Shown here piece by piece: positions 1 through 64,000 of a stretch of 64,000 nt of DNA. The stretch is from positions 2,739,545-2,803,544 of the forward strand of contig NZ_KQ031382.1 of the NCBI RefSeq assembly GCF_000384335.2. The letters are read 5' to 3'. Numbering within the stretch: position 1 is the first letter of the stretch; every line of letters begins with the position of its first letter. The translations under genes and the position numbers were made by a program. The notes beneath the pieces are model-generated. The model saw only the letters and a program-made list of their open reading frames with translations, was not told the origin of the DNA and searched no databases. This DNA is from Hyphomicrobium sp. 99. Its GTDB lineage: Bacteria > Pseudomonadota > Alphaproteobacteria > Rhizobiales > Hyphomicrobiaceae.

Positions 1-308
1 ACCGGAATTTCACTGCCCCCCAGCGGCGACATCTTCACGGTACTTGCCTCGGCGTTCACCGGCGTTGCATCGCCTGCGGGAGGCGCGCTCGCAGCGGCGA
101 CCGGCGCGGCCTTCTCGGGCTTCTTGGCCTGCTTGACGGGCTTCGGCTTAGGCTTCGCCTGCTCTTGGATTACCTGAACTTCAGGAAGGGTCTCTACTGC
201 TGCCGGAGGAGTCTGGTTTGCATTCCCTGCGTCCTGCGCAAGCGCAGGTCCCCAATGACCGATCAACAGCGCTACGGCTGCCGCCGAAGCAAATAACTCA
301 CGAGTCAT
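1..308 (-). CDS. TonB-dependent receptor, N-terminal part (cut by window edge)
   Basis: Only the first 102 codons are in the window; the rest lies beyond position 1. Reading from ATG at 308, the product has a signal peptide of about 25 residues ending ALAQ. A TonB-box-like stretch (LPEVQVIQ) follows, then a long linker rich in Lys, Pro and Ala, and then VKMSPLGGSEIP. The same order of elements, with near-identical anchor words (LPEVEVIQ, VKMSPLGDEIP), opens the 934-residue receptor at 24875-27679, so the two are paralogues. Outer-membrane TonB receptors import metal chelates, cofactors or sugars; the ligand cannot be told from this fragment. A GGGGAAG ribosome site precedes the start. Confidence 0.75.
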   Translation of the reverse strand, partial: MTRELFASAAAVALLIGHWGPALAQDAGNANQTPPAAVETLPEVQVIQEQAKPKPKPVKQAKKPEKAAPVAAASAPPAGDATPVNAEASTVKMSPLGGSEIP

Positions 309-786
309 CCCCTGACTTCCCCATTTTCTTGGCGCTCTCCCGATGCCTGCCAAGCATCGAGTTGCAGCGCGAACATCCCAGTAATCACGACTCTGACTAC
401 TGCCCCGGGGACAAGGAACGGATTTAAAACGAATGGGTCAATCCAATGATCACCCCGAGTTTTTCCCGAGGATACCATTCGCTGAGCATAAGTTGCATTG
501 AAGCAACGAAGTTGCTGAAATCGGGAAAAATTCCCTGTCGCGGCGGGAATTATCATGGCGTCTGCATACCCGGCTCAGCCGGGAGCGGCAGTGTGAACGA
601 GCTGCGGGAGATGCTTCCGCGAGGATAATCCATCGGCTCTGTGACGATGCGACCGGTTAAATTGCCGATCTCGATACAATCGCCCGACGCTCGCAAACCC
701 CACACAATATTTTACGCGGGTTTAATGGCTCAACTGCTGTGATGGAAACCGCTTACTATTGTGCGTCCTAGACTTCGGAAAATCTG
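309..786. other. Non-coding stretch upstream of the receptor
   Basis: This is the divergent leader of the receptor at 1-308 and of the small gene starting at 787. Open frames here lack family features. A minus-strand frame (305-556) ends in an ATGA overlap with the receptor start, but its translation looks like no known protein. A short hairpin (GATGC...GCATC) lies near 340-360. I see no riboswitch or repeat. Confidence 0.4.
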
Positions 787-1158
787 GTGTCTCTTTCCCT
801 CGCAAATTCCCTAACCGACAAATCCAATCCCGCTGGGTCATCTATCAAGACCGTGGTGGGCTTTTTAGGATGCGGAATTCTAATCGCTGCATTGGTCAGT
901 CTATTCTTGCCGTCCCACGAGGAAAGGATCGTCACGCTCGCGAAGCGGCAAGTTCTCAATCGCCTTACAAATCCGGAAAGCGCCGTCTTCGCCGAAGTCC
1001 GCGTCGCTGAGGAACGGGTCAAAGCCTGGACATCGATCGCCATCCACGGCTGCGTGAGGGAGCGCAATGCCGCCAGCGAATTCCCGATCTGGAGAGGCTT
1101 TTCCGTCGAAGGTGACGAGGTGAGCTTTCGCTCGGTCTATTGCCCGTTCCTTCCCTGA
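787..1158 (+). CDS. Small membrane-anchored hypothetical protein
   Basis: 123 residues from a GTG start with GGA about ten bases upstream. Residues around 22-42 form one hydrophobic segment (VVGFLGCGILIAALVSLFL). A short conserved-looking globular part follows: 'NPESAVF', then 'HGCVRERNA', then a GFSVEGDEVSF strand. That pattern (Asn-Pro-Glu-Ser-Ala, then a Gly-Cys-Val and Asn pair) is seen in many small proteobacterial envelope proteins of unknown role. The product would be anchored in the inner membrane with the C-terminal part outside. It stands alone between two minus-strand genes. No function can be assigned. Confidence 0.5.
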   Translation: MSLSLANSLTDKSNPAGSSIKTVVGFLGCGILIAALVSLFLPSHEERIVTLAKRQVLNRLTNPESAVFAEVRVAEERVKAWTSIAIHGCVRERNAASEFPIWRGFSVEGDEVSFRSVYCPFLP

Positions 1159-1261
1159 TCGATAACAGCGCATCATCGCGAAAGGTCCGCAGACAAAACG
1201 GCGGGCGCGCTGTTTGCACTCCCGCCGCCATTCTCAAGCCGCTCGGCTTTCCGCAATTTGC

Positions 1262-1564
1262 TTATCGCCAACGGCCGTCGCCGCGTGGGTCGCGCCGATC
1301 GTCCCAGCCGTAACGATTGCGATCCCGCTCGAAGCGGTGATCACCCCGCCAGTGTCGGCGCCAGCCTTCGTCACCGCCCCAGCGATGCTCATGACGCCAC
1401 CAAGGGCGACGGCCTTCATAGTATCCCTCGTCGTGGACGCGCTGAACGGTTGAAGGACCGCGATAGGCGTTGTTGCCCACCGCAAAGTCCGCCTTCGCTT
1501 CGGTAAGGCCTGCGAACGTTGTCAGGGCTAGAGCTACCGGCAAAAGCGCAAGAGTGCGTTTCAT
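1262..1564 (-). CDS. Small secreted Arg/Trp/His-rich protein
   Basis: 100 residues from ATG at 1564, preceded by the purine-rich GAGGGAGGAAGTC. A clear signal peptide (MKRTLALLPVALALTTFAG..., cleavage near AKA) leads to a mature part dominated by Arg, Trp, His, Gly and Asp, with repeated WRR/WRH and DRR words. Such low-complexity basic secreted proteins are common in Hyphomicrobiales, usually with no known role; metal or polyanion binding is conceivable from composition only. The opposite strand carries similar-length open frames, but these are composition shadows. Confidence 0.55.
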   Translation of the reverse strand: MKRTLALLPVALALTTFAGLTEAKADFAVGNNAYRGPSTVQRVHDEGYYEGRRPWWRHEHRWGGDEGWRRHWRGDHRFERDRNRYGWDDRRDPRGDGRWR

Positions 1565-1734
1565 GACTTCCTCCCTCAAGCGCGCTCACATGGCCGCTTG
1601 ATCAGAGTCGCATTCAACATCAACGCCCCGCAACCCAGGCTGAACAGACGGTTTACCCGCCGTTGGGAAGCTCGCCGCAAGGCCGCCATGATTTGCGCAG
1701 CGCCGGCTCAGAAAGCGCCAGGCGCCCCCGCGCT

Positions 1735-3183
1735 CTATCGATCCGCCGTAAGCTCCCTGATGTCTGAGGCGCTTGCGGCAGTCGCACCACGCAACCGCGT
1801 CACCTGATTTGCCACTCCGTTCGCGACTACGACCGAAAATTCGCTGACCTGAGGCAGTCCCATCAGCTCGCCGATTGTCCCGCGAGCGAGCGGACCCGCG
1901 ATAAACAAACTCTGATTGGGCCCGTCATCGGAATTCAGCGCATGTCCGGCCGCGTCGCACGCGATACCGAGGTGCGTCGGATCTTCCCGTAGATGACCGG
2001 CAGCTTTCAATCCGGCGAGATACGGTTGCGATGAGAGAACCTCATCGTGAGCCGGACCGGTTGTGGTGATGATATGATCCACCGCTTGAACGACACGTTT
2101 GCCCGATCGCCGCAACCGAAGAACGACCTCGAGATTTTCCGGGCCACTACGAACCTGATCGACGCTCGCCGCGACGATGGTCAACGACCCGTCAGCAATC
2201 CGGCGAACGATGATCGCCTCTGGTTGAGGCGCAACGCGAAAACGATGAACATCCCAGTACGGGCGCAAGTGTCGAACAATCCTCCGCCGCTCTTGCAAGG
2301 GCAGCGCCGGCCAAAAAACTTTGGCGTGAGCGCGCACAGAATCGATGACTGAGTGCCAAGTCACGCCTTCCAAATCAGCATCGGCAATTGCCGTACGCAC
2401 GCGACGGAGCAAATCGCGCGCGGTTTTTGGAAGCGGGTCGCTGAAATTTCCGAATGGATCGGCAGGATTCGCGGAGTGGCCACGCGAGCGCAATCCCCTG
2501 CGCGATATCGCAATGACCTCGCCCCTGTGACCCTGCGCATCGAGCGTCGCGACAACATCGGCCATCGTCAAGCCAGTTCCCACGATCAGCACTCTCGCTC
2601 CGGCATCGATCCCTGCCAAAGCATCAGCTGCCGTTGCGTCAGGTATCAATCGCGGATCACCCTTCAGGGCTCTCGCAATGACGGCGGGCACCCGCGGTGG
2701 GGGATGCGTTGTTGCAACGACGACAATGTCCGCATACACGTCGGCACCCTGGCCGCGGACCAACCATCCTTCGCCATCTTTCGCAACCGAAGATACCCGC
2801 TCTCGAATATGTTCGATGGCGCCACGTGCAATCAACGGCCGTAGCTGTTGCTCCATGTAGCTGCCGAAGACGGACCGGTTGGGATAAAGATTTCCGTCGC
2901 TGCCCGTCGCCTCCAAGTCACCGGCGGTCGCATGACTCTGATCGATCCAACGCCGGAAATGCGCTTCGTCATCCGGAAGAAGGCTCATCTTATGCGCGGG
3001 GACGTTGATCCGGTGATGCGGGTCGCTGTCGCCATAAGCCAAACCGGAACCGAGTGTCGGACGAGGCTCGAAGACGACGATGCGAACAGGGATCCGGCGA
3101 AGAGCAAGATGGTAAGCAACCGACGCGCCGGAAAAGCCACCACCGACAATCGCGACCGTCACTTGTCGAGGTACTCCGCTCAT
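1735..3183 (-). CDS. FAD/NAD(P)-binding oxidoreductase, HI0933/YdhS-like
   Basis: 482 residues from ATG at 3183, chosen because a GTGGAAAG ribosome site precedes it and the dinucleotide fold begins at once (VAIVGGGFSGASVAYHL, an FAD-type GxGxxG). 'FEPRPTLGSGLAYG' then holds the ribose-binding acidic residue. A second Rossmann motif (VLIVGTGLTMADVVATL) lies near residue 165, and 'ITTTGP' with a C-terminal FIAGPLARG segment completes the flavoprotein fold. Members of this NAD_binding_9-type family are soluble, mostly uncharacterised flavoproteins. Its start codon overlaps (ATGA) the stop of a decayed SsuD-like monooxygenase, so it was probably once co-translated with a sulfonate or sulfone monooxygenase. 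Redox support of that enzyme is inference. Confidence 0.8.
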   Translation of the reverse strand: MSGVPRQVTVAIVGGGFSGASVAYHLALRRIPVRIVVFEPRPTLGSGLAYGDSDPHHRINVPAHKMSLLPDDEAHFRRWIDQSHATAGDLEATGSDGNLYPNRSVFGSYMEQQLRPLIARGAIEHIRERVSSVAKDGEGWLVRGQGADVYADIVVVATTHPPPRVPAVIARALKGDPRLIPDATAADALAGIDAGARVLIVGTGLTMADVVATLDAQGHRGEVIAISRRGLRSRGHSANPADPFGNFSDPLPKTARDLLRRVRTAIADADLEGVTWHSVIDSVRAHAKVFWPALPLQERRRIVRHLRPYWDVHRFRVAPQPEAIIVRRIADGSLTIVAASVDQVRSGPENLEVVLRLRRSGKRVVQAVDHIITTTGPAHDEVLSSQPYLAGLKAAGHLREDPTHLGIACDAAGHALNSDDGPNQSLFIAGPLARGTIGELMGLPQVSEFSVVVANGVANQVTRLRGATAASASDIRELTADR

Positions 3184-3475
3184 GACTTTCCACCACGAGC
3201 AGCCAGCGACCAATCGCCGGCCATTGTCTCTGCGAAGGTCACGACGTCCGTAGCCATTGTCGTCGACGGCTGGTGCGTGACGCGTGGCAATTTCGGCAAA
3301 GGCAGCTCCGCAATCCTGTAAGATTTTACGAGGCGGGATAACCCGAGAGGATGAGGGGATCAATGCCGATGCGTCGATGTTCCTCGATCCGCTCGACGAC
3401 CCTTTCGGGATCTCTGGCGAGAGCTCTGTCCGGATCCGCCACGAGCGAATCCGACGCCGTGTAAAAACGCGCGCG
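3181..3475 (-). pseudogene. Remnant of an SsuD-like FMN monooxygenase (C-terminal part)
   Basis: The minus strand upstream of the FAD protein encodes pieces of an alkanesulfonate-monooxygenase-type C-terminus in different frames. At 3441-3455 one frame gives GVGFA RGGSG, resembling the GIGLVRGGAG segment of SsuD. The next frame gives DPERVVERIEEHRRIGID and then LILSGYP, ending at 3334. A third frame gives LVKSYRIAELPLPKLP and runs to a TGA that overlaps the ATG of the downstream gene. In intact SsuD these follow one another (RGGAG, ERI-EY-LGID, LSGYPHLEEAYRFAEL). At least one and probably two frameshifts separate them, and the N-terminal three quarters are missing. Confidence 0.7.
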
Positions 3476-3983
3476 CCAGAGAGATCGAGCGATAGAGCAG
3501 GACCAAGCTCGCCTAACACTGCCAAACGGAGAGTTCTAAATAAGAATTTCCGAAATCGTTATGAAGTTTGGCGCGGGTACGCAGAACCAGCGGACGACAA
3601 CAATCCAAGCCGAGCCCTCGCCTCGTGCGGCAAAAGGTGCGTACGGCAAGACAATCCAGCAGAGGTCCATCTAAGCTTAGCAATTCTAATCAGTTCTCAC
3701 ATTCGTTTCTCGTGAGTAAATCGACTTCCGTTTTAAGCGCAGTAGTGTGGAAGTTGACAGATGACCTAAATCAGCAACCGCGAGGATGCTGCTCAAATTC
3801 CGGGTGCTCCCATGCACCACGTATCGCGGAACGATCTTGCTGCTGAGACCGCAGCCGAGATCACAAGACGCAATTGAACAACCCGACCGAAGTTAAACGG
3901 CGAATGACCTCGCCGAACGGACGACGCTTGCGACAAACCAAGGATGTCGCGCCGCCGATTGACTCGAAGAAACGAGAACGACG
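3476..3983. other. Intergenic region before the organosulfur operon
   Basis: About 500 bases with no supportable gene. The 5' part would have carried the lost N-terminal portion of the SsuD-like remnant, but I see no further recognisable fragments. The 3' part must hold the promoter of the plus-strand operon beginning at 3984. It is comparatively AT-rich around 3530-3760, and no operator could be singled out. Confidence 0.4.
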
Positions 3984-5447
3984 ATGGAACTCGATCAACA
4001 GGGACTGGCGCTCACCGGCGCGACCAACAACGGCGCGGAACTTTTTCGCAGCGCTCTCGACGAACTGGTCTATTTCAAATCCTCAGTGCTTTCGACGCTC
4101 GATAAGGCGATCGCGGAAGACCCAGGCTTCGCTCTTCCCTATTTCGCACGAGCCTATCTCGACCTTTTCATGACGGAGCCAAAGTTCGCGAAGCACGCGA
4201 AACTGACGATCGACGAACTCAAGTCAAAGGTCGATATCAATAAGCTTCCGAGCAGAGAACGGCATCACGCGGCCGCGATCGAAGCATGGATAGAGGGCGA
4301 TCTTCGCAAGTCTGCGCGCATCCTTGATCAGCTCGGCCTTGATGAGCCACGCGATATCTTGGCCCTCCGCATCGGGCACGAACTCGACTTCTTCTCCGGC
4401 AACAAGAGAAGTTTGCGCGATCGCGTCGCACGCCAACTGAGCGCGTGGACGCCATCGGACGCTCACTATGGCATCGTGCAAGGCTGCTATGCCTTCGGCT
4501 TAGAGGAAAACGGCCAGTACGAACGCGCCCAAGAACACGGCTTGATTGCGTTGAGCGTACGTCCCGACGACGTTTGGGCGCTCCACGCCGTAACTCACAG
4601 CTTCGAAATGCGCGGCGCTATCGCTGACGGACTTCGCTTCATGAGCGACCGCAGCAACGATTGGGCGGAAGGCAATCTCTTCAGCGCACACAATTGGTGG
4701 CACAAGGCTCTGTTCAACACCGACATCGGCGACTATGCGACCGCATTCAAAATCTACGACGAGGCCATCTTCAACCAGGACTCGCCGAAGATTGCGCTCG
4801 TCCTGCTCGACGCCTCCTCATTGCTTTGGCGCCTCCATCTTCTCGGCGTACCTGTTGCCGATCGCTTCGCAAAACTCGCAGCTGCATGGGAGGCCCTGGA
4901 GCCAGATCCCTTCTACGTCTTCAACGATGTCCACGCCGTCATGGCCTACATCGGCAGTGGCCGCATCGCCGATGCGCGCGCTGTAGTAAGCCGCCTCGAG
5001 CGGTACGTGACCAGTGGCCGCCAAGACTCGAACAATTACCACAACACTATTCGTGTCGGGCTCCCGCTTGCGAAAGCGCTCGTCGCCTTCGGCGAAGAGC
5101 GATACGGAACGGCGTTGGAACTTCTCTACGGTGTCCGCGAAAACGCGATCGAGTTCGGCGGTTCCGAAGCTCAGCGCGACGCAATCGACCGGACGCTGCT
5201 TGAGGCAGCGATCAGAAGTGGTCGCGCGAATTTGGCCAACGCGCTCGCTTCGGAGCGGATCAACCTCAATCCGCACAATCCTTACAACTGGTCGAAGATG
5301 GCCGAAGCCCTTCGGTTGTCGAACGCCGTTGAGCGTGCGCGGGAGAGCGACACACGATCGCAAGCTCTCAAAGCCGAAGTCTTCCAGGCCGTGACCCCAG
5401 GGCATGCGCAGAGCGGCGCCCCAATCGGTTCACCTCTCCAACACTGA
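3984..5447 (+). CDS. TPR protein of the TTC38 type
   Basis: 487 residues, all-helical in appearance, with repeated 34-residue-like units: DEAIFNQDSP, ALSVRPDDVWALHAVTHSFEMRG, and SERINLNPHNPYNWSKMAEAL near the C-terminus. The central 'HAVTHSFEMRG...HNWWHKALF' block is the hallmark of tetratricopeptide repeat protein 38, a family found in bacteria and eukaryotes with no established activity. There is no signal peptide, so it is probably cytoplasmic. It is the first gene of a seven-gene plus-strand run, 57 bases ahead of the FMN monooxygenase. A scaffold or chaperone role for the sulfur enzymes is possible but only inferred from position. Confidence 0.8.
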   Translation: MELDQQGLALTGATNNGAELFRSALDELVYFKSSVLSTLDKAIAEDPGFALPYFARAYLDLFMTEPKFAKHAKLTIDELKSKVDINKLPSRERHHAAAIEAWIEGDLRKSARILDQLGLDEPRDILALRIGHELDFFSGNKRSLRDRVARQLSAWTPSDAHYGIVQGCYAFGLEENGQYERAQEHGLIALSVRPDDVWALHAVTHSFEMRGAIADGLRFMSDRSNDWAEGNLFSAHNWWHKALFNTDIGDYATAFKIYDEAIFNQDSPKIALVLLDASSLLWRLHLLGVPVADRFAKLAAAWEALEPDPFYVFNDVHAVMAYIGSGRIADARAVVSRLERYVTSGRQDSNNYHNTIRVGLPLAKALVAFGEERYGTALELLYGVRENAIEFGGSEAQRDAIDRTLLEAAIRSGRANLANALASERINLNPHNPYNWSKMAEALRLSNAVERARESDTRSQALKAEVFQAVTPGHAQSGAPIGSPLQH

Positions 5448-5504
5448 CAAAATAGAAACCCCTCCTCTCCCCCACACACCAAACGTCAAAAGGACAGACT
5501 CCCC

Positions 5505-6821
5505 GTGTCATCTAAGAAATTCCACTTGGGTTGGTTCACGAACTTCACTGCAGACGAGTGGAACGAACCCTTCTCGAATGGCGGCGATTCCTGGGACGGA
5601 AAATTCCACATCGAGATGGCTCAATCTCTCGATCGCGCCGGCTTCGACTTCATCATGCTCGAAGACAAGCTCGCCATCCCCGAAGCCTACGGTGGCAGCT
5701 TCGAAGTCTACCTGAAGCACGCACTCGGCATGGCGCCGAAGCATGACCCAGTTCCCCTTGCAACGTTGCTTGCTGCCTCGACGAAAAATCTCGGCGTCGT
5801 CGCAACCATGTCCACGCTCGGCTATCCGCCATTTCTCCTGGCGCGCCTGTGCTCGACCATCGACCATTTGGCCGGCGGACGCTTCGGCTGGAACATCGTG
5901 ACGAGCGCTGAGAACTCTGCTGCGCAAAACTTCGGCTTGGATCGCTTGCCGCCCCGCGAGGAGCGCTACGAGAGAGCCCACGAATACATGGACCTCGTCT
6001 TCAAGCTGTTCGATTCCTGGGAAGACGGCGCCATCATTCGCGACCGCGCATCGGGCACCTACGCCGACTTCAAGAAGGTCCACACGATCAACTTCGAAGG
6101 AAAATATTTCAAATCGCGCGGCCCCTTGAACACAGCGCGGTCGCCCCAAGGACGACCGACGCTTCTTCAAGCCGGTGGATCACCAACGGGCCGCGACTTC
6201 GCGGCACGGTACGCCGACGCCATCATTGCAGTGAGCGGCGGCGTCGAAGGAATGAAGGAATACCGCGACGACATTCGCGCCCGCGCCAGGAAGCACGGAC
6301 GCAATCCCGATGATATCAAGGTGATGTTCCTCGTGACACCCGTGCTCGGCGAGACCGAACGCGAAGCGCGCGACAGGCACGATCGCATCACCGAAGCGCC
6401 GGGCTTCATCGAGCAGAACCTCGCATTGATCTCCGCGATCACCGATATCGACTTCAAAAAGTTCGATCTCGACAAGCCGTTGCCGGAGCGCCTCGTCACC
6501 AACGGCGAGCAGGGTTCGCTTGATATGTTCCAGCAATGGGGCACCAGCAAATCCCTGAGGCAGCTCGTCGTCGAGGCCTCCGGCGGCATCTGCGCCTCGA
6601 TCGAGCTTGTCGGAACGCCTGATCAAGTTGCCGATCAAATGGGCGAAGCGATGGAGCAGGTCGGCGGCGACGGCTTCCTAATCACGACGCCGAGCCTCTC
6701 GACCAACCGCCGGCATATCGCGGAAGTGACCGACGGTCTCGTACCGGCTCTGCAGCGCAGAGGTCTGGTCCGCGACGGCTATACCCACAAGACGCTGCGC
6801 GAAAACCTACGCGCCTTCTGA
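5505..6821 (+). CDS. NtaA/SnaA/DszA/DmoA-type FMN-dependent monooxygenase
   Basis: 438 residues from GTG with AAAGGA upstream. It is a luciferase-like TIM barrel of the NtaA/SnaA/DszA group: HLGWF start, FDFIMLED (residues about 49-56), ATMSTLGYPPFLLARLCSTIDHLAGGR..WNIVTS in the middle, then RPTLLQAGGSPTGRDFAARYAD and the C-terminal GTPDQVADQM. Enzymes of this group use FMNH2 supplied by a separate reductase to oxygenate small S- or N-containing substrates (nitrilotriacetate, dibenzothiophene sulfone, dimethylsulfide). No flavin reductase is encoded nearby. Because the operon also encodes an importer and a methanethiol oxidase, the likely reaction cleaves an S-methyl compound to release methanethiol. 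DmoA itself differs noticeably at the N-terminus, so I do not give that symbol. Confidence 0.85.
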   Translation: MSSKKFHLGWFTNFTADEWNEPFSNGGDSWDGKFHIEMAQSLDRAGFDFIMLEDKLAIPEAYGGSFEVYLKHALGMAPKHDPVPLATLLAASTKNLGVVATMSTLGYPPFLLARLCSTIDHLAGGRFGWNIVTSAENSAAQNFGLDRLPPREERYERAHEYMDLVFKLFDSWEDGAIIRDRASGTYADFKKVHTINFEGKYFKSRGPLNTARSPQGRPTLLQAGGSPTGRDFAARYADAIIAVSGGVEGMKEYRDDIRARARKHGRNPDDIKVMFLVTPVLGETEREARDRHDRITEAPGFIEQNLALISAITDIDFKKFDLDKPLPERLVTNGEQGSLDMFQQWGTSKSLRQLVVEASGGICASIELVGTPDQVADQMGEAMEQVGGDGFLITTPSLSTNRRHIAEVTDGLVPALQRRGLVRDGYTHKTLRENLRAF

Positions 6822-6866
6822 AGCATCAACTCACGACCTTCCACTAGCCCCTCACGAGGAACTCTT

Positions 6867-7931
6867 ATGAAACGCAAGATTTTTACAATTTTGCTGGCGT
6901 TTGCAGCACTCCTGCAAGTCGGCGCACCTTCCGTCCATGCAGCGGAAAAGCCCACATTCAAACTCGGCTGGATTGTCTTCACGCCTTGGATGCCCTGGGG
7001 ATACGCGCAGCAGAGCGGCATCCTGAAAAAATGGGCCGATAAGTATAACGTCAACATCGAGCTCGTGCAGCTCAACGACTATGTCGAGTCGCTCAATCAG
7101 TATTCGGCTGGCGGCCTTGATGGCGTGCTCGGCAGCATCGCCGACGTTTATTCCATTCCCGTTGCCAACGGCGTCGACACGACGATCTTCCCGATCGACT
7201 ATTCGAACGGCGCCGATGCCGTCATTCTGAAAGGCAAGGACAAGCTTGCCGACATCAAAGGACAGACGGTCAATCTGGTCGAGTTCTCGGTCTCCCACTA
7301 CCTGCTCGATCGCGCTCTCGAATCCGCAAATCTCAAGCCCGACGACGTCAAGCGCGTGAACACGTCGGACGCGGACTTCGTGGCGGCCTATAAGAGCCCC
7401 GACGTCTCCGCGATCGTCGCGTGGAACCCGCAGATCGAGCAGATCAAGACATCGGGCGATGCCCACATCGTCTTCGACTCTTCAAAGATCAACGGAGAGA
7501 TTTTCGAGTCCGTTCTCCTGCGTACGAGCAAGCTCAAGGAAAATCCCGATGTCGCCAAAGCCCTGCTCGGTGCGTGGTACGAAACTGTCGGCATCATTAA
7601 TGGAACGTCGCCAGAACGTGCTGGCGTGATCAAATCGCTTGCCACTGCTTCAGCAACCGATGCGGCAGGCTATGAGCAGCAGCTCAAGTCCGTCGTCATA
7701 TTCTCGGACGCCAAATCTGCGCTCGCATTCGCCGACAGACCGGAAACCAAAAATACGCTTATCCGCGTCCGCGATTTCGCCCATCGCTACAATCTTCTCG
7801 GCAAGGACGTGAAGGACGCCAACGCAATCGGCATCGAACTTCCGAACGGCGAAGTCGTCGGAAATTCGAAGAATGTTCTCTTGCGGTTCGACAGATCTGT
7901 TCTGGCGCTCGCAGCAGCGGGCAAACTCTAA
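6867..7931 (+). CDS. ABC importer periplasmic binding protein (NMT1/SsuA-like)
   Basis: 354 residues, GAGGAAC ribosome site. A signal peptide ends near VHAAEK. The mature start, FKLGWIVFTPWMPWGYAQQSGILKKWADKY, is the pattern of the substrate-binding protein often found with urea carboxylase genes in the nitrate/sulfonate/taurine superfamily. Further family marks are VQLNDYVESLNQYSAGGLDGVLGS and the NGADAVILKGKDKLADIKGQ hinge strand. It should capture the substrate in the periplasm for the permease and ATPase that follow. Its genomic partners here (FMN monooxygenase, methanethiol oxidase) argue for an organosulfur ligand rather than urea or guanidine; that is inference. It is 45 bases downstream of the monooxygenase. 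Confidence 0.85.
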   Translation: MKRKIFTILLAFAALLQVGAPSVHAAEKPTFKLGWIVFTPWMPWGYAQQSGILKKWADKYNVNIELVQLNDYVESLNQYSAGGLDGVLGSIADVYSIPVANGVDTTIFPIDYSNGADAVILKGKDKLADIKGQTVNLVEFSVSHYLLDRALESANLKPDDVKRVNTSDADFVAAYKSPDVSAIVAWNPQIEQIKTSGDAHIVFDSSKINGEIFESVLLRTSKLKENPDVAKALLGAWYETVGIINGTSPERAGVIKSLATASATDAAGYEQQLKSVVIFSDAKSALAFADRPETKNTLIRVRDFAHRYNLLGKDVKDANAIGIELPNGEVVGNSKNVLLRFDRSVLALAAAGKL

Positions 7932-7940
7932 GAAAATCTG

Positions 7941-8762
7941 ATGGCCCGCTTATTGAACACGACGCCGTCTCGAGGGCTGACCTTAGCCCTCGGGGCGGCA
8001 CCATTCCTCGCAGTCGCAATCGTTTACGGATACGCGTCGGCGGCGCGTCTGCTCGTCAACGCACGCGACAATCTCTTGCCGTCTCTCGAGACCATGCTCG
8101 GCGGACTGCAACGCGTAGGTTTCGAAACCGATCCGATCTCAGGCCACTTCGTCTTTCTTGCCGATACGCTGGCCAGCCTTGAACGGCTCGGAGTAGGTCT
8201 TGGCATCGCAGCCATTATCGGTCTCTACATCGGCATCATCGTCGGTCTGATCCCGCTCGCGCGCGCAACGCTGGCACCCTTCATTGCCGTCCTTTCGATC
8301 ATTCCGCCGATCACGCTTCTACCCATATTGTTCATCGCATTCGGCCTGGGAGACACCTCGAAAATCATCCTGATCGTGATCGGCATCGCGCCGTTCATCG
8401 CGCGTGACATCGCCGCTCGCACGCAGGAAATCCCGAAGGAAATGCTTATCAAAGCGCAGACGCTGTACGGATCGACCTGGTTGATCACACTGCATATCGT
8501 TCTGCCGCAGATCTTTCCGCGTCTTCTCGAAAGCATTCGTCTCAGCCTCGGCCCGGCATGGCTTTTCGTGTTGTCCGGTGAAGCCATCGCAGCACAAAGC
8601 GGTCTCGGCTACCGGATCTTTCTCGTCCGGCGATACATGGCGATGGATGTGATCATCCCTTATGTCATATGGATCGGCATATTGGCATTCACGTTCGATC
8701 TTGCGCTACGGTGGAGCGCAAGGCGGCTCTCCCCCTGGTCACAACCCGGAAACACAAGATGA
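7941..8762 (+). CDS. ABC importer permease (SsuC/TauC-like)
   Basis: 273 residues, six hydrophobic segments, BPD_transp_1 fold. The cytoplasmic EAA loop (EIPKEMLIKAQTLYGSTWLITLHIVLPQIFPRLLE, about residues 165-200) contacts the ATPase. An unusually long loop between the first and second helices carries an extra segment (ETDPISGHFVF). It starts nine bases after the binding-protein stop and ends in an ATGA overlap with the ATPase gene, so the three importer genes are translated together. It forms the inner-membrane channel for the unknown substrate of this operon. Confidence 0.9.
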   Translation: MARLLNTTPSRGLTLALGAAPFLAVAIVYGYASAARLLVNARDNLLPSLETMLGGLQRVGFETDPISGHFVFLADTLASLERLGVGLGIAAIIGLYIGIIVGLIPLARATLAPFIAVLSIIPPITLLPILFIAFGLGDTSKIILIVIGIAPFIARDIAARTQEIPKEMLIKAQTLYGSTWLITLHIVLPQIFPRLLESIRLSLGPAWLFVLSGEAIAAQSGLGYRIFLVRRYMAMDVIIPYVIWIGILAFTFDLALRWSARRLSPWSQPGNTR

Positions 8763-9532
8763 GCCAGATCTCCGTCCGTAATCTGGATGTCGTCATCGAC
8801 GGCCATCCCGTTCTCCGTCAGGTCAATCTCGACGTCGCGAGCGGCGAATTCTGCGTCGTCACCGGGCCGTCGGGAAGCGGAAAGACGACATTTATCCGCC
8901 TCCTCCTCAGTCAGATACGACCGACGGCTGGCGAGATCTCGATCGATGGCACTCCGATCGCTCCCTTCCCCGCTCCGGATCGCGGAGTTGTATTTCAGGA
9001 TTACTCCGTTTTTCCGCACAAGACCGCGTTGCAAAACGTTCTTGTCGGTCCGCAGTTCAAACGCTCGCGATTTCTCGGCCGCATTTTCGGTCAGGAGCGC
9101 AAAAAGCTTATCGAACAAGCGATGCAAGCGCTTTCTGATGTCGGCCTCGCACAGGCCGCATCGAAGTATCCGAGCCAGCTCTCCGGCGGCATGCGCCAAC
9201 GTTTGGCGATTGCTCAAGCCTTGATCTGCCGCCCGAAAGTGTTGCTGCTCGATGAGCCTTTCGGAGCGCTCGATCCTGAAAACCGCGCACAGCTTCATCG
9301 CGTTGTTCTCAAACTTTGGCGCGAGAGCCGCACGACGATTGTGATGGTGACCCACGATCTCGCCGAGGCTCAGACGTTGGCGACGCGGCTCGTATCCTTC
9401 GGTTTTGCCGCCGGCGGCGGTGGAACGATCGTTTCTGATGGATCTCCCCAAGCCGGCTCGGCCGTGGTCACATCCTTCACACAGAAAAGCGGCAACCCGG
9501 CGAATCGGCAGAAAAAACGCAAATACCGCTGA
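8759..9532 (+). CDS. ABC importer ATPase (SsuB/TauB-like)
   Basis: 257 residues from the ATG of the ATGA overlap at 8759. A longer in-frame start at 8669 lies inside the permease gene and is unlikely. Walker A is GPSGSGKTT (about residue 37), the Q-loop is VVFQDYSVFPHK, the signature is LSGGMRQRLA, Walker B is VLLLDEPFGALD, and the H-loop is VMVTHDLAEA. It powers uptake by the permease at 7941-8762. The last 35 residues are a basic, glycine-rich tail (NRQKKRKYR) not typical of SsuB. Confidence 0.92.
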   Translation: MSQISVRNLDVVIDGHPVLRQVNLDVASGEFCVVTGPSGSGKTTFIRLLLSQIRPTAGEISIDGTPIAPFPAPDRGVVFQDYSVFPHKTALQNVLVGPQFKRSRFLGRIFGQERKKLIEQAMQALSDVGLAQAASKYPSQLSGGMRQRLAIAQALICRPKVLLLDEPFGALDPENRAQLHRVVLKLWRESRTTIVMVTHDLAEAQTLATRLVSFGFAAGGGGTIVSDGSPQAGSAVVTSFTQKSGNPANRQKKRKYR

Positions 9533-9592
9533 CCCATCCCAAACATCCGCGTTAACATTCGCGCGGAGACGACAACAGAACGGAGATAAGCA

Positions 9593-10993
9593 ATGGTCCA
9601 GAGACCCGATCCAACCTTTCACGCATCTCCGAAACTCGCCAGCGAAGCCCCGCCTGAGAAGTTCGCCTACACGCTCCTGCTGAGCGGAGACTTCTCGAAG
9701 CCGGACGCACTAGCGATCGTCGATGTCGATCCAGCTTCGGCGCAATACGGAAAAATCGTGCACACCGTCACGATGCCGAACAAGGGCGACGAATTTCATC
9801 ATTTCGGCTGGAACGCGTGCTCGTCGGCCCTTTCACCGCTCTCCGGTCACGCCTTCATCGAGAGACGATACCTCATCATCCCGGGGCTCCGCTCGTCGCG
9901 GCTCTATATCATCGATACGAAACCGCATCCGACACAGGCAAAAATTCACAAGATCATCGAGCCGGAAGAGATCTTCCATAAGACGGGTTATTCGCGTCCT
10001 CATACGGTCCACTGCGGACCAGATGGCATCTACGTCAGCACGCTGGGCGGCGCAGGTCCCGACGGAACCGACGGCCCACCAGGCATCTTCATTCTTGATT
10101 GCGAAACCTTCGACGTGCTCGGCCGATGGGAGATCGATCGCGGCCCGCAGCTTCTGCATTACGATTTCTGGTGGAACCTGCCGCGCGATTACATGGTCAG
10201 CAGCGAGTGGGGCTTGCCGCCGCAATTTGAAAACGGAATCGTGCCGGAAGACCTGCTTGCCAATAAATACGGGCATCACATTCACTTCTGGAACTTGCGC
10301 GCGCGCCGCAACGTGCAAACCATCGATCTCGGCGCCAACCATCAAATGGCGCTTGAAGTTCGCCCAGCGCATGATCCCGCCCGGGAATATGGCTTCCTCG
10401 GCGTCGTCGTCGACACAACGAACCTCGAGGGATCGATCTGGACGTGGTGGCGCGAAGGCTCGGAATTCCGCATTGAGAAGACGGCGACGATTCCGGCCGA
10501 ACCTGCAGATCCCGAATTGTTGCCTCCCCTCCTCAAAGGCTTCGGTGCTGTCCCTCCGCTGGTGACGGATATCGATCTGTCCCTCGACGATAAATTTCTT
10601 TACGTCGCGTGTTGGGGGACGGGCGAGCTTCGCCAATATGACGTGACCGAGCCGCGTAAGCCGAAATTGGTTGGCAGCGTTCACGCGGGCGGCATCGCTC
10701 GGCGGACGCCTCGGCCCGACGGAACGCCCTGGGCAGGCGGACCGCAAATGCTCGAGATCAGTCGAGATGGAAAACGCGTGTACGTTACGAACTCGCTCTA
10801 TTCGACGTGGGATGATCAATTCTATCCCGAAGGTGTTCCCGGCGCCTTGGCAATCGTCAACGTCAATCCAGCGGGCGGCATCGCATTCGACAAAACGTTT
10901 CATGTCGAAGTCCCCGAAGGATATCGCACGCACCAAGTTCGGCTCGAAGGCGGCGACTGCTCGACAGACTCGTTCTGCTACTCATCAGCTTGA
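9593..10993 (+). CDS. mtoX: Methanethiol oxidase / selenium-binding protein SBP56 family
   Basis: 466 residues, ribosome site CGGAGATAAGCA. The full SBP56 signature set is present: EFHHFGWNACSS (residues about 64-75), SRPHTVHCGPDGIYVSTLGG, LHYDFWWNLPRDYMVSSEWG, ANHQMALEVRP, LSLDDKFLYVACWGTGELRQYDVTEP and a C-terminal THQVRLEGGDCSTD. In Hyphomicrobium and in the human homologue SELENBP1 this family oxidises methanethiol with O2 to formaldehyde, sulfide and peroxide, using copper held by conserved histidines. Unlike the periplasmic Hyphomicrobium enzyme, this one has no signal peptide, so it would act in the cytoplasm, beside the monooxygenase thought to make its substrate. The mauG and SCO-type genes that accompany some mtoX genes are not here. 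Confidence 0.85.
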   Translation: MVQRPDPTFHASPKLASEAPPEKFAYTLLLSGDFSKPDALAIVDVDPASAQYGKIVHTVTMPNKGDEFHHFGWNACSSALSPLSGHAFIERRYLIIPGLRSSRLYIIDTKPHPTQAKIHKIIEPEEIFHKTGYSRPHTVHCGPDGIYVSTLGGAGPDGTDGPPGIFILDCETFDVLGRWEIDRGPQLLHYDFWWNLPRDYMVSSEWGLPPQFENGIVPEDLLANKYGHHIHFWNLRARRNVQTIDLGANHQMALEVRPAHDPAREYGFLGVVVDTTNLEGSIWTWWREGSEFRIEKTATIPAEPADPELLPPLLKGFGAVPPLVTDIDLSLDDKFLYVACWGTGELRQYDVTEPRKPKLVGSVHAGGIARRTPRPDGTPWAGGPQMLEISRDGKRVYVTNSLYSTWDDQFYPEGVPGALAIVNVNPAGGIAFDKTFHVEVPEGYRTHQVRLEGGDCSTDSFCYSSA

Positions 10994-10995
10994 AT

Positions 10996-11655
10996 ATGAG
11001 CGACGGTTGGAACATTGGACTTTGGCTCGCGATAATCGTGAGCGGCGTCTATCACGGCGTCAATCCTGGCATGGGTTGGCCGCTGGCAGTCGCTGCCGGA
11101 TTGATGGAGCGCCGGCAATCGGCGCTCCTCGCCGCGCTCGGGCCCCTGGCCGCCGGCCACTTCCTCGCGATGACTGTCATTCTGTTGCCCTTCGGCATGT
11201 TGACGGCTCTCCAATATTGGAGCCATGAGATCCGCCTCGTGGCGGCCCTGATCGTAATCGGTGTGGGAGTTTTTCTTTTCGCCTATCGCCGGCATCCGCG
11301 CGTTCTCGCGCGCATTCCACCTAGCCAAATCGGTCTTTGGTCGTTCGCAATCGCCATTGCTCACGGTGCCGGTTTGATGCTGGTGCCGATGTATCTCGGG
11401 CTATGCACGACAAAGCCGTCATCGATGCTCGATCATGACGCTGCGATGTCGGTCGTCACGAATAACCTCGGCTTGGCAGTTCTCGTATCCGCCGCGCACG
11501 CGCTCGCCATGATAGGAGCGGGGGGCGTGGCCGCCTGGCTCACCTATCGCTATTTTGGCCTGCAAGTTCTGTCCAAAGCCTGGATCAATCTCGACGCGCT
11601 TTGGGCGGGAAGTCTCATCGCCGTCGGCGTTGTTGCTGTTGCCGGCTCTCTTTGA
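10996..11655 (+). CDS. Seven-helix membrane protein of the organosulfur operon
   Basis: 219 residues from ATG at 10996. An in-frame TTG at 10990 would overlap the oxidase stop. Seven or so hydrophobic helices. The first carries VYHGVNPGMGWPLAVAAGL, a His-Gly-x-Asn-Pro-Gly motif that resembles, without matching, the first motif of NicO/UreH-type metal transporters (HALDADH). Another His-rich spot is AIAHGAGLMLVP, and there is also SAAHALAM. It is tightly coupled to the methanethiol oxidase. Two readings fit: supply of copper or another metal to the oxidase, or export of a product such as sulfide. Neither is proven and I do not recognise a named family. Confidence 0.6.
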   Translation: MSDGWNIGLWLAIIVSGVYHGVNPGMGWPLAVAAGLMERRQSALLAALGPLAAGHFLAMTVILLPFGMLTALQYWSHEIRLVAALIVIGVGVFLFAYRRHPRVLARIPPSQIGLWSFAIAIAHGAGLMLVPMYLGLCTTKPSSMLDHDAAMSVVTNNLGLAVLVSAAHALAMIGAGGVAAWLTYRYFGLQVLSKAWINLDALWAGSLIAVGVVAVAGSL

Positions 11656-11799
11656 TGCGTCGCCCTGGCGCCGGATGTCGCCGCAGTTTCGGCTGAGGGC
11701 TGTCCAAACCCATTCCTTATGGTTGATGGCCGTTTACCTGCCACACTGAAATCCTGTCATGACTTGCAGGATGTTCGGCTACCTTCCCTCGTTAGGTCT

Positions 11800-11818
11800 A
11801 CTGTCAACGGACGACAGT
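11800..11818. repeat. Short inverted repeat before the glycosyltransferase
   Basis: ACTGTC (11800-11805) and GACAGT (11813-11818) are perfect inverted arms around seven bases, 64 bases before the chosen start of the glycosyltransferase. It could be an operator or chance; no second copy was seen. Confidence 0.3.
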
Positions 11819-11882
11819 TGAGTTAGGTTGAGGCAGGTCTTGCAGACCGATGTCTTTGCCAGCCCCTATGGGAAACCTGACA

Positions 11883-12788
11883 ATGGCAAACGATGAACAA
11901 CCAAGGGTTTTTCTCACGCTCCTCGTCTGCACCCTGGGCCGGGTGGAGCCTCTCGAACGCCTGTTGAGCTCACTAACCGCACAAACTCTCAAAAACTTCG
12001 AAGTCATCATCGTCGATCAAAATCCCGAGGGCTCTTTGGATCCCACGATCCAGAAATTCCCCGAGCTTCGCATAAAGCACTTGCGCTCGCGCCCAGGACT
12101 TTCGCGAGCAAGAAATATCGGTCTATCCGCTAGTTCGGGCCGGTATGTGGGCTTTCCTGACGACGATGTCTGGTACCGGCCGACTGTCGTGGAAGAGGTG
12201 TTCGACACCTTTCGCCGGAATCCAAAACTAAGCGCGATCACGGGGCGATTGATCGACCCTGAAGGACACCCTGTAACCGTCTATCTGCCGGGTGAAGCGC
12301 AGATAACCCGCGAAAACATTTTCGAGGCCGCCAATTCCAACACAATCTTCATCGAGTGCGCGCTCGCGCAGTCGCTGAGATTCGATGAGGGCCTTGGGTT
12401 GGGCGCGGCAAGCGAGTTTCAATCGGGCGAAGAAACCGATTTTCTTCTTCGCGCTCTAGAGCGCGGCGTTGCCGGATGGTATTTTCCGGAACTCACCATC
12501 TTCCACGACGCCGTCGATAACGGAACTCCGTTCGCCGAACGCGCCCGACGTGCAACAGCCTACGCGCGAGGTTTCGGCTATGTCATTCGAAGGCATCGCT
12601 ACCCGCCGTCCTATATTTTAGGAAAAATTGCGCGAACCTCGCTCCGGGGAGCTTTGTGTGTCGCGACAGGAGATCTCGACGGCGCACGACTGAGGCTCGC
12701 ATGGACCAACGGCGTGCTCTATGGATACAGCAAAGGCAAACCGAAGCTACCCGTCGCTGCTGAGCGGATTCACGGCAAGAAAAAGTAG
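11883..12788 (+). CDS. Family 2 glycosyltransferase
   Basis: 301 residues from ATG at 11883, preferred over ATGs at 11850 and 11868 because GGGAA lies nine bases upstream and the GT-A fold starts right after it (FLTLLVCTLGRVEPLERLLSSL). The nucleotide-sugar/metal motif is FPDDDVW, and the EETDFLLRALERG helix carries the expected acidic residue. The C-terminal 70 residues are basic with an amphipathic stretch, suggesting peripheral contact with the inner membrane. It is probably involved in surface polysaccharide or glycolipid synthesis; acceptor unknown. It is monocistronic. Confidence 0.85.
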   Translation: MANDEQPRVFLTLLVCTLGRVEPLERLLSSLTAQTLKNFEVIIVDQNPEGSLDPTIQKFPELRIKHLRSRPGLSRARNIGLSASSGRYVGFPDDDVWYRPTVVEEVFDTFRRNPKLSAITGRLIDPEGHPVTVYLPGEAQITRENIFEAANSNTIFIECALAQSLRFDEGLGLGAASEFQSGEETDFLLRALERGVAGWYFPELTIFHDAVDNGTPFAERARRATAYARGFGYVIRRHRYPPSYILGKIARTSLRGALCVATGDLDGARLRLAWTNGVLYGYSKGKPKLPVAAERIHGKKK

Positions 12789-13083
12789 GTGCGATCTCGA
12801 GCCGCCAAACCGCGTAAGATCGACCAGCGCACCGCACCAGCGGTCATCACCGTAGCTGTCGGCGTCTTGATGGCTCGACGGCTGCTGGGGGTTTGGATTA
12901 TCTGAGCGGGCGTGTTCCGATGACCGCCCGCGCAGAAGCTCTTCGACCTGCTGGACCCAACCCTCTGCGGTTGGCAACTGCCAAGACCTCCGCTAGATCC
13001 TTTTGCTCCCAGCGCGAGATGAACTTCGGACGACGTGACCCTGTTCACGCGCAGTTCCATGTATAATCGGGGCACGCCGATCG

Positions 13084-13839
13084 ATGCGGAATATCGAAAT
13101 AGGATATGTGTCGGGTCAGACCGACGAGCGAACCGAAGCTCATGCGACGACTTCCCTGAACCTTCCCTTTGTTCTCACGCACCAAACACGGATCCTGCTC
13201 GCAAACTTCGATGAGCCTCAGCGGATGCTGAGTTGGTCGCTGACGAAGCCCGGCTTTCAAATCGCCCGGCAAGTGGCTTGGATCGAACTCCGCGATGCCG
13301 ATCTGCCTGCCGATCAAGACGCCGAGGATGTCATCGCCAGCCGTATCGCGAAAGTCGGGCTAACCGAGGCGGTGTCTCTGATCACCTCGCGCGACATCAG
13401 TCGGCATCACGTATCGCGGGTCGCCGTCGAAGATACCGTCGCGGCATGCATCAGCACTGTCGGACTCTCAAACGGCGAGCGCGTTGGGCAACGCTTCGCA
13501 CCGCCCGGCACTCCGCTCGGCACCATCAACACGATGGTTCATGCATCGGTACCGCTTTCGGACGCGGCATTGATCGAGGCGATCACGATAGCCGCTGAAG
13601 CGAGAACCGCCGCCATTTTGGATTCTGAAGTACGCCGATCGGGCGTGGCAATCACTGGCACGGGAACGGATTGCATCATCGTTGCGGCGCCGCTCGGCGG
13701 CTCGGTGCGGTTCGCTGGTCTACATACTGCCGCCGGCGAAGCGATCGGTGCAGCCGTCTACAATGCAATACGCGACGGCATAGCCGCATGGCTCCAGGAT
13801 ACGGAGACCATGCAGCTAGCCGTCGGCATTGAAAGCTAG
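13084..13839 (+). CDS. cbiZ: Adenosylcobinamide amidohydrolase CbiZ
   Basis: 251 residues, about the usual length for CbiZ. Family words include ISRHHVSRVAVEDTVAACISTVGLSNGERVG, GTINTMVHASVPLSDAALIEAITIAAEARTAAI and GTGTDCIIVAAPLGG near the C-terminus. CbiZ removes the aminopropanol side chain of adenosylcobinamide (or of pseudocobalamin), giving adenosylcobyric acid, so that scavenged incomplete corrinoids can be rebuilt into cobalamin. It is cytoplasmic. Its stop lies three bases from the stop of the minus-strand membrane gene of the btuB operon, in convergent arrangement, so this is a corrinoid-salvage locus. I did not find a B12 riboswitch in front of cbiZ itself. Confidence 0.88.
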   Translation: MRNIEIGYVSGQTDERTEAHATTSLNLPFVLTHQTRILLANFDEPQRMLSWSLTKPGFQIARQVAWIELRDADLPADQDAEDVIASRIAKVGLTEAVSLITSRDISRHHVSRVAVEDTVAACISTVGLSNGERVGQRFAPPGTPLGTINTMVHASVPLSDAALIEAITIAAEARTAAILDSEVRRSGVAITGTGTDCIIVAAPLGGSVRFAGLHTAAGEAIGAAVYNAIRDGIAAWLQDTETMQLAVGIES

Positions 13840-13842
13840 CGC

Positions 13843-14394
13843 TTATGCCATTGCGGGCGTAGCAGCCTCGGGCTTGATCAAGGAAATCGCGACAGCGGCA
13901 CGATGCAACACAAGCAAACCGGCGAACGAGGCAAGATTGATCAGAAGAACGCGCTCTACGACGGCCATTGAGAAGGCTTCATCCGACGATCCGAGGATGA
14001 AACCGGCTCCGTAAAGCGCCGCCTCGTACGCAGCGAAAGCCGCGAGGAATGCACCGGCCAGCGCAACAAGCGACGATCCTGTCGCGACCGAAACAGCGCG
14101 CGCTCCCAAGAATGCAGCAATGCTTGCGACGCCGATGGCCGCGCCCCAAGCGAAGGAATCTGCCGTCAGCGGATAATCGAGAAGTCCATAACCGACGATC
14201 TGGTTCGAGAGCCAAGCCGCGGCGACCAACGCCAAACCCTCTCCGCTCTTCATTTTTGATCCGGCAAGCGCGCCGATGGCAGCGAGCGGCGCCGCGCAAG
14301 CGAAGGCCAAGCTGCCACCAATGCTGAGTGCGGCGATCAAAGCGATCCAAAGCCCGGTCGCGGCGTTGTCATTGGTGAGCGTCTTCAAGGTCAT
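13843..14394 (-). CDS. Membrane protein of the btuB operon, putative corrinoid-related
   Basis: 183 residues from ATG at 14394 (upstream in-frame starts would run into btuB). It contains five to six hydrophobic helices rich in Ala, Gly and Leu, with IGGSLAFACAAPLAAIGALAG, AAAWLSNQIVGYGLLDYP and AALYGAGFIL. It follows btuB by 82 bases on the same strand and should share the cobalamin riboswitch. Small solitary membrane proteins with this genomic habit (BtuM-like, Cbt-type) have been proposed or shown to move cobalamin or cobalt across the inner membrane. The lone Cys in the first helix is interesting because BtuM uses a Cys to bind cobalt. The assignment to such a family is not certain. No BtuFCD genes are in the window. 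Confidence 0.6.
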   Translation of the reverse strand: MTLKTLTNDNAATGLWIALIAALSIGGSLAFACAAPLAAIGALAGSKMKSGEGLALVAAAWLSNQIVGYGLLDYPLTADSFAWGAAIGVASIAAFLGARAVSVATGSSLVALAGAFLAAFAAYEAALYGAGFILGSSDEAFSMAVVERVLLINLASFAGLLVLHRAAVAISLIKPEAATPAMA

Positions 14395-14476
14395 GCGATG
14401 TCTCCTAGTTTGTCGGATATTAGCACACAGGCAATGCAAGGCGAGAGGGCGTGTAACGGCCCCCTCGCCCGGAATT

Positions 14477-16531
14477 TCAGTTCGTGAACCGAAGACCGCC
14501 GTAGACGCCGATGCCGGTGCCTTCGAAGCCGTTCGGATTTTCGTAGCGCTTGTCGAAGAGGTTATCGATCCGCCCAAAGAGGCTGACGCCTTCCTTGAGC
14601 TTATAGTCGGCAGCCACGTTGACCAGCGTGAACCCAGGCTGCGTAATAGTCGCGTAAGTTGAGCGGTCGATATCGGCCGTCTCGCCGATGTAGACCAGCG
14701 AAGCCGTCAACAAGAGCGGATCGTAGGGTATCCATCCTGCCTGGAGGCTCGCCTTATTCCGGGGACGGCGAAGAAGCTGCGTGTGCGTATCTTCGTTGGT
14801 TGCTTCCGTATAAGTGTAGTCGGCTCGGACGCGAAGGCTATCCGTGATGTCCGCCGATGCAAAGACCTCAACACCGGATGTCTTCGCCTTGCCGACATTC
14901 ACGTAGGTCCAATGGCCGGAATCGAAGCCCGAATTGATCAGGTTTGTGATGTCATTGTAGAAGTATATTGCGCCGAATTGAGCCCGGCCTTTGAAAATGG
15001 ACTGCTCGAAGCCGGCATCCATGCCAAGGCTTTCCTCGGGGGCAAGGTCGGGATTGCCTTGCGACCACGGCGAAACCATGAATCGTTGATAGAGCGTCGG
15101 CGCTTTGAACCCAGTGCCGACGCTGCCCTTCAGTTTTGTGCCCGTCGCTTCGATCAAGTAAGCTGGTGCGACGCGCCACGTCGTATGACCGCCAAAGTTT
15201 TCGTTGTCGTCATAGCGCACGTTGCTGACGAGGAAGAAGTTCCGGAAGATTTCCGATTGCAGCTCCACGAACCCGGCGCGGTTCCATTCCTCGGCGGACA
15301 ATGGTCCATTGCCGTCCCAATTGTCGAGGTGTCCGCGCTGATGCTCGGCGCCGGTCACGATCGTATAACCCGGCGCCACGCGAAGAACGCTACGCCAGTC
15401 GTATTTCACGCGTTCGCCGTCGTTGGAGCTTCTGCCCCATGTGGTATCGTTGTTGTCCGACTGAAGATTGGCGTAGTTGATGCCGAAGTAGTTGGTCAGG
15501 TTGCCGCCGAGCGTCTTCCACACGACTTCGCCGCGAGTATAGAACTGCTCATAATCCGAGCGCGACAGTGACGAATTGGGGTGGCTCGGATAGCCTGAAT
15601 CATCGCCGGTGAAATGTAGCGTCGCATCCGTATAGCGGCTGACGAAATTCACCGTGACGTCCTTTGTCACGTCAACGCCGATCTTTGTCGAATACGTCCA
15701 ATTGTCGTAACGGCTGCTGTGGTGTTCTTCGCCCGGCAACAGAAGATCGAACGGCGTCACAGGCGTATCGTCGGCTCGAAAATGCGAAACGCTGAATGAG
15801 TAGTTGTAGCGATCCGTCCCGCCGCTGATGCTCGTCGCCTGGTTGAACGTACCGAACGAGCCGCCTTCTACCATTCCGGTGGCTTTAGGCGGTCCCTTGC
15901 CCGCTTTCGTGTAGATGGCGATGACGCCGCCCAAAGCGTCCGCGCCGTAAAGGCCGCTCTGCGGGCCGCGCAAGACTTCGACGCGTTCGATGTCCGTCGT
16001 CAGCACCTGACCGAAATCGAAGGAACGGTTGGAATTGCTCGGGTCGCTGACGTCGATGCCGTCGATCAAAACCTTCGTGTGATTTGAATTTGTTCCGCGC
16101 ATGAAGACCGACGTAAGGCCGCCGGGACCACCCGTTTGCACGACGTTGAGACCCGGCACGCTTTTCAGAACATCTGGCAGCGTGCGGCGCTGCTGCGCTT
16201 GGATTTCCTTTGATGTGATGACGGTAACCGAGCTTGCGATCTGCTCGACGGGCGAGACGATGCCCGTCGGCGAAACGGCCACATCCGAATTGTCGATATC
16301 ACGCGCCGTTCCAGTGGCACCTCCGCCTGAAGCCCGAGGCGTCGAACTTTGCTGAGCGGCACTTGGCGCCTTCTTGTTCGGTTTCGGATCTGTGTCCGCA
16401 GTCACGGTGACAGCAGGAAGCTCGGTGTTAGGTGATGTCGGCACCTCAGCGTCCGCTTCGAGCGCAGAAAATGATGATAGCGTGCAGAGAAGCGTCGCAC
16501 GCGTAGTGCGGCGCATGAAGGCGCGTAGCAT
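14477..16531 (-). CDS. btuB: TonB-dependent cobalamin/corrinoid receptor BtuB
   Basis: 684 residues from ATG at 16531 with GGGGG seven bases upstream. A signal peptide ends near ALEADAE, then a TonB box (ELPAVTVTAD), a short Lys/Ser/Ala-rich linker, and the plug domain (SVTVITSKEIQAQQRRTLPDVLKSVPGLNVVQTGG, then VLRGPQSGLYGADALGGVIAIYT). The 22-strand barrel follows and closes with YGGLRFTN. The plug words match BtuB, and a cobalamin riboswitch precedes the gene, so it should import cobalamin or cobinamide across the outer membrane using TonB energy. It is first in an operon with the membrane gene at 13843-14394. Confidence 0.9.
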   Translation of the reverse strand: MLRAFMRRTTRATLLCTLSSFSALEADAEVPTSPNTELPAVTVTADTDPKPNKKAPSAAQQSSTPRASGGGATGTARDIDNSDVAVSPTGIVSPVEQIASSVTVITSKEIQAQQRRTLPDVLKSVPGLNVVQTGGPGGLTSVFMRGTNSNHTKVLIDGIDVSDPSNSNRSFDFGQVLTTDIERVEVLRGPQSGLYGADALGGVIAIYTKAGKGPPKATGMVEGGSFGTFNQATSISGGTDRYNYSFSVSHFRADDTPVTPFDLLLPGEEHHSSRYDNWTYSTKIGVDVTKDVTVNFVSRYTDATLHFTGDDSGYPSHPNSSLSRSDYEQFYTRGEVVWKTLGGNLTNYFGINYANLQSDNNDTTWGRSSNDGERVKYDWRSVLRVAPGYTIVTGAEHQRGHLDNWDGNGPLSAEEWNRAGFVELQSEIFRNFFLVSNVRYDDNENFGGHTTWRVAPAYLIEATGTKLKGSVGTGFKAPTLYQRFMVSPWSQGNPDLAPEESLGMDAGFEQSIFKGRAQFGAIYFYNDITNLINSGFDSGHWTYVNVGKAKTSGVEVFASADITDSLRVRADYTYTEATNEDTHTQLLRRPRNKASLQAGWIPYDPLLLTASLVYIGETADIDRSTYATITQPGFTLVNVAADYKLKEGVSLFGRIDNLFDKRYENPNGFEGTGIGVYGGLRFTN

Positions 16532-16784
16532 GATGACCCCCGTCGTAAGACGATGAGGGTGGATCGCCCCACAGGCGCGCCGGCAAAAGGCTCAGTGGGA
16601 CACACGCGCACGTCTTCGTTCACGCCCCCGAAGGATCGTGTTCAAACTGACGTTCGCGCGCAGAATTTCATCCGCTTAGCGCAACGACCTGCATGACCTG
16701 ACGTGGCTCCCCACCGGTTGACACATCAGCCGCCGCTACGGGTTTCCGTCCTACCGCGCCCCACGCACGGAAGATGGGCAGCTT

Positions 16785-16950
16785 GTGCTGGCAGGTCTCC
16801 TGACTCACGGCTCAGGCGTCTTCTCCGTCCTTCCCGAGGATCTCGATCTGAGACCGTCAGTGGCTTATTCGGAGCCGACTCGCCGCTTACAGTTGCGGGG
16901 GCAGTCTCGGCATTGACGCCAAAGGCGTCGCACCGTGTTCCCATTTTCAC
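16785..16950 (-). ncRNA. Cobalamin riboswitch (B12 element) of btuB
   Basis: Read on the minus strand from about 16950 down, the conserved blocks occur in order: GGGAACACGGTGC, a P-stem (GACGCCTTTGGCGTC), GAGACTGCCCCCGCAACTG and TAAGCGGCGAGTC. The B12 box AAGCCACTG follows around 16858-16866, then CGGGAAGG, and finally GTGAGTCAGGAGACCTGCC ending near 16790. This is a textbook cobalamin aptamer. It ends about 255 bases before the btuB start, so the expression platform occupies the region 16532-16785; no clear U-tract terminator was seen, so translational control or a distal terminator are both possible. It should switch btuB and its downstream membrane gene off when adenosylcobalamin is plentiful. 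Confidence 0.95.
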
Positions 16951-17200
16951 CACCTGGGCGACTTCACCCCGATGGAACCATCACGCAGCAATAAACACAC
17001 ATTCGACGATAATGAGTCAATGCAGCAAAGCTGTCACACCGCGCACCCTGATGGCACGAAGAAAATCGACGCCCGCACGTCAACGCGTTCCCACCGACTT
17101 GCCCCTGCTTGGCTCGATTTTTACAATTGCTTCTAGAATAAGCGAATAGACCTGATCGTTCGAAGACTAGATTGGGAACGCCGCCGGGAGAGAATAGAAA

Positions 17201-18031
17201 ATGCGGTTAGCAATTCGCACATTGCAGCGGATAGCTATCTTCGGCCTCGGCGTCTTGAGCGTCTGGTTGATCGTAGATGTCTTTGAATTGGTGGACCGCC
17301 GGCTACCGTGGATCCTCGCCGTAAGCGCCACTTACATCATCGGCGCGTATCTCATACTCCCTCGCGCGGTTCGCATGGGACTGAAGATTCTTCAGCGCCA
17401 GCACGTGCCGAGCTTCACGATCACGGGAGATGGCTTGCCTGGCGATCCCGTGAACTTGGCATTGGCCGGCACCGCCACTCAGCTTCGCTCTGCATTCGCG
17501 AGCGCTGGTTGGGTGGAAGCGGATCCGCTGAATATCGCCAGCTCGTGGCGGATGGTCCAAGCATTCGTGCTCAACACCTCATACCCTGCCGCACCATTCA
17601 GTACGCTCTATCTTTTTGGACGCGGTCAAGACATCGGCTTTCAAAAGGCAATCGATAACAGTCCGCGCAAGCGCCACCATGTTCGCTTCTGGGCCCAGAG
17701 CCTCGCGAATGCCGAGACGGACTGGAGCTCAGCCGCCTTCTGGCTGAACGACGAGCGCCCGGCCGACGACCAACACGTGCTCTGGGTAGGAGCCGGCACC
17801 AAGGATACCGGGCTGTCTTTGACGCGCCTGACGTTCCAGATGACACACGCCACCGACTCCGACACCAACGCGGAGCGGAATTACATCGTCGAGGAACTGA
17901 GCCAGTGCGGCGTGATCGGAAAAGTGACCAACTATCAGACCGGCGACGAGCTGATCACGAAGCACGTCAACCACTACATCACCGACGGCGACATCGCTGT
18001 CGCCGAGATCGAAACAACATCATTGCGATGA
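17201..18031 (+). CDS. LssY C-terminal domain protein
   Basis: 276 residues. Two hydrophobic helices at the N-terminus (about 10-30 and 38-55) are followed by the LssY_C domain. That domain starts at GDGLPGDPVNLALAGT, then FASAGWVEADPLN, APFSTLYLFGRGQDIGFQKAID, SPRKRHHVRFW, and VLWVGAGTKDTG to the end. The domain is named after Legionella LssY, where it is fused to a phosphatase-like membrane part; its activity is unknown. Here it stands alone with just two helices. It is inner-membrane, with the domain probably periplasmic or cytoplasmic; topology cannot be decided. It lies between the B12 locus and minus-strand secreted protein genes. Confidence 0.82.
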   Translation: MRLAIRTLQRIAIFGLGVLSVWLIVDVFELVDRRLPWILAVSATYIIGAYLILPRAVRMGLKILQRQHVPSFTITGDGLPGDPVNLALAGTATQLRSAFASAGWVEADPLNIASSWRMVQAFVLNTSYPAAPFSTLYLFGRGQDIGFQKAIDNSPRKRHHVRFWAQSLANAETDWSSAAFWLNDERPADDQHVLWVGAGTKDTGLSLTRLTFQMTHATDSDTNAERNYIVEELSQCGVIGKVTNYQTGDELITKHVNHYITDGDIAVAEIETTSLR

Positions 18032-18053
18032 AAGCAGATATCGCTACCGCATA

Positions 18054-18341
18054 CTAGCGTATCTGGTTCTGCTCCTGCGTTGTGATGGGCTGATCCGGCC
18101 CTTTGGATGCGCCCGGATCGACGTCAGGGGACGCGGAATTATTTAGCTGGTCTTTTTCCTGCTTTGTAATGGACTCACTCGGCCCCTTCTGTGACGAATC
18201 TGGCAGAACATCCGGAGACGCCGAATTCCCGAACTGCTCTTTCTCCAGCTTTTGCACGGACTGTGCATGCACTGGTGAAATTGCGAGCTGCGCCGCCACG
18301 ACCGAAGCCGCCAAGAGCACTTGTTTGCTGTTTATCGCCAT
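18054..18341 (-). CDS. Small secreted protein with a two-fold repeat
   Basis: 95 residues from ATG at 18341 with GGAG nine bases upstream. The signal peptide ends at PVHAQS. The mature part consists of an imperfect tandem repeat of about 28 residues: LEKEQFGNSASPDV..SSQKGPSES, then KQEKDQLNNSASPDV..ASKGPDQP, plus a third partial unit TTQEQNQIR. It is highly polar and probably disordered, with no cysteine. No function known. Confidence 0.6.
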   Translation of the reverse strand: MAINSKQVLLAASVVAAQLAISPVHAQSVQKLEKEQFGNSASPDVLPDSSQKGPSESITKQEKDQLNNSASPDVDPGASKGPDQPITTQEQNQIR

Positions 18342-18670
18342 GAATTTCACTCCATAAACAAAACGAATAAGCTTCGTTCTCACGCAGCGAAATCGAAGGC
18401 TAAGAATGCCGTCGAATTCGATCTGGTCTCTTCATCCCTGCCAGGATCGAACGGAGCTTTCTAACGGCGCGTCCGTTCACCGAAGATGACGAACGTCACA
18501 ACAAGAAGCATCGAATTGGCGATTTCATCCGCAGGCAGCATTTGACCGCCAAGAAAGAAACGCGCCTTGACGAAAGGAGAATTGCAATTCTGCCTTCAGA
18601 GCGAGGCCCGCCAGCTGAATTGCCAGCTGGAGCCGATTGAGAAGCCCGAGGTCCGGTGCTTTGTGTGTCG

Positions 18671-19537
18671 TCAGAAATGCAAGGTCGTTCCGATCACCGG
18701 TCCCTGCATCAGCACATCGTACTTGTACTCGGTATTTCCCGAGCCTTGTGAGTAATCGACCGAAAGAGCGCGGTATCCGACATATCCATCGAGCAGGAAA
18801 CCGCACATGACGGGCAGTTGCCAGTTGTAGGTCGCGAGAACCTCCCACGACGCCTCACTGCCCGCACCGAATCCTCCGGCATCTGCGCGTATCACCAGAG
18901 AATCTCCCTGCCCGAGATCCTGCCGAAGTCGTGCACCGACGAACGGGTCGACCCAATCCACCGATCCGGATCTGTCGACGTTGAAGCGAGCCAGGACCGC
19001 AGAGGCCTCCACATCCTGATGCCAGTAGCGGCCGCCCGCTACGAGATCGATTGCGGCGGAGTGGGCCGTTACCGGATTTGTTCCCGACCAGACTTGATAA
19101 GCACCACCGAATTCTACGATCACTTCTTCAAAATTGATTGAAACGCCCCCGGCCAAAGCCGGAAGGTTGCCGGGGAGTTCTCTCGCAAAGTCCTTCGACC
19201 CACTAATGTTGGCGTAAACGACATCGTTGAACAACCCGATCGGACCATTGCGAGCCTCAGCATAACTCATCCACGCGGGTACGGTTGACCAGTCGAGGTG
19301 ACCGAGAATGGCCGATGGATCCGCCTGCACGTCAAAGGAGCGTCCTTTGATTGCCATGTTTCCCGACAGCCACGGTATCCAGCCGTAAGTCGTGAATACG
19401 AAGGTCCATTCGCCGATTGCTGGCGACGGCCCCGTGTCTTTGCCGCCAAGGTCGGCGCCCAATACTGGCGGCGTGGAAAAGACAACCGCCAGAGCGATGT
19501 ACGTTAAGCCAATGGCGTGTCTGTAGATGTGCAACAT
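18671..19537 (-). CDS. Outer-membrane beta-barrel protein
   Basis: 288 residues from ATG at 19537, GAGGGGCG ribosome site. Signal peptide (cleavage near VLGADL), then alternating hydrophobic strands such as WTFVFTTYGWIPWLSG and SYAEARNGPIGLFNDVVYANI. AAIDLVAGGRYW and VDPFVGARLRQDL follow, and the protein ends in TLHF, a typical barrel C-terminus. Small barrels of this kind are widespread in Alphaproteobacteria and usually annotated as hypothetical outer-membrane proteins; porin or adhesin roles are unproven. Monocistronic. Confidence 0.7.
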   Translation of the reverse strand: MLHIYRHAIGLTYIALAVVFSTPPVLGADLGGKDTGPSPAIGEWTFVFTTYGWIPWLSGNMAIKGRSFDVQADPSAILGHLDWSTVPAWMSYAEARNGPIGLFNDVVYANISGSKDFARELPGNLPALAGGVSINFEEVIVEFGGAYQVWSGTNPVTAHSAAIDLVAGGRYWHQDVEASAVLARFNVDRSGSVDWVDPFVGARLRQDLGQGDSLVIRADAGGFGAGSEASWEVLATYNWQLPVMCGFLLDGYVGYRALSVDYSQGSGNTEYKYDVLMQGPVIGTTLHF

Positions 19538-19735
19538 CGGAGCGCCCCTCGGTGGCGGGGTGAAAAAAAATGAAAATTATGAGGTTAAGTCTAACGCGGG
19601 AAATATGAGACGCCGTCGGCAAAAAACATCTGCACTGAATATCAGGCTTCGACCGTACACGGATATGTCGCCCGTGACACGGCTAGCACAATTCGAAGCG
19701 CGTGCATTTGCTTTTTTGGCGAACGCGCGCGACCT

Positions 19736-20503
19736 TTACGGGAGTTGCCGAAGGGTTTCATCCCCATAGCTCGCGTCGAAAGAGCCCTCGCCGTGAGCTA
19801 TACCGCCCTGATCGATATACGAGCCTTCATAGCGCGCAACGTCAATGAGTGCGGCCAGGTCGTGGATGATGACCGTATGCGCCTTCATGGTCAGCAATCC
19901 GCGCTCCCGGAGCTGACGTAAGACCCGATTGACGTGAATCGGACTGAGCCCGAGCGCATCCGCCAAATCATATTGAGTAAGCGGACATCCGAATTGGGTA
20001 CTCGACGCCAGCCCGGCCAGTTGCAGCCGGTGACGCAACTCAAGAAGACAATGAGCAACACGCTCGATGGCACCACGGCGTCCGATATCGACAAGATGCT
20101 CAACGAGCATGGCTTGATCACGAGAGGCGGACCGAAGAACAGCAGTCGCGATACTCGGATGCTTTTGGAACACGGTGATGATGTTCGCAGTGCTGAACGA
20201 ACTAACAACGATGTCGCTCAAAGCAGCGAACGAATGGTCCGATGATCGCAATAGGAGACTTCCGAGCCCGATAAAATCCCCGGGCAACGGAAACGAGATG
20301 ATTTGGCGGCCGCCTTCCCGCAGATTTTTGTAGCAACAGGCCCAACCTGACTGGAGAAGGTAGGCTTTATGCGAAGCCTGCCCTTCATGGACGAACTCCG
20401 TCCCGCGCTTGAAATACTGGGGTCCGCTTACGACTTCCGATAAACATGCGATATCGCGCAACCGCAATGGCAACACGCAATTCGGTCTCGTTTTGAACTG
20501 CAT
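19736..20503 (-). CDS. Crp/Fnr family transcription regulator
   Basis: 255 residues from ATG at 20503, chosen since the cyclic-nucleotide-binding fold begins soon after (LRLRDIACLSEVVSGPQYFKRGTEFVHEGQ). A long helix (ERVAHCLLELRHRLQ) and a winged helix-turn-helix follow (LTQYDLADALGLSPIHVNRVLRQLRERGLLTM, about residues 180-215). The N-terminal FNR cysteine cluster is absent, so oxygen sensing through an iron-sulfur cluster is unlikely. Targets unknown; the sulfatase gene lies divergently 280 bases away and is a candidate. Confidence 0.85.
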   Translation of the reverse strand: MQFKTRPNCVLPLRLRDIACLSEVVSGPQYFKRGTEFVHEGQASHKAYLLQSGWACCYKNLREGGRQIISFPLPGDFIGLGSLLLRSSDHSFAALSDIVVSSFSTANIITVFQKHPSIATAVLRSASRDQAMLVEHLVDIGRRGAIERVAHCLLELRHRLQLAGLASSTQFGCPLTQYDLADALGLSPIHVNRVLRQLRERGLLTMKAHTVIIHDLAALIDVARYEGSYIDQGGIAHGEGSFDASYGDETLRQLP

Positions 20504-20786
20504 GACAAATGTCCGGAAAGGACGATCAGTTCGGAAAAATGAAGTTAAAATTCGAGAACGAGCAAAAGCTGCCGCAAGGCAGTACGCTGCCTTGAGGACA
20601 GCCCCTGAGAATCCCACAATTTCGCTTTCGAAACGTTACTTCGCCTGTCGCCTGTCGGCGGATCGTAAATCGCAGCTCCTCGCCAAAAACTAACCGGTGT
20701 TAGCGCACGCACCGCCTAGCCAGTCTTAAAAGAAAGACACCGTGCCCTGCCGCATGGAGTGCCTGCCGGTGATTGGAGACTGACCA

Positions 20787-22445
<1,659 letters not shown>

Positions 22446-22450
22446 ACGGA

Positions 22451-22494
22451 TTGCAATAGAAGGCGCACTTTCGAATGGGTCGCGCCTTCTGCAA
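22451..22494. terminator. Bidirectional hairpin between converging genes
   Basis: AGAAGGCGC (22458-22466) and GCGCCTTCT (22482-22490) form a perfect nine-base stem with a 15-base loop. Outer TTGC/GCAA arms extend it past a three-base bulge. It sits between the stops of the sulfatase and of the minus-strand gene at 22500, the right place for a shared terminator, though no strong T-run follows on either strand. Confidence 0.55.
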
Positions 22495-22499
22495 GCAAA

Positions 22500-23291
22500 T
22501 CAGTTGGCAGGGGACCGCCAAACTCCGATCTGAATGCCGGACTTCTCTCCCTGCATTTTATCGATGAAATCGATAAACTCTTGTGCTGCCTCTTCTGCCG
22601 ATGCCGCGTCGCCTCTGCTGGGAAGGATGACACACTCGATCTGCCCGTCCTGACCGATATTCGTATAGCCAAAGTAGAGTTTTGCTTTCACGGCCTGCTG
22701 GAAAGCAAAAAAAGACGCCGAGACGTAGCGAGCTTCCTCCGGGCGCTTTCTATCAAGGACGAAATCAACATCGCAAACGACCACACGATCCTCTCTGAGC
22801 GCCGCCCGCGCATCTATAAATACGTTGCGATCCCGCACGATATTTAATGGGTGCGAGACGAACCCGTAATTGTCGACATTGACCGGATCCATGGGGCCAG
22901 CCGTTATCATAGCGCTCGCAATCCCCGCACGATCCAGAGCCGCGCAAATCGAGAGCTCACTTCGCAAGTGGATCGTCGCAATGACGGAGGGCGCACCGCG
23001 AAGCGCCTCAAGGACGCCGGGCTCGATCGAGACCTGCGGGACGAATTCCGGAAAAAAAGGCTTTATAACCATGCGAAGGTTATAATGCTGGATGTGACGG
23101 ACGGGCGTCTTCCGGAAGTCGCCTCTAACCTTCGTTCCGGCAATAGCCTTGTCGACGAGCTCCCACGCACCGCGAAACACCTCGCTGGCAGACCTTCGCC
23201 GGTTTCGGAATAGGTAAAACAGCAACCGCGCTTTGGGGCGAAGCGGACGAAACCGCCTTCGAATGACTCTCAGTCGCGTTCTTTTGTCCAT
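22500..23291 (-). CDS. Unassigned protein, possibly acyltransferase-like
   Basis: 263 residues from ATG at 23291 (a start at 23330 is also open). The N-terminus is strongly basic (MDKRTRLRVIRRRFRPLRPK), as in membrane-surface enzymes. The centre has VIATIHLRSELSICAALDRAGIASAMIT, and later VRDRNVFIDARAALREDRVVVCDVDFV and VSASFFAFQQAVKAKLYFGYTNIG. The order 'His-containing loop, hydrophobic helix, then a strand with a basic residue' recalls lipid A-type acyltransferases, but the HxxxxE/D motif is not exact (His-x3-Glu). The neighbouring acyl carrier protein makes an acyl-transfer role attractive. This is inference; homology is unproven. Confidence 0.55.
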   Translation of the reverse strand: MDKRTRLRVIRRRFRPLRPKARLLFYLFRNRRRSASEVFRGAWELVDKAIAGTKVRGDFRKTPVRHIQHYNLRMVIKPFFPEFVPQVSIEPGVLEALRGAPSVIATIHLRSELSICAALDRAGIASAMITAGPMDPVNVDNYGFVSHPLNIVRDRNVFIDARAALREDRVVVCDVDFVLDRKRPEEARYVSASFFAFQQAVKAKLYFGYTNIGQDGQIECVILPSRGDAASAEEAAQEFIDFIDKMQGEKSGIQIGVWRSPAN

Positions 23292-23490
23292 GCTAGCGCT
23301 CACGGCCGCGGTAGGCACCGACCTCTGCATGCGAATTTTTGAAATTCAGAATAGTCCAAGAAGATCTCAATCCTCGCTGTTGGAACATTTGACACTCAAA
23401 AGCCTGGAAACGCCTGCGCCCGCTGGTTTACTTCGTCAGAAGATTTGTTAGTTACATATCGACGTCCGCGGTGGGGGATTTCTAATTCGT

Positions 23491-24432
23491 ATGAAACTGA
23501 TCAACGATGCCAAAATCGCCAAAGCCGTAATTCTATCCCCTGATTTTGCGACCTATTCGATGGCGGACCGTTATCGCGAACTGTCCCACCGTGCGGGTAT
23601 CGATTTTTCCGCCGCCATTAAACTCCTTGAGTACCTCCCCGTTTTCATCGATGGCGAAAACCATCAGAGAATACGGAAGGTAATGGCGAAGCAGATCTCC
23701 CGCACGAAAGACTCCCAGCTCAGCGCCGCTCGCCAGCGCTTAGGTGATTTGTTCCAGGGCAGCTTTCACCCCGGCGCAGAAATAGACTTGGTCGCGGATT
23801 TCGCTCAACATCTGTGGCGATCGATTGTCGCTTCGATCGTTTCGGAAAACGAGGGTCTTCTCGATCTCGTGGACGAAATTCCAGAATTATTCAGTCCGCT
23901 TCTGTCCATACGGGAGCGGGCAAAAATCAATGCAAAAATCGAGGCGTTCTTACAAAGCAATTCCGGCGCTGATGACGAGGATGAGCGCCTCATCAATCTC
24001 TGTCTAGGTTCCCTCGGAGCGAGACCCTTTGTTGGCACGCTCAGTCTTTCTCTCTATGATATTTTTCGAAGTCACCCGAATTCGCGAATGTGCGGATTCA
24101 CTTGGCCCCAATCATTCCCTTCGAGCTCTCTCACGTACGTTGACCGGATGTGCACGGGTGCGGGTGATTATTCGGGCCTCTCCGTCAAGGAAGGTGACCG
24201 GGTCCGATGCATCACTCAAAGCTCGTCGTATTCCGGCGAGGAGAACAGTCGAGCACTGTTTGGCTTTGGCGCCCACACTTGCCTCGGAAAATCGATTTCC
24301 GAGCGCGTCTGGTCGCTCGTCGCCGAAACATTATCGAAAAGCGAACTACGCGCTGAGTGCCTCAGCATCACGATGAGCCCGCACAACGATCCCTTTCTGA
24401 TGCCCGCGACGATTAAAATCAGGTTGCACTGA
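23491..24432 (+). CDS. Short, degenerate cytochrome P450
   Basis: 313 residues, about 90 shorter than ordinary bacterial P450s. The haem loop FGFGAHTCLG (residues 257-266, ligand Cys264) and the C-helix GENHQRIRK are intact. The I-helix oxygen-activation motif (normally A/G-G-x-D/E-T) reads LGARPFVGT, and the K-helix ExxR pair is not found (the stretch before VDR reads TWPQSFPSSSLTY). Parts of the K-helix region seem shortened. The gene is open throughout, so it may be a specialised or peroxide-using P450, or a haem-binding relative without monooxygenase chemistry. It converges on the acyl carrier protein gene with a 14-base overlap, hinting at an acyl-ACP substrate, as in some P450-ACP systems. 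Confidence 0.75.
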   Translation: MKLINDAKIAKAVILSPDFATYSMADRYRELSHRAGIDFSAAIKLLEYLPVFIDGENHQRIRKVMAKQISRTKDSQLSAARQRLGDLFQGSFHPGAEIDLVADFAQHLWRSIVASIVSENEGLLDLVDEIPELFSPLLSIRERAKINAKIEAFLQSNSGADDEDERLINLCLGSLGARPFVGTLSLSLYDIFRSHPNSRMCGFTWPQSFPSSSLTYVDRMCTGAGDYSGLSVKEGDRVRCITQSSSYSGEENSRALFGFGAHTCLGKSISERVWSLVAETLSKSELRAECLSITMSPHNDPFLMPATIKIRLH

Positions 24433-24700
24433 TCAAGGCGGAACGAACTTTTCTCGCCTTCATTGCAGATAGCTTCTCCGCCAATTCCGAGAGCGTCAGC
24501 GTCGCTGGAAAGTTCACGATTTCGATGTCCATATCGAGAACCTCCTCAAGATCCATTGCGAGCTTGAGCGTATCCAAGCTGTCGAGGTTCAGGGATTCCA
24601 GCGTGATCTTATCCGCGCTCTCAAGGTCCAGCCGCGCGGCATTCGCTGGCGATAAGGCCTGGATGGTCTCCAACAAAATAGCGGTTACCTCTGACTTCAT
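24419..24700 (-). CDS. Acyl carrier protein
   Basis: 93 residues from ATG at 24700, excellent GAGGGGGCGA ribosome site; the longer frame begins with a TTG in that site. Four-helix ACP fold with the phosphopantetheine serine Ser41 in LNLDSLDTLKL, and acidic helices (MDLEEVLDMDIEI). It differs from the housekeeping AcpP (the usual DSLD.VEL is here DSLDTLKL), so it is probably dedicated to a side pathway. It lies tail-to-tail with the short P450 and on the same strand as the acyltransferase-like gene beyond it. It would carry an acyl chain for those enzymes; the product is unknown. Confidence 0.85.
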   Translation of the reverse strand: MKSEVTAILLETIQALSPANAARLDLESADKITLESLNLDSLDTLKLAMDLEEVLDMDIEIVNFPATLTLSELAEKLSAMKARKVRSALISAT

Positions 24701-24874
24701 TCGCCCCCTCAACTCTGAATATTAACCGCTGCATCGGTCCCCTAACCGAGACCGATATCTCAGCATCTATTTTGAATCTATAGAGCACAGCCGTCTGACC
24801 ACCCAAAGTCCACAGGTGTTTCCAAATGCGACAAGAACCGGAATCGGCTTTGCAGAATGCAAATTCACGTTCCC

Positions 24875-27679
24875 TCAGAACGTCACTTTCAGACCACCAT
24901 AAGCCGTAATCGGTGCCGCCGGCACGATCGTTCGCGGGTCTGTGAAGCTCGTTCCCGCTGATTCATTCGCGTCGCCAACGTCGAAGAACGTGCCGAAGAC
25001 GCCGTAGTGCGCATTGAACGCATTATCGACGAGGCCATAAATCTGGATGTGGTCTGTGACGTTGTACGACGTATGAAAATTGACCTTCGCATAGCCGCCA
25101 AGAGGGGCATTTTGATTGGATTCATCGCCGAAGAAGATCTGATCGCTAGCCGCGATCAAGTCTCCGCCTAACCTCCATCGGGGCGTCAAGGCATAATCCA
25201 CACCGGCCTTGAATTTGTGTGCCGGCACGCCAGGCAGCCGATCGCCTGGATGGACGAAGATTTTGCCTTCTGCATCCGCAAAAGGATTGAAAGGCGACGA
25301 AAGCGTCAGGTTGTTCCGGAACGTCGCGTCCACGAAGTTGTAATTGGCGTACGCGAACAGTGGACCCGACCAGTAGTTGATCTGCGCCTCAACGCCCTGG
25401 CGCAATGTATCCCCGGCATTCGCGAACGAGCTGCGGCCGATAATTGATGACGCGACGTTTATGATGTCGTCTGTATTCAGCGTGTGAAAGAACCCAACGC
25501 TCCAGGTCATCTTCTGGTGCGAGAGCACGTCGGTGCTGCCGCCTTTCAAGCCCGCCTCCCAGGTGTACGAGACCACTTGCTTCAAGGGTGGATCCGACGT
25601 CAGAAAACTCGGAAGCAGACAGGGATTATCCGGATCAGCGCAAGCGAGCTCCGCGGCGACGGGCGCACGGTTTGCCTCCGAGAAGCTTCCGTAAAGCGAA
25701 AGTCCGTCAAACACTTTGTAAGTGGCACCCGCCACCGGATTGAAGTGATAATAGGTGTTGTCGCTATTGAGGTTGGGCGCCAAGCCGGTCTCGTCGTGAA
25801 TCTGAATGTTGGCCACATTGAACCGGCCGCCCGCTGTCAAAGTGAGCTGGTCGGTCGCATCGAACGTGTCCAGGAAATAAAGCCCGTAGTATGTGTTTCT
25901 GGTCGAGATGCTGACCGGGCGGATATCGGAGAGATCTGTTCCTCCCGTGGGCGTGCATGAACCATCGTCTTGCAACGTGCAGATTTCGCCGATCGGCCCG
26001 ACGAAGGGTCCGCCCCCTTGAACAAGGAAGCTCGGCTGAATGACGCCGAGCTGAGCGGACGAGGAAAACGAAACCTCGCCATGGTCGATACTGCCACCGA
26101 GAAGAAACTGATTGCGATGATCGAAGAGCGTCGATTTGTCGACACCCTGAAGCGACCCGCCGAAGCTATTGGCATCAACCGAGGTGCGGTCGATTTCTCC
26201 AATGCCGGCATCACCGGAAAGCGTAATTAAATTGCCGGCGGTATTTTGCAGAAGGATGCTCCTTCCATCAAGATTATCGAGGCACGCTCCGGTCGCTGAT
26301 GGTCCCGGCGGGTTGATCGCGCAAGGCGTAGCATTCGAAATATTGCCGTCGATGTGCTGCTGATTGAAATGGCGGTAGTAGGAAACGCCGGAGATTTGCA
26401 ACGTATCTGTCGCCTGCACGTTTCCGTTTAGAGACACCATCTCCATCTCGTTCGTTGTGGACTGAGGAGTGGTGAAAACTTTTCCCCAACCCTCATCGAG
26501 CAACTCTACGGGCGAAGCGGCAGCCACACCGACAGTGCTGTCGGCTCCCGTAAAATTCAGATGGAATTCGGATCCATCGCCTTTGACGCCAAGATCAGCA
26601 TACAAGCGACGAATGTCGGACGTCCCCTGCTGGCGAAAGCCTTCGTCGCGAATGGCATCCATCGCGATATAGGTCGCCCAGTTTCCGAACTGCATTCCGT
26701 CCTGGATCGATCCTTGTACGCGTCCGTACGATCCAAAGCGGGTATCGGCCTCAAAGCCCTGATACTTGAACCCGTCCTTCATATCGATGGAAATCGAGCC
26801 GCCAATCGCATTGAGGCCAAAGACGGGGTTGCCGCTCATGACCGTCATGCTGTTGATCGCGATCGGCGTGATGAAATCGTAGTTGACCGTATCTCCGAAG
26901 GCCTCGTTGATGCGGACGCCATTCTGATAAACAGCTAGCCCCTGCGGGACACCGTCGACGGGCGACGAATTGAAACCTCGATAATCGACATTCGTCTGGA
27001 AGCCGTTTCCTTGGTAGTCGCTCACGATTACACCCGGCACGTAGGCCGCCAAAACGTCGGCCGCGTAATCGCTGCGCGTACGTGCAATCTCGGACGATGA
27101 GACCGTGCTGACGCCGCTCGGCACCTTGCCTATCGGTATTTCGTCTCCGAGTGGCGACATTTTCACGTCGTCAGATGGCGGAGATACCGAGGTCGCGTAC
27201 TCGAATGCGGAAGGAGTTTGTATTGCCGAGGGCGCTTGTACTGTTGGCGCCGTTGTCGGGCCCGTGACTTGCACCGCGGTCGCCGCCTTGGCGGCCGGCC
27301 TAGCTGCGGGCGGAGTTTGCGATGATGCGGAGGCGGCCGCCTTCTTCGGAACTTTTGCTTCCTTCGTTGGCTTGGCCTCAGGCTTCGTCCCTCCCTGAAT
27401 GACCTCTACCTCTGGAAGCTGAACGCCCGGCTGAGCTTGCGTCGCCGGAGCCGGCGAACTGCTTGGCGTGCTCGTCGTTGCAGGGCCCGGAGGATTTGCC
27501 TCTGGTGGTGGCGATGGAGTTTGTGTCGGAGCCGGAGGACTGGTGGACTGTGCGGGAGCAGTGGAACCGCCTCCTTCGCTCTGTGCCATTACTGCGTTCG
27601 ATGCACTCATCGACACGAGAAAAATTGTGCCCATCCCCGAAGCGATGGCCTGCCGCCACATCCGCCAAGACTGAACCAT
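24875..27679 (-). CDS. Large TonB-dependent receptor
   Basis: 934 residues from ATG at 27679 (GGAG 11 bases upstream). A signal peptide ends near AVMAQS. About 130 residues follow of Pro/Ala/Thr/Lys-rich linker with an embedded TonB-box-like QLPEVEVIQGG. Next comes VKMSPLGDEIPIGKVPSGVSTVSSSEI and the plug (AYVPGVIVSDYQGNGFQTNVDYRGF). The barrel runs to YGGLKVTF. Words such as NQNAPLGGYAKVNFHTSYNVTDHIQIYGLVDNAFNAHYGVFG match uncharacterised TonB receptors of Alphaproteobacteria. The ligand is unknown. It shares its long N-terminal linker and motif order with the partial receptor at 1-308. Long linkers may reach through the periplasm to TonB. Confidence 0.88.
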   Translation of the reverse strand: MVQSWRMWRQAIASGMGTIFLVSMSASNAVMAQSEGGGSTAPAQSTSPPAPTQTPSPPPEANPPGPATTSTPSSSPAPATQAQPGVQLPEVEVIQGGTKPEAKPTKEAKVPKKAAASASSQTPPAARPAAKAATAVQVTGPTTAPTVQAPSAIQTPSAFEYATSVSPPSDDVKMSPLGDEIPIGKVPSGVSTVSSSEIARTRSDYAADVLAAYVPGVIVSDYQGNGFQTNVDYRGFNSSPVDGVPQGLAVYQNGVRINEAFGDTVNYDFITPIAINSMTVMSGNPVFGLNAIGGSISIDMKDGFKYQGFEADTRFGSYGRVQGSIQDGMQFGNWATYIAMDAIRDEGFRQQGTSDIRRLYADLGVKGDGSEFHLNFTGADSTVGVAAASPVELLDEGWGKVFTTPQSTTNEMEMVSLNGNVQATDTLQISGVSYYRHFNQQHIDGNISNATPCAINPPGPSATGACLDNLDGRSILLQNTAGNLITLSGDAGIGEIDRTSVDANSFGGSLQGVDKSTLFDHRNQFLLGGSIDHGEVSFSSSAQLGVIQPSFLVQGGGPFVGPIGEICTLQDDGSCTPTGGTDLSDIRPVSISTRNTYYGLYFLDTFDATDQLTLTAGGRFNVANIQIHDETGLAPNLNSDNTYYHFNPVAGATYKVFDGLSLYGSFSEANRAPVAAELACADPDNPCLLPSFLTSDPPLKQVVSYTWEAGLKGGSTDVLSHQKMTWSVGFFHTLNTDDIINVASSIIGRSSFANAGDTLRQGVEAQINYWSGPLFAYANYNFVDATFRNNLTLSSPFNPFADAEGKIFVHPGDRLPGVPAHKFKAGVDYALTPRWRLGGDLIAASDQIFFGDESNQNAPLGGYAKVNFHTSYNVTDHIQIYGLVDNAFNAHYGVFGTFFDVGDANESAGTSFTDPRTIVPAAPITAYGGLKVTF

Positions 27680-27949
27680 GGGGTCGCCGCTCCAATGCGA
27701 ATATTCAGGAGAGGCTCGATTCTCTCGCACCCTGACAGCGGGTTTGGAGAAATATCGTCATATATCTGAGCGTTTCTCGCCGCTTGGCGGCGTTTCGGCA
27801 TCAGAAAAAAGATTCGGCCTAAAAAGCGACTTCAGAGGCGGGAACTTGCGTCCAAAAATTCGGGAAAAATTTCAATATCTTTCTGGCCGAGATAAGGCTC
27901 ATCTTTCTGAGCATAAGGAAGTCGAATGAGATCCCTCCGTTCGAGGCGA

Positions 27950-27980
27950 CGGTGATCACGGGTTGCAGCCGTGATCACCG
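27950..27980. repeat. 12-base perfect hairpin downstream of the autotransporter
   Basis: CGGTGATCACGG (27950-27961) and CCGTGATCACCG (27969-27980) are perfect inverted arms with a seven-base loop. Each arm holds a GTGATCAC palindrome, so the site is doubly symmetric. It lies about 45 bases past the autotransporter stop and could terminate it, although no T-run follows; a protein-binding site is an alternative. Confidence 0.5.
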
Positions 27981-28024
27981 CCGATGAAAAGTAGACGCAC
28001 ACGCCGTCACTGCGGCGAACGCCT

Positions 28025-30835
28025 TTAGAAGTCGATATTCACGCGAGCCGATCCGATGTGAGCCAGGAAATCCTCTCGGATGTTGGCGTCATAGTTCAAC
28101 TCGAACGTCGAACCCGGATTGAACTGGGCCAAAATACCCGCACCCAGCGCCGCCGTATCGCGACCGACATCCGGACCAGCTGCGGTGAACGTACCGCCGC
28201 CCGCACCGAACGCCGCCGTTACGACCTGAGACGTATCCGAGAACTCATGCAACCAAGCTGCACGGCCTTCAATGACGGTATCCGTGTCGATCGGAATGAG
28301 CGCCTTGATACCAAGTGCCGATACCAGCGAGTCGTTGCTCTGGCTGTTGATGCTCAAAGCCATCCCACCATCGCTATTCTCGGAGTACGCGTCCTGATGC
28401 AGGTTCGAGTACGTGAGCGATGCGATCGGCGTGACGATCGTTCTGGCGAAGTGCATCGGCGCGCCAAGCTCGAGCGAAGCGTTGAATTGCCGGCCGTCGT
28501 GGCTGCCCTTTGCGCTATCCTCGAACGGCACCGTCAGAACACGGGTTGTATCGTAGTCGTGCCACGTGAAGCCCGTGCGGCCTGACACGTACCAGCCCGG
28601 ATTCTTGATCGAGCCATAAGCTTCGATCAGATAGCTGTCGATGCCGGTGCTGTTCCGCGATGTATCGCCCTTGCCATCGATCCGCGTATTGGCATAGCCG
28701 CCCGCAATACCGACCCGGGCACCTGGAGAAATCCAGTTGTCGTAGCCGACGAGGACGCCATAGAGACGCGCATCATAGCCGTCGACCAGGTTTCGTTCGC
28801 CCTGATCCATCCCGACACCGAACGCCTGCCCCCAGAGAGCGCCGCTCCGCGGCGCGACAAAGTCATTGTCGTCCTTGAGACCGCCGAGATTCGACCGGTT
28901 CGGATCGCTCTGCTTCATGCCGAGCCCTGACGGCCCCGGCTTATATCCTTGCGAGCTACCCGTCGCGCCGACCGACGCCAAGCGCGTGTCGATGTGCTGG
29001 CCAATGGCGTTATTGAGCGTGATGGCAGCTTGCTGAGTTGCGTAGTTTGTTTCGGGAGCGAGCTGGCGGCCTGCCTTTGCAACATCCGAGTCGTCCGCAA
29101 GCTGCTGGACAGCTCCGCCGAGCGCGTCGAGCACCGGATCCTCACCGGCAGCGTCGAGCAATGCATTGATCGCTGCCGCTCCGGGGCGGGATATACCCTC
29201 GATTTCGGACGCGTCTTTGACATCAGCGCCGATAACGAGTGCGTTGCTCGAATTCTTGACCGCTTCCCAGGAGACGAGTGCGGTACCCTCAACGTTCGGG
29301 AGGTCCGTCCCGTAAAGAGTTTTAGCGACCGTATACCATTCGCCACTCCTCACCGTTGCATCGATAACCGGCGCAAGTGTCGTCGTTCGTGCGATCGAGG
29401 ATTGGCCCCCAGATCCGTTAACAATCCCGTCGGCGATTTTCAGCGTACCATCGATCGTACCGATGGTGCCTGCGCCCGTCGCCGTATTTGCGCTGGCTCC
29501 TCCGCCTCCGAAGACGTGCGGAACCAATGTCACCTGACTATCAGCGACGCTATTTCCGTTAATCGTCGTCCCGGGAGCAGTCTCTACTGTGACATTGCCA
29601 GTAAGCGTTCCGGCGTTTTCCAGCGTGAAGGTTTTTGCACCCCACATGCTAACTTCGTAACTGGTGGACGCGTTGACGGCGGCCCCGGACGTTATTTTAA
29701 CTGACGAGTTCTCGGTCTGGTCATCCGTAGCATACCAAGGGACCTCGCTGCCTGTAGTCGTCGCCGTGGAGAAGCAATTCGGATCCCCACCGCCACTGGT
29801 TGAACCAACCGTACACGATCCAGTGTACGTCATCGCGCGCTGATCGACGTCAATGTTGCCGATCAATGTCGCTCCAAATTCGTTGATTAGCGTATGCTCG
29901 CCGTTGCCATAATAGATATTGCCGTTGATTGTTCCCCTGTTGGCGATCTCAGAATCGAGCTGGCCGAACTGACTGTTGATGTTCAGTCGAGCATCGGTCT
30001 GCGCGCCCCCTGTTCCCAGGCCATTCGAAAGCGCCCACCAACGTACTGCGACGCCGCCAACGGCGACAATATCGCCCTTGATTGTTCCGTCGTTCTCGAT
30101 GTTGGCCCTACGCGTTTCGAGGCTATCAGAGACGGCGCCAATCGCGATGCCAGCACCGCGTCCTGCCGTATGTTCGATCGTGCCTTCGTTATGGAGCTCG
30201 AATTCTGCGGCGCGGCTGTAGACGCCAGTCGCTAATTGCCCCGTAGCGGATATGGTTCCACTATTATTTATGACGAGGCTTTCAGGTTCCTCTTCCGCGA
30301 ATATGCCCGCAGCGACTGACAAGTTGCCGCCACCAGCCTGCAGCGAAGTAGCCGTAACAGTTGTCAGCGTTATCGGCCCGCGCGTGACGGATATATTCCC
30401 CGAATTGTTGACGGTCATTTCTTCAGTGTCGCCGTTCGCGGCGATGCCGTAGGCCTGACCGCGGCCGGCGCTCGTAATCGTTATATCGCCCGAGTTATTG
30501 ATGACGTACTCACCATCATTGTTGGCGTTTATTCCGATGATATTTGCGGTATTGAAGGCGTTATTGTTGATGGTGATGTCGCCGCTGTTGGTGAGCGTCG
30601 CCGCTTCGAAGAACGGCGTCACCAAAATCCCCGTGGTGGCGCCAAGATTGCCCGGGCCCACCGTAATGTCTGCTGCGTTTGAGCTGACGCCGATGCACTC
30701 GAGTGAATTTGGCGCGCTCCCGGCAACGCACGCAGCCAGCGCCTGCTGCGACACACTCATGCTGAGCGCAGCCGCAAGGGAAGCAAGTAGGTATTGCGCG
30801 GCAGGACGCCTCAAAACGTGGTTCGATGAAGACAT
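28025..30835 (-). CDS. Autotransporter (type V secretion) with repeat passenger
   Basis: 936 residues from ATG at 30835, GGGGGGAAGTC ribosome site. The signal peptide ends at QQALAA. The passenger (about 40-640) is a stack of short beta-helical repeats with recurring NNSGDITI, VNNSGNISV, INNSGTISAT and IENDGTIKG words plus Ala/Gly-bounded turns. A helical linker (AAINALLDAAGEDP to IGQHIDTRLASVG) leads to a 12-stranded barrel with ALWGQAFGVGMDQ, VSGRTGFTWHDYD and a terminal VNIDF. The passenger would be exposed on the cell surface, in adhesion or biofilm formation. No protease triad was seen. Its position beside a TonB receptor appears incidental. Confidence 0.9.
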   Translation of the reverse strand: MSSSNHVLRRPAAQYLLASLAAALSMSVSQQALAACVAGSAPNSLECIGVSSNAADITVGPGNLGATTGILVTPFFEAATLTNSGDITINNNAFNTANIIGINANNDGEYVINNSGDITITSAGRGQAYGIAANGDTEEMTVNNSGNISVTRGPITLTTVTATSLQAGGGNLSVAAGIFAEEEPESLVINNSGTISATGQLATGVYSRAAEFELHNEGTIEHTAGRGAGIAIGAVSDSLETRRANIENDGTIKGDIVAVGGVAVRWWALSNGLGTGGAQTDARLNINSQFGQLDSEIANRGTINGNIYYGNGEHTLINEFGATLIGNIDVDQRAMTYTGSCTVGSTSGGGDPNCFSTATTTGSEVPWYATDDQTENSSVKITSGAAVNASTSYEVSMWGAKTFTLENAGTLTGNVTVETAPGTTINGNSVADSQVTLVPHVFGGGGASANTATGAGTIGTIDGTLKIADGIVNGSGGQSSIARTTTLAPVIDATVRSGEWYTVAKTLYGTDLPNVEGTALVSWEAVKNSSNALVIGADVKDASEIEGISRPGAAAINALLDAAGEDPVLDALGGAVQQLADDSDVAKAGRQLAPETNYATQQAAITLNNAIGQHIDTRLASVGATGSSQGYKPGPSGLGMKQSDPNRSNLGGLKDDNDFVAPRSGALWGQAFGVGMDQGERNLVDGYDARLYGVLVGYDNWISPGARVGIAGGYANTRIDGKGDTSRNSTGIDSYLIEAYGSIKNPGWYVSGRTGFTWHDYDTTRVLTVPFEDSAKGSHDGRQFNASLELGAPMHFARTIVTPIASLTYSNLHQDAYSENSDGGMALSINSQSNDSLVSALGIKALIPIDTDTVIEGRAAWLHEFSDTSQVVTAAFGAGGGTFTAAGPDVGRDTAALGAGILAQFNPGSTFELNYDANIREDFLAHIGSARVNIDF

Positions 30836-31315
30836 GACTTCCCCCCGCCCCAAACTTGAATGCTGGAGCTGTTTGATTTTTCGGACGTGTTTGAATTGGT
30901 TTCTTCGAAGCTAGCGCCGAGCTGCAGACGGGCTAGCTGGCACTAGGATTCTATTCGCCGGACCGGGATAACGACGATCTTTTCTGGCAACGCCACTCGG
31001 CGTCGGACGCGCGAAAATTTACTCAAGTCGCTTCCCCTCCAGCTTGAGCCGGTTCTTCTTGAACTCCCCCTTCGCACTCACACCGCGAAGAAGACAGGAA
31101 AGCTCGCTTGGCCTTCCTTCCTCACTGTTATCGACGTGAGCATTGCCAGAATATGGGACTATTTCCTGCTTTGTTTGCATGCGAGCAAAATGCTGAGCCT
31201 GTTGCAAAGCCGCCACGACTCGGCGATATCCATGCCAAGGCATCAAAGCGCCATCATTGGTTAACCTCTGCGCGCGCCGCGATTTTCATATCTCGCCCGC
31301 ACGCGACACAGGTTC
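30836..31315. other. Intergenic region between autotransporter and LysR gene
   Basis: About 480 bases. Overlapping open frames on both strands (31019-31246 minus, 31108-31344 plus) have no ribosome sites or family words; a lysine-rich tail in the minus frame (AKGEFKKNRLKLEGKRLE) looks protein-like but is unidentified. The autotransporter promoter should lie at the left end. Confidence 0.35.
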
Positions 31316-32173
31316 TCAAACGCTCCGAAATCGAGCCCCATTAGCAATGAGCGTTGCGCTCAAAGCCGCGGCTGGGCTGCGCGGATTTTTATCTGCGGAG
31401 ATGACGACGAACTCCGTATCGCCGAGTTCCGGCAATCCGGCGGAGCGCGGAAGTTCCACTAGTCCTTCCACGATCAAGTTGCGCGCCTGCACCACGACGC
31501 CAAGCCCGGCCATCGCCGCCGCCCTGAGCCCGCTGAGAGATCCGCTTAGGCACGCGATCCGCCACGGTCGCCTGACCTGGTCCAATGCCTCGATCGCTGC
31601 TGTGTGTCCGATACTTGGAGGCGGGAAGGTCACGAGCGGCAGCGGCCGATCGGGATCTGGTTGCCAGTCCTCTCGCCCAACCCACACGAGCCGATCGCGC
31701 CACACAACCTTTCCCCGGTTATCACCGCGCTGCCGCTTGGCAAGCAAGAGATCAAGCTTGCGCGCATCGAGTTTTCGATAGAGATCGCCGCTCAGCCCCA
31801 CTGTCAGTTCGACGTCGATCGCCGGATGGCGCCGACGAAATTCCCGCAGCACCTCGGGGAGCTGGGAGAGCGCGAAATCCTCCGAAGTACCGAAGCGAAT
31901 TCGGCCGCGTAGTTCGGTGCCTGCGAAATAGCGCTCTGCCCGTTCGTTCAGCTCAATGATGCTCTGCGCAAACTCCTTCAGCGCATTGCCGTCGACCGTA
32001 AGCGTGACGGAATGCGTATCGCGCACGAACAGTCGCCGGCCGATTTGCGCCTCCAGCTTGCGGATATGCTGGCTGACCGTGGACTGGCGTAAACCGAGCT
32101 GACGGCCGGCGTCGCTGAAGCCTCTCGTCTGCGCGACAGCGAGGAAGGTCGCGAGCTGCGCTGGATCATACAT
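31316..32173 (-). CDS. LysR-type regulator
   Basis: 285 residues from ATG at 32173, which gives the typical start MYDPAQLATFLAVAQTRGFSDAGRQLGLRQSTVSQHIRKLE (winged helix-turn-helix in the first 60 residues). The effector domain follows with GRIRFGTSEDFAL, LTVGLSGDLYRKLDARKLDLLLAKR and GLGVVVQARNLI. It is divergent from the SBF-like transporter gene 107 bases away, the classic layout in which a LysR protein controls its neighbour. The effector is unknown. Confidence 0.92.
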   Translation of the reverse strand: MYDPAQLATFLAVAQTRGFSDAGRQLGLRQSTVSQHIRKLEAQIGRRLFVRDTHSVTLTVDGNALKEFAQSIIELNERAERYFAGTELRGRIRFGTSEDFALSQLPEVLREFRRRHPAIDVELTVGLSGDLYRKLDARKLDLLLAKRQRGDNRGKVVWRDRLVWVGREDWQPDPDRPLPLVTFPPPSIGHTAAIEALDQVRRPWRIACLSGSLSGLRAAAMAGLGVVVQARNLIVEGLVELPRSAGLPELGDTEFVVISADKNPRSPAAALSATLIANGARFRSV

Positions 32174-32280
32174 AGATCGCCTATCACGTTTCATGATCAC
32201 AGTAAGTTCTGCAATTCGGCTTCACAATTAACCGGAACTGTTCCAACTTCAAGCGTCGCAAATTCAATTGGCTGTCCGAA

Positions 32281-33321
32281 ATGGCTTTTCTCGCTCGTCT
32301 CAAAGCCCTTCGTCCCGACCCCTTCACGCTTGCCATCATCGTGGTCGTGATGATCGCTTCTGTGTTGCCAGCACGCGGATTGATGGCCGAAATAATTGGC
32401 TATCTCGTCAAGCTCGCGATCGTAGTTCTGTTCTTTCTCTACGGCGTGCGCGTGCCCCGAGAAGATATGGTCGCCAACCTCACGCACTGGCGCCTGCACG
32501 CTATGATCACACTGTGCACGTTCGTACTGTTTCCGCTCCTGGCGTTGCTGTCGGGCGCCCTGGTCCCGCATGTGCTGTCCCACGACCTCTACGTCGGCAT
32601 CGTATTTCTCTCTGTGCTGCCGTCGACGCTGCAGGCCTCGATTGTTTTCACCTCCATTGCCGACGGCAATGTGCCAGCCGCAATCTGCAGCGCATCTTTA
32701 TCGAGCCTCCTCGGCGTCGTGCTGACCCCGGCGCTGGTCGCGCTACTGCTCAATAAGAGCGGCGCCAACGTGTCATTCGAGTCCATCGGGTCGGTCGCCG
32801 TTCAGGTTCTGCTGCCGTTCGTCATTGGCCAGCTTGCACGGCCATGGCTCAGCGGCTGGGCAAACGGCAACAAGGCGGTCCTTACTTTTTTTGACCGCGC
32901 CTCGATCCTGCTGATGGTTTACGGCGCCTTTAGCGCAGCTGTCGTCGGCGGACTATGGCACCGGCTGGGGCCCACTGATTTCGCTATCATCCTCGCCGTC
33001 GACATTATTTTGCTGGCCGCGGTTCTTGTCTCGAACATGCAGCTCGCGCGGCGCGCGGGATTTTCACGGGCCGATGAAATAGCGATTGTCTTCTGCGGCT
33101 CGAAGAAGAGCTTGGTTGTCGGCTTGCCGATGGCCAGCGTTCTTTTCGGGGGCCCGGCGGCCGGCGTCATTGTGATCCCGCTCATGGTGTTCCATCAGGT
33201 GCAGTTGATCGCCTGCGCGATCCTGGCGCGGCGCTACGCAGCCAAGCAGACATTGTCGTCGCCATCACAAGGCCATCCCGCCCACGCCGCTGTTGCGGTT
33301 GTTGAGTCTGCTAATGGGTGA
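32281..33321 (+). CDS. SBF-like (bile acid:sodium symporter family) transporter
   Basis: 346 residues, nine to ten hydrophobic helices. Family marks include LFFLYGVRVPREDM, TLCTFVLFPLLALLSG, VFLSVLPSTLQASIVFTSIADGNVPAAICSASLSSLLGVVLTP (the crossover-helix region) and CGSKKSLVVGLPMASVLF near the C-terminus. This is the SBF_like (YfeH-type) branch of the BASS superfamily: inner-membrane, sodium-coupled, probably for an organic anion. Its substrate is unknown. Regulated most likely by the divergent LysR protein. Confidence 0.9.
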   Translation: MAFLARLKALRPDPFTLAIIVVVMIASVLPARGLMAEIIGYLVKLAIVVLFFLYGVRVPREDMVANLTHWRLHAMITLCTFVLFPLLALLSGALVPHVLSHDLYVGIVFLSVLPSTLQASIVFTSIADGNVPAAICSASLSSLLGVVLTPALVALLLNKSGANVSFESIGSVAVQVLLPFVIGQLARPWLSGWANGNKAVLTFFDRASILLMVYGAFSAAVVGGLWHRLGPTDFAIILAVDIILLAAVLVSNMQLARRAGFSRADEIAIVFCGSKKSLVVGLPMASVLFGGPAAGVIVIPLMVFHQVQLIACAILARRYAAKQTLSSPSQGHPAHAAVAVVESANG

Positions 33322-33691
33322 AGCTATTTGATCCGCTGTTCATTCATGAACAGACGCGAGCTTCCTTCGCTAGAGCCGGTATGAGCTGCTCTGTCCCGCA
33401 CTCGCTTAATTGCCTCTTCGCTCAAGCCAGAGCCCCTTGCGCAAGGACCGCACGGCCCAATCGCGGGCCCAGAAGAGAATCCCTGGAGCCTCGTGATACG
33501 GCGCGCTACTAAGTTTGGCGCTCAATCGAGCGTGTAAGGCTCATTCGTTTCTCCCCCGAAACCAAGCGTCCATACGATCTGGGCCGAGCGTCGCTCTCAC
33601 GCGAAACCGGGCATTTTGCCCGCTGATCGCGACCGCCCCTTCATTACTGGCCGGGATGGATGCAAAGTCCCGGCAAAAATTGGAGGAACCG
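33322..33691. other. Intergenic region before the histidine kinase
   Basis: About 370 bases. The kinase frame extends to 33515 without a stop, but that extension has no family character and the strong GGAGG site fixes the start at 33692. Nothing else recognised. Confidence 0.4.
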
Positions 33692-35071
33692 ATGCGCCTT
33701 CTCACCCTGCTGATCATCCGGCTCATGGCGGTCGTGGTGCTCTGCCTCACCGCCGCTATTGGCTGTCTGGTTTGGGACGCTCATCGCTCGATAGAAACAG
33801 CCGTGACCTCGACCGCAGTGCGCGTCAATCAACGCCTGCAGACCCTCTATTGGCAACATCTGCTATGGCGGAATGGGATGCAGCGAGGAGCTCTTGTGCC
33901 CCTCCCCGATTGGAACACAGTCGAGACACAAAGCATCATATCGCCCGGTGTCTGCGTGACGTTCGGCCTGCCGGGTGCAGATCGCCAAAAACTCTGCAGT
34001 CAGGTCGAAGCTTTGGGGCCGCCCGCGCCCGAATGGTTCGCGACGACCTACCTCGCGCTCTTGGGGACGTATCAGCCAGTCACGGAATCCCTATCGATCC
34101 ACGACCAGAGCGCCGGCCTTCTTGTAACGAACGCCGACCCAGATGCAGCGCTTCGGCGCGCATGGCGAGAGATTACGGCCGTCGTCGATGTTGCGATCAT
34201 GTTAGCAGCGGGAATCGCCTTTCTCGCAGCACTGATGATCGGTCATGCCCTGCTGCCTGCCCGAGCTATCGTCAGTGCGTTGAAAAAACTCGAGGAAGGA
34301 CAGCTCGGCCTTCACCTGGGAAAATTCAAAAGTACCGAGTTCAATCACATCGCGAATGCCGTCAACAGGCTCGCGACGACGCTTCGACAGACGAACGCCG
34401 AGCGAATAGCGCTCACGGCCCGCCTGTTTCAAGTTCAAGAGGAAGAACGAAGGTCCATCGCGCGCGATCTCCACGATGAATTCGGCCAAGCCCTCACCGC
34501 CACGACCGCACTTGCGGCGGTCATCGAGGCGAGCGCGATACCAGAGCAGCCGAACATTGCCCGAGACGCCAGAGCGATTGCCAAAACACAGGAGCGCATG
34601 ATGGGCGCGCTGAGGACGACGCTCGTGCGTTTACGTTCACAAAGCATCGAGGAAGTCGGACTCGAAGCGAGCCTCCGCCAACTGATTACCGACTTCAACG
34701 CACAATCCCAAACCGGCACGGTTTTCCGGCTGCAGATGGCGGGACGATTGGCGGAACTCCAGAAGCGCGTCGCCGTAGACCTTTACCGCATCGTCCAGGA
34801 GTGCCTCACGAACGCAAGCAAGCACGGCCGGCCAACGGAAGTCAGCGTGCGCGTCGAACACCGAACAACGCGGGACCCGCATGTCGCCCTCACGATCGAA
34901 GATGACGGTGGCGGCGATGTCAGCGGGGTGCATACGTCTTCGGGGCACGGAATTCTTGGCATTCGCGAAAGGCTCGCAGGCCTCGGAGGTTCGCTCTCAA
35001 TAGCCAATGCACCTCGCGGGGTTCGTATTTTTGCAATGGTACCTCTAAGCCCAGAGGGTGCCTGCGCATGA
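33692..35071 (+). CDS. Sensor histidine kinase, NarL/UhpB type
   Basis: 459 residues from ATG at 33692, ideal TTGGAGGAACC site. Transmembrane helices at about 8-28 and 163-188 bracket a periplasmic sensor of some 130 residues with two Cys (CVTFG and KLCSQ). A HAMP-like segment follows, then HisKA_3 with phospho-acceptor His261 (SIARDLHDEFGQALTA). The HATPase_c domain has N-box VQECLTNASKHG, G1 EDDGGGD and G2 GHGILGIRERL. It should phosphorylate the LuxR-type regulator whose gene overlaps its end (ATGA). It resembles MoxY-like kinases of methylotrophs; the stimulus is unknown. Confidence 0.92.
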   Translation: MRLLTLLIIRLMAVVVLCLTAAIGCLVWDAHRSIETAVTSTAVRVNQRLQTLYWQHLLWRNGMQRGALVPLPDWNTVETQSIISPGVCVTFGLPGADRQKLCSQVEALGPPAPEWFATTYLALLGTYQPVTESLSIHDQSAGLLVTNADPDAALRRAWREITAVVDVAIMLAAGIAFLAALMIGHALLPARAIVSALKKLEEGQLGLHLGKFKSTEFNHIANAVNRLATTLRQTNAERIALTARLFQVQEEERRSIARDLHDEFGQALTATTALAAVIEASAIPEQPNIARDARAIAKTQERMMGALRTTLVRLRSQSIEEVGLEASLRQLITDFNAQSQTGTVFRLQMAGRLAELQKRVAVDLYRIVQECLTNASKHGRPTEVSVRVEHRTTRDPHVALTIEDDGGGDVSGVHTSSGHGILGIRERLAGLGGSLSIANAPRGVRIFAMVPLSPEGACA

Positions 35072-35709
35072 GCCGCATTTCGATATTGCTGGTCGATGAT
35101 CATCCCGTCGTTCGGGAGGGATATCGCCGCCTGCTCGAGCTGCGGCCACGGTTTTCCGTCTGCGCGGAGGCCGAGGACGTCACACAGGCTTACATCGCCT
35201 ATAAGGCCCATCGCCCTGACGTCGTCATCATGGACCTGACATTACTGGGCGCGAGCGGGATTGAAGCGCTACGTCGCATTCGCGACTTTGATAAAGACGC
35301 AAAGATCCTCATCTTCACAATGCACCTGGGGTCCGCGTTTGCATTGAAGGCTTTTGAAGCGGGTGCGAGGGGCTACATAACCAAGAGCAGCCCGCCGAGC
35401 GAACTCATTCGAGCCGTCGAAATAGTTGCCGATGGCGGACGAGCCATGAGCGAAGACATCTCACGCGCTCTCGCGGCCGACCGCTTGAGCGGCGCGCGCC
35501 CCGCGATCGAGGAATTGTCTCCGCGCGAAATGGAGGTTCTGAGGCTGCTAGCGACCGGCCTTGGCAGCGAGGCTATTGCTGGTTTGCTCAACCTCAGCCT
35601 CAAGACGGTGCGCAACATGCCGTCAAAGCCAAGATCGGCGCCGAAAACGATGCGCATCTCGTTTGGCTCGCGTTGGCGGCCGGACTTATCCCCGCCGACC
35701 AGCTCATGA
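35068..35709 (+). CDS. LuxR-type response regulator, C-terminus frameshifted
   Basis: 213 residues as read. Receiver domain with Asp10/Asp11, phospho-acceptor Asp56 (VVIMDLTLLG) and Lys in YITKSS, then the helix-turn-helix LSPREMEVLRLLATGLGSEAIAGLLNLSLKTVRN. After Asn183 the frame gives MPSKPRSAPKT..., unlike the family. From 35622 the next frame gives VKAKIGAENDAHLVWLALAA and a normal end, stopping at 35723. The join lacks about seven bases compared with relatives. The recognition helix is just complete, but the final helix is lost, so DNA binding may be impaired. Either a genuine mutation or a sequencing error. Partner of the kinase it overlaps. Confidence 0.85.
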   Translation: MSRISILLVDDHPVVREGYRRLLELRPRFSVCAEAEDVTQAYIAYKAHRPDVVIMDLTLLGASGIEALRRIRDFDKDAKILIFTMHLGSAFALKAFEAGARGYITKSSPPSELIRAVEIVADGGRAMSEDISRALAADRLSGARPAIEELSPREMEVLRLLATGLGSEAIAGLLNLSLKTVRNMPSKPRSAPKTMRISFGSRWRPDLSPPTSS

Positions 35710-35959
35710 CGAGCGGCAGCTGACGCGGGCATCGTGCCCCGCCGCCGCGGGCACCGTGCTCTGGCACCCCTGAAGGGCTTGAGCAATTCTCGCTCCTGGT
35801 AATCAGCAGATGGTGGCGATCAAGCGGGAGCCGACACCCGTGCCCTGAACACTCAATGATGTCTTCAATCGACCAACAAATGCTTGTCGCAACACGCGAT
35901 ATAGCCATATCGCTATGTCAAAGTGTGTCTTCGTAAAAATAAGAAAGTTGGGAGGAATA

Positions 35960-37012
35960 ATGCCTTTAGACTCTTCGATTCCGAGCCACCTTCGCTGTCC
36001 CCGCACCAGGACACGCCAGGTCAGCGACACATGGAATCCGCCGGTGCCCGCCTACTCCTCTCTGCCGACAGAATCCATCGAGAGCATAGTCATGTCTTAT
36101 TTCGGTGTCCAATCGAAGGGCGATGAGAACAAGGGGCGCGCATGCGCTGCCTTTCAGAAGATTTTGGAGAGCTTCAAACAACCCGACGGACCGGCCCGAC
36201 ACGACCTCGTGCAGTTTGTCGACGGCGACGGCTACCTCAACCTGATCGCGGTTGGATACTGGATCGATCCGGTTCCGTTCGAAAAGTGGAACGAAAGCCC
36301 GGTAATCAAGGATTGGTGGGCATCCGATGAGCGGCTGAAGGAAGGCGTCGGCTACTTTCGCGAGATCTTGCATCCGCGCATGGAGCAATTCGAGACCATT
36401 TTCACGCACGAGCATGGGCCGTTCGAAGGCGTCAGCATTCTCTTTCCCGAGATGAGCGATCCTATTATTGAACACGGATATTGGGGCTCGATGCGCGACC
36501 GCCTTCCCCTGTCTCAAACCAGTGTCATGGATCCAGAAGGCGAGTTATCGATAAAGTCAGGAACACCAGCCCATGGCGGCCGGGTGATCGTCGGTGGCCA
36601 CGACAATCTGACCCTCATTCGCTCCGGCGAAGACTGGAGTTTCACTGAAGGCGAAGAGCGCCGTACATGGTTCGAAGACATCGAGCCCGTTCTCCACGAA
36701 GGCATGAACTTTTTGCGCGACGATGGCCTCGAGGTCGGCTGCTATTGCAACCGCTATGTCCACCACATGGATGAGAATGGGAATCTTCAGGAGAAGGGCT
36801 TCGGCTACAGTCTTTGGAAATCGGTATCCGCTCTCGAGACATGGGGAGCGTCACATCACACGCATCTACAGATTTTCGTAACGTTCAATCGTCTCGCCAA
36901 AAAGTTCAAGAACCTGACCCTCTATCATGAGGTCTCAGTGTTCGATGCCGCAAACCAGTATTACGAATATATCAACTGCCATCCGAAAACTGGATTGTTG
37001 CGCGCCGTATGA
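35960..37012 (+). CDS. oxd: Aldoxime dehydratase (haem dehydratase)
   Basis: 350 residues from ATG at 35960 with GGGAGGAATA, matching the 352 residues of Pseudomonas OxdA. The family runs collinear throughout: SHLRCPRT start, EHGYWGSMRDRLPLSQT (the catalytic Arg region), GGRVIVGGHDNLTLIRSGEDW (the Ser that holds the oxime), and SHHTHLQIFVTF with proximal haem ligand His302. LYHEVSV carries catalytic His323, 21 residues further on as in OxdA (299/320), and YEYINCHPKTGLLR ends the protein. It converts aldoximes to nitriles by haem-assisted dehydration in the cytoplasm. No nitrile hydratase is adjacent. Start extension to 35915 is unlikely. A strong hairpin terminates the gene. Confidence 0.93.
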   Translation: MPLDSSIPSHLRCPRTRTRQVSDTWNPPVPAYSSLPTESIESIVMSYFGVQSKGDENKGRACAAFQKILESFKQPDGPARHDLVQFVDGDGYLNLIAVGYWIDPVPFEKWNESPVIKDWWASDERLKEGVGYFREILHPRMEQFETIFTHEHGPFEGVSILFPEMSDPIIEHGYWGSMRDRLPLSQTSVMDPEGELSIKSGTPAHGGRVIVGGHDNLTLIRSGEDWSFTEGEERRTWFEDIEPVLHEGMNFLRDDGLEVGCYCNRYVHHMDENGNLQEKGFGYSLWKSVSALETWGASHHTHLQIFVTFNRLAKKFKNLTLYHEVSVFDAANQYYEYINCHPKTGLLRAV

Positions 37013-37016
37013 CAGC

Positions 37017-37050
37017 GAGACCGGTGGCGCAGCGAAGCGCCACCGGTCTT
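37017..37050 (+). terminator. Hairpin terminator of the aldoxime dehydratase gene
   Basis: GACCGGTGGCGC (37019-37030) pairs perfectly with GCGCCACCGGTC (37037-37048) around a six-base loop, five bases after the stop, followed by the T-containing TTCAATTCC. It fits a rho-independent terminator with a weak tail. Confidence 0.75.
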
Positions 37051-37199
37051 CAATTCCTCTAAGCAACATCCGGCGATTGGTGTCATCGCATGCGAGGCAT
37101 GACGTCCGACGTTCTCGATCGCAATCTCGAACCCGAGAGGACTAAACTCTCTCCCGCGACACAGCACGAATGGTAATTGAGCGTAGCTGGGAGATTGAA

Positions 37200-37589
37200 A
37201 TGGATGATCGAGCCGTGCGCGCGGCGCTGGAGCGCCATTGGAATGCTTCGGACGCAAACGAATTCGAAGTCGAACATGAAATTTACCGCGACGATGCTGT
37301 GCTTGATTATCCGCAATCGGGCGAGAGAATCCGCGGCCGGCACAACATCCAAGAGAGCCGACGCGTACAGCCAAACAAGAAGCGTTTTACAGTCCAGCGA
37401 ATTATCGGCGGCGGCAATCTCTGGGTCACTGAGTTCATACTTACCTATGACGCCAAACCAACTTATGCAGTGAGCATCATGGAATTTCGCGACGGACTGG
37501 TGGCCGCCGAAACGCAATATTTCGCAGAACCGTTTGCCCCCGGCCCCTCGCGCACGCATCTTGTTGAGCGAATGGGCGAAACCACTTAG
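37200..37589 (+). CDS. NTF2/SnoaL-like protein
   Basis: 129 residues from ATG at 37200, GGGAG site. Cone-shaped NTF2-like fold: AALERHWNASDANEFEVEHEIYRDDAVLDYPQSGERIRGRHNIQ, then WVTEFILTYDAKPTYAVSIMEFRDGLVAAETQYFAEPF. The His and Asp positions in the pocket are compatible with a small isomerase or hydrolase, but most members are uncharacterised. It follows the aldoxime dehydratase terminator, so co-transcription is doubtful. Confidence 0.8.
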   Translation: MDDRAVRAALERHWNASDANEFEVEHEIYRDDAVLDYPQSGERIRGRHNIQESRRVQPNKKRFTVQRIIGGGNLWVTEFILTYDAKPTYAVSIMEFRDGLVAAETQYFAEPFAPGPSRTHLVERMGETT

Positions 37590-38012
37590 GCGCGCCCATT
37601 TCCTTCACGCAGTTCATAGCTACCAAGAAATGAGCAAGGATCTTCGTCGTGCTGCGCTAACCTCGTCAAAGCGCATCGTCCCACCAAATGTAGGATATCT
37701 AACAATTCGTCGTCATTAGGCGTTTTCTCATGGTGGGCGTATAAAGGATGACCGGCTGCCAACTTTTGGGCGTAACCGGTTGAGAGATGTCGCGCTCTTG
37801 CCCGAACCGGGACTAAGAGTATGTCCATCCAAGTTAGTGACATTCGACTGAGTTCGGTCGCAGTTGAAAAACGACCGAAGTGTCTGAAACCTGACAGTCT
37901 TATGTGTTCCGATAGCTCCAACCGTGAGCTATCTGAATCGTCGTCAGCAGCAAGTTTCGGGCGCAGCAGACCGGGAGACAACGTGCTCTTGCCCACAATT
38001 GGGATCGAGAGC
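37590..38012. other. Intergenic region with an inverted repeat before a Crp/Fnr gene
   Basis: About 420 bases without a supported gene; the Crp frame is open from 37821, but only the part after 38013 has family character. GATAGCTC (37911-37918) and GAGCTATC (37926-37933) are perfect eight-base inverted arms with a seven-base loop, 80 bases before the Crp start, a possible operator or leader hairpin. Confidence 0.4.
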
Positions 38013-38705
38013 ATGTCTAATCCAAAAAGTCCTAAGCGGGCTCAACCGACGCGTAACCTCCTCCTCTCGAAGATGTTGCCGGCTGACCGCGAACTGGTCG
38101 AAGCGCATTTGAAGGAAATTGAGCTTCCGTTACGAACGAAGCTCGAAAAACGCCAAAAGCGCGTCGAATTTATCTACTTCATCGATAGCGGCGTGGCCTC
38201 CGTCGTCGGAAACGGCAACGGGGAAGTTGAAGTCGGCATTATCGGACGAGACGGGGCGACAGGCTTGTCGGTCGTCCTCGCCGGTGATCGAGCCAACCAC
38301 GACACCTACATGCAAGTCGCTGGAACGGGGCGACGCCTCACTGCGGAAGATTTTCGCAACGTGATGTCGAGCAGCACGACGCTGACCAACACCATGTTGC
38401 GATACGCCAATGGTTTCCTTGTGCAAGTAACCCAGACGGCAACCGCAAATGCATGCGGCACCATCCCGCAACGATTGGCAAGGTGGCTTCTAATGGTTCA
38501 GGACCGGGTCGAGACCGAGGCGATACCGCTAACCCATGAGTTTCTCGCCATCATGCTCGCCGTCAACCGGCCGGGCGTAACCCTCGCGCTGAAGGCCCTC
38601 GAAGACCGCGCCACCATTTCGCAACGACGGGGTTCGCTCACGATCGTCGATCGCGCTGCGCTTGAAATGATCGCCGGCCATATCTACGAGACGGGTCGCT
38701 TTTAG
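38013..38705 (+). CDS. Crp/Fnr family regulator (rhizobial short type)
   Basis: 230 residues from ATG at 38013 (GGGATCGAGAG site). The sensor part starts NLLLSKMLPADRELVEAHLKEIELPLRTKLE and includes EVEVGIIGRDGATGLSVVLAGD. The winged helix is HEFLAIMLAVNRPGVTLALKALEDRATISQRRGSLTIVD. Regulators of this short type are numerous in Hyphomicrobiales and usually lack a defined effector; no iron-sulfur cysteines and no classical cAMP pocket (the RSA motif is missing). Targets unknown. Confidence 0.85.
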   Translation: MSNPKSPKRAQPTRNLLLSKMLPADRELVEAHLKEIELPLRTKLEKRQKRVEFIYFIDSGVASVVGNGNGEVEVGIIGRDGATGLSVVLAGDRANHDTYMQVAGTGRRLTAEDFRNVMSSSTTLTNTMLRYANGFLVQVTQTATANACGTIPQRLARWLLMVQDRVETEAIPLTHEFLAIMLAVNRPGVTLALKALEDRATISQRRGSLTIVDRAALEMIAGHIYETGRF

Positions 38706-39034
38706 GAGAGAACCGCAAGAGCGAGCTTGATGCGCGTACTCAAAAGCCAGCCAGCAACGCGTTCAAATCTGCCGGAAATTTCTCGACGGCTGAGCTGAAT
38801 GCCGGAAAAGGCCTACGAGAGCGGCGCCGACTACGCGGCGGTCAATTACGGCATCTCAAAAAGATTTTCTGGAAGTCCGAAACGCCGTACGCGGCCCAGT
38901 CGCCAAAGGCTCCAAATAGGCCATATCCATGAACTGTTAGATAGCGTACACTTATGATATCATCGGCCTGCGTGAACGGGCCCCCCGGTGACTGAGAGTG
39001 GTTGTGCTCCCGCCAGATCGCGCAGGAGAGCACC
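38706..39034. other. Intergenic region
   Basis: About 330 bases. One frame gives a short Ala/Gly/Asn-rich stretch (SNAFKSAGNFSTAELNAG) that vaguely recalls phasins but is broken quickly. A run CCCCCC lies near 38982. Nothing supportable. Confidence 0.3.
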
Positions 39035-39451
39035 TTGAAATTCCCTCAAGGAAGTTATTCCGACGAACAGTTCGCGGTCATTCAGACAGCGTTTGAGAAC
39101 GTCTGTACCGAACTCGGCATCGGTGAAACCGAAACAAAACTCCGCGAATATGTTGCCCAAACGTTCATGGCACTGACGAAAGATGGACAATACGATCCTG
39201 AGCGGCTGAAGACCCACGCGATCTCACGACTGCAAAAGCTCGATATCCGGCCAGTGAAGTTTTGCGGTGAGGTCATGGCGCGGCCTGACGACGAACAATT
39301 TCCTTTTCTGGCCATCATTAGGACTAGTGCCGGCAAACTCGTTGCTGTCCAGAGTGCGCAAAGCGAAGAGCATGCACAAGTCCTCGTCCACGAGTTAATC
39401 GTCGTGATCGAGGGAGCCGCCTCCAAGGCGCGCCGTGACCAGGCTCATTGA
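39035..39451 (+). CDS. Conserved hypothetical protein, TTG start
   Basis: 138 residues. TTG at 39035 is preferred over the TTG at 39002 because GGAG lies seven bases before it and the protein-like part starts there (KFPQGSYSDEQFAVIQTAFENVCTELGI). The N-terminal half is helical and includes TKLREYVAQTFMALTKDGQYDPERLKTHAISRL; the C-terminal half has a small beta/alpha unit (FLAIIRTSAGKLVAVQSAQSEEHAQVLVHELIVVIE). There is no signal peptide and the role is unknown. Confidence 0.55.
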   Translation: MKFPQGSYSDEQFAVIQTAFENVCTELGIGETETKLREYVAQTFMALTKDGQYDPERLKTHAISRLQKLDIRPVKFCGEVMARPDDEQFPFLAIIRTSAGKLVAVQSAQSEEHAQVLVHELIVVIEGAASKARRDQAH

Positions 39452-39566
39452 ATTGGAGGTATTTTTAATTCGCAGCAGGATCGGATAACAAGCGTTCGTT
39501 GGTCAGTATCACGGTCTCGGCCGACCGACGCTGAACCACGGTTCATCTTGGTGCGAGTACGGCTTC

Positions 39567-40457
39567 TCACAACAACACATAGCCGACGGGTTGTAGTTCA
39601 TCAGGCAACGGACCCATGCCCAGAAAATCCATTGTCTCGCGCTCCACCGTCCTGACCAGCGCTCGAATGGGAAGGCTATTATCAGCAGATCCGAAAGGTT
39701 CGGCCAAATCATCGCCGATCGCATCCAGGCCAAAGAAAGTGTAGCTGATGAATGCGACAATGACTGGAGTGCCCCACCCAAGCTGTGGCGCAAGAGCGAA
39801 CGGCAATAGAGCGCAAAACAGATAAACCGTGCGGTGAATGAGAAGTGTGTACGCAAAGGGCAACGGCGTCGTCTTGATGCGTTCACAGGCTGCTTGCACA
39901 GCGGAAAGCGCATTCATGCGGATGGCAGCTGACGAATAACGCCAATCCGAAAGATCGCCCGATTTGTTGAGCGCAAGGAGTTCACGTCCAACTTGCCTGA
40001 GTATGGCATCGCAGATGTTGGGACCGGCGGAGACGGCGATCCCCCAACGCTGCACCGCGGCCATCTCATCTTCACCGCGAAGGCGCGCCGAAAGCGCGTT
40101 CACGTAGGCGATGAACGGGATGAAAATACGCTTTTTCGCCTCGTCGTCTAAATTCGACAATTCCCGGCACAACGACCGGACTTGCACCAGTAGCTCGCCC
40201 CACTGCTTCCGTCCCTCCCACCAACGATCGTAAGCCGCGCTATTCCTGAAACTCATGAATACGGATATCGCGATCCCAATCAGACCAAATGGCGCGGTGC
40301 CGAGGTGTGATAGCGGCTCCAAGCGAAAATCGCCAAAGTAGACGACCAAACACGCCAACGCCGTAATGAACAGGCAGCGCCAAGCGACGCGCCCGGCGAT
40401 CGAGCCGCGAACCGCAAAAAAAATGTCGAACAACGAGGCTTTCGGTCTGACGATCAA
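39567..40457 (-). CDS. Bestrophin-like channel, YneE/UPF0187 family
   Basis: 296 residues from a TTG at 40457, chosen because AAGGAGAAATTTCT precedes it and the product then begins IVRPKAS, just as E. coli YneE begins MIVRP. Features: WRCLFITALACLVVYFG helix, APFGLIGIAISVFMSFRNSAAYDRWWEGRKQWGELL (the bestrophin hallmark), IHRTVYLFCALLPFALAP, and FFGLDAIGDDLAEPFG with the PFG motif near the end. Bacterial bestrophins are pentameric inner-membrane ion channels. The neighbouring glycosidase genes give no hint to a role. Confidence 0.88.
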   Translation of the reverse strand: MIVRPKASLFDIFFAVRGSIAGRVAWRCLFITALACLVVYFGDFRLEPLSHLGTAPFGLIGIAISVFMSFRNSAAYDRWWEGRKQWGELLVQVRSLCRELSNLDDEAKKRIFIPFIAYVNALSARLRGEDEMAAVQRWGIAVSAGPNICDAILRQVGRELLALNKSGDLSDWRYSSAAIRMNALSAVQAACERIKTTPLPFAYTLLIHRTVYLFCALLPFALAPQLGWGTPVIVAFISYTFFGLDAIGDDLAEPFGSADNSLPIRALVRTVERETMDFLGMGPLPDELQPVGYVLL

Positions 40458-40703
40458 AGAAATTTCTCCTTGGATGGCAACGCTTGTCTCAAAAGCGCCT
40501 AGCGAACGCAAGGATTTGTGTTTGCGTTTAGAAGACCGAGCTTATCTTCAGGAAGCTAGGGGGGCGGCTTTCGAGGAAAAAGCGCAAGCCGTCTTTGATG
40601 TCAGCAGTTTTGCTGCTGCCCTAAGCAAACTTCGAATAGGCGCTTAGCGGAATTATAGGGAAAGATCAGTTTGCGCCTGTGGCGGGGCTAGGTCTGACGC
40701 GAC

Positions 40704-42539
40704 TTATGCCTCCGCGGCGTTCCGGTCAGCGCGTTCCTCCGCCGGCCCATCAACGCGCGTGAGATTGTAAGCCGTATTGACGAGAGCAACGTGACTGAAG
40801 GCTTGCGGAAAATTCCCCATTTGCCGCCGCGTGATGGGATCATACTCCTCGGCGAGGAGCCCAAGATCGTTACGAAGATCCAACAGGCGCTCAAACATCT
40901 CGTGCGCTTCTTCAAGCCGCCCCTGCAAGATCAGATTGTCGACGAACCAGAAGCTGCAGGCCAGGAATGCGCTCTCGCCGAACGGCAGGCCGTCTTGCGT
41001 TTCGCCCGTATCGTAGCGGAAAATCACCCCGCCCATCATTAGGCGGCGCTCAATGGCGCCGACAGTGCCGATAATCCGCGGATCGGACGGCGGCAGAAAA
41101 CCAACGATCGGCAGCAGCAGAAGACTAGCGTCAAGTGCTTTTGATCCATACGCCTGAACGAAACTACCGAGTTTCTCATCGAACCCATTTCCGCAGACAT
41201 CGGCATGAATCGCATCGCGAACGGTGCGCCAACGGTCGACCGGACCCACCACGGCAAGCTGCTCAACCGACTTCACCGCACGGTCGAAAGCTACCCACGC
41301 CATGACCTTGGAATACGTGAAGTGTTGTGGCGGCCCGCGCACCTCCCAAATTCCTTCGTCGGGTTCGCGCCAGATGCCTTCAAGATGTTCAAGAAAAGCG
41401 CACGCGATCGCCGACCAGCGATCAACTGGCGGCAGGCCGTGCAGACGAGCCTGGAACATTGCGTCGACAACCTCGCCATAGACATCGAGTTGGAGTTGCG
41501 CGGCGGCCGCGTTACCGATGCGCACCGGACGCGCACCTTCAAAACCTGAGAGCCACGACGCTTCCCACTCGGAGAGACGTCGTTCACCACCGACGCCATA
41601 CATGATCTGCAATTGATCCGGGCAACCGGCGATGGCGCGCAGTAGCCAGTCACGCCAATCCCGCGCCTCCTCGTAGTAACCGGCCGTTTCCAAGGCGAGC
41701 AGAGTAAAAGTTGCGTCTCTCAGCCAGCAATAACGGTAGTCCCAGTTTCGTACGCCGCCGGCTTGTTCGGGCAGCGAGGTCGTAGGTGCAGCGACAATGC
41801 CTCCGGTCGGGGCGTAAGTGAGACCCTTCAGGACTTTGAGCGAGCGTTTAACCGCGTCGCTCCAACGACCAGCGGGCTCGCATCGATGGGACCAGGAATG
41901 CCAATACGCGCATGTTTCCCGCAGCGCGTTTTCGGGATGAATTGGTTTCGGCGGCGGCAACTGAGAAGCACCATAACTCAGAACGAACGACACCGTTTCA
42001 CCGGCCCGGACGGTGAACTCGCCAACCGTCGTGAAGTCTCGGTTATCCAACGGAACTAACGTACGGAGCACGGCCATCTCGGGCCCAGCGACCGCGCGTA
42101 AGCCTCCTTCTTCAAGACGCTCAACCCAGGGCACGATCGAGCCGTAGTCGAACCGCAGAATGAACTCAGTACACAAATCGACATGCCCGCGCACGCCGCG
42201 AACGAGGCGGACCAGAGCGGCGGTACCTTTTCGAGGCGGCATGAAATCCACCAGTTCGACGATCCCGCTTGTGGTCTCGAAGGTTGTCACGAGAGTGAGA
42301 GAACCGTCGATGTAGCGGCGTGTGACACGCTCCGTCCTGTCAATGGGGGTAATCAGCCATCGGCCATTCTCTGGCTCACCGAGCAGTGCGGAGAAGCATG
42401 CGCCGGAATCAAAGCGCGGCCAACAGAGCCAATCGACCGATCCATCGCGGCTGATAAGAGCGGCCGACTCGCAATCACCGATGATCGCATAGTCTTCGAT
42501 ACGTCGTGGCGCGCGCGCAGGATCAGGCATGGCGGCCAT
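40704..42539 (-). CDS. GH15 glucoamylase/trehalase-like enzyme
   Basis: 611 residues from ATG at 42539 with GGAGG upstream. The N-terminal beta domain starts RRIEDYAIIGDCESAALISRDGSVDWLCWPRFDSGACFSALLG, the usual opening of bacterial GH15. The (alpha/alpha)6 barrel follows with GGVRNWDYRYCWLRDATFTLLAL, the acid Glu region RLSEWEASWLSG and the base Glu in LLAEEYDP near the C-terminus. Members hydrolyse alpha-glucosidic links; several bacterial ones act on trehalose rather than starch. No signal peptide, so it is cytoplasmic. It overlaps the end of the upstream amylo-alpha-1,6-glucosidase gene by 17 bases, so the pair is one operon for glucan or trehalose breakdown. Confidence 0.93.
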   Translation of the reverse strand: MAAMPDPARAPRRIEDYAIIGDCESAALISRDGSVDWLCWPRFDSGACFSALLGEPENGRWLITPIDRTERVTRRYIDGSLTLVTTFETTSGIVELVDFMPPRKGTAALVRLVRGVRGHVDLCTEFILRFDYGSIVPWVERLEEGGLRAVAGPEMAVLRTLVPLDNRDFTTVGEFTVRAGETVSFVLSYGASQLPPPKPIHPENALRETCAYWHSWSHRCEPAGRWSDAVKRSLKVLKGLTYAPTGGIVAAPTTSLPEQAGGVRNWDYRYCWLRDATFTLLALETAGYYEEARDWRDWLLRAIAGCPDQLQIMYGVGGERRLSEWEASWLSGFEGARPVRIGNAAAAQLQLDVYGEVVDAMFQARLHGLPPVDRWSAIACAFLEHLEGIWREPDEGIWEVRGPPQHFTYSKVMAWVAFDRAVKSVEQLAVVGPVDRWRTVRDAIHADVCGNGFDEKLGSFVQAYGSKALDASLLLLPIVGFLPPSDPRIIGTVGAIERRLMMGGVIFRYDTGETQDGLPFGESAFLACSFWFVDNLILQGRLEEAHEMFERLLDLRNDLGLLAEEYDPITRRQMGNFPQAFSHVALVNTAYNLTRVDGPAEERADRNAAEA

Positions 42540-44742
42540 GTTCTTCCACCTCCTCGCGGCCAAAGCTAGCCTCGCGGTCATGCGCTCCGGTGTTTCCGCT
42601 CAATAGCATGCTCCTTCGCTCCACCACGTTGCGCTTCCCTTTCATCACCTTGAAGAGGGTTTCCTTGCCGTCCCGCCAGAAGCGAATATCAAAACACGAT
42701 CGACCCAACCGCAGATCCGTCAAGGTCACATCGGGCAGCCAATCGGGCAATGCTGGATCCACGTAGAGTTTACCGCGCGGCGCATCCTGCTGCAGCCCCA
42801 GCATCGCTTGCAGCAGCATGAACGGTGTGCCCGCTGCCCATGCTTGCGGAACGTTGGCGCCGAGATATTGCACCGGGAAACTCAGTTCATCCCGCCGCAA
42901 CCCTCCATAGAGTTCAGGCAATTGATTCAATAAAAAATGACTGGCCGCACCACTTATGTCTCGCGCAACCATCGCGGCCTCGGCGGCGAAGCCGTAACGC
43001 CGCATGCCTAAAGCGATAATTGAATTGTCATGTGGCCACACAGCACCCGTTTGATAATCGTACGGATTGAATGAAGGATGATCGGACGACAACGTACGAA
43101 TGCCCCAGCCGCTCCACATGTCCTTGCGCATAAGTCGTTTGACGACGAGAGCCGCGCGCTCTGGCGCGATAATGCCGGACCATAAGCATTGTCCGACGTT
43201 TGACGTTACCGACAGTACTTTCTTTTTCTCAGCATCCAACGCGAAGGCGTAGAAGCCTGACTCCTCATCCCAGAATGCGTCGTTGAATTTCTTGAAAAGC
43301 TCCGCGGCCTTCTTGCGAAGCGCATTGGCGCGGCGCTTGTTGTCCAACTCATCGTAAATATCGGCCATGCGCAGCCACGCGTCGTAGACGTACCCTTGCA
43401 ATTCACACAGTGCCTTTGGGCCCTTGAGCAACGTACCGTCGGGATACATGACCGCGTTACCCGCATCCTTCCACCCCATGTTCTCGTAGCCCGCAGTTGA
43501 GCGCGTCTCATATTCTTGAAAGCCATCGCCGTCGCGATCACCGTATTTGTCGATCCAGGTGAGACAGGCCTCGGCATTCGGCAATTGCCGCTCGATCAAC
43601 GTACGGTCGCCCGTGGCTCGCCATGCCGCGTGCAGCGCTATCAAATACAACGGCGTCGCATCGGCGGTACCGTAATACGGCGTATGCGGAATCACCTTGA
43701 AATGCGCGAGCTCTCCATAGCGCAGCTCGTGCAGAATCTTGCCCGGCGCCGCGTCTCGGTAATCATCCCGCTCCGTGGCCTGGTACCGGCCCAGCACCTC
43801 CAGCGCGCCAGCGCCAAATTCCGGATAGACAATCATGGTCTGTAACGAAACGATCAACGTATCGCGGCCGAACAGCGCTACAAACCAGGGCAGTCCGGCC
43901 GCTGGAACAAACACCATGCGATCGGTACCATTCAGCGGCAGCCGGAGGGCCGCCATGTCGAGGACGCCTTGATTGTAGCAGCGGTAGAATTCCTCATTGC
44001 TCGTTGTGATTTTCAGGACGCGGCGTTGCCAGTCATCCATCTCGACCGCGTGTTTCGAATATTTGCTCGCATGAGCACATTCTCGCGGTGCCCGAATCCG
44101 CCTCTCGCCGTCCATCAGCTCGTAGATGAGGCAGCGGTGCCAAGCCTCGCCGGGCTTGAGCGCAATCTCGAAGCTCAACCGTCCGTTCGCGTTAACCGCC
44201 GGCGCACCGTCGCCCCCACCCGTTCGAACGAGCACCTCGCGACAGAAATCCTTATTGCGATAGGTGATGCGCAAGATTTGCCGCTTGCCGGACCACACTG
44301 TTGTGATACGGCCGCGCCGCACGATGTCGTCGCTCTTGACCTCGAATATGTCGGCAAAATCCGCGCGGATCGCAATTTCGAGATTAAAGCGAACGGGTTT
44401 CTGGCCATTGTTTGTGATGTCAACGTCTTCATGCATCCCGCCATCGACATGGCGGCCAATCAACAGGCCCAAAGTGCGCGCTGCGATCGGTCCGTCTTCG
44501 CTTGCGAAGTCGCTATTGGTTCGAAAGATCCGCGCCGCATTCGCAGTGACCGCCCCGCCATTCAGAAAGTCCCAAGGCACGCCGTTCGCATAGATCGCCC
44601 AGGCGCTGATAACTCTCGTATCTCGGAAGTACAGGCCGCGTTTGCTTGGCCAAGTAACTTGCCCGTCGGGATCCGTCACGAACACGGTCTGTCCCTGATG
44701 GATCGCGATCTGTGCGGGACCAACTTGAACCTTAAATCCCAT
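42523..44742 (-). CDS. Amylo-alpha-1,6-glucosidase (glycogen debranching family)
   Basis: 739 residues from ATG at 44742, where the conserved N-terminal domain begins (AIHQGQTVFVTDPDGQV, YFRDTRVISAW). The frame stays open to 44928, so a longer start cannot be excluded. The (alpha/alpha)6 GDE domain has AALRLPLNGTDRMVFVPAAGLPWFVALFGRDTLIVS, GYENMGWKDAGNAVMYPDG and PYDYQTGAVWPHDNSIIALG. Family enzymes remove alpha-1,6 branch glucose from glycogen-like polymers; this GDE_N_bis type is often linked to trehalose or glycogen metabolism and is not fully characterised. Cytoplasmic; first of a two-gene operon with the GH15 enzyme. Confidence 0.9.
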   Translation of the reverse strand: MGFKVQVGPAQIAIHQGQTVFVTDPDGQVTWPSKRGLYFRDTRVISAWAIYANGVPWDFLNGGAVTANAARIFRTNSDFASEDGPIAARTLGLLIGRHVDGGMHEDVDITNNGQKPVRFNLEIAIRADFADIFEVKSDDIVRRGRITTVWSGKRQILRITYRNKDFCREVLVRTGGGDGAPAVNANGRLSFEIALKPGEAWHRCLIYELMDGERRIRAPRECAHASKYSKHAVEMDDWQRRVLKITTSNEEFYRCYNQGVLDMAALRLPLNGTDRMVFVPAAGLPWFVALFGRDTLIVSLQTMIVYPEFGAGALEVLGRYQATERDDYRDAAPGKILHELRYGELAHFKVIPHTPYYGTADATPLYLIALHAAWRATGDRTLIERQLPNAEACLTWIDKYGDRDGDGFQEYETRSTAGYENMGWKDAGNAVMYPDGTLLKGPKALCELQGYVYDAWLRMADIYDELDNKRRANALRKKAAELFKKFNDAFWDEESGFYAFALDAEKKKVLSVTSNVGQCLWSGIIAPERAALVVKRLMRKDMWSGWGIRTLSSDHPSFNPYDYQTGAVWPHDNSIIALGMRRYGFAAEAAMVARDISGAASHFLLNQLPELYGGLRRDELSFPVQYLGANVPQAWAAGTPFMLLQAMLGLQQDAPRGKLYVDPALPDWLPDVTLTDLRLGRSCFDIRFWRDGKETLFKVMKGKRNVVERRSMLLSGNTGAHDREASFGREEVEEHGRHA

Positions 44743-45138
44743 TCGCGGGTCCAGTTCCGTTTCGGGAAATCTTCCCAAGAAAATGCGCTCGCCGTCATAC
44801 GTTCGGAAACTATGCGTCGCCGCAAAATCAATTGAATAATTGGAAAATTGGATACCGAACCATGACAAGTATCCGAGCCTACGGCGAAGGCCTTCGTGTC
44901 TCCTATTAGTCCAGGTGGCCGACGACACGACGTCCCCACAGCTTGGAATGAACCAATTCCGGGCGAGTTAGTTGCCCCTGGCATCGGAAAACGTCACGCC
45001 GTCGCGACAATTTTAATTTTATAGCCGGGCGTCACATCTTCGGACGTTGGCGCAACTTCTTTACTTCCGCGAAAGCATTAACCCACCGAGTCCGTATTCG
45101 AGGCTGTCCGATAAGGCCGCAAAACCGGGGATGCATGC
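44743..45138. other. Divergent promoter region between glucan and pentose-phosphate operons
   Basis: About 400 bases, partly covered by the possible N-terminal extension of the debranching gene. Between 45000 and 45138 it is AT-rich (around 45010-45025), with CGTCACATCTTCGGACG as a weak inverted repeat. It must hold the promoters of both operons; no operator could be defined. Confidence 0.4.
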
Positions 45139-47229
45139 ATGACTATTGGTGCACGCACGACAACGTCGACCTCGCTGGGCGCGCGCTCGATCGATGAAGT
45201 TTGCATTAATACGATCCGCACGCTGTCGATGGATGCAGTGGAGCAGGCCAAATCGGGACATCCCGGCACGCCGATGGCCTTGGCACCGCTCGTTTACACT
45301 ATCTGGCAGCACGTTCTACGTTACCACCCCGATGATCCGACGTGGCCCAATCGCGATCGCTTCGTGCTGTCCAACGGACATGCTTCGATGCTGCTCTATT
45401 CGATGCTTCATCTCGCCGGCGTCAAAGAGGCCGGCACCGGGCAAGAGCGCCGCCAGCTATCGGTCACCCTCGACGATATCAAACGCTTTCGCCAGATCGA
45501 CAGCAAATGCCCCGGTCACCCTGAGTACCGTCACACCACGGGCGTCGAGGCAACAACCGGTCCCCTCGGTCAGGGCTGCGGGATGAGTGTCGGCATGGCC
45601 ATCGCTGAGCGCTGGCTGGAGAAGCGTTTCAATCGGCCTGGCTTCGAAGTCTTCCATTACGATGTTTACGCGGTCTGCGGTGACGGCGACATGATGGAGG
45701 GCGTAACCAGCGAAGCCGCCTCGCTAGCCGGTCACCTAATGCTTGGGAACCTGTGCTGGATCTACGATAACAACCGCATCACGATCGAGGGACACACCGA
45801 TCTTGCCTTCAGCGACAACGTTGCCGCGCGCTTCCGATCCTATGGCTGGAATGTACTTGCTGTCGGCGATGCCAACGACACGGAACGCCTCACAGAGGCG
45901 CTCGAAACTTTCCGGCGTGTAAAAGACGTTCCGACCTTGATCATAGTCGATAGCCATATCGGCTACGGCGCTCCCCATAAGCATGACACGAGCGCCGCAC
46001 ATGGTGAGCCGCTTGGCGAGGAAGAAGTCCGTCTCGCCAAGCGCAGTTACGGTTGGCCGGAGGACGCCAAATTCCTCGTGCCAGAGGGCGTGCGTGAGCA
46101 CTTCAACGCAGGCGTCGGCCAACGCGGGCGGCAGCTCCGCACCGCTTGGACCGGACTGATGAAAGCTTATGCGTCCAAACATACGGACCTGAGCGACGAG
46201 GTTGCGCGCATGCAGAAACGCGAGTTTCCCAATCGTTGGGATGCCGATGTTCCGAGCTTTCCTGCTGATCCCAAGGGTCTCGCGACTCGTGATTCCTCCG
46301 GCAAGGTCCTGAACGCCATCGCGCGACATGTGCCGTGGCTGATTGGCGGCTCGGCGGATCTTTCACCATCAACCAAGACGAACCTTACCTTTGAAGGTGC
46401 CGGAGATTTCGAGGCCGAAAAATATGGAGGCCGCAATCTGCATTTCGGCATTCGCGAACACGCGATGGGAACGGTTCTGAACGGTCTCGCGCTTTCCAAG
46501 GTTCGTGCGTACGGCTCGACCTTTATGAATTTCTCGGACTATATGAAGGCGCCCATCCGCCTGAGCGCGTTGATGGAACTTCCTGTCATCTACATTTTCA
46601 CCCATGACTCGATCGGCCTCGGCGAAGATGGACCGACGCATCAGCCGATCGAGCAACTCGTCGCGCTGCGAAGCATCCCTGGTCTCATCACTTTGCGGCC
46701 CGCCGACGCTAACGAGGTCGCGGAGGCGTGGCGTGTTATCGTCGATCTGGAGCACCAGCCCTCCAGCCTTGTGCTGACCCGCCAACCTCTCCCAACGTTC
46801 GATCGCAAGCGCTTCGCCTCCGCAGCTGGCGTTGCGCGCGGCGCCTATGTCATGGCCGACGGCGATCGCGCCAAGCCGGCGGTGATCCTCATCGGCACCG
46901 GCAGCGAAGTTGCGCTGTGTGTCGAAGCCTATGAGGCGTTGAAACAGGAAGGCATCGCCGCGCGTGTTGTCAGCATGCCCTCATGGGAATTGTTCGAACA
47001 GCAGGATCAGAACTATCGCGACAGCGTGCTTCCGCCCGACGTCAAAGCACGCGTGTCTGTCGAGGCTGGCTCGGTGATTGGGTGGGATCGCTATGTCGGC
47101 GCAAACGGCGCGCGGATCGGCATGCACACCTTCGGCGCCTCAGCTCCGACCAAGGACGTGATGGCGAGGTTTGGCTTTACGCGCGAGAAGGTTCTTTCCG
47201 CCGCCAAGCAACAGCTTGGTCTGGCTTAG
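45139..47229 (+). CDS. tkt: Transketolase
   Basis: 696 residues. Thiamine diphosphate motif VCGDGDMMEGVTSEAASLAGHL through NNRITIEGHT, first-domain SGHPGTPMALAPL, and the transketolase signature RYTD-like GIREHAMGTVLNGLALS. EDGPTHQPIEQLVALRSIPGL carries the catalytic His, and DRYVGANGARIGMHTFGASAP lies at the C-terminus. It moves two-carbon units between sugar phosphates in the non-oxidative pentose phosphate pathway. It is first of an operon; the tal-pgi gene starts 11 bases on. Confidence 0.96.
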   Translation: MTIGARTTTSTSLGARSIDEVCINTIRTLSMDAVEQAKSGHPGTPMALAPLVYTIWQHVLRYHPDDPTWPNRDRFVLSNGHASMLLYSMLHLAGVKEAGTGQERRQLSVTLDDIKRFRQIDSKCPGHPEYRHTTGVEATTGPLGQGCGMSVGMAIAERWLEKRFNRPGFEVFHYDVYAVCGDGDMMEGVTSEAASLAGHLMLGNLCWIYDNNRITIEGHTDLAFSDNVAARFRSYGWNVLAVGDANDTERLTEALETFRRVKDVPTLIIVDSHIGYGAPHKHDTSAAHGEPLGEEEVRLAKRSYGWPEDAKFLVPEGVREHFNAGVGQRGRQLRTAWTGLMKAYASKHTDLSDEVARMQKREFPNRWDADVPSFPADPKGLATRDSSGKVLNAIARHVPWLIGGSADLSPSTKTNLTFEGAGDFEAEKYGGRNLHFGIREHAMGTVLNGLALSKVRAYGSTFMNFSDYMKAPIRLSALMELPVIYIFTHDSIGLGEDGPTHQPIEQLVALRSIPGLITLRPADANEVAEAWRVIVDLEHQPSSLVLTRQPLPTFDRKRFASAAGVARGAYVMADGDRAKPAVILIGTGSEVALCVEAYEALKQEGIAARVVSMPSWELFEQQDQNYRDSVLPPDVKARVSVEAGSVIGWDRYVGANGARIGMHTFGASAPTKDVMARFGFTREKVLSAAKQQLGLA

Positions 47230-47240
47230 GAGAAGGCAGC

Positions 47241-50081
47241 ATGAACGCGCTGAAGCAGCTTGAGGCCCGCGGTCAATCACCCTGGTTGGATTATTTGAAA
47301 CGCAGCTTGATCGAGAGCGGAGAGCTGCGAACGCTCATCGAGCGCGACGGCTTGAAGGGCGTCACCTCAAACCCTTCGATATTCGAAAAGGCCATCGCTG
47401 AGACCACCGAATACGCCGATGCGCTGAAACAGTTTGAGGCGAACGCCGATCACAGCATTTCCGCTATTTACGAGCACTTGGCGATCGCGGACATCCAAGC
47501 CGCCGCCGACGTGCTGCAACCGGTGTATGACAAGACGAAGCGACGCGATGGCTACATCAGTCTGGAGTGCTCGCCTTACTTGGCCAACGATACCGATGCG
47601 ACTATCGCCGAAGCGCTGAGGTTGTGGGCCGCAGTGGACCGTCCGAACCTTATGGTGAAAGTGCCGGCGACGCCCGCAGGCATTCCCGCAATTCGCCAGC
47701 TGATCGGGCGCGGATTAAATATCAACATCACGTTGCTTTTTTCAGTCAGCGTCTATGAGCAAGTCGTCGAAGCCTACATCGCGGGTCTCGAGGACCTGAA
47801 GCGGTCGGGCGGGGATGTTTCGACGGTCGGTAGCGTTGCGAGCTTCTTCGTTAGCCGGATCGACAGCGCAATCGATAAGCGGTTGGACAAGCTCGTCGAC
47901 AAAAAGGCAGCTGACCGGTTGCGCGGCAAGGCGGCAATCGCCAACGCCAAGCTTGCCTATGTTCGCTATAAAGCGCTGTTCAACGGGCCACGTTGGCAGA
48001 ACCTCGCGGCAAGCGGTGCGAAAACCCAGCGCCTTCTTTGGGCTTCGACGAGCACGAAAAATCCGGCCTACAAGGACACGATGTATGTCGAGGCTCTCAT
48101 CGGCCGCGATACCGTAGACACCATTCCACCGGTGACCATGGACGCATTCCGCGATCACGGCCAGGTGACGCCCAATGCGATAGAGCTCGACTTAGCGGGA
48201 GCTCGCGAAGTGCTGAGCACGCTCGAGAAGAATGGCGTCTCGTTATCGGAAGTGACCACGGAGTTGGTCGAAGACGGAGTTCGCCAGTTCGCGGACGCGT
48301 TCGATAAACTCTTTGCCGCTATCGCGCACAGCCGGCGCACGCTAACCGACGGCGAACACTCCGCACAGGAAATCGCTCCCGGCAGTTCAGAAATGAAGGC
48401 CGCGTACGAAGATGAACTGGCCGCATGGCGCAAGGACGGCGGCATTCGTCGCCTTTGGGCTGGCGACACATCGCTCTGGACAAAGGCGGACGAGGACAAG
48501 TGGCTCGGCTGGCTCCAAGTGGTGGACCGAGAGATCGCCGATGTCAGTCGATTGGAGAGTTTCGCCGCAGATGTGAAGCAGCGTGGCTTCAGCGATGTGG
48601 TTCTTCTCGGCATGGGCGGCTCAAGCCTCGGACCCGAGGTCGTGAGCGAGAGTTTCGGCCGCCAGCACGGCTGGCCGCGCTTCCACATGCTGGACAGCAC
48701 GGATCCCGCACAAATCGAGACGCTCGAAAAGACGATTGATCTCAACAAGACGCTTTTCATTGTCTCGTCCAAATCCGGCAGCACGCTCGAACCCAACATC
48801 TTCATGGACTATTTCTTCGCCCGCGTCGCCGCGCAGCGAGGCACGGAAAAAGCCGCCGAGCATTTCGTAGCCGTGACCGATCCGGGTTCTTCGCTCGAAA
48901 GACGCGCGAAGCAATTAGGCTTTGCCTTTATATTCCACGGCGTCCCCTCGATAGGCGGGCGCTACTCGGTTTTGTCGAAGTTCGGCCTCGTACCGGCAGC
49001 CACAGCCGGTCTCGACGTAAAACGTCTTCTCGCAACGACGCAACCGATGCAACGCGCATGCGGCCCCGATGTGCCACCTTCCGAAAACCCCGGCGTGCAA
49101 CTCGGTATCGCGCTCGGTATTGCCGCGACACGCTTCGGCCGGGACAAGGTGACGATCATAGCCTCGCCGGGCATCGCCGACTTCGGCGCATGGCTCGAGC
49201 AGCTTCTGGCCGAAAGCACAGGCAAACGCGGGCGCGGTCTCATTCCGCTAGCAGGCGAGCCGGTCACCGCACCCAAAAATTACGGAGACGACCGCTTCTT
49301 TGCATATCTGGAACTCGAGGGGCACGCCGATCCATCCCAGCGCAAGGCAGTGGCAGCGCTTGAGAAGGCCGGACATCCGGTGGTGCGAATTCGAGTGAAG
49401 GATATCTGGCATATCGGCCAGGAATTCTTCCGTTGGGAAATTGCCACTGCCGTTGCCGGTGCGATAATCGGCATCGATCCGTTCGACCAGCCAGATGTCG
49501 AGGCGAGCAAGGTCAAGACGAGCGAGTTGACCAAGGCCTATGAAAAAACGCACAGCCTCCCCACACAAGAGCCGATGTTCCGCGAGAATGGCATTGCGCT
49601 TTATGCAGACCCGCGCAACGCCGCCGAACTCGGAAGACATAATACGCTCACGGGATATTTGAAGAGTCATTTTGGACGCGTAAAGGCCGGTAAAAAATCA
49701 GCGGACTATGTCGCGCTCCTTGCATACATCGAGCGCAACGCAGCTCACACCCAAACGTTGACCGAGCTGCGTGAGCACATCCGCGACAGAACTCACGCCG
49801 CCACGTGCCTCGGATATGGCCCCCGCTTCCAGCATTCGACCGGCCAAGCCTACAAGGGCGGCCCGAATTCAGGCGTGTTCCTGCAAATCACCTGCGACGA
49901 CCGGGCCGATATCGACGTGCCCAGTCACGCCTACAGCTTTGGCGTCGTCAAGGCAGCACAAGCTCGCGGAGATCTCGACGTTCTTGTCGAACGCGACCGG
50001 CGCGCACTCCGAGTTCACATGAAGGATGTCGATTCCGGGCTCACAGAGCTCGCTCGCGCCATCGATGAAGCGCTCCAGTAG
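47241..50081 (+). CDS. tal-pgi: Transaldolase / glucose-6-phosphate isomerase fusion
   Basis: 946 residues from ATG at 47241 with AGGAGAAGGC; the frame is open upstream inside tkt but that part is a shadow. Residues 1-370 are transaldolase ([13 protein letters not shown], Schiff-base Lys140 in [36 protein letters not shown]). Residues about 385-946 are phosphoglucose isomerase ([40 protein letters not shown], then the C-terminal catalytic Lys region). The fusion is known in some Hyphomicrobiales, cyanobacteria-like and methylotroph genomes. It links the pentose phosphate pathway to fructose/glucose 6-phosphate exchange in one polypeptide. Confidence 0.95.
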
Positions 50082-50107
50082 CGTTAGATTTTCAAGGAGA
50101 AGCGAAC

Positions 50108-51154
50108 ATGCAAATCGGTGTGATCGGATTGGGTCGCATGGGCGCCAACATCGCGCGCAGGTTGATAAAGGCAGGGCATCGCTGCGTTGTTTTTGACGTC
50201 GACGCGAAACCACGCGAGTCGTTGGCAAAAGATGGGGCCAAAGCAGTCTCGTCGCTAGACGAACTGGCAACGGGGCTCACGGAGAAACCGCGCGCCGTCT
50301 GGGTCATGCTGCCTGCCGGCCGGATCACGGAAGAGACTGTAGAGCGACTGGGCGCCTTGCTGTCTCCGGACGACATCATCGTGGATGGCGGCAATTCCTT
50401 CTATAAAGACGACATCAAACGCGCGAAAAAATTGGCCGAGAAGCGCATCAAATATGTCGATTGCGGCACTTCGGGCGGCATATGGGGTATCGATCGCGGC
50501 TACTGTTTGATGATCGGCGGTCCAACGGATGCCGTGAACCACCTCGATCCGATTTTTTCGGCCCTCGCACCGGGCCTCGGCAATATCTCTCGTACCCCGG
50601 GCCGCGAGAGAAGCGATCCGCGGGCGGAACGTGGCTATATTCACGCCGGTCCATCGGGCGCCGGGCACTTCGTGAAGATGGTGCATAACGGCATCGAGTA
50701 TGGATTGATGCAGGCCTATGCCGAGGGCTTTGACATCCTGCGCAACAAGGACTCGAAGGATCTGCCCGAAGACGAGCGCTTCGAGCTGAACCTAACGGAT
50801 ATCGCTGAGGTCTGGCGACGCGGAAGCGTCGTGTCGTCGTGGCTGCTCGATCTCGGTGCCGCGGCACTGGCGAAAGATCCGCAATTGAAAAACTTCTCCG
50901 GCTTCGTCCAAGATTCAGGTGAAGGCCGCTGGACTGTCGAGGCCGCGATCGAGGAAGCGGTTCCGGCGAACGTGCTCTCGACGGCTCTCTACTCACGCTT
51001 CCGCTCGCGCCATGACCATACGTTCGGAGACAAAGTCCTCTCGGCCATGCGGCTGGGCTTCGGCGGCCACATCGAGGGTCGGGAGCCGATCGATCCCGAG
51101 CCACAGCCGGCAGGATCGCGGCGTCGCTCTGCGGCCTCCAACGCCGCGGAGTAA
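50108..51154 (+). CDS. gnd: 6-phosphogluconate dehydrogenase, short NAD-type
   Basis: 348 residues, AAGGAGAAGCG site. Rossmann start [19 protein letters not shown]; the second strand ends FDVDAKP, an acidic residue that favours NAD+ over NADP+ (NADP enzymes have Asn-Arg-Thr). Catalytic region is CGTSGGIWG and [24 protein letters not shown]. The short length (about 330-350, versus 470 for the classic NADP dimer) marks the GndA/YqeC-type tetramer. It oxidatively decarboxylates 6-phosphogluconate to ribulose 5-phosphate. The last 25 residues are low-complexity and Arg/Ser/Ala-rich. Confidence 0.93.
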
Positions 51155-51158
51155 CGCG

Positions 51159-52775
51159 ATGTCCATCAACGCTCCGCTCCGCGCGCCCGCCGCTACGCAA
51201 CTTCTTCAATGCCCGCCGGCACGCCGGCCCAGACCCGCTGACCCGTGCGCGATGGTAATCTTCGGAGCCACCGGCGACTTGACCAAGCGCCTCGTGGTAC
51301 CAGCACTCTATAATCTTTCGCGCTCCAACGTTCTGCCGGAAAAATTCGCACTGATCGGCGTGGCCCGATCGCCGGGAACTTCGGAAAGCTGGCGCGACCA
51401 TCTCTACGATACAATGAAGACTTATGTCGGCAATCCGGTCACGGAGTTCGACATCGATCGCATCGATGAACCTGCGTGGAAGCGGATTGCCGATAAAATT
51501 TCCTATATTGAAGGCGACATTGGCGATCCTGGCCTATACGAAAAACTTCGTGGTGCTCTCGATGTGGCTGAGAAGACGCGTGGCACCGAAGGCAACGCGC
51601 TCTTCTACCTCGCTGTCGGCGATCGCCTTTTCGGCCCCGTGATCGATCAACTCGGCAAGGCAAAACTTACCGACCAACACGAAGACGAGAATGGCAAGCA
51701 CCGGTACTGGCGCCGTGTCGTGATCGAGAAGCCGTTCGGCCACAGCCTGGAGTCAGCTCGCAAGCTGAACGCTCAGATCCTGCGCACGCTTCATGAGGAC
51801 CAGATCTTCCGCATAGACCACTTTCTCGGCAAGGACACCGTCCAGAGCATCATGGCGTTCCGCTTCGCCAATGGACTATTCGAACCAATCTGGAATCGGG
51901 ACCGGATCGACCACGTGCAAATCACTGTCGCAGAAACAGTTGGCGTCGAGCAGCGGGGCACGTTCTACGAAGAGACCGGCGCGCTACGCGATATGGTTCC
52001 CAATCACGTCTTCTCGTTGCTCTCGATGGTGGCCATGGAGCCGCCGACGAGCTTCGATGCCGATGCTATCCGAACGAAGAACGCCGAAGTGCTTGCAGCG
52101 GTGCAACCTGTCGAACTGTCATGTGCGGTGCGGGGCCAATACGGTGCGGGCACGGTACTCGGCAAGAAGGTCAAGCCCTATCGGCACGAACCTGACGTAG
52201 CCCCAGACTCGAGCGTGGAAACATACACCGCCCTGAAACTCGAAATCGACAATTGGCGTTGGGCCGGCGTGTCGTTCTACATCCGAACCGGAAAGCATTT
52301 GTCGAAGCGGCTGACCGAGATTGCGATCTGCTTCAAGCAAGCGCCCTACACCGCATTCCAGTATACGCCCGTCGATACGCTGCGACCCAACTGGCTGGTG
52401 CTGCGCATTGCACCGGACGAAGGTATTTCGCTGCAGTTCGAGATCAAACGCCGAGGGCCGGCGGTGGACCTTGCCGCCGTTAAAATGGATTTCAACTACA
52501 ATGATTGGTTCGCAAAGGAGCCGAACGTTGGCTACGAAACGCTGATCTATGACGTGATGATTGGCGACCCCACTCTTTTCATGCGCGCCGACATGGTGGA
52601 ACACGGTTGGCGCATCGTGCAGCCGGTGCTCGACGCGTGGGCGGCGAAGAAGGCGGATTTTCCCAACTACGATTCAGGCAGCGACGGCCCGAAGGCCGCA
52701 GACGAATTGTTGCGGCATGATGGTCGCCGCACATGGCGCCCCATAAGCCGCCCATCGGAGTGCAAACCACCATGA
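51159..52775 (+). CDS. zwf: Glucose-6-phosphate dehydrogenase
   Basis: 538 residues from ATG at 51159, four bases after gnd. NADP-binding MVIFGATGDLTKRLVVPALYNL, catalytic RIDHFLGKDTVQ, IEKPFGHSLESA, and the C-terminal FMRADMVEHGWRIVQPVLDAW. It catalyses the first step of the oxidative pentose phosphate pathway. An N-terminal extension of about 30 residues (Ala/Pro/Arg-rich) precedes the core. Its stop overlaps the next start (ATGA), so translation is coupled to the HAD gene. Confidence 0.96.
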   Translation: MSINAPLRAPAATQLLQCPPARRPRPADPCAMVIFGATGDLTKRLVVPALYNLSRSNVLPEKFALIGVARSPGTSESWRDHLYDTMKTYVGNPVTEFDIDRIDEPAWKRIADKISYIEGDIGDPGLYEKLRGALDVAEKTRGTEGNALFYLAVGDRLFGPVIDQLGKAKLTDQHEDENGKHRYWRRVVIEKPFGHSLESARKLNAQILRTLHEDQIFRIDHFLGKDTVQSIMAFRFANGLFEPIWNRDRIDHVQITVAETVGVEQRGTFYEETGALRDMVPNHVFSLLSMVAMEPPTSFDADAIRTKNAEVLAAVQPVELSCAVRGQYGAGTVLGKKVKPYRHEPDVAPDSSVETYTALKLEIDNWRWAGVSFYIRTGKHLSKRLTEIAICFKQAPYTAFQYTPVDTLRPNWLVLRIAPDEGISLQFEIKRRGPAVDLAAVKMDFNYNDWFAKEPNVGYETLIYDVMIGDPTLFMRADMVEHGWRIVQPVLDAWAAKKADFPNYDSGSDGPKAADELLRHDGRRTWRPISRPSECKPP

Positions 52776-53605
52776 GCGCTCCGGAATCAATCCGCCTCCT
52801 GCTGGCCGACGTTGATGGAACCCTCGTTACTCAAGACAAGGTACTGACCGAGGCGGCTAAGTCCACCGTCCATGACTTGCATGACGCTCGCATCGCGTTC
52901 GCAATCACAAGCGGCAGGCCGCCACGCGGAATGGCGATGTTGATCGCACCATTATCGCTCCGCACACCGATTGCCTGCTTCAACGGCGGCGTTTTCGTCA
53001 ATCCCGATCTTTCTGTGATCGAGAGCCAAATGCTCGATCCGGCAACAGCCACACAGGCCGTCGAACTCATCCTTGATCATGGATTGGACGCCTGGGTCTA
53101 CACATCGAATGACTGGCTGGTTCGCGACGTGAACGCGCCGCATGTGGCGCAGGAGGCCGCGACCGTGCAGTTCGAGCCCGTGGTCGTTGCTTCCTTCACG
53201 AAGTCCCATTTGGCACACGCGGCAAAGATCGTCGGTGTTTCCAACGATCATCCGCGGGTCGCTGCCTGCGAGAAGGCGGCGCAGGGCGTGCTCGGCGAAA
53301 GGGCGAGCGCCGCGCGCTCTCAGCCGTACTATCTCGACGTGACAAATCCGCAAGCGAACAAGGGAACGGTGGCGACGACGCTCGCCAAGCTTCTCAAAAT
53401 CCGGCCTTCGGAAATCGCCACGATCGGAGACATGCCCAATGACATCGTCATGTTTCGCAAAAGCGGTCTTTCAATCGCCATGGGTAATGCGAGCGATGAA
53501 GTGAAAGCACAAGCGAGCGCCACAACAGACAGCAATGAGAACGACGGCTTTGCCAAAGCCGTTAGAAGATTTGTTTTGGCCCATGTTGGCGCACGACAAT
53601 CGTGA
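52772..53605 (+). CDS. Cof-type HAD phosphatase
   Basis: 277 residues from the ATG of the ATGA overlap with zwf. HAD motif I LLLADVDGTLVTQD (nucleophile Asp), motif II ITSGRPPRG, a Cof-type cap (type IIB) in the middle, motif III Lys in NKGTVATTLAKLL, and motif IV IGDMPNDIVMFRKSGLSIAMGNA. Cof-family enzymes dephosphorylate sugar phosphates and other small metabolites. Sitting between zwf and pgl it may clear a phosphorylated sugar or control hexose phosphate levels; the substrate is not deducible. Confidence 0.88.
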   Translation: MSAPESIRLLLADVDGTLVTQDKVLTEAAKSTVHDLHDARIAFAITSGRPPRGMAMLIAPLSLRTPIACFNGGVFVNPDLSVIESQMLDPATATQAVELILDHGLDAWVYTSNDWLVRDVNAPHVAQEAATVQFEPVVVASFTKSHLAHAAKIVGVSNDHPRVAACEKAAQGVLGERASAARSQPYYLDVTNPQANKGTVATTLAKLLKIRPSEIATIGDMPNDIVMFRKSGLSIAMGNASDEVKAQASATTDSNENDGFAKAVRRFVLAHVGARQS

Positions 53606-53615
53606 CGGATTGACG

Positions 53616-53744
53616 ATGCAAAACGAGCTTCCCCTTGAGGAGACTTTGGCAGGCGCGACCGCGATCGTCGCAGGCTCAGCGATATTCGGATCCAACGATT
53701 ATACCGCCGCAATCGCCGCCATACGCGAAGCCTGCGATCCATAA
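53616..53744 (+). pseudogene. rpe: C-terminal stump of ribulose-phosphate 3-epimerase
   Basis: A 42-codon frame between the HAD and pgl genes ends TAIVAGSAIFGSNDYTAAIAAIREA, which is the C-terminal strand and helix of ribulose-5-phosphate 3-epimerase (family: LVAGSAIFG..DYAAAIAAIR). Nothing of the TIM barrel before it is present. The epimerase is the one pentose phosphate enzyme otherwise missing from this operon, so the stump marks the place of a deleted rpe. It may still be translated as a short peptide. Confidence 0.75.
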
Positions 53745-53761
53745 GAAGGAAAGCTGGTCCC

Positions 53762-54496
53762 GTGAGCAGGTCCGAGGCGAAATTGGAAGTACTCGCCGAC
53801 GCCGAGGACGTGTCGCGGAGGGTCGCGGAGTGGATGCTGGAGTTAGCGACAGCAAAGAACGATGTCTTTGCCGTCTGCCTGTCGGGCGGCTCGACGCCCC
53901 GCAGGCTTTATCATCATCTCGCGGGCCCGCCCTACAAAGATGCCTTCCCTTGGTCTCGAACGCATTGGTTTTGGGGAGACGAGCGATTTGTGCCGCACGA
54001 TGACGCGCTGAGCAACTATCGCATGGTGCGCGAGGCGATGCTCGCGCACGCACCTATTCCCCCCGCCAACATCCATCCCGTCCCGACCGAGGGCATAAGC
54101 CCTGAATTCGCGGCATCCGCTTACGAGCGGGAACTCAAGTCCTTCTATCGGACGGACACTCTGGACCCCGCCCGTCCGCTTTTCGATGTGACCCTCCTCG
54201 GACTTGGACCTGATGGCCATATCGCATCACTATTTCCAAACACCGCCGCGCTGAGTGAGCGAGATCGTTGGGTCGCTGCCGTCATCGGCGCCAAAGCAGA
54301 AGCACGCATTACGCTCACCTATCCGGCACTCGAAAGCAGCCGCCACGTCGCCTTTCTCGTGGTTGGAGAAGAGAAGCGAACGATCCTAAACCGGTTCTGC
54401 CGCGGAGACGAAAGTTTGCCGGCAACGCATCTCAAGACAGCAGGCGAGCTCACGATCTTTGCCGACAAACTGGCGGCGGAGGCCGTAAGTGGCTGA
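53762..54496 (+). CDS. pgl: 6-phosphogluconolactonase
   Basis: 244 residues from GTG at 53762. Family words are CLSGGSTPRRLYHHLA, WFWGDERFVPHDDALSNYRMVREAML, GLGPDGHIASLFPN and GEEKRTIL. It hydrolyses 6-phosphogluconolactone, the product of Zwf, to 6-phosphogluconate for Gnd. Overlaps the next gene by eight bases. Confidence 0.94.
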   Translation: MSRSEAKLEVLADAEDVSRRVAEWMLELATAKNDVFAVCLSGGSTPRRLYHHLAGPPYKDAFPWSRTHWFWGDERFVPHDDALSNYRMVREAMLAHAPIPPANIHPVPTEGISPEFAASAYERELKSFYRTDTLDPARPLFDVTLLGLGPDGHIASLFPNTAALSERDRWVAAVIGAKAEARITLTYPALESSRHVAFLVVGEEKRTILNRFCRGDESLPATHLKTAGELTIFADKLAAEAVSG

Positions 54497-55259
54497 TATC
54501 GTCGATGCGAGTGGCGATAAAAAAACGGGCGCTCGGAACGGTCCGCGCACCTTGGCGATCGATGTCGGTGGCACAGGACTCAAGGCTTCGGTTCTTGATG
54601 CAGAAGGTCGCATGCTTGTCGATCGCGTCCGGGTGGCGACCCCTTACCCTTGCGACCCCAAGATCCTATTGGATGCGCTTGTAGGTTTGACCACCCCGCT
54701 TCCTGCAGCCGATCGAATTTCCGTCGGCTTTCCGGGCGTCGTACGAGACGGGCGCGTGCTCACCGCGCCGCACTTCGACGCTGATGCGTGGCGCGACTAT
54801 CCCTTGGAGAAGTTCATCTCCCAGCGCTTCGGGAAACCGACGCGTCTTCTTAACGACGCCGAAGTTCAGGGGTTAGGAATTATCTCAGGAAAAGGACTGG
54901 AAGTCGTCCTCACACTCGGGACGGGCGTTGGCAGCGCAGTGTTTCGTAACGGGGCTCTCACGCCTCACCTCGAGTTGGCCCAGCATCCGATCCATGATAG
55001 CGAAACTTATAACGATTACATCGGCGACCACGCCCTTCGCACACACGGGCACAAAAAGTGGAATCAGCGCGTTTTAAAGACGATTGAGATCGTGAAATCC
55101 CTTCTGCATTACGACGTGCTCTATTTGGGCGGGGGCAATGCCACCCACGTGGTCGTTGATTTGCCCGACAATGTTCGTATCTCATCGAACGATGCGGGCA
55201 TCACCGGGGGCATTCGCCTTTGGGATGATAAAGTCTGGAACGCCTTCCGCGGCCAATGA
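54489..55259 (+). CDS. ROK-family glucokinase, polyphosphate glucokinase-like
   Basis: 256 residues from GTG at 54489. Phosphate-1 loop LAIDVGGTGLKASVLD, then RISVGFPGVVRDGRVLTAPHFDADAWRDYPL, NDAEVQGLGIISGKGLEVVLTLGTGVGSAVFRNG and the ROK helix LELAQHPIHD. The Zn-binding Cys cluster of many ROK proteins is missing, and the short length and GFPGVV.. pattern resemble PpgK, which uses polyphosphate or ATP. It would phosphorylate glucose released by the glucan-degrading operon, feeding Zwf. Last gene of the pentose phosphate operon. Confidence 0.85.
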   Translation: MADIVDASGDKKTGARNGPRTLAIDVGGTGLKASVLDAEGRMLVDRVRVATPYPCDPKILLDALVGLTTPLPAADRISVGFPGVVRDGRVLTAPHFDADAWRDYPLEKFISQRFGKPTRLLNDAEVQGLGIISGKGLEVVLTLGTGVGSAVFRNGALTPHLELAQHPIHDSETYNDYIGDHALRTHGHKKWNQRVLKTIEIVKSLLHYDVLYLGGGNATHVVVDLPDNVRISSNDAGITGGIRLWDDKVWNAFRGQ

Positions 55260-55527
55260 TCATTGAGAACAACACCGTCGCCCGAGCGCATACGTGATCA
55301 CAGTGCGTGCGGATTGGCGATGAAGCGCGGGCCCCGCCCAATCCCCAACGCTCATGATCTTTCTCGTCCACGAAGCCGATGAAGTGGATGCGATCGCGCT
55401 TCCCTGCCGTACCGCGAATGACCGTCTGCGGGCCGATATTTGCGCGCAGGTCGCCCGACAGGTTAGACAAGATCCCGAATGAGAGAATCAATGTCCAAAA
55501 TCCTCGCGCTAATGATGGGTTCGCAGC

Positions 55528-56118
55528 ATGCCGGCTAAAGGCCAAAAATCGAACAACCAACAGATTCAGCTTGGCCAGCGATTAAAGACTGCACGACAGG
55601 CGAAAGGCTTGCTCTTGCGAGAGGTTGCAGATCAAGTTGGATGCTCAAAGAGCCTCCTCTCGAAATTCGAGCATGGAGCTGCATCGCCGTCACTCTCGAC
55701 GCTGCACCGTATTGTCCAAGTCCTAGGCACCAATGTCGGCGCGCTCTGCGATCACGTGCCAGCAAGCACCGTGCATGTGTCGAAAGCAAATGACAGACCG
55801 CTCATCAACACCGCGGCCAACGGCACCTCGGTGGGTGTCATCCTGGAGCGTCTAGTGCCGCACGGCGTCGGTCATCAGCTTCAGGGAAATATCCACATTA
55901 TCCCGCCGGGCCACGGCAGCGTGGGCTCAATCACTCATGAAGGCGAAGAGATCGGTTACATACTGACGGGCCGGCTGGACCTGACAATTGGCAAGGATAC
56001 CTTTCGCCTGATGGAGGGAGATAGCTTCGTTTTCTCCTCAGGCCTCGATCACGCTTATCGCAATCCAGGACGCAAAATCGCAAAGGTCATCTGGATCAAC
56101 ACGCCGCCGACATTCTGA
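55528..56118 (+). CDS. XRE-cupin transcription regulator
   Basis: 196 residues. HTH_3 at residues 15-70 (LGQRLKTARQAKGLLLREVADQVGCSKSLLSKFEHGAASPSLSTLHRI) and a cupin_2 domain from about 115 (HIIPPGHGSVGSITHEGEEIGYILTGRLDLTIGKDTFRLMEGDSFVFSSGLDHAYRNPG) with metal-type His and Glu. This architecture (PuuR-like, SinR-type) typically controls catabolism of amines or amino acids and binds the catabolite in its cupin. It precedes the hydrolase operon by 135 bases that contain two matching inverted repeats, its likely operators. Confidence 0.9.
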   Translation: MPAKGQKSNNQQIQLGQRLKTARQAKGLLLREVADQVGCSKSLLSKFEHGAASPSLSTLHRIVQVLGTNVGALCDHVPASTVHVSKANDRPLINTAANGTSVGVILERLVPHGVGHQLQGNIHIIPPGHGSVGSITHEGEEIGYILTGRLDLTIGKDTFRLMEGDSFVFSSGLDHAYRNPGRKIAKVIWINTPPTF

Positions 56119-56164
56119 CATTCGATCGGCCACAGCTTGAAAGTCGTCGCACGCAACTGCGGCG

Positions 56165-56218
56165 AGTTGAAAATCACTCAACTTCAGAGTTGCACGCTAA
56201 GTTGAACTATGCTCAACC
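56165..56218. promoter_or_regulatory. Paired inverted repeats, probable operator of the hydrolase operon
   Basis: AGTTGA-N7-TCAACT occupies 56165-56183 and AGTTGA-N7-TCAACC occupies 56200-56218. Arms and spacing are the same, with centres 35 bases apart, directly upstream of the carbon-nitrogen hydrolase start at 56253. Such twinned sites fit a dimeric HTH regulator, most simply the XRE-cupin protein encoded just before. Confidence 0.6.
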
Positions 56219-56252
56219 TTGTTGCTACGTACGGGATACGTGGAGTTAAAAC

Positions 56253-57104
56253 ATGGCCGCGGGATCCGGCGAAGCACCTCTCTCTATTGCTTGCATTCAG
56301 ATGGAGCCGATCTTTGGCGACACGGCAAGGAACGTCGAGCGCACCGTCCACCTCATGGACGAAGCTGCCGATAAGGGCGCTCAGCTCGTCGTTCTTCCAG
56401 AACTTTGCAACACCGGCTACGTATTCAACTCACGCGCGGAAGCGTTCGAACTTGCCGAGACAATACCCAGCGGACCGACCGTCGCAGCATGGTCTGCAAC
56501 AGCAAAAAATCGCGGCCTGTACATTGTCGCAGGCATCGCCGAGCGCGCTGGCGAGAAGCTTTATAATTCTGCGGTGATGATCGGCCCCGAAGGCTACATC
56601 GGCACGTTCCGCAAGGTTCATCTTTGGGGCGACGAACACCTCTACTTCGAGCCCGGCGATCTTGGTTTCCCCGTTTTCCCAACGCCGTTCGGCCGGATCG
56701 GCATGATGATCTGCTACGATCAGTGGTTCCCCGAAGCGTATAGAACCTGTGCGCTGCGCGGCGCAGACATCGTGTGTATCCCCACCAACTGGGTGCCGAT
56801 TCCGGGTCAAGATCCCAATCGCGAAGCTATGGCAAACATCGTCGCGATGGCCGCCGCCCACACCAACTCGATCTATGTAGCCGCCGCTGACCGCATCGGA
56901 ACAGAACGCGGCCAACCCTTTATCGGACAGAGCCTGATCGTCAGCTACACCGGCTGGCCCGTCGGAGGGCCTGCATCCTCCGACAAGGAGGAGATCGTCT
57001 TGGCGACGGTCAACGTGTCCGACGCACGAAAAAAGCGCCGCTGGAATGATCACAACCAAGTCGTGCGAGATCGCCGGCCGGACCAGTACGACAACGATCT
57101 ATGA
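56253..57104 (+). CDS. Carbon-nitrogen hydrolase (nitrilase superfamily)
   Basis: 283 residues, GTGGAG site. Catalytic triad of the superfamily: Glu50 (VVLPELCNTGY), Lys121 (TFRKVHLWGDE) and Cys154 (MMICYDQWFPE). Length and motifs place it among amidases and N-carbamoyl hydrolases (N-carbamoylputrescine amidase, beta-ureidopropionase and RamA-type amidases) rather than true nitrilases. It starts the operon with a ureohydrolase 15 bases on and an ABC importer behind. It may remove an amide or carbamoyl group from the imported substrate or from the ureohydrolase product. Cytoplasmic. Confidence 0.9.
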   Translation: MAAGSGEAPLSIACIQMEPIFGDTARNVERTVHLMDEAADKGAQLVVLPELCNTGYVFNSRAEAFELAETIPSGPTVAAWSATAKNRGLYIVAGIAERAGEKLYNSAVMIGPEGYIGTFRKVHLWGDEHLYFEPGDLGFPVFPTPFGRIGMMICYDQWFPEAYRTCALRGADIVCIPTNWVPIPGQDPNREAMANIVAMAAAHTNSIYVAAADRIGTERGQPFIGQSLIVSYTGWPVGGPASSDKEEIVLATVNVSDARKKRRWNDHNQVVRDRRPDQYDNDL

Positions 57105-57119
57105 TGGGTCTTTAAACGA

Positions 57120-58073
57120 ATGAAACTTACGAGCAGTCCGCCTCCATTTACATTTCTCGGTGCACCCTTTGTCGAGGCTGACGCCAAACTCCTGAAGGAA
57201 AGAGGCACGAAGGCCGCTCTCCTGGGCATGCCCTACGACATGGGCGGCATTTGGCGCACGGGCACGGCCGATGGCCCGCGCGGACTGCGCGATGCATCTC
57301 GCCAATATGGTTCCTACTTCTTCGACGACGACGTCGATTTGCTGGAGACTTTCAAACTCGTCGATTGCGGCAACGCGCCGATGGTGCCCGCGAGCCCCGA
57401 GAAATGCCGCGCAGCCATGAAGCATGGCGCATCGGAGATCATTCGCTCCGGCGCCACCGGCATTTTCATCGGCGGGGATCATTCCATTCCGATCCCCATT
57501 GGCCAGGCGCTCTCGGAAGCAACGCCCGGAAAAATCGGCTACATCGTCTTCGACGCCAATATGGACGCTGAAGAAGAAGTCGACGGTGAACGCTTCTCGA
57601 ATTGGTCGGAAGCCTGCCGTCTTGCCGAGATGCCAAATCTCGATCCCAAGAACATGGTGATGATCGGCATTCGCGGCTCGCTCAATACGCGGCGGCAGTT
57701 CGAGTACGTGAAATCCAAAGGCATCACCGTTTTCGCGATGCGTGATATCATCGAACTCGGCATCGTCGAGGTCATGAACAGAGCGATCGCTATCGCAGGC
57801 GCGGGCACAGAAGCGCTATACGTAAGCTTCGATACCGATGGTGTGGACGCCGCCTATGCGCCTGGAACAAGCGGCCCTGAACCGGGCGGGCTGACGTCAC
57901 GCGAAATCATCACAGCGGCGCGCATGCTAGGCCGACATGGCGTCACCATTTTCGACATCGTCGAGCTGTGCCCTGCGTACGATCCGTCAGGCATCACCGC
58001 CCGCCTCGCCTGCTACATCATTTTCAATTTGCTGGGTGCCACGCACGCCAGAAACGTCGCGCAAGCACGTTGA
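57120..58073 (+). CDS. Ureohydrolase (agmatinase/arginase superfamily) with altered metal motif
   Basis: 317 residues. Metal motif 1 GGDHS (His121) and motif 3 SFDTDGVDAAYAPG (Asp238, Asp240) are intact. Motif 2, normally Asp-Ala-His-x-Asp, reads DANMD (145-149), with Asn147 where agmatinase and arginase have a manganese-binding His. The residue after the second Asp of motif 3 is Gly rather than the common Val/Cys. The family hydrolyses guanidino groups to urea; the change suggests a different metal (nickel is used by guanidine hydrolases) or a different substrate. Its neighbours, an amidase and an importer, indicate catabolism rather than arginine turnover. Confidence 0.88.
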   Translation: MKLTSSPPPFTFLGAPFVEADAKLLKERGTKAALLGMPYDMGGIWRTGTADGPRGLRDASRQYGSYFFDDDVDLLETFKLVDCGNAPMVPASPEKCRAAMKHGASEIIRSGATGIFIGGDHSIPIPIGQALSEATPGKIGYIVFDANMDAEEEVDGERFSNWSEACRLAEMPNLDPKNMVMIGIRGSLNTRRQFEYVKSKGITVFAMRDIIELGIVEVMNRAIAIAGAGTEALYVSFDTDGVDAAYAPGTSGPEPGGLTSREIITAARMLGRHGVTIFDIVELCPAYDPSGITARLACYIIFNLLGATHARNVAQAR

Positions 58074-58111
58074 GCGGCTTTTTTCGATAACTCTGGAGGA
58101 GATGCGACTTG

Positions 58112-59083
58112 ATGAAACGAGTATTTGTAGCCCTCGCTCTGGCTACTGCCGTGATGTGTTCGCCGACCGCGAAAGCCGATGACGCGCCGTTGCAGATCGG
58201 CGTCACCATCTGGCCTGGATGGATGCCGTGGTGGATTGTCGAAGAGAAAGGCTACTTCGACGAAGTCGGCGTCAAAGCCAAGATCGTCAAGTTCAAACGG
58301 CATGCCGACGATATGTCGGCGTTTGCCGGCAAGCAGCTCGATGCTACCCACATGATCCTCGCCGACGTAATCATACCGGCATCGAAGGGCGTGCCAGGGC
58401 GCATCGTCCTCGTCACCGACGAGTCGTCAGGCGCCGACGGCATCCTCGCCAAAACCGGCATCAGCAGCATTAAAGATTTCAAGGGCAAACGCGTCGCCTA
58501 TGAAGTCGGCGGGGTCAGCCAGCTGATCCTGATGCGGGCGCTCGAAAAGGAAGGTCTCAAACTCGAAGATGTGACCTCGGTCAATATGTCAGCGGAAGAC
58601 GCAGGAACGGCCTTCCTCGCCGGCGCCGTCGACGTCGCCGTGACTTGGGAGCCCTACCTCAGCCAGGCTACAAAGGACGGCAAAGGCCGCGTCGTCTTCT
58701 CGACCGCAGAAACACCAGGCTTGGTGCCGGATCTTCTCGCCTTCCGCGCGGAAACGATCGAAAAGCGCCCGTCCGATGTGCAAAAGGTTGTTGCCGCTTG
58801 GAATAAGGCGCTCGCCTTCATCAAGACCAACCGCAAGGAAGCGGTGGAGATCATGGCGAAGGGCGCCGAGATCAGCCCCGAAGAGATGGAGCAGAACCTC
58901 GCGGGGATTAAGCTCTACTCGCTCGCCGATAACGTTCGCGAATTCGGCGCAGCCCCTGATGGCCCGTTGTTCAAGACTGCAAATGAGCAGGCAGACTTCC
59001 TCCTCAAGAGCAACTTGATCGATAGCAAGCCCGACGTGCCTTCGTTGGTTGCGCCGCAATTTGTCGGCGCCGTGAAGGACTAA
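58112..59083 (+). CDS. ABC importer periplasmic binding protein (SsuA/TauA-like)
   Basis: 323 residues from ATG at 58112 (GGAGGAG site; a TTG at 58109 adjoins). Signal peptide to about TAKADD, then QIGVTIWPGWMPWWIVEEKGYFDEVGVKAKIV, the NMT1/SsuA fold, with HMILADVIIPASKGVPGRIVLVTDESSGADGILAK in the pocket strand and VDVAVTWEPYLSQAT in the second lobe. It shares the WMPW word with the binding protein of the organosulfur operon (6867-7931), so both belong to the same broad nitrate/sulfonate/taurine/urea-type clade. The ligand is presumably the substrate of the adjacent ureohydrolase or amidase. Confidence 0.87.
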   Translation: MKRVFVALALATAVMCSPTAKADDAPLQIGVTIWPGWMPWWIVEEKGYFDEVGVKAKIVKFKRHADDMSAFAGKQLDATHMILADVIIPASKGVPGRIVLVTDESSGADGILAKTGISSIKDFKGKRVAYEVGGVSQLILMRALEKEGLKLEDVTSVNMSAEDAGTAFLAGAVDVAVTWEPYLSQATKDGKGRVVFSTAETPGLVPDLLAFRAETIEKRPSDVQKVVAAWNKALAFIKTNRKEAVEIMAKGAEISPEEMEQNLAGIKLYSLADNVREFGAAPDGPLFKTANEQADFLLKSNLIDSKPDVPSLVAPQFVGAVKD

Positions 59084-59160
59084 CGTTACAGATCTCATTT
59101 CGGCGGCGGGTGCAAATCTCACCTGCCGCCATTTTTCTGGTTTGAGGAAACATCCGATTG

Positions 59161-59967
59161 ATGCCCGCCTGGTTGAGCCAAATCGGCCGCATTCGCGCTC
59201 CTATTCCGCCAGCACTCTATTGGACGGTGGCCGCGGCGACATTCGCTCTGCCGGCCGCAATCTGGTGGCTGGCCTCGAGCGGCGGCTACGTCGATCGTCT
59301 ATTCCTGCCGAGCCCTGCCGACGTCGCCAAGCAGGCGGTTGTTCTCGCTGAGAATGGACGGCTTTGGAGCGACATCGGTTGGAGCGTGTACCGCGTGTTT
59401 GCGGGTTTCACCCTCGCAGCGATCGTGGCCATCCCCGTCGGAATCCTGATGGGCACCTATCATATCGCCGACGCGATTTTTGAACCGATCACAGACTTCG
59501 TTCGCTACATGCCGGCTGCTGCATTCATACCGCTCATCATGCTCTACGTCGGCATTGGCGAAACGGCTAAGATCCTGATGATCTTCATCGGCACCTACTT
59601 TCAGCTTGTCCTGCTGGTAGCCGCAGTCGCGCGTACCGTTCCGATCGACGTTATCAACGTAGCATACACACTCGGCGCAACGCGCCGTCAGGTGCTGACG
59701 AACGTTGTCGTTCCCGCCAGCTTGCCCGGTCTCGTGGAGAATTTGCGAATTACGCTCGGATGGGCTTGGACCTACGTGATCGTTGCTGAACTGATCGCTG
59801 CGCAGCAGGGCTTAGGGTTCAGAATCATGGAGGCGCAGCGCTTCCTCAAGACCGATACGATCTTCCTTTACATCGCAATCATCGGGATCCTCGGCTTGGC
59901 ATCCGATCAGATAATGCGGCGAATCTCGTCGAAAACCATGCCCTGGGCGGAGACGTTCCACCGATGA
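59161..59967 (+). CDS. ABC importer permease
   Basis: 268 residues from ATG at 59161 (GAGGAAA upstream). Six hydrophobic helices, BPD_transp_1; EAA loop INVAYTLGATRRQVLTNVVVPASLPGLVENLR (about 165-200). RYMPAAAFIPLIMLYVGIGE is the typical SsuC/TauC core. Ends in ATGA overlap with the ATPase gene. Forms the channel for the binding protein at 58112. Confidence 0.92.
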   Translation: MPAWLSQIGRIRAPIPPALYWTVAAATFALPAAIWWLASSGGYVDRLFLPSPADVAKQAVVLAENGRLWSDIGWSVYRVFAGFTLAAIVAIPVGILMGTYHIADAIFEPITDFVRYMPAAAFIPLIMLYVGIGETAKILMIFIGTYFQLVLLVAAVARTVPIDVINVAYTLGATRRQVLTNVVVPASLPGLVENLRITLGWAWTYVIVAELIAAQQGLGFRIMEAQRFLKTDTIFLYIAIIGILGLASDQIMRRISSKTMPWAETFHR

Positions 59968-60761
59968 ATGCATCCGCGAAGATGAGTACCACTGCCGTCG
60001 AAAGCATTGCGAAGCTCTCGGTTCGGGACATAAGCCGAAGCTTCTCAACGCGCGGTAAAGTTGTCGAGGCATTGAGAGGCGTTTCCTTCGATGTAGCCAG
60101 CGGCGGCTTCTACTCGATCATCGGCCACTCGGGCTGCGGAAAGTCGACGCTACTCAATATCGTCGCCGGCCTCGACCAAGCCACCAGCGGAGTTGTCGCC
60201 GTCGACGGAGTTGTCCGACGAAGCCCTGGCCCCGATCGCGGCATGGTCTTTCAAAGCTACACATTGTTCCCTTGGCTGAGCGTCATCGAGAACGTCGCAT
60301 TCGGACTGCGAATGAGCGGCATGGGCAAGAAGGAGCGCAGAGAAGCGGCCTTGCACTATGTCGACCTCGTCAAGCTCTCGGCATTCGTCGATGCCTATCC
60401 GAAGGAACTCTCGGGCGGCATGCGCCAGCGCGTTGCCCTGGCTCGCGCACTCGCCAACAAGCCAGCTGTTCTCCTGATGGACGAACCCTTCGGCGCACTT
60501 GATTCCGAAACGCGCGAGCAGATGCAGGAGCTTCTGCTCAACGTGCGGGACAAGGAGTTCATGACGGTCTTGTTCATCACGCACGATATCGAGGAAGCAA
60601 TCCTGCTCTCGGAGACGATTGGCATCATGGCCGCGAGGCCTGGGCGCGTCGCTCACGAGTTCAAGATCGATCTGCCCTATCCGCGGGACGCGGCGACCAA
60701 GATCTCGGATGCATTCGTGCATAACAAACGCCGCCTCATCGAAGTCTTCAAATCCGTCTGA
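59964..60761 (+). CDS. ABC importer ATPase
   Basis: 265 residues. Walker A GHSGCGKSTLLN, Q-loop MVFQSYTLFPWLSV, signature LSGGMRQRVALARAL, Walker B VLLMDEPFGALD, H-loop FITHDIEEA. SsuB/TauB-type. Translationally coupled to the permease; the M20 enzyme gene follows 14 bases later. Confidence 0.95.
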   Translation: MNASAKMSTTAVESIAKLSVRDISRSFSTRGKVVEALRGVSFDVASGGFYSIIGHSGCGKSTLLNIVAGLDQATSGVVAVDGVVRRSPGPDRGMVFQSYTLFPWLSVIENVAFGLRMSGMGKKERREAALHYVDLVKLSAFVDAYPKELSGGMRQRVALARALANKPAVLLMDEPFGALDSETREQMQELLLNVRDKEFMTVLFITHDIEEAILLSETIGIMAARPGRVAHEFKIDLPYPRDAATKISDAFVHNKRRLIEVFKSV

Positions 60762-60775
60762 GTTAGGCTGTACCC

Positions 60776-61906
60776 ATGTCATCGCATCCGGCTGTTCAAC
60801 TGACCCAGGATCTGGTTCGGATGGACACCGTCAATCCACCGGGTCAGGAAGACGCCTGTGCGCGGCTTCTTGCTGATCGTCTCGAGAAATCTGGTTTCGA
60901 GATCGAGCTCAGCTACATTGCGCCCGGCCGCCCCAACCTCGTCGCGCGCCTGCGCGGCACATCGCACAAACCCGCGCTGTGCTTCAGCGGGCACCTCGAC
61001 ACCGTGCCATTGGGCGCTGAGGCTTGGACGAAACCGCCGCTCGGCGGAGAGATCCACGACGGTCGCGTGTGGGGCCGCGGAACAACGGACATGAAGGCGG
61101 GCGTCGCCGCGTTTATCGTGGCAGCCGAGGACTACACCGCCGTTCAGGAACGCCCCGCTGATATCGTTCTCATGCTCAGCGCATCTGAAGAAACCGGTTG
61201 CCAGGGCGCGGCAGCAATCGCTGAAAACCGCGGCAAATATGGAAAAATTGGCGCATTCGTAATCGCCGAGCCGACAGCGAATGCCGTCGTGCACGGGCAC
61301 AAGGGCGCCGCCTGGGCTCGACTGAGCGCCAAGGGCAAAACTGCTCATGGCTCGATGCCCGATCTGGGCGTGAACGCGATCTATAAACTTGCCGACGCCG
61401 TGAGGACCATCAGAGCTTTCAGATTTTCAGAGGACCCTCACCCCCTTCTAGGTGTGCCGAGCCTCAATGTCGGCACGATCACAGGCGGACAGAACGTCAA
61501 TTCAGTTCCCGATACCGCCAGCCTCATGCTTGACCTCAGAACAGTGTGGCCAAGAAGTACAGATCGCATTCTGAAACAGATTGCGACTGCGATCGGCCCG
61601 GACATCGATATTGTGAAGCAGCTCGCCGTCCCGAGCTTGGCAACGGACATCGACGATCCGTGGGTCAAGCGCGTCGAGCAACTCGTGCAATCGGTAACAG
61701 GCGAACGTCAAAAGCCCAGCGCCGCAACATTCTTTACCGACGGCGCGATGCTGCGAGAAGCCTTTGACCTGGCGCCAACGATCTTGCTCGGTCCAGGCGA
61801 ACCTTCCCTTGCCCACCAGACGGACGAATATTGCCGTCTCGACAGGATCGAAGCCGCGTACGAAATGTACAAGCTGATCATCGACGACTGGCAGCGCGCC
61901 AAATAA
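60776..61906 (+). CDS. M20 metallohydrolase (ArgE/DapE-like deacylase)
   Basis: 376 residues. Zinc ligands in SGHLDTVP (His), GRGTTDMKAGVAAF (bridging Asp), SASEETGCQGA (catalytic Glu-Glu), VIAEPT and the C-terminal AHQTDEYC (His). The lid domain carries GHKGAAWARLSAKGKTAHGS. The family removes acyl groups (acetylornithine, succinyl-diaminopimelate) or formyl groups from amines. As last gene of the operon it probably deacylates the imported compound or an intermediate. The substrate is unknown; it is unlikely to be the housekeeping ArgE given the context. Confidence 0.88.
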   Translation: MSSHPAVQLTQDLVRMDTVNPPGQEDACARLLADRLEKSGFEIELSYIAPGRPNLVARLRGTSHKPALCFSGHLDTVPLGAEAWTKPPLGGEIHDGRVWGRGTTDMKAGVAAFIVAAEDYTAVQERPADIVLMLSASEETGCQGAAAIAENRGKYGKIGAFVIAEPTANAVVHGHKGAAWARLSAKGKTAHGSMPDLGVNAIYKLADAVRTIRAFRFSEDPHPLLGVPSLNVGTITGGQNVNSVPDTASLMLDLRTVWPRSTDRILKQIATAIGPDIDIVKQLAVPSLATDIDDPWVKRVEQLVQSVTGERQKPSAATFFTDGAMLREAFDLAPTILLGPGEPSLAHQTDEYCRLDRIEAAYEMYKLIIDDWQRAK

Positions 61907-62011
61907 TGCGAATTCCAGAATTGCAATCTGAAATTTGCCCGCAAAAATTTGGGACTCAAAACAACAGTAGCAGACCCGTTCGTGGCCCGGCCCCGACCAC
62001 CTCCTGCCGAC

Positions 62012-63478
62012 CTACTCCGATCTGAGCAAGATCGACCGTTCCAATATTAGGCGAGACATTATTCGTCCCTTGCCTTGCGCGATAATCGCAGGCGCGTCCT
62101 TTGTAGGAACCATGATCCAGGCGGGTTTAGCGATCGTCGATATCGCGTTCGGACCGATCGTCGTAACCCTGAAGGGCACATATGAAAATTCATTCAGGCC
62201 CGCGTCCCAGCTTGTCCGATAAATAGGGGCCGGCGCGTTGCGGACGAGCTCGGCAATTTGGGCACCGCTGATCTTCGATTGAGTATATGCCGGCGTGATC
62301 AGTCCATCGAAGATTGAATGAACCGCAGCATATCCCAAGAAAACCATCGTAATACAAATGCCGCTCGCAACGAGAACTGCCCTCTTCTCCGCCAAAGCAT
62401 CGTAGGCGAGGCCACCGAGCACGCATAGAGGCAGCACCATGGGCAAGATATAGCGGGGATTGACGTCAGCGGGCCAAAACAGAATGACCAGGGTACACGC
62501 GAAAGCATAGCAGCTCAGCGCGAGAACAAAATGTCGAGGAACGCTTTTGGGCGTGGAACTGGCGCCCGTCAGCAGAAGCGCGATAGCCATAAACGCCGCT
62601 GGAAAGGCCTCGAAAAAGAAGTGCGCGGCGTTGGCAAGCGGGTGCGGCAGAGCAATCTCATGAGATGATAGCCTCGTGTATCGCAACCACTCGCTTTGAT
62701 CACCCGGAATAAAAACGTAGGCGTACCAGAGCCCTGCAGGAATGGCCGCAAGAAAGCCCGCTAGGATGAGGCCTGGAATTTGCCACCACGTAGATGTGAG
62801 GGCTACGAACGCAAAAAGACCGAGCATGAAATAGGCAACGGGCTGAGGTCCCTTCAGCAGCGCAGCTATCGCCAGAAGGCCGCCAATACCAATCCAGCAA
62901 CCCAGAGAAATACGTCCGGTGGCATATGAACGCCACCAAACAAGAAATGCGCCGAACAATATGACTGCGAGGGGTATGTCGGCCACCGACGTCACGTAAT
63001 ATCGCATGACGATGGGGCTCGCTAAAAATAAGGCCGCCCCGAATACCGCCGCTTCAGCGCTTACCACTGGCCGCAAGGCGCGCCATACCAGCAAAATGCC
63101 GGCCAGAAGAGACAGAATTATTGGGAGACGTGCAATAAACGGACTGACATGGCCGAAGGGCATGCTCATCGCCGCTATCAGCCAGGATAGAAGCGTTGGG
63201 CGCTCTATCCAACGCAAATTGTTGATGTGTGGCGTAAGCCAATTCCCATCGTCCAACGCGCTCTGAGCGATCGTTACAGTCAGTCCTTCAACGTAATGGT
63301 ACCCATGAAAAAGCGCGAGCGGCACCGAGACCAGCAGACAGACTCCAAATAGTGAAGGAAGCGAGAAATCTTTACTCGCTACGTCTCTCCACCATCGAAT
63401 GACTTGCCGTGCAGATCGTTGAAGTGCTGCGGCACGCCCATATTCAGCAGGGCGCAAGCCAACAATTTCATTCGTCAT
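62012..63478 (-). CDS. GT39/ArnT-like membrane glycosyltransferase
   Basis: 488 residues, about eleven hydrophobic helices. The first periplasmic loop carries HYVEGLTVTIAQSALDDGNWLTPHINNLRWIERPTLLSWLIAAM, the pattern of PMT/ArnT enzymes (catalytic acidic residue, then a K/R-P-P-like ERPT). FWPADVNPRYILPMVLPLCVLG lies in the late helices. Such enzymes transfer a sugar from a polyprenyl-phosphate donor to lipid A, glycolipid or protein at the periplasmic face. Monocistronic; the acceptor is unknown. Confidence 0.88.
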   Translation of the reverse strand: MTNEIVGLRPAEYGRAAALQRSARQVIRWWRDVASKDFSLPSLFGVCLLVSVPLALFHGYHYVEGLTVTIAQSALDDGNWLTPHINNLRWIERPTLLSWLIAAMSMPFGHVSPFIARLPIILSLLAGILLVWRALRPVVSAEAAVFGAALFLASPIVMRYYVTSVADIPLAVILFGAFLVWWRSYATGRISLGCWIGIGGLLAIAALLKGPQPVAYFMLGLFAFVALTSTWWQIPGLILAGFLAAIPAGLWYAYVFIPGDQSEWLRYTRLSSHEIALPHPLANAAHFFFEAFPAAFMAIALLLTGASSTPKSVPRHFVLALSCYAFACTLVILFWPADVNPRYILPMVLPLCVLGGLAYDALAEKRAVLVASGICITMVFLGYAAVHSIFDGLITPAYTQSKISGAQIAELVRNAPAPIYRTSWDAGLNEFSYVPFRVTTIGPNAISTIAKPAWIMVPTKDAPAIIAQGKGRIMSRLILERSILLRSE

Positions 63479-63767
63479 TTTTTGGATTACCTGACGGCAA
63501 GAGGCGAGAGCGTGCTTGTCGAGATGACTAGCTTGTGATCAAAGGCGGAACAACGTCCGCATTCTTACCGATCTGTAAATATCTCGCTTTGATGATCGCA
63601 GTGATGCATCGATGCAAATGCCGCTCTCTTTTTGGCTCAAATCCCTATGAAAATTCGCAGCTAAGCGGCCCATGTCAGGACGCTTAGCGTCAGCGAGTTC
63701 CTCTGAGCCACGCACCGCCGATCGCACCGGTAGACACGTTCAGCCTCGTCGGCCGAGAGAGTGAAAT

Positions 63768-64000
63768 CTACTGCGCCATATATTTTACTTCCGCCATCGA
63801 CGGCAGATTTTCGAGTAGCAGGCCAAGGCCTTCCGCATAGGTGAGATGCGAGATCACCGCGTCACGGAGCTTTGGAAACGAAAGTTCTGCGAGCATCGCG
63901 ATTTGCGCGACTGTCATCACTTCCCCCGCCTCGGGCCCAATCATCGTGGAGCCGGCAATCCGGTCGTCGTTCTCTCCCACCAATATCTTCATGAAGCCTT
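63768..64000 (-). CDS. Pyridine nucleotide-disulfide oxidoreductase, C-terminal part (cut by window edge)
   Basis: The last 76 residues of a protein whose gene continues past 64000; the frame is open to the edge (..GFMKILVGENDDRIAGSTMIGPEAGEVMTVAQIAMLAELSFPKLRDAVISHLTYAEGL). This is the dimerisation domain of lipoamide dehydrogenase, glutathione reductase and MerA-like flavoproteins. The usual HPTxxE active-site motif reads HLTYAE, with Leu for Pro while His and Glu remain, which points to a non-canonical member of the family. Its disulfide and FAD domains are outside the window. Confidence 0.85.
   Translation of the reverse strand, partial: GFMKILVGENDDRIAGSTMIGPEAGEVMTVAQIAMLAELSFPKLRDAVISHLTYAEGLGLLLENLPSMAEVKYMAQ

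Follow-up and report, generated by a model that had tools for sequence, protein, structure and literature searches.

Hyphomicrobium is a methylotrophic bacterium of soil and water, and guanidine uptake and organosulfur catabolism are known, to our knowledge, as separate fields. In the mtoX-SCO1/senC-mauG operon of Hyphomicrobium sp. VS, as described in the portions of Eyice et al. (PMC5739008) considered here, the MtoX protein carries a signal peptide, and its partners are SCO1 and MauG. RdMTO and RlMTO of Rhodobacteraceae, proven methanethiol oxidases of the three-cysteine cluster 1, require the cysteines of their conserved motifs, according to an excerpted account (PMC10936201). A guanidine carboxylase operon with an ABC importer, with mgdH/mgdL in Vreelandella, is outlined in excerpts of a further report (PMC12508155).

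The window (the whole 64,000-nucleotide stretch of DNA that was analysed) carries at 3984-11655, on the plus strand, a compact seven-gene unit for a TPR protein, a flavin monooxygenase, a three-part ABC importer, an SBP56 protein and a membrane protein (Table 1). Like the operon of strain VS, it places a candidate maturation gene after SBP56; unlike MtoX, its SBP56 is of the three-cysteine type, has no signal-like N-terminus, and is accompanied by a His/Cys membrane partner and a monooxygenase-importer core. It has the three cysteine motifs in common with RdMTO and RlMTO, with a spacing near that of RlMTO, and it sits in a monooxygenase-importer operon, which the excerpted account of those enzymes does not mention. 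The importer family is shared with the guanidine carboxylase operon, as excerpted, but here a flavin monooxygenase and a predicted methanethiol oxidase replace the carboxylase/ureohydrolase, and there is no guanidine riboswitch. Neither such an operon nor an SBP56-membrane pair was described in the titles and abstract openings of the open-licence papers found by the literature searches.

Table 1. Positions of the operon genes and of the upstream element in the window.
Feature	Position	Strand	Remarks
Palindromic element TCTAAGCTTAG(A)	3670..3681	.	Candidate operator of the operon
TPR protein (TTC38-like), 487 aa	3984..5447	+	N-terminus without signal-like stretch; Pfam TPR repeats only, at threshold level
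FMN-dependent LLM monooxygenase, NtaA/DmoA family, 438 aa	5505..6821	+	GTG start; TIGR03860
ABC importer substrate-binding protein, urea/guanidine-carboxylase type	6867..7931	+	TIGR03427; signal-like hydrophobic N-terminus
ABC importer permease	7941..8762	+	PF00528, 56 bits
ABC importer ATPase	8759..9532	+	PF00005, 116 bits; ATGA overlap with permease gene
SBP56, cytosolic, 466 aa, predicted methanethiol oxidase (three-cysteine type)	9593..10993	+	PF05694, 581 bits
Polytopic membrane protein, SBP56 partner, 219 aa	10996..11655	+	Invariant His and Cys in alignment

We tentatively propose that a remodelled guanidine-type importer feeds the flavin monooxygenase, and that SBP56 and its membrane partner oxidise the methanethiol that is released. 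An importer of the urea/guanidine-carboxylase family would have been recruited and its specificity later altered to suit a different ligand, which we infer to be a small ureido- or guanidino-like compound with an oxidisable sulfur group such as S-methyl. Once imported, the compound would presumably be oxygenated and split by the monooxygenase; no flavin reductase is encoded inside the operon, and the reduced flavin would come from another source in the cell. SBP56 would then convert the released methanethiol to formaldehyde and sulfane sulfur, by analogy with the three-cysteine relatives in which others have demonstrated methanethiol oxidation. The membrane protein may supply or guard the metal of SBP56, and Hyphomicrobium could use the resulting formaldehyde.

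All seven of the tightly spaced plus-strand genes claimed by the initial annotation are present, with consecutive gaps (5′ to 3′) of 57, 45, 9, −4, 60 and 2 bp. The start of the ATPase gene was corrected to the ATG at 8759. For the membrane protein, which follows SBP56 and is itself followed by a glycosyltransferase gene, the ATG at 10996 is a more likely start than the TTG at 10990, because the resulting 219 aa match its own database entry (P0001) and close homologues (P0002-P0009). The identical seven-gene order was found in six of 22 Hyphomicrobium genomes, so the operon is not a chance arrangement; since all six genomes come from one genus, their co-inheritance does not amount to six independent events. 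The unit is under purifying selection: compared with their counterparts in the five other operons, the window genes have dN/dS values of 0.02-0.17 in every comparison with a computable dS (the TPR and ATPase comparisons against the L083 operon are saturated), including 0.02-0.04 for the monooxygenase across all five and 0.11-0.14 for the TPR gene against the four unsaturated operons. SBP56 proteins of the genus fall into two score groups in separate genomes (4/22 and 6/22). The group of about 580 bits occurs in exactly the six genomes with the orthologous monooxygenase, inside this operon only, while four of the 16 remaining genomes also carry some SBP56.

We found that the operon is a composite of a five-gene core and an SBP56-membrane module. 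H. zavarzinii has the core, again with the TPR gene first, but the SBP56 and membrane protein genes are missing from it. On one side of this core lies an SsuD remnant (81 bits over 74 residues), on the other a rhodanese gene and an SsuA-type importer, and a separate SBP56 with a score in the MtoX range is encoded elsewhere in the genome. The TPR gene of the core was found in 7 of 103 genomes of the family, all with an SBP56, because these are the six operon genomes and H. zavarzinii with its separate protein. Outside Hyphomicrobium the monooxygenase-importer pair (as a pairing of families) and the SBP56-membrane pair occur separately, and neither the monooxygenase nor the TPR gene lies near the latter pair in any of the 20 loci of other genera that were examined. 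The monooxygenase-SBP56-importer trio, whose recurrence the initial annotation had made a check of its reading, does recur within Hyphomicrobium, but the full trio was found only there in the searches made. The TPR repeats of the first protein are matched at threshold level, and the TTC38 label derives from the source name of a single homologue (P0213). Around 20 alphaproteobacterial loci of its distant homologues (about 40% identity), inspection by eye showed no widely common neighbour, and the protein may be a scaffold at most.

The assignment of SBP56 as a predicted methanethiol oxidase agrees with its motifs. HHFGWNACS, HTVHC and GGDCS, with Cys 76, 141 and 456, together with the PF05694 match fit the pattern of three-cysteine cluster 1 (PF05694 with GWNACS, HT(V/I)HC and GGDC(S/T)), and the cysteines are spaced 65/315, compared to 64/316 in RlMTO. 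By hydropathy, the N-terminus contains no hydrophobic, signal-like stretch. The protein scores 97.3 bits against the MtoX model NF052453 (cut-off 650), which rules out classical MtoX identity.

The membrane protein, regarded earlier as an add-on without a described role, turned out to be the near-constant partner of this SBP56. Among 297 genomes of the order, 21 carry SBP56 of the window's type (type A), and the membrane protein gene is adjacent in all 21; the two genes are a module of their own. H20, H55, H123, H168, C137 and M26 are invariant across 30 aligned sequences (alignment A1), which makes the protein a candidate handler of copper or another metal. Its structure model (pLDDT 88) has no clear match among solved folds, weak family matches are inconsistent, and of its 120 homologues among the matches listed, every one with a source name is called a 'hypothetical' or 'uncharacterized' protein, the others being nameless. 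One orphan copy lies among cobalamin genes, 7 kb from cbtA (L256). Whatever the substrate of the operon, the pairing yields a candidate gene for metal delivery to cytosolic SBP56.

The NtaA/DszA/DmoA-type identity given to the monooxygenase is borne out by 420.2 bits against TIGR03860 (cut-off 279.7), compared to 75 bits against the SfnG model TIGR04021 (cut-off 382.95). The LLM subfamily TIGR03860 is common to this enzyme and to DmoA, NtaA, DszA/BdsA and CmoJ, with SfnG falling outside, and there is no special closeness to any of them. Its nearest solved relatives are BdsA (264 bits), YtnJ (248), which we take to be CmoJ, MoxC (248) and DmoA (6ak1; 242); the NtaA-type protein 3sdo scores 211 bits. 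That BdsA and YtnJ score above DmoA also upholds the earlier separation of the enzyme from DmoA.

The importer, by comparison, was reassigned. Its binding protein scores 410.9 bits against TIGR03427, the urea-carboxylase-associated family (cut-off 333.9), and 73.3 bits against the SsuA family TIGR01728 (cut-off 163.5), which rules out a sulfonate importer of the SsuA type. Urea/guanidine carboxylase, ureohydrolase, creatininase or related genes adjoin this importer type at 46 of 64 loci, and the window's monooxygenase family does so at 11, so that the organosulfur-type importer first supposed is not supported; SBP56 is beside none of the 64 other loci. In the same genome, one relative belongs to an operon of the guanidine carboxylase kind, beside urea/guanidine carboxylase and allophanate hydrolase genes (L249; carboxylase TIGR02712, 1908 bits, cut-off 1304), and a further binding-protein gene of the family beside a 2-oxoglutarate dioxygenase gene (L248). 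Family profiles found no urea/guanidine carboxylase, allophanate hydrolase or ureohydrolase among the operon genes themselves.

The operon binding proteins form one clade (support 100/100) with a long stem, whose exact size we do not claim. The first tree gave 1.65 changes per column, which looked too long for proteins that are 49% identical, and a second method gave 0.81, still the longest inner branch (median 0.06); because of this long branch, the placement of the clade is unsure. Mean identity to the carboxylase-linked binding proteins is 49%, compared to 64% between carboxylase-linked and ureohydrolase-linked ones, and the operon proteins have substitutions at residues whose conservation in those two types is 91-100% (e.g. 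Y38F, G40P, N91I, M92A and N116A). Of 142 conserved columns, the operon proteins keep 110 and other monooxygenase-linked binding proteins keep 88; judged by these alignments, the divergence is not peculiar to the operon.

It is a real possibility that the operon serves a nitrogen pathway, whereby the monooxygenase would oxidatively cleave or N-dealkylate a sulfur-free guanidino, ureido or amide import, and the SBP56 pair would merely be co-transcribed and handle methanethiol or oxidative stress of other origin. The importer family and its genomic neighbours are consistent with such a pathway, as is the autonomy of the SBP56-membrane pair elsewhere. Other clusters of the monooxygenase and importer families lack SBP56, and some carry flavin reductases or an amidase, nitrilase-like (CN-hydrolase) or isochorismatase-family gene, which favours nitrogen chemistry. 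However, within the genus this SBP56 type is restricted to the operon, genes of sulfur type neighbour the core in H. zavarzinii, and residues that are fixed in carboxylase- and ureohydrolase-linked relatives have been lost from the operon binding protein. The sulfur-catabolic operon of the initial annotation, in which an imported S-methyl substrate yields methanethiol inside the cell, stands in part: the gene set, the SBP56 motifs and the sulfonate-type and rhodanese neighbours in H. zavarzinii fit it, but the importer is of the urea/guanidine-carboxylase family and not of an organosulfur type.

Described sulfur pathways account for the locus less well. Salvage of S-alkylcysteine of the Cmo type, with a CmoJ-like monooxygenase dealkylating an imported S-methylcysteine derivative, would agree with YtnJ being among the nearest solved relatives. 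It would also agree with five distinct alphaproteobacterial loci where relatives at 58-64% identity accompany flavin reductases and polar amino-acid ABC genes, an MsnO8-type monooxygenase (4/5) and ribB (3/5). We consider it very improbable, as the seven-gene set has no CmoO/MsnO8-type monooxygenase, acetyltransferase or deacetylase, and its importer does not belong to the polar amino-acid type. Moreover, the sulfur stays with cysteine in the CmoJ reaction, which converts the alkyl group to an aldehyde, according to the excerpted report (PMC10863075), so methanethiol would not be made. A dimethylsulfide-like pathway, whereby a volatile methyl sulfide is the substrate of a DmoA-type monooxygenase and the importer has another purpose, draws on the TIGR03860 membership and on the presence of DmoA among the solved relatives. 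It is very improbable when the higher scores of BdsA and YtnJ are considered, together with an SBP56 that is not MtoX and an importer that still accompanies the monooxygenase in H. zavarzinii and whose protein family is paired with that of the monooxygenase in other families as well.

The proposed import and oxidation of a sulfur-bearing compound could be taken further, to a stronger version that we regard as unlikely. The operon would then be the first pathway to act on a sulfur-bearing urea/guanidine analogue after its import, of the S-methyl isothiourea or S-methyl thiocarbamate type, and would combine a re-specified guanidine importer, a new NtaA-subfamily monooxygenase, a cytosolic methanethiol oxidase and a membrane partner that provides a second, SCO1-independent SBP56 maturation. 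If true, it would join guanidine-type uptake to organosulfur catabolism and add an intracellular methanethiol source beyond DMS, DMSP and methionine.

Regulation by a guanidine RNA was dropped. The region 3500-12000 of the window contains no guanidine or other riboswitch (one match to another RNA is at chance level), and seven related loci, with L085 and L249 outside the scan, gave no Rfam match above the gathering score. Promoter and terminator scans yielded no more than shuffled sequences, and an inverted-repeat search found none, the 12-bp upstream palindrome not being picked up by it. The stretch examined in H. zavarzinii showed no copy of the palindromic element. The element is invariant across the six aligned operon upstream regions as TCTAAGCTTAG, and its exact 11-mer occurs at 15 of 323 loci, each a copy of the upstream region of this operon. 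A search of the window with the 12-mer gave one match with one mismatch (0.05 expected; a match in 4 of 100 shuffles). The element is also given as TCTAAGCTTAGA.

The seven genes of the operon form the compact set claimed by the initial annotation. In the window, which lies in a 4.1-Mb genome, they are separated by -4 to 60 bp, and their order is identical in 6 of 22 Hyphomicrobium genomes. Monooxygenase orthologues (92-100% identity) and an SBP56 of roughly 580 bits are both found in exactly these six of the 22, and the order is the same in all six copies (the window and loci L211-L215, four of the six being also loci L082, L083, L094 and, from H. facile, L084). The six occurrences are not independent events, because the host species are related. 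Compared with the five other operons, dN/dS per window gene is 0.02-0.17 wherever computable. Four further Hyphomicrobium genomes, none with the operon, have a distant SBP56 (135-145 bits) in the score range of MtoX, the Hyphomicrobium sp. VS type methanethiol oxidase (about 130-170 bits). Monooxygenase paralogues (72-76% identity) are found in the window's own genome (G000) and in G679, G680, G685 (two pieces) and G688. The first 11 bases of the upstream palindrome are unchanged across six aligned operon upstream regions, and the exact 11-mer occurs in 15 of 323 fetched loci, all 15 being copies of this region, which makes the palindrome a candidate operator of the operon.

Operon genes in transcription order and the upstream palindrome (window coordinates)
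Feature	Coordinates	Annotation
Palindrome TCTAAGCTTAG(A)	3670-3681	Upstream of the operon
TPR protein		First operon gene
FMN monooxygenase		TIGR03860, 420 bits (cut-off 279.7)
Periplasmic binding protein		TIGR03427 'putative urea ABC transporter substrate-binding protein', 410.9 bits (cut-off 333.9)
Permease		Importer gene
ATPase		Importer gene; ATGA overlap with the permease gene
SBP56		PF05694, 581 bits
Polytopic membrane protein		Without assigned family

The operon is a composite unit. In H. zavarzinii (locus L085), its TPR, monooxygenase and three importer genes, the core, form a cluster that lacks SBP56 and the membrane protein. Upstream of this core is a remnant of SsuD, an alkanesulfonate monooxygenase, in which 74 residues match at 81 bits. 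On the downstream side are genes for a rhodanese-like sulfurtransferase and a phosphoesterase, as well as another ABC importer, whose SsuA-type binding protein scores 230 bits against a cut-off of 163.5; a further binding protein falls below it at 132. With the SsuD remnant, the rhodanese and the SsuA-type importer instead of the SBP56 pair, the core's sulfur-type neighbours come in two different arrangements. The sole SBP56 of the H. zavarzinii genome (152 bits, MtoX range) is located away from the core. The TPR gene, at ≥60% identity, was found in 7 of the 103 genomes searched in the family.

An SsuA identity for the operon's binding protein was rejected, its score of 73 bits being far below the cut-off of 163.5. 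For the order, the list of TIGR03427 binding proteins comprises 64 places, and we surveyed the neighbours of 63 of them (leaving out the window's own) and of one from the genus, within 9 kb or to the end of the fetched stretch. Urea/guanidine/creatinine-type genes were near 46 of these 64 loci (18 urea/guanidine carboxylase, 25 arginase-family ureohydrolase and 3 creatininase); the reference carboxylase matches TIGR02712 (1908 vs 1304 bits), and the reference ureohydrolase is agmatinase-like, though under the cut-offs for that kind of enzyme (169 vs 174 bits). The operon's monooxygenase family was near 11 loci, one of them also with a urea/guanidine/creatinine-type gene, while eight, some shortened by contig ends, had no such neighbour and SBP56 was near none of the 64. 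The window's own genome encodes four TIGR03427 binding proteins. Besides the operon's, one lies beside a urea/guanidine carboxylase (L249), and one lies between genes for a 2-oxoglutarate/Fe(II) oxygenase and an unnamed 278-aa protein (L248:10352-13335, G000:C3, outside the window), a pair suggestive of mgdH/mgdL of methylguanidine breakdown/demethylation (PMC12508155). The fourth (L132, G000:C3:2813500-2833400, outside the window) belongs to a paralogous cluster that has a permease, an ATPase, a monooxygenase sharing 74% identity with that of the operon, and genes for FMN reductase and carbon-nitrogen hydrolase from the families that were tested in L086. Clusters of this kind also occur at L086 and L087.

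In the binding-protein tree, the operon proteins, including that of H. zavarzinii, form one clade (support 100/100) among carboxylase- and ureohydrolase-linked types, its exact placement being unsure because the stem is long: 1.65 changes per column in this tree. With a second method the stem measures 0.81 and is the longest inner branch (median 0.06). Other monooxygenase-linked binding proteins sit elsewhere, requiring at least 3 changes. The operon clade retains 110 of 142 columns conserved in carboxylase/ureohydrolase-linked proteins, and its replacements include Y38F, G40P, N91I, M92A, L95Y and N116A. Divergence by itself is not special to this clade, since the other monooxygenase-linked proteins retain fewer of these columns (88 of 142). 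We read the replacements as a probable change of ligand.

The monooxygenase is no nearer to DmoA than to its other solved relatives, the three being about equally distant (BdsA 264, YtnJ 248 and DmoA 242 bits). One group of relatives (about 60-74% identity) lies beside TIGR03427 importers, some loci adding a flavin reductase, amidase, CN-hydrolase or isochorismatase-family gene. A second group (58-64% identity) comprises five distinct alphaproteobacterial loci (L095; L097, which is the same place as L145; L144; L146; and L149) in which flavin reductases accompany ABC genes of the polar amino-acid type. An MsnO8-type monooxygenase is present in four of the five and ribB in three; presumably, these clusters resemble Bacillus S-alkylcysteine salvage. 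Because relatives occur in both settings, the family leaves C-N versus C-S bond cleavage unsettled. At L147, an SsuA-type binding protein gene (8004-8699; 169 vs 163.5 bits) adjoins a monooxygenase-TIGR03427 cluster, placing a second, sulfonate-type importer next to this gene family.

The window SBP56 has no signal-like N-terminus and carries all three cysteine motifs (Cys 76, 141 and 456). These motifs are not markers of type A (proteins sharing 57-100% identity with the window SBP56), because most type-B proteins (about 42%) have them too. Cysteine spacing is 65/314-315 in 11 type-A sequences, nearest to the proven methanethiol oxidase RlMTO (64/316), and 61/305-306 in seven type-B sequences, nearest to proven RdMTO (61/305). 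The solved relative is 2ece (591 bits), a Sulfolobus protein. In a study of Rhodobacteraceae methanethiol oxidases, the cysteines of these motifs are required in RdMTO and RlMTO, and the reaction proposed includes formaldehyde (PMC10936201).

We tentatively favor, at a little under even confidence, a mechanism in which a guanidine-type importer with new specificity would supply the oxygenase, and a cytosolic methanethiol oxidase (SBP56) with its membrane partner would act alongside them. The initial annotation had proposed an imported S-methyl compound cleaved to methanethiol inside the cell; this organosulfur reading is supported by an SBP56 with methanethiol-oxidase cysteine motifs, but not by the importer, which is of the TIGR03427 type and under the SsuA cut-off. 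The monooxygenase-SBP56-importer trio recurs in 6 of 22 Hyphomicrobium genomes, but the monooxygenase or TPR gene was found at 0 of the 20 type-A loci from other genera, of which three span less than 9 kb. The importer type and these 20 loci would also suit the main rival, that the substrate is purely nitrogenous and the SBP56 pair incidental. Against it speak the restriction of this SBP56 type to the operon within the genus, the sulfur-type neighbours of the H. zavarzinii core and the replacements in the operon's binding protein; we consider this rival somewhat doubtful, though a serious contender.

The membrane protein accompanies type-A SBP56 closely. Among 297 genomes of the order, type-A SBP56 occurs in 21 (E <= 1e-60) and the membrane protein in 22 (E <= 1e-8), adjoining it in all 21 (broken by a contig end in G157); of the 22 type-A genes, 21 have this partner, the exception being a second copy in G036. 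The membrane protein is absent from all 14 genomes of this sample carrying type-B SBP56 alone. In a second sample of 131 genomes of the class, own genome included, it occurs in five, each time beside SBP56, and is absent from the other seven SBP56 genomes (two high-scoring, five in the MtoX range). At two of the type-A loci from other genera, sulfur-compound genes lie nearby: a gene for methionine gamma-lyase, a methanethiol-releasing enzyme, is third from SBP56 at L046 (13882-15090; 726 vs 666 bits), and O-succinylhomoserine sulfhydrylase is present at L044.

The membrane protein's structure model is confident (pLDDT 88); no match stands out among solved folds, and none of the family models searched fits. 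Residues invariant in 30 diverse members include H20, H55, H123, H168, C137 and M26. MtoX of Hyphomicrobium sp. VS bears copper and is often co-encoded with the copper chaperone SCO1 (PMC5739008), and by analogy we infer that the membrane protein may handle metal. The one genome of the order with the membrane protein and without type-A SBP56 (G213) has an orphan copy (L256:9712-10359) among cobalamin genes, with cbtA, which encodes a cobalt transporter, 7 kb away; this setting agrees weakly with a metal role for the family. Slightly downstream of the operon, window positions 13084-16531 encode the adenosylcobinamide amidohydrolase CbiZ, while the minus strand carries the gene of a TonB-dependent receptor nearest to the vitamin B12 receptor models, though under their cut-offs (278 vs 599.7 bits); together they probably serve cobamide salvage.
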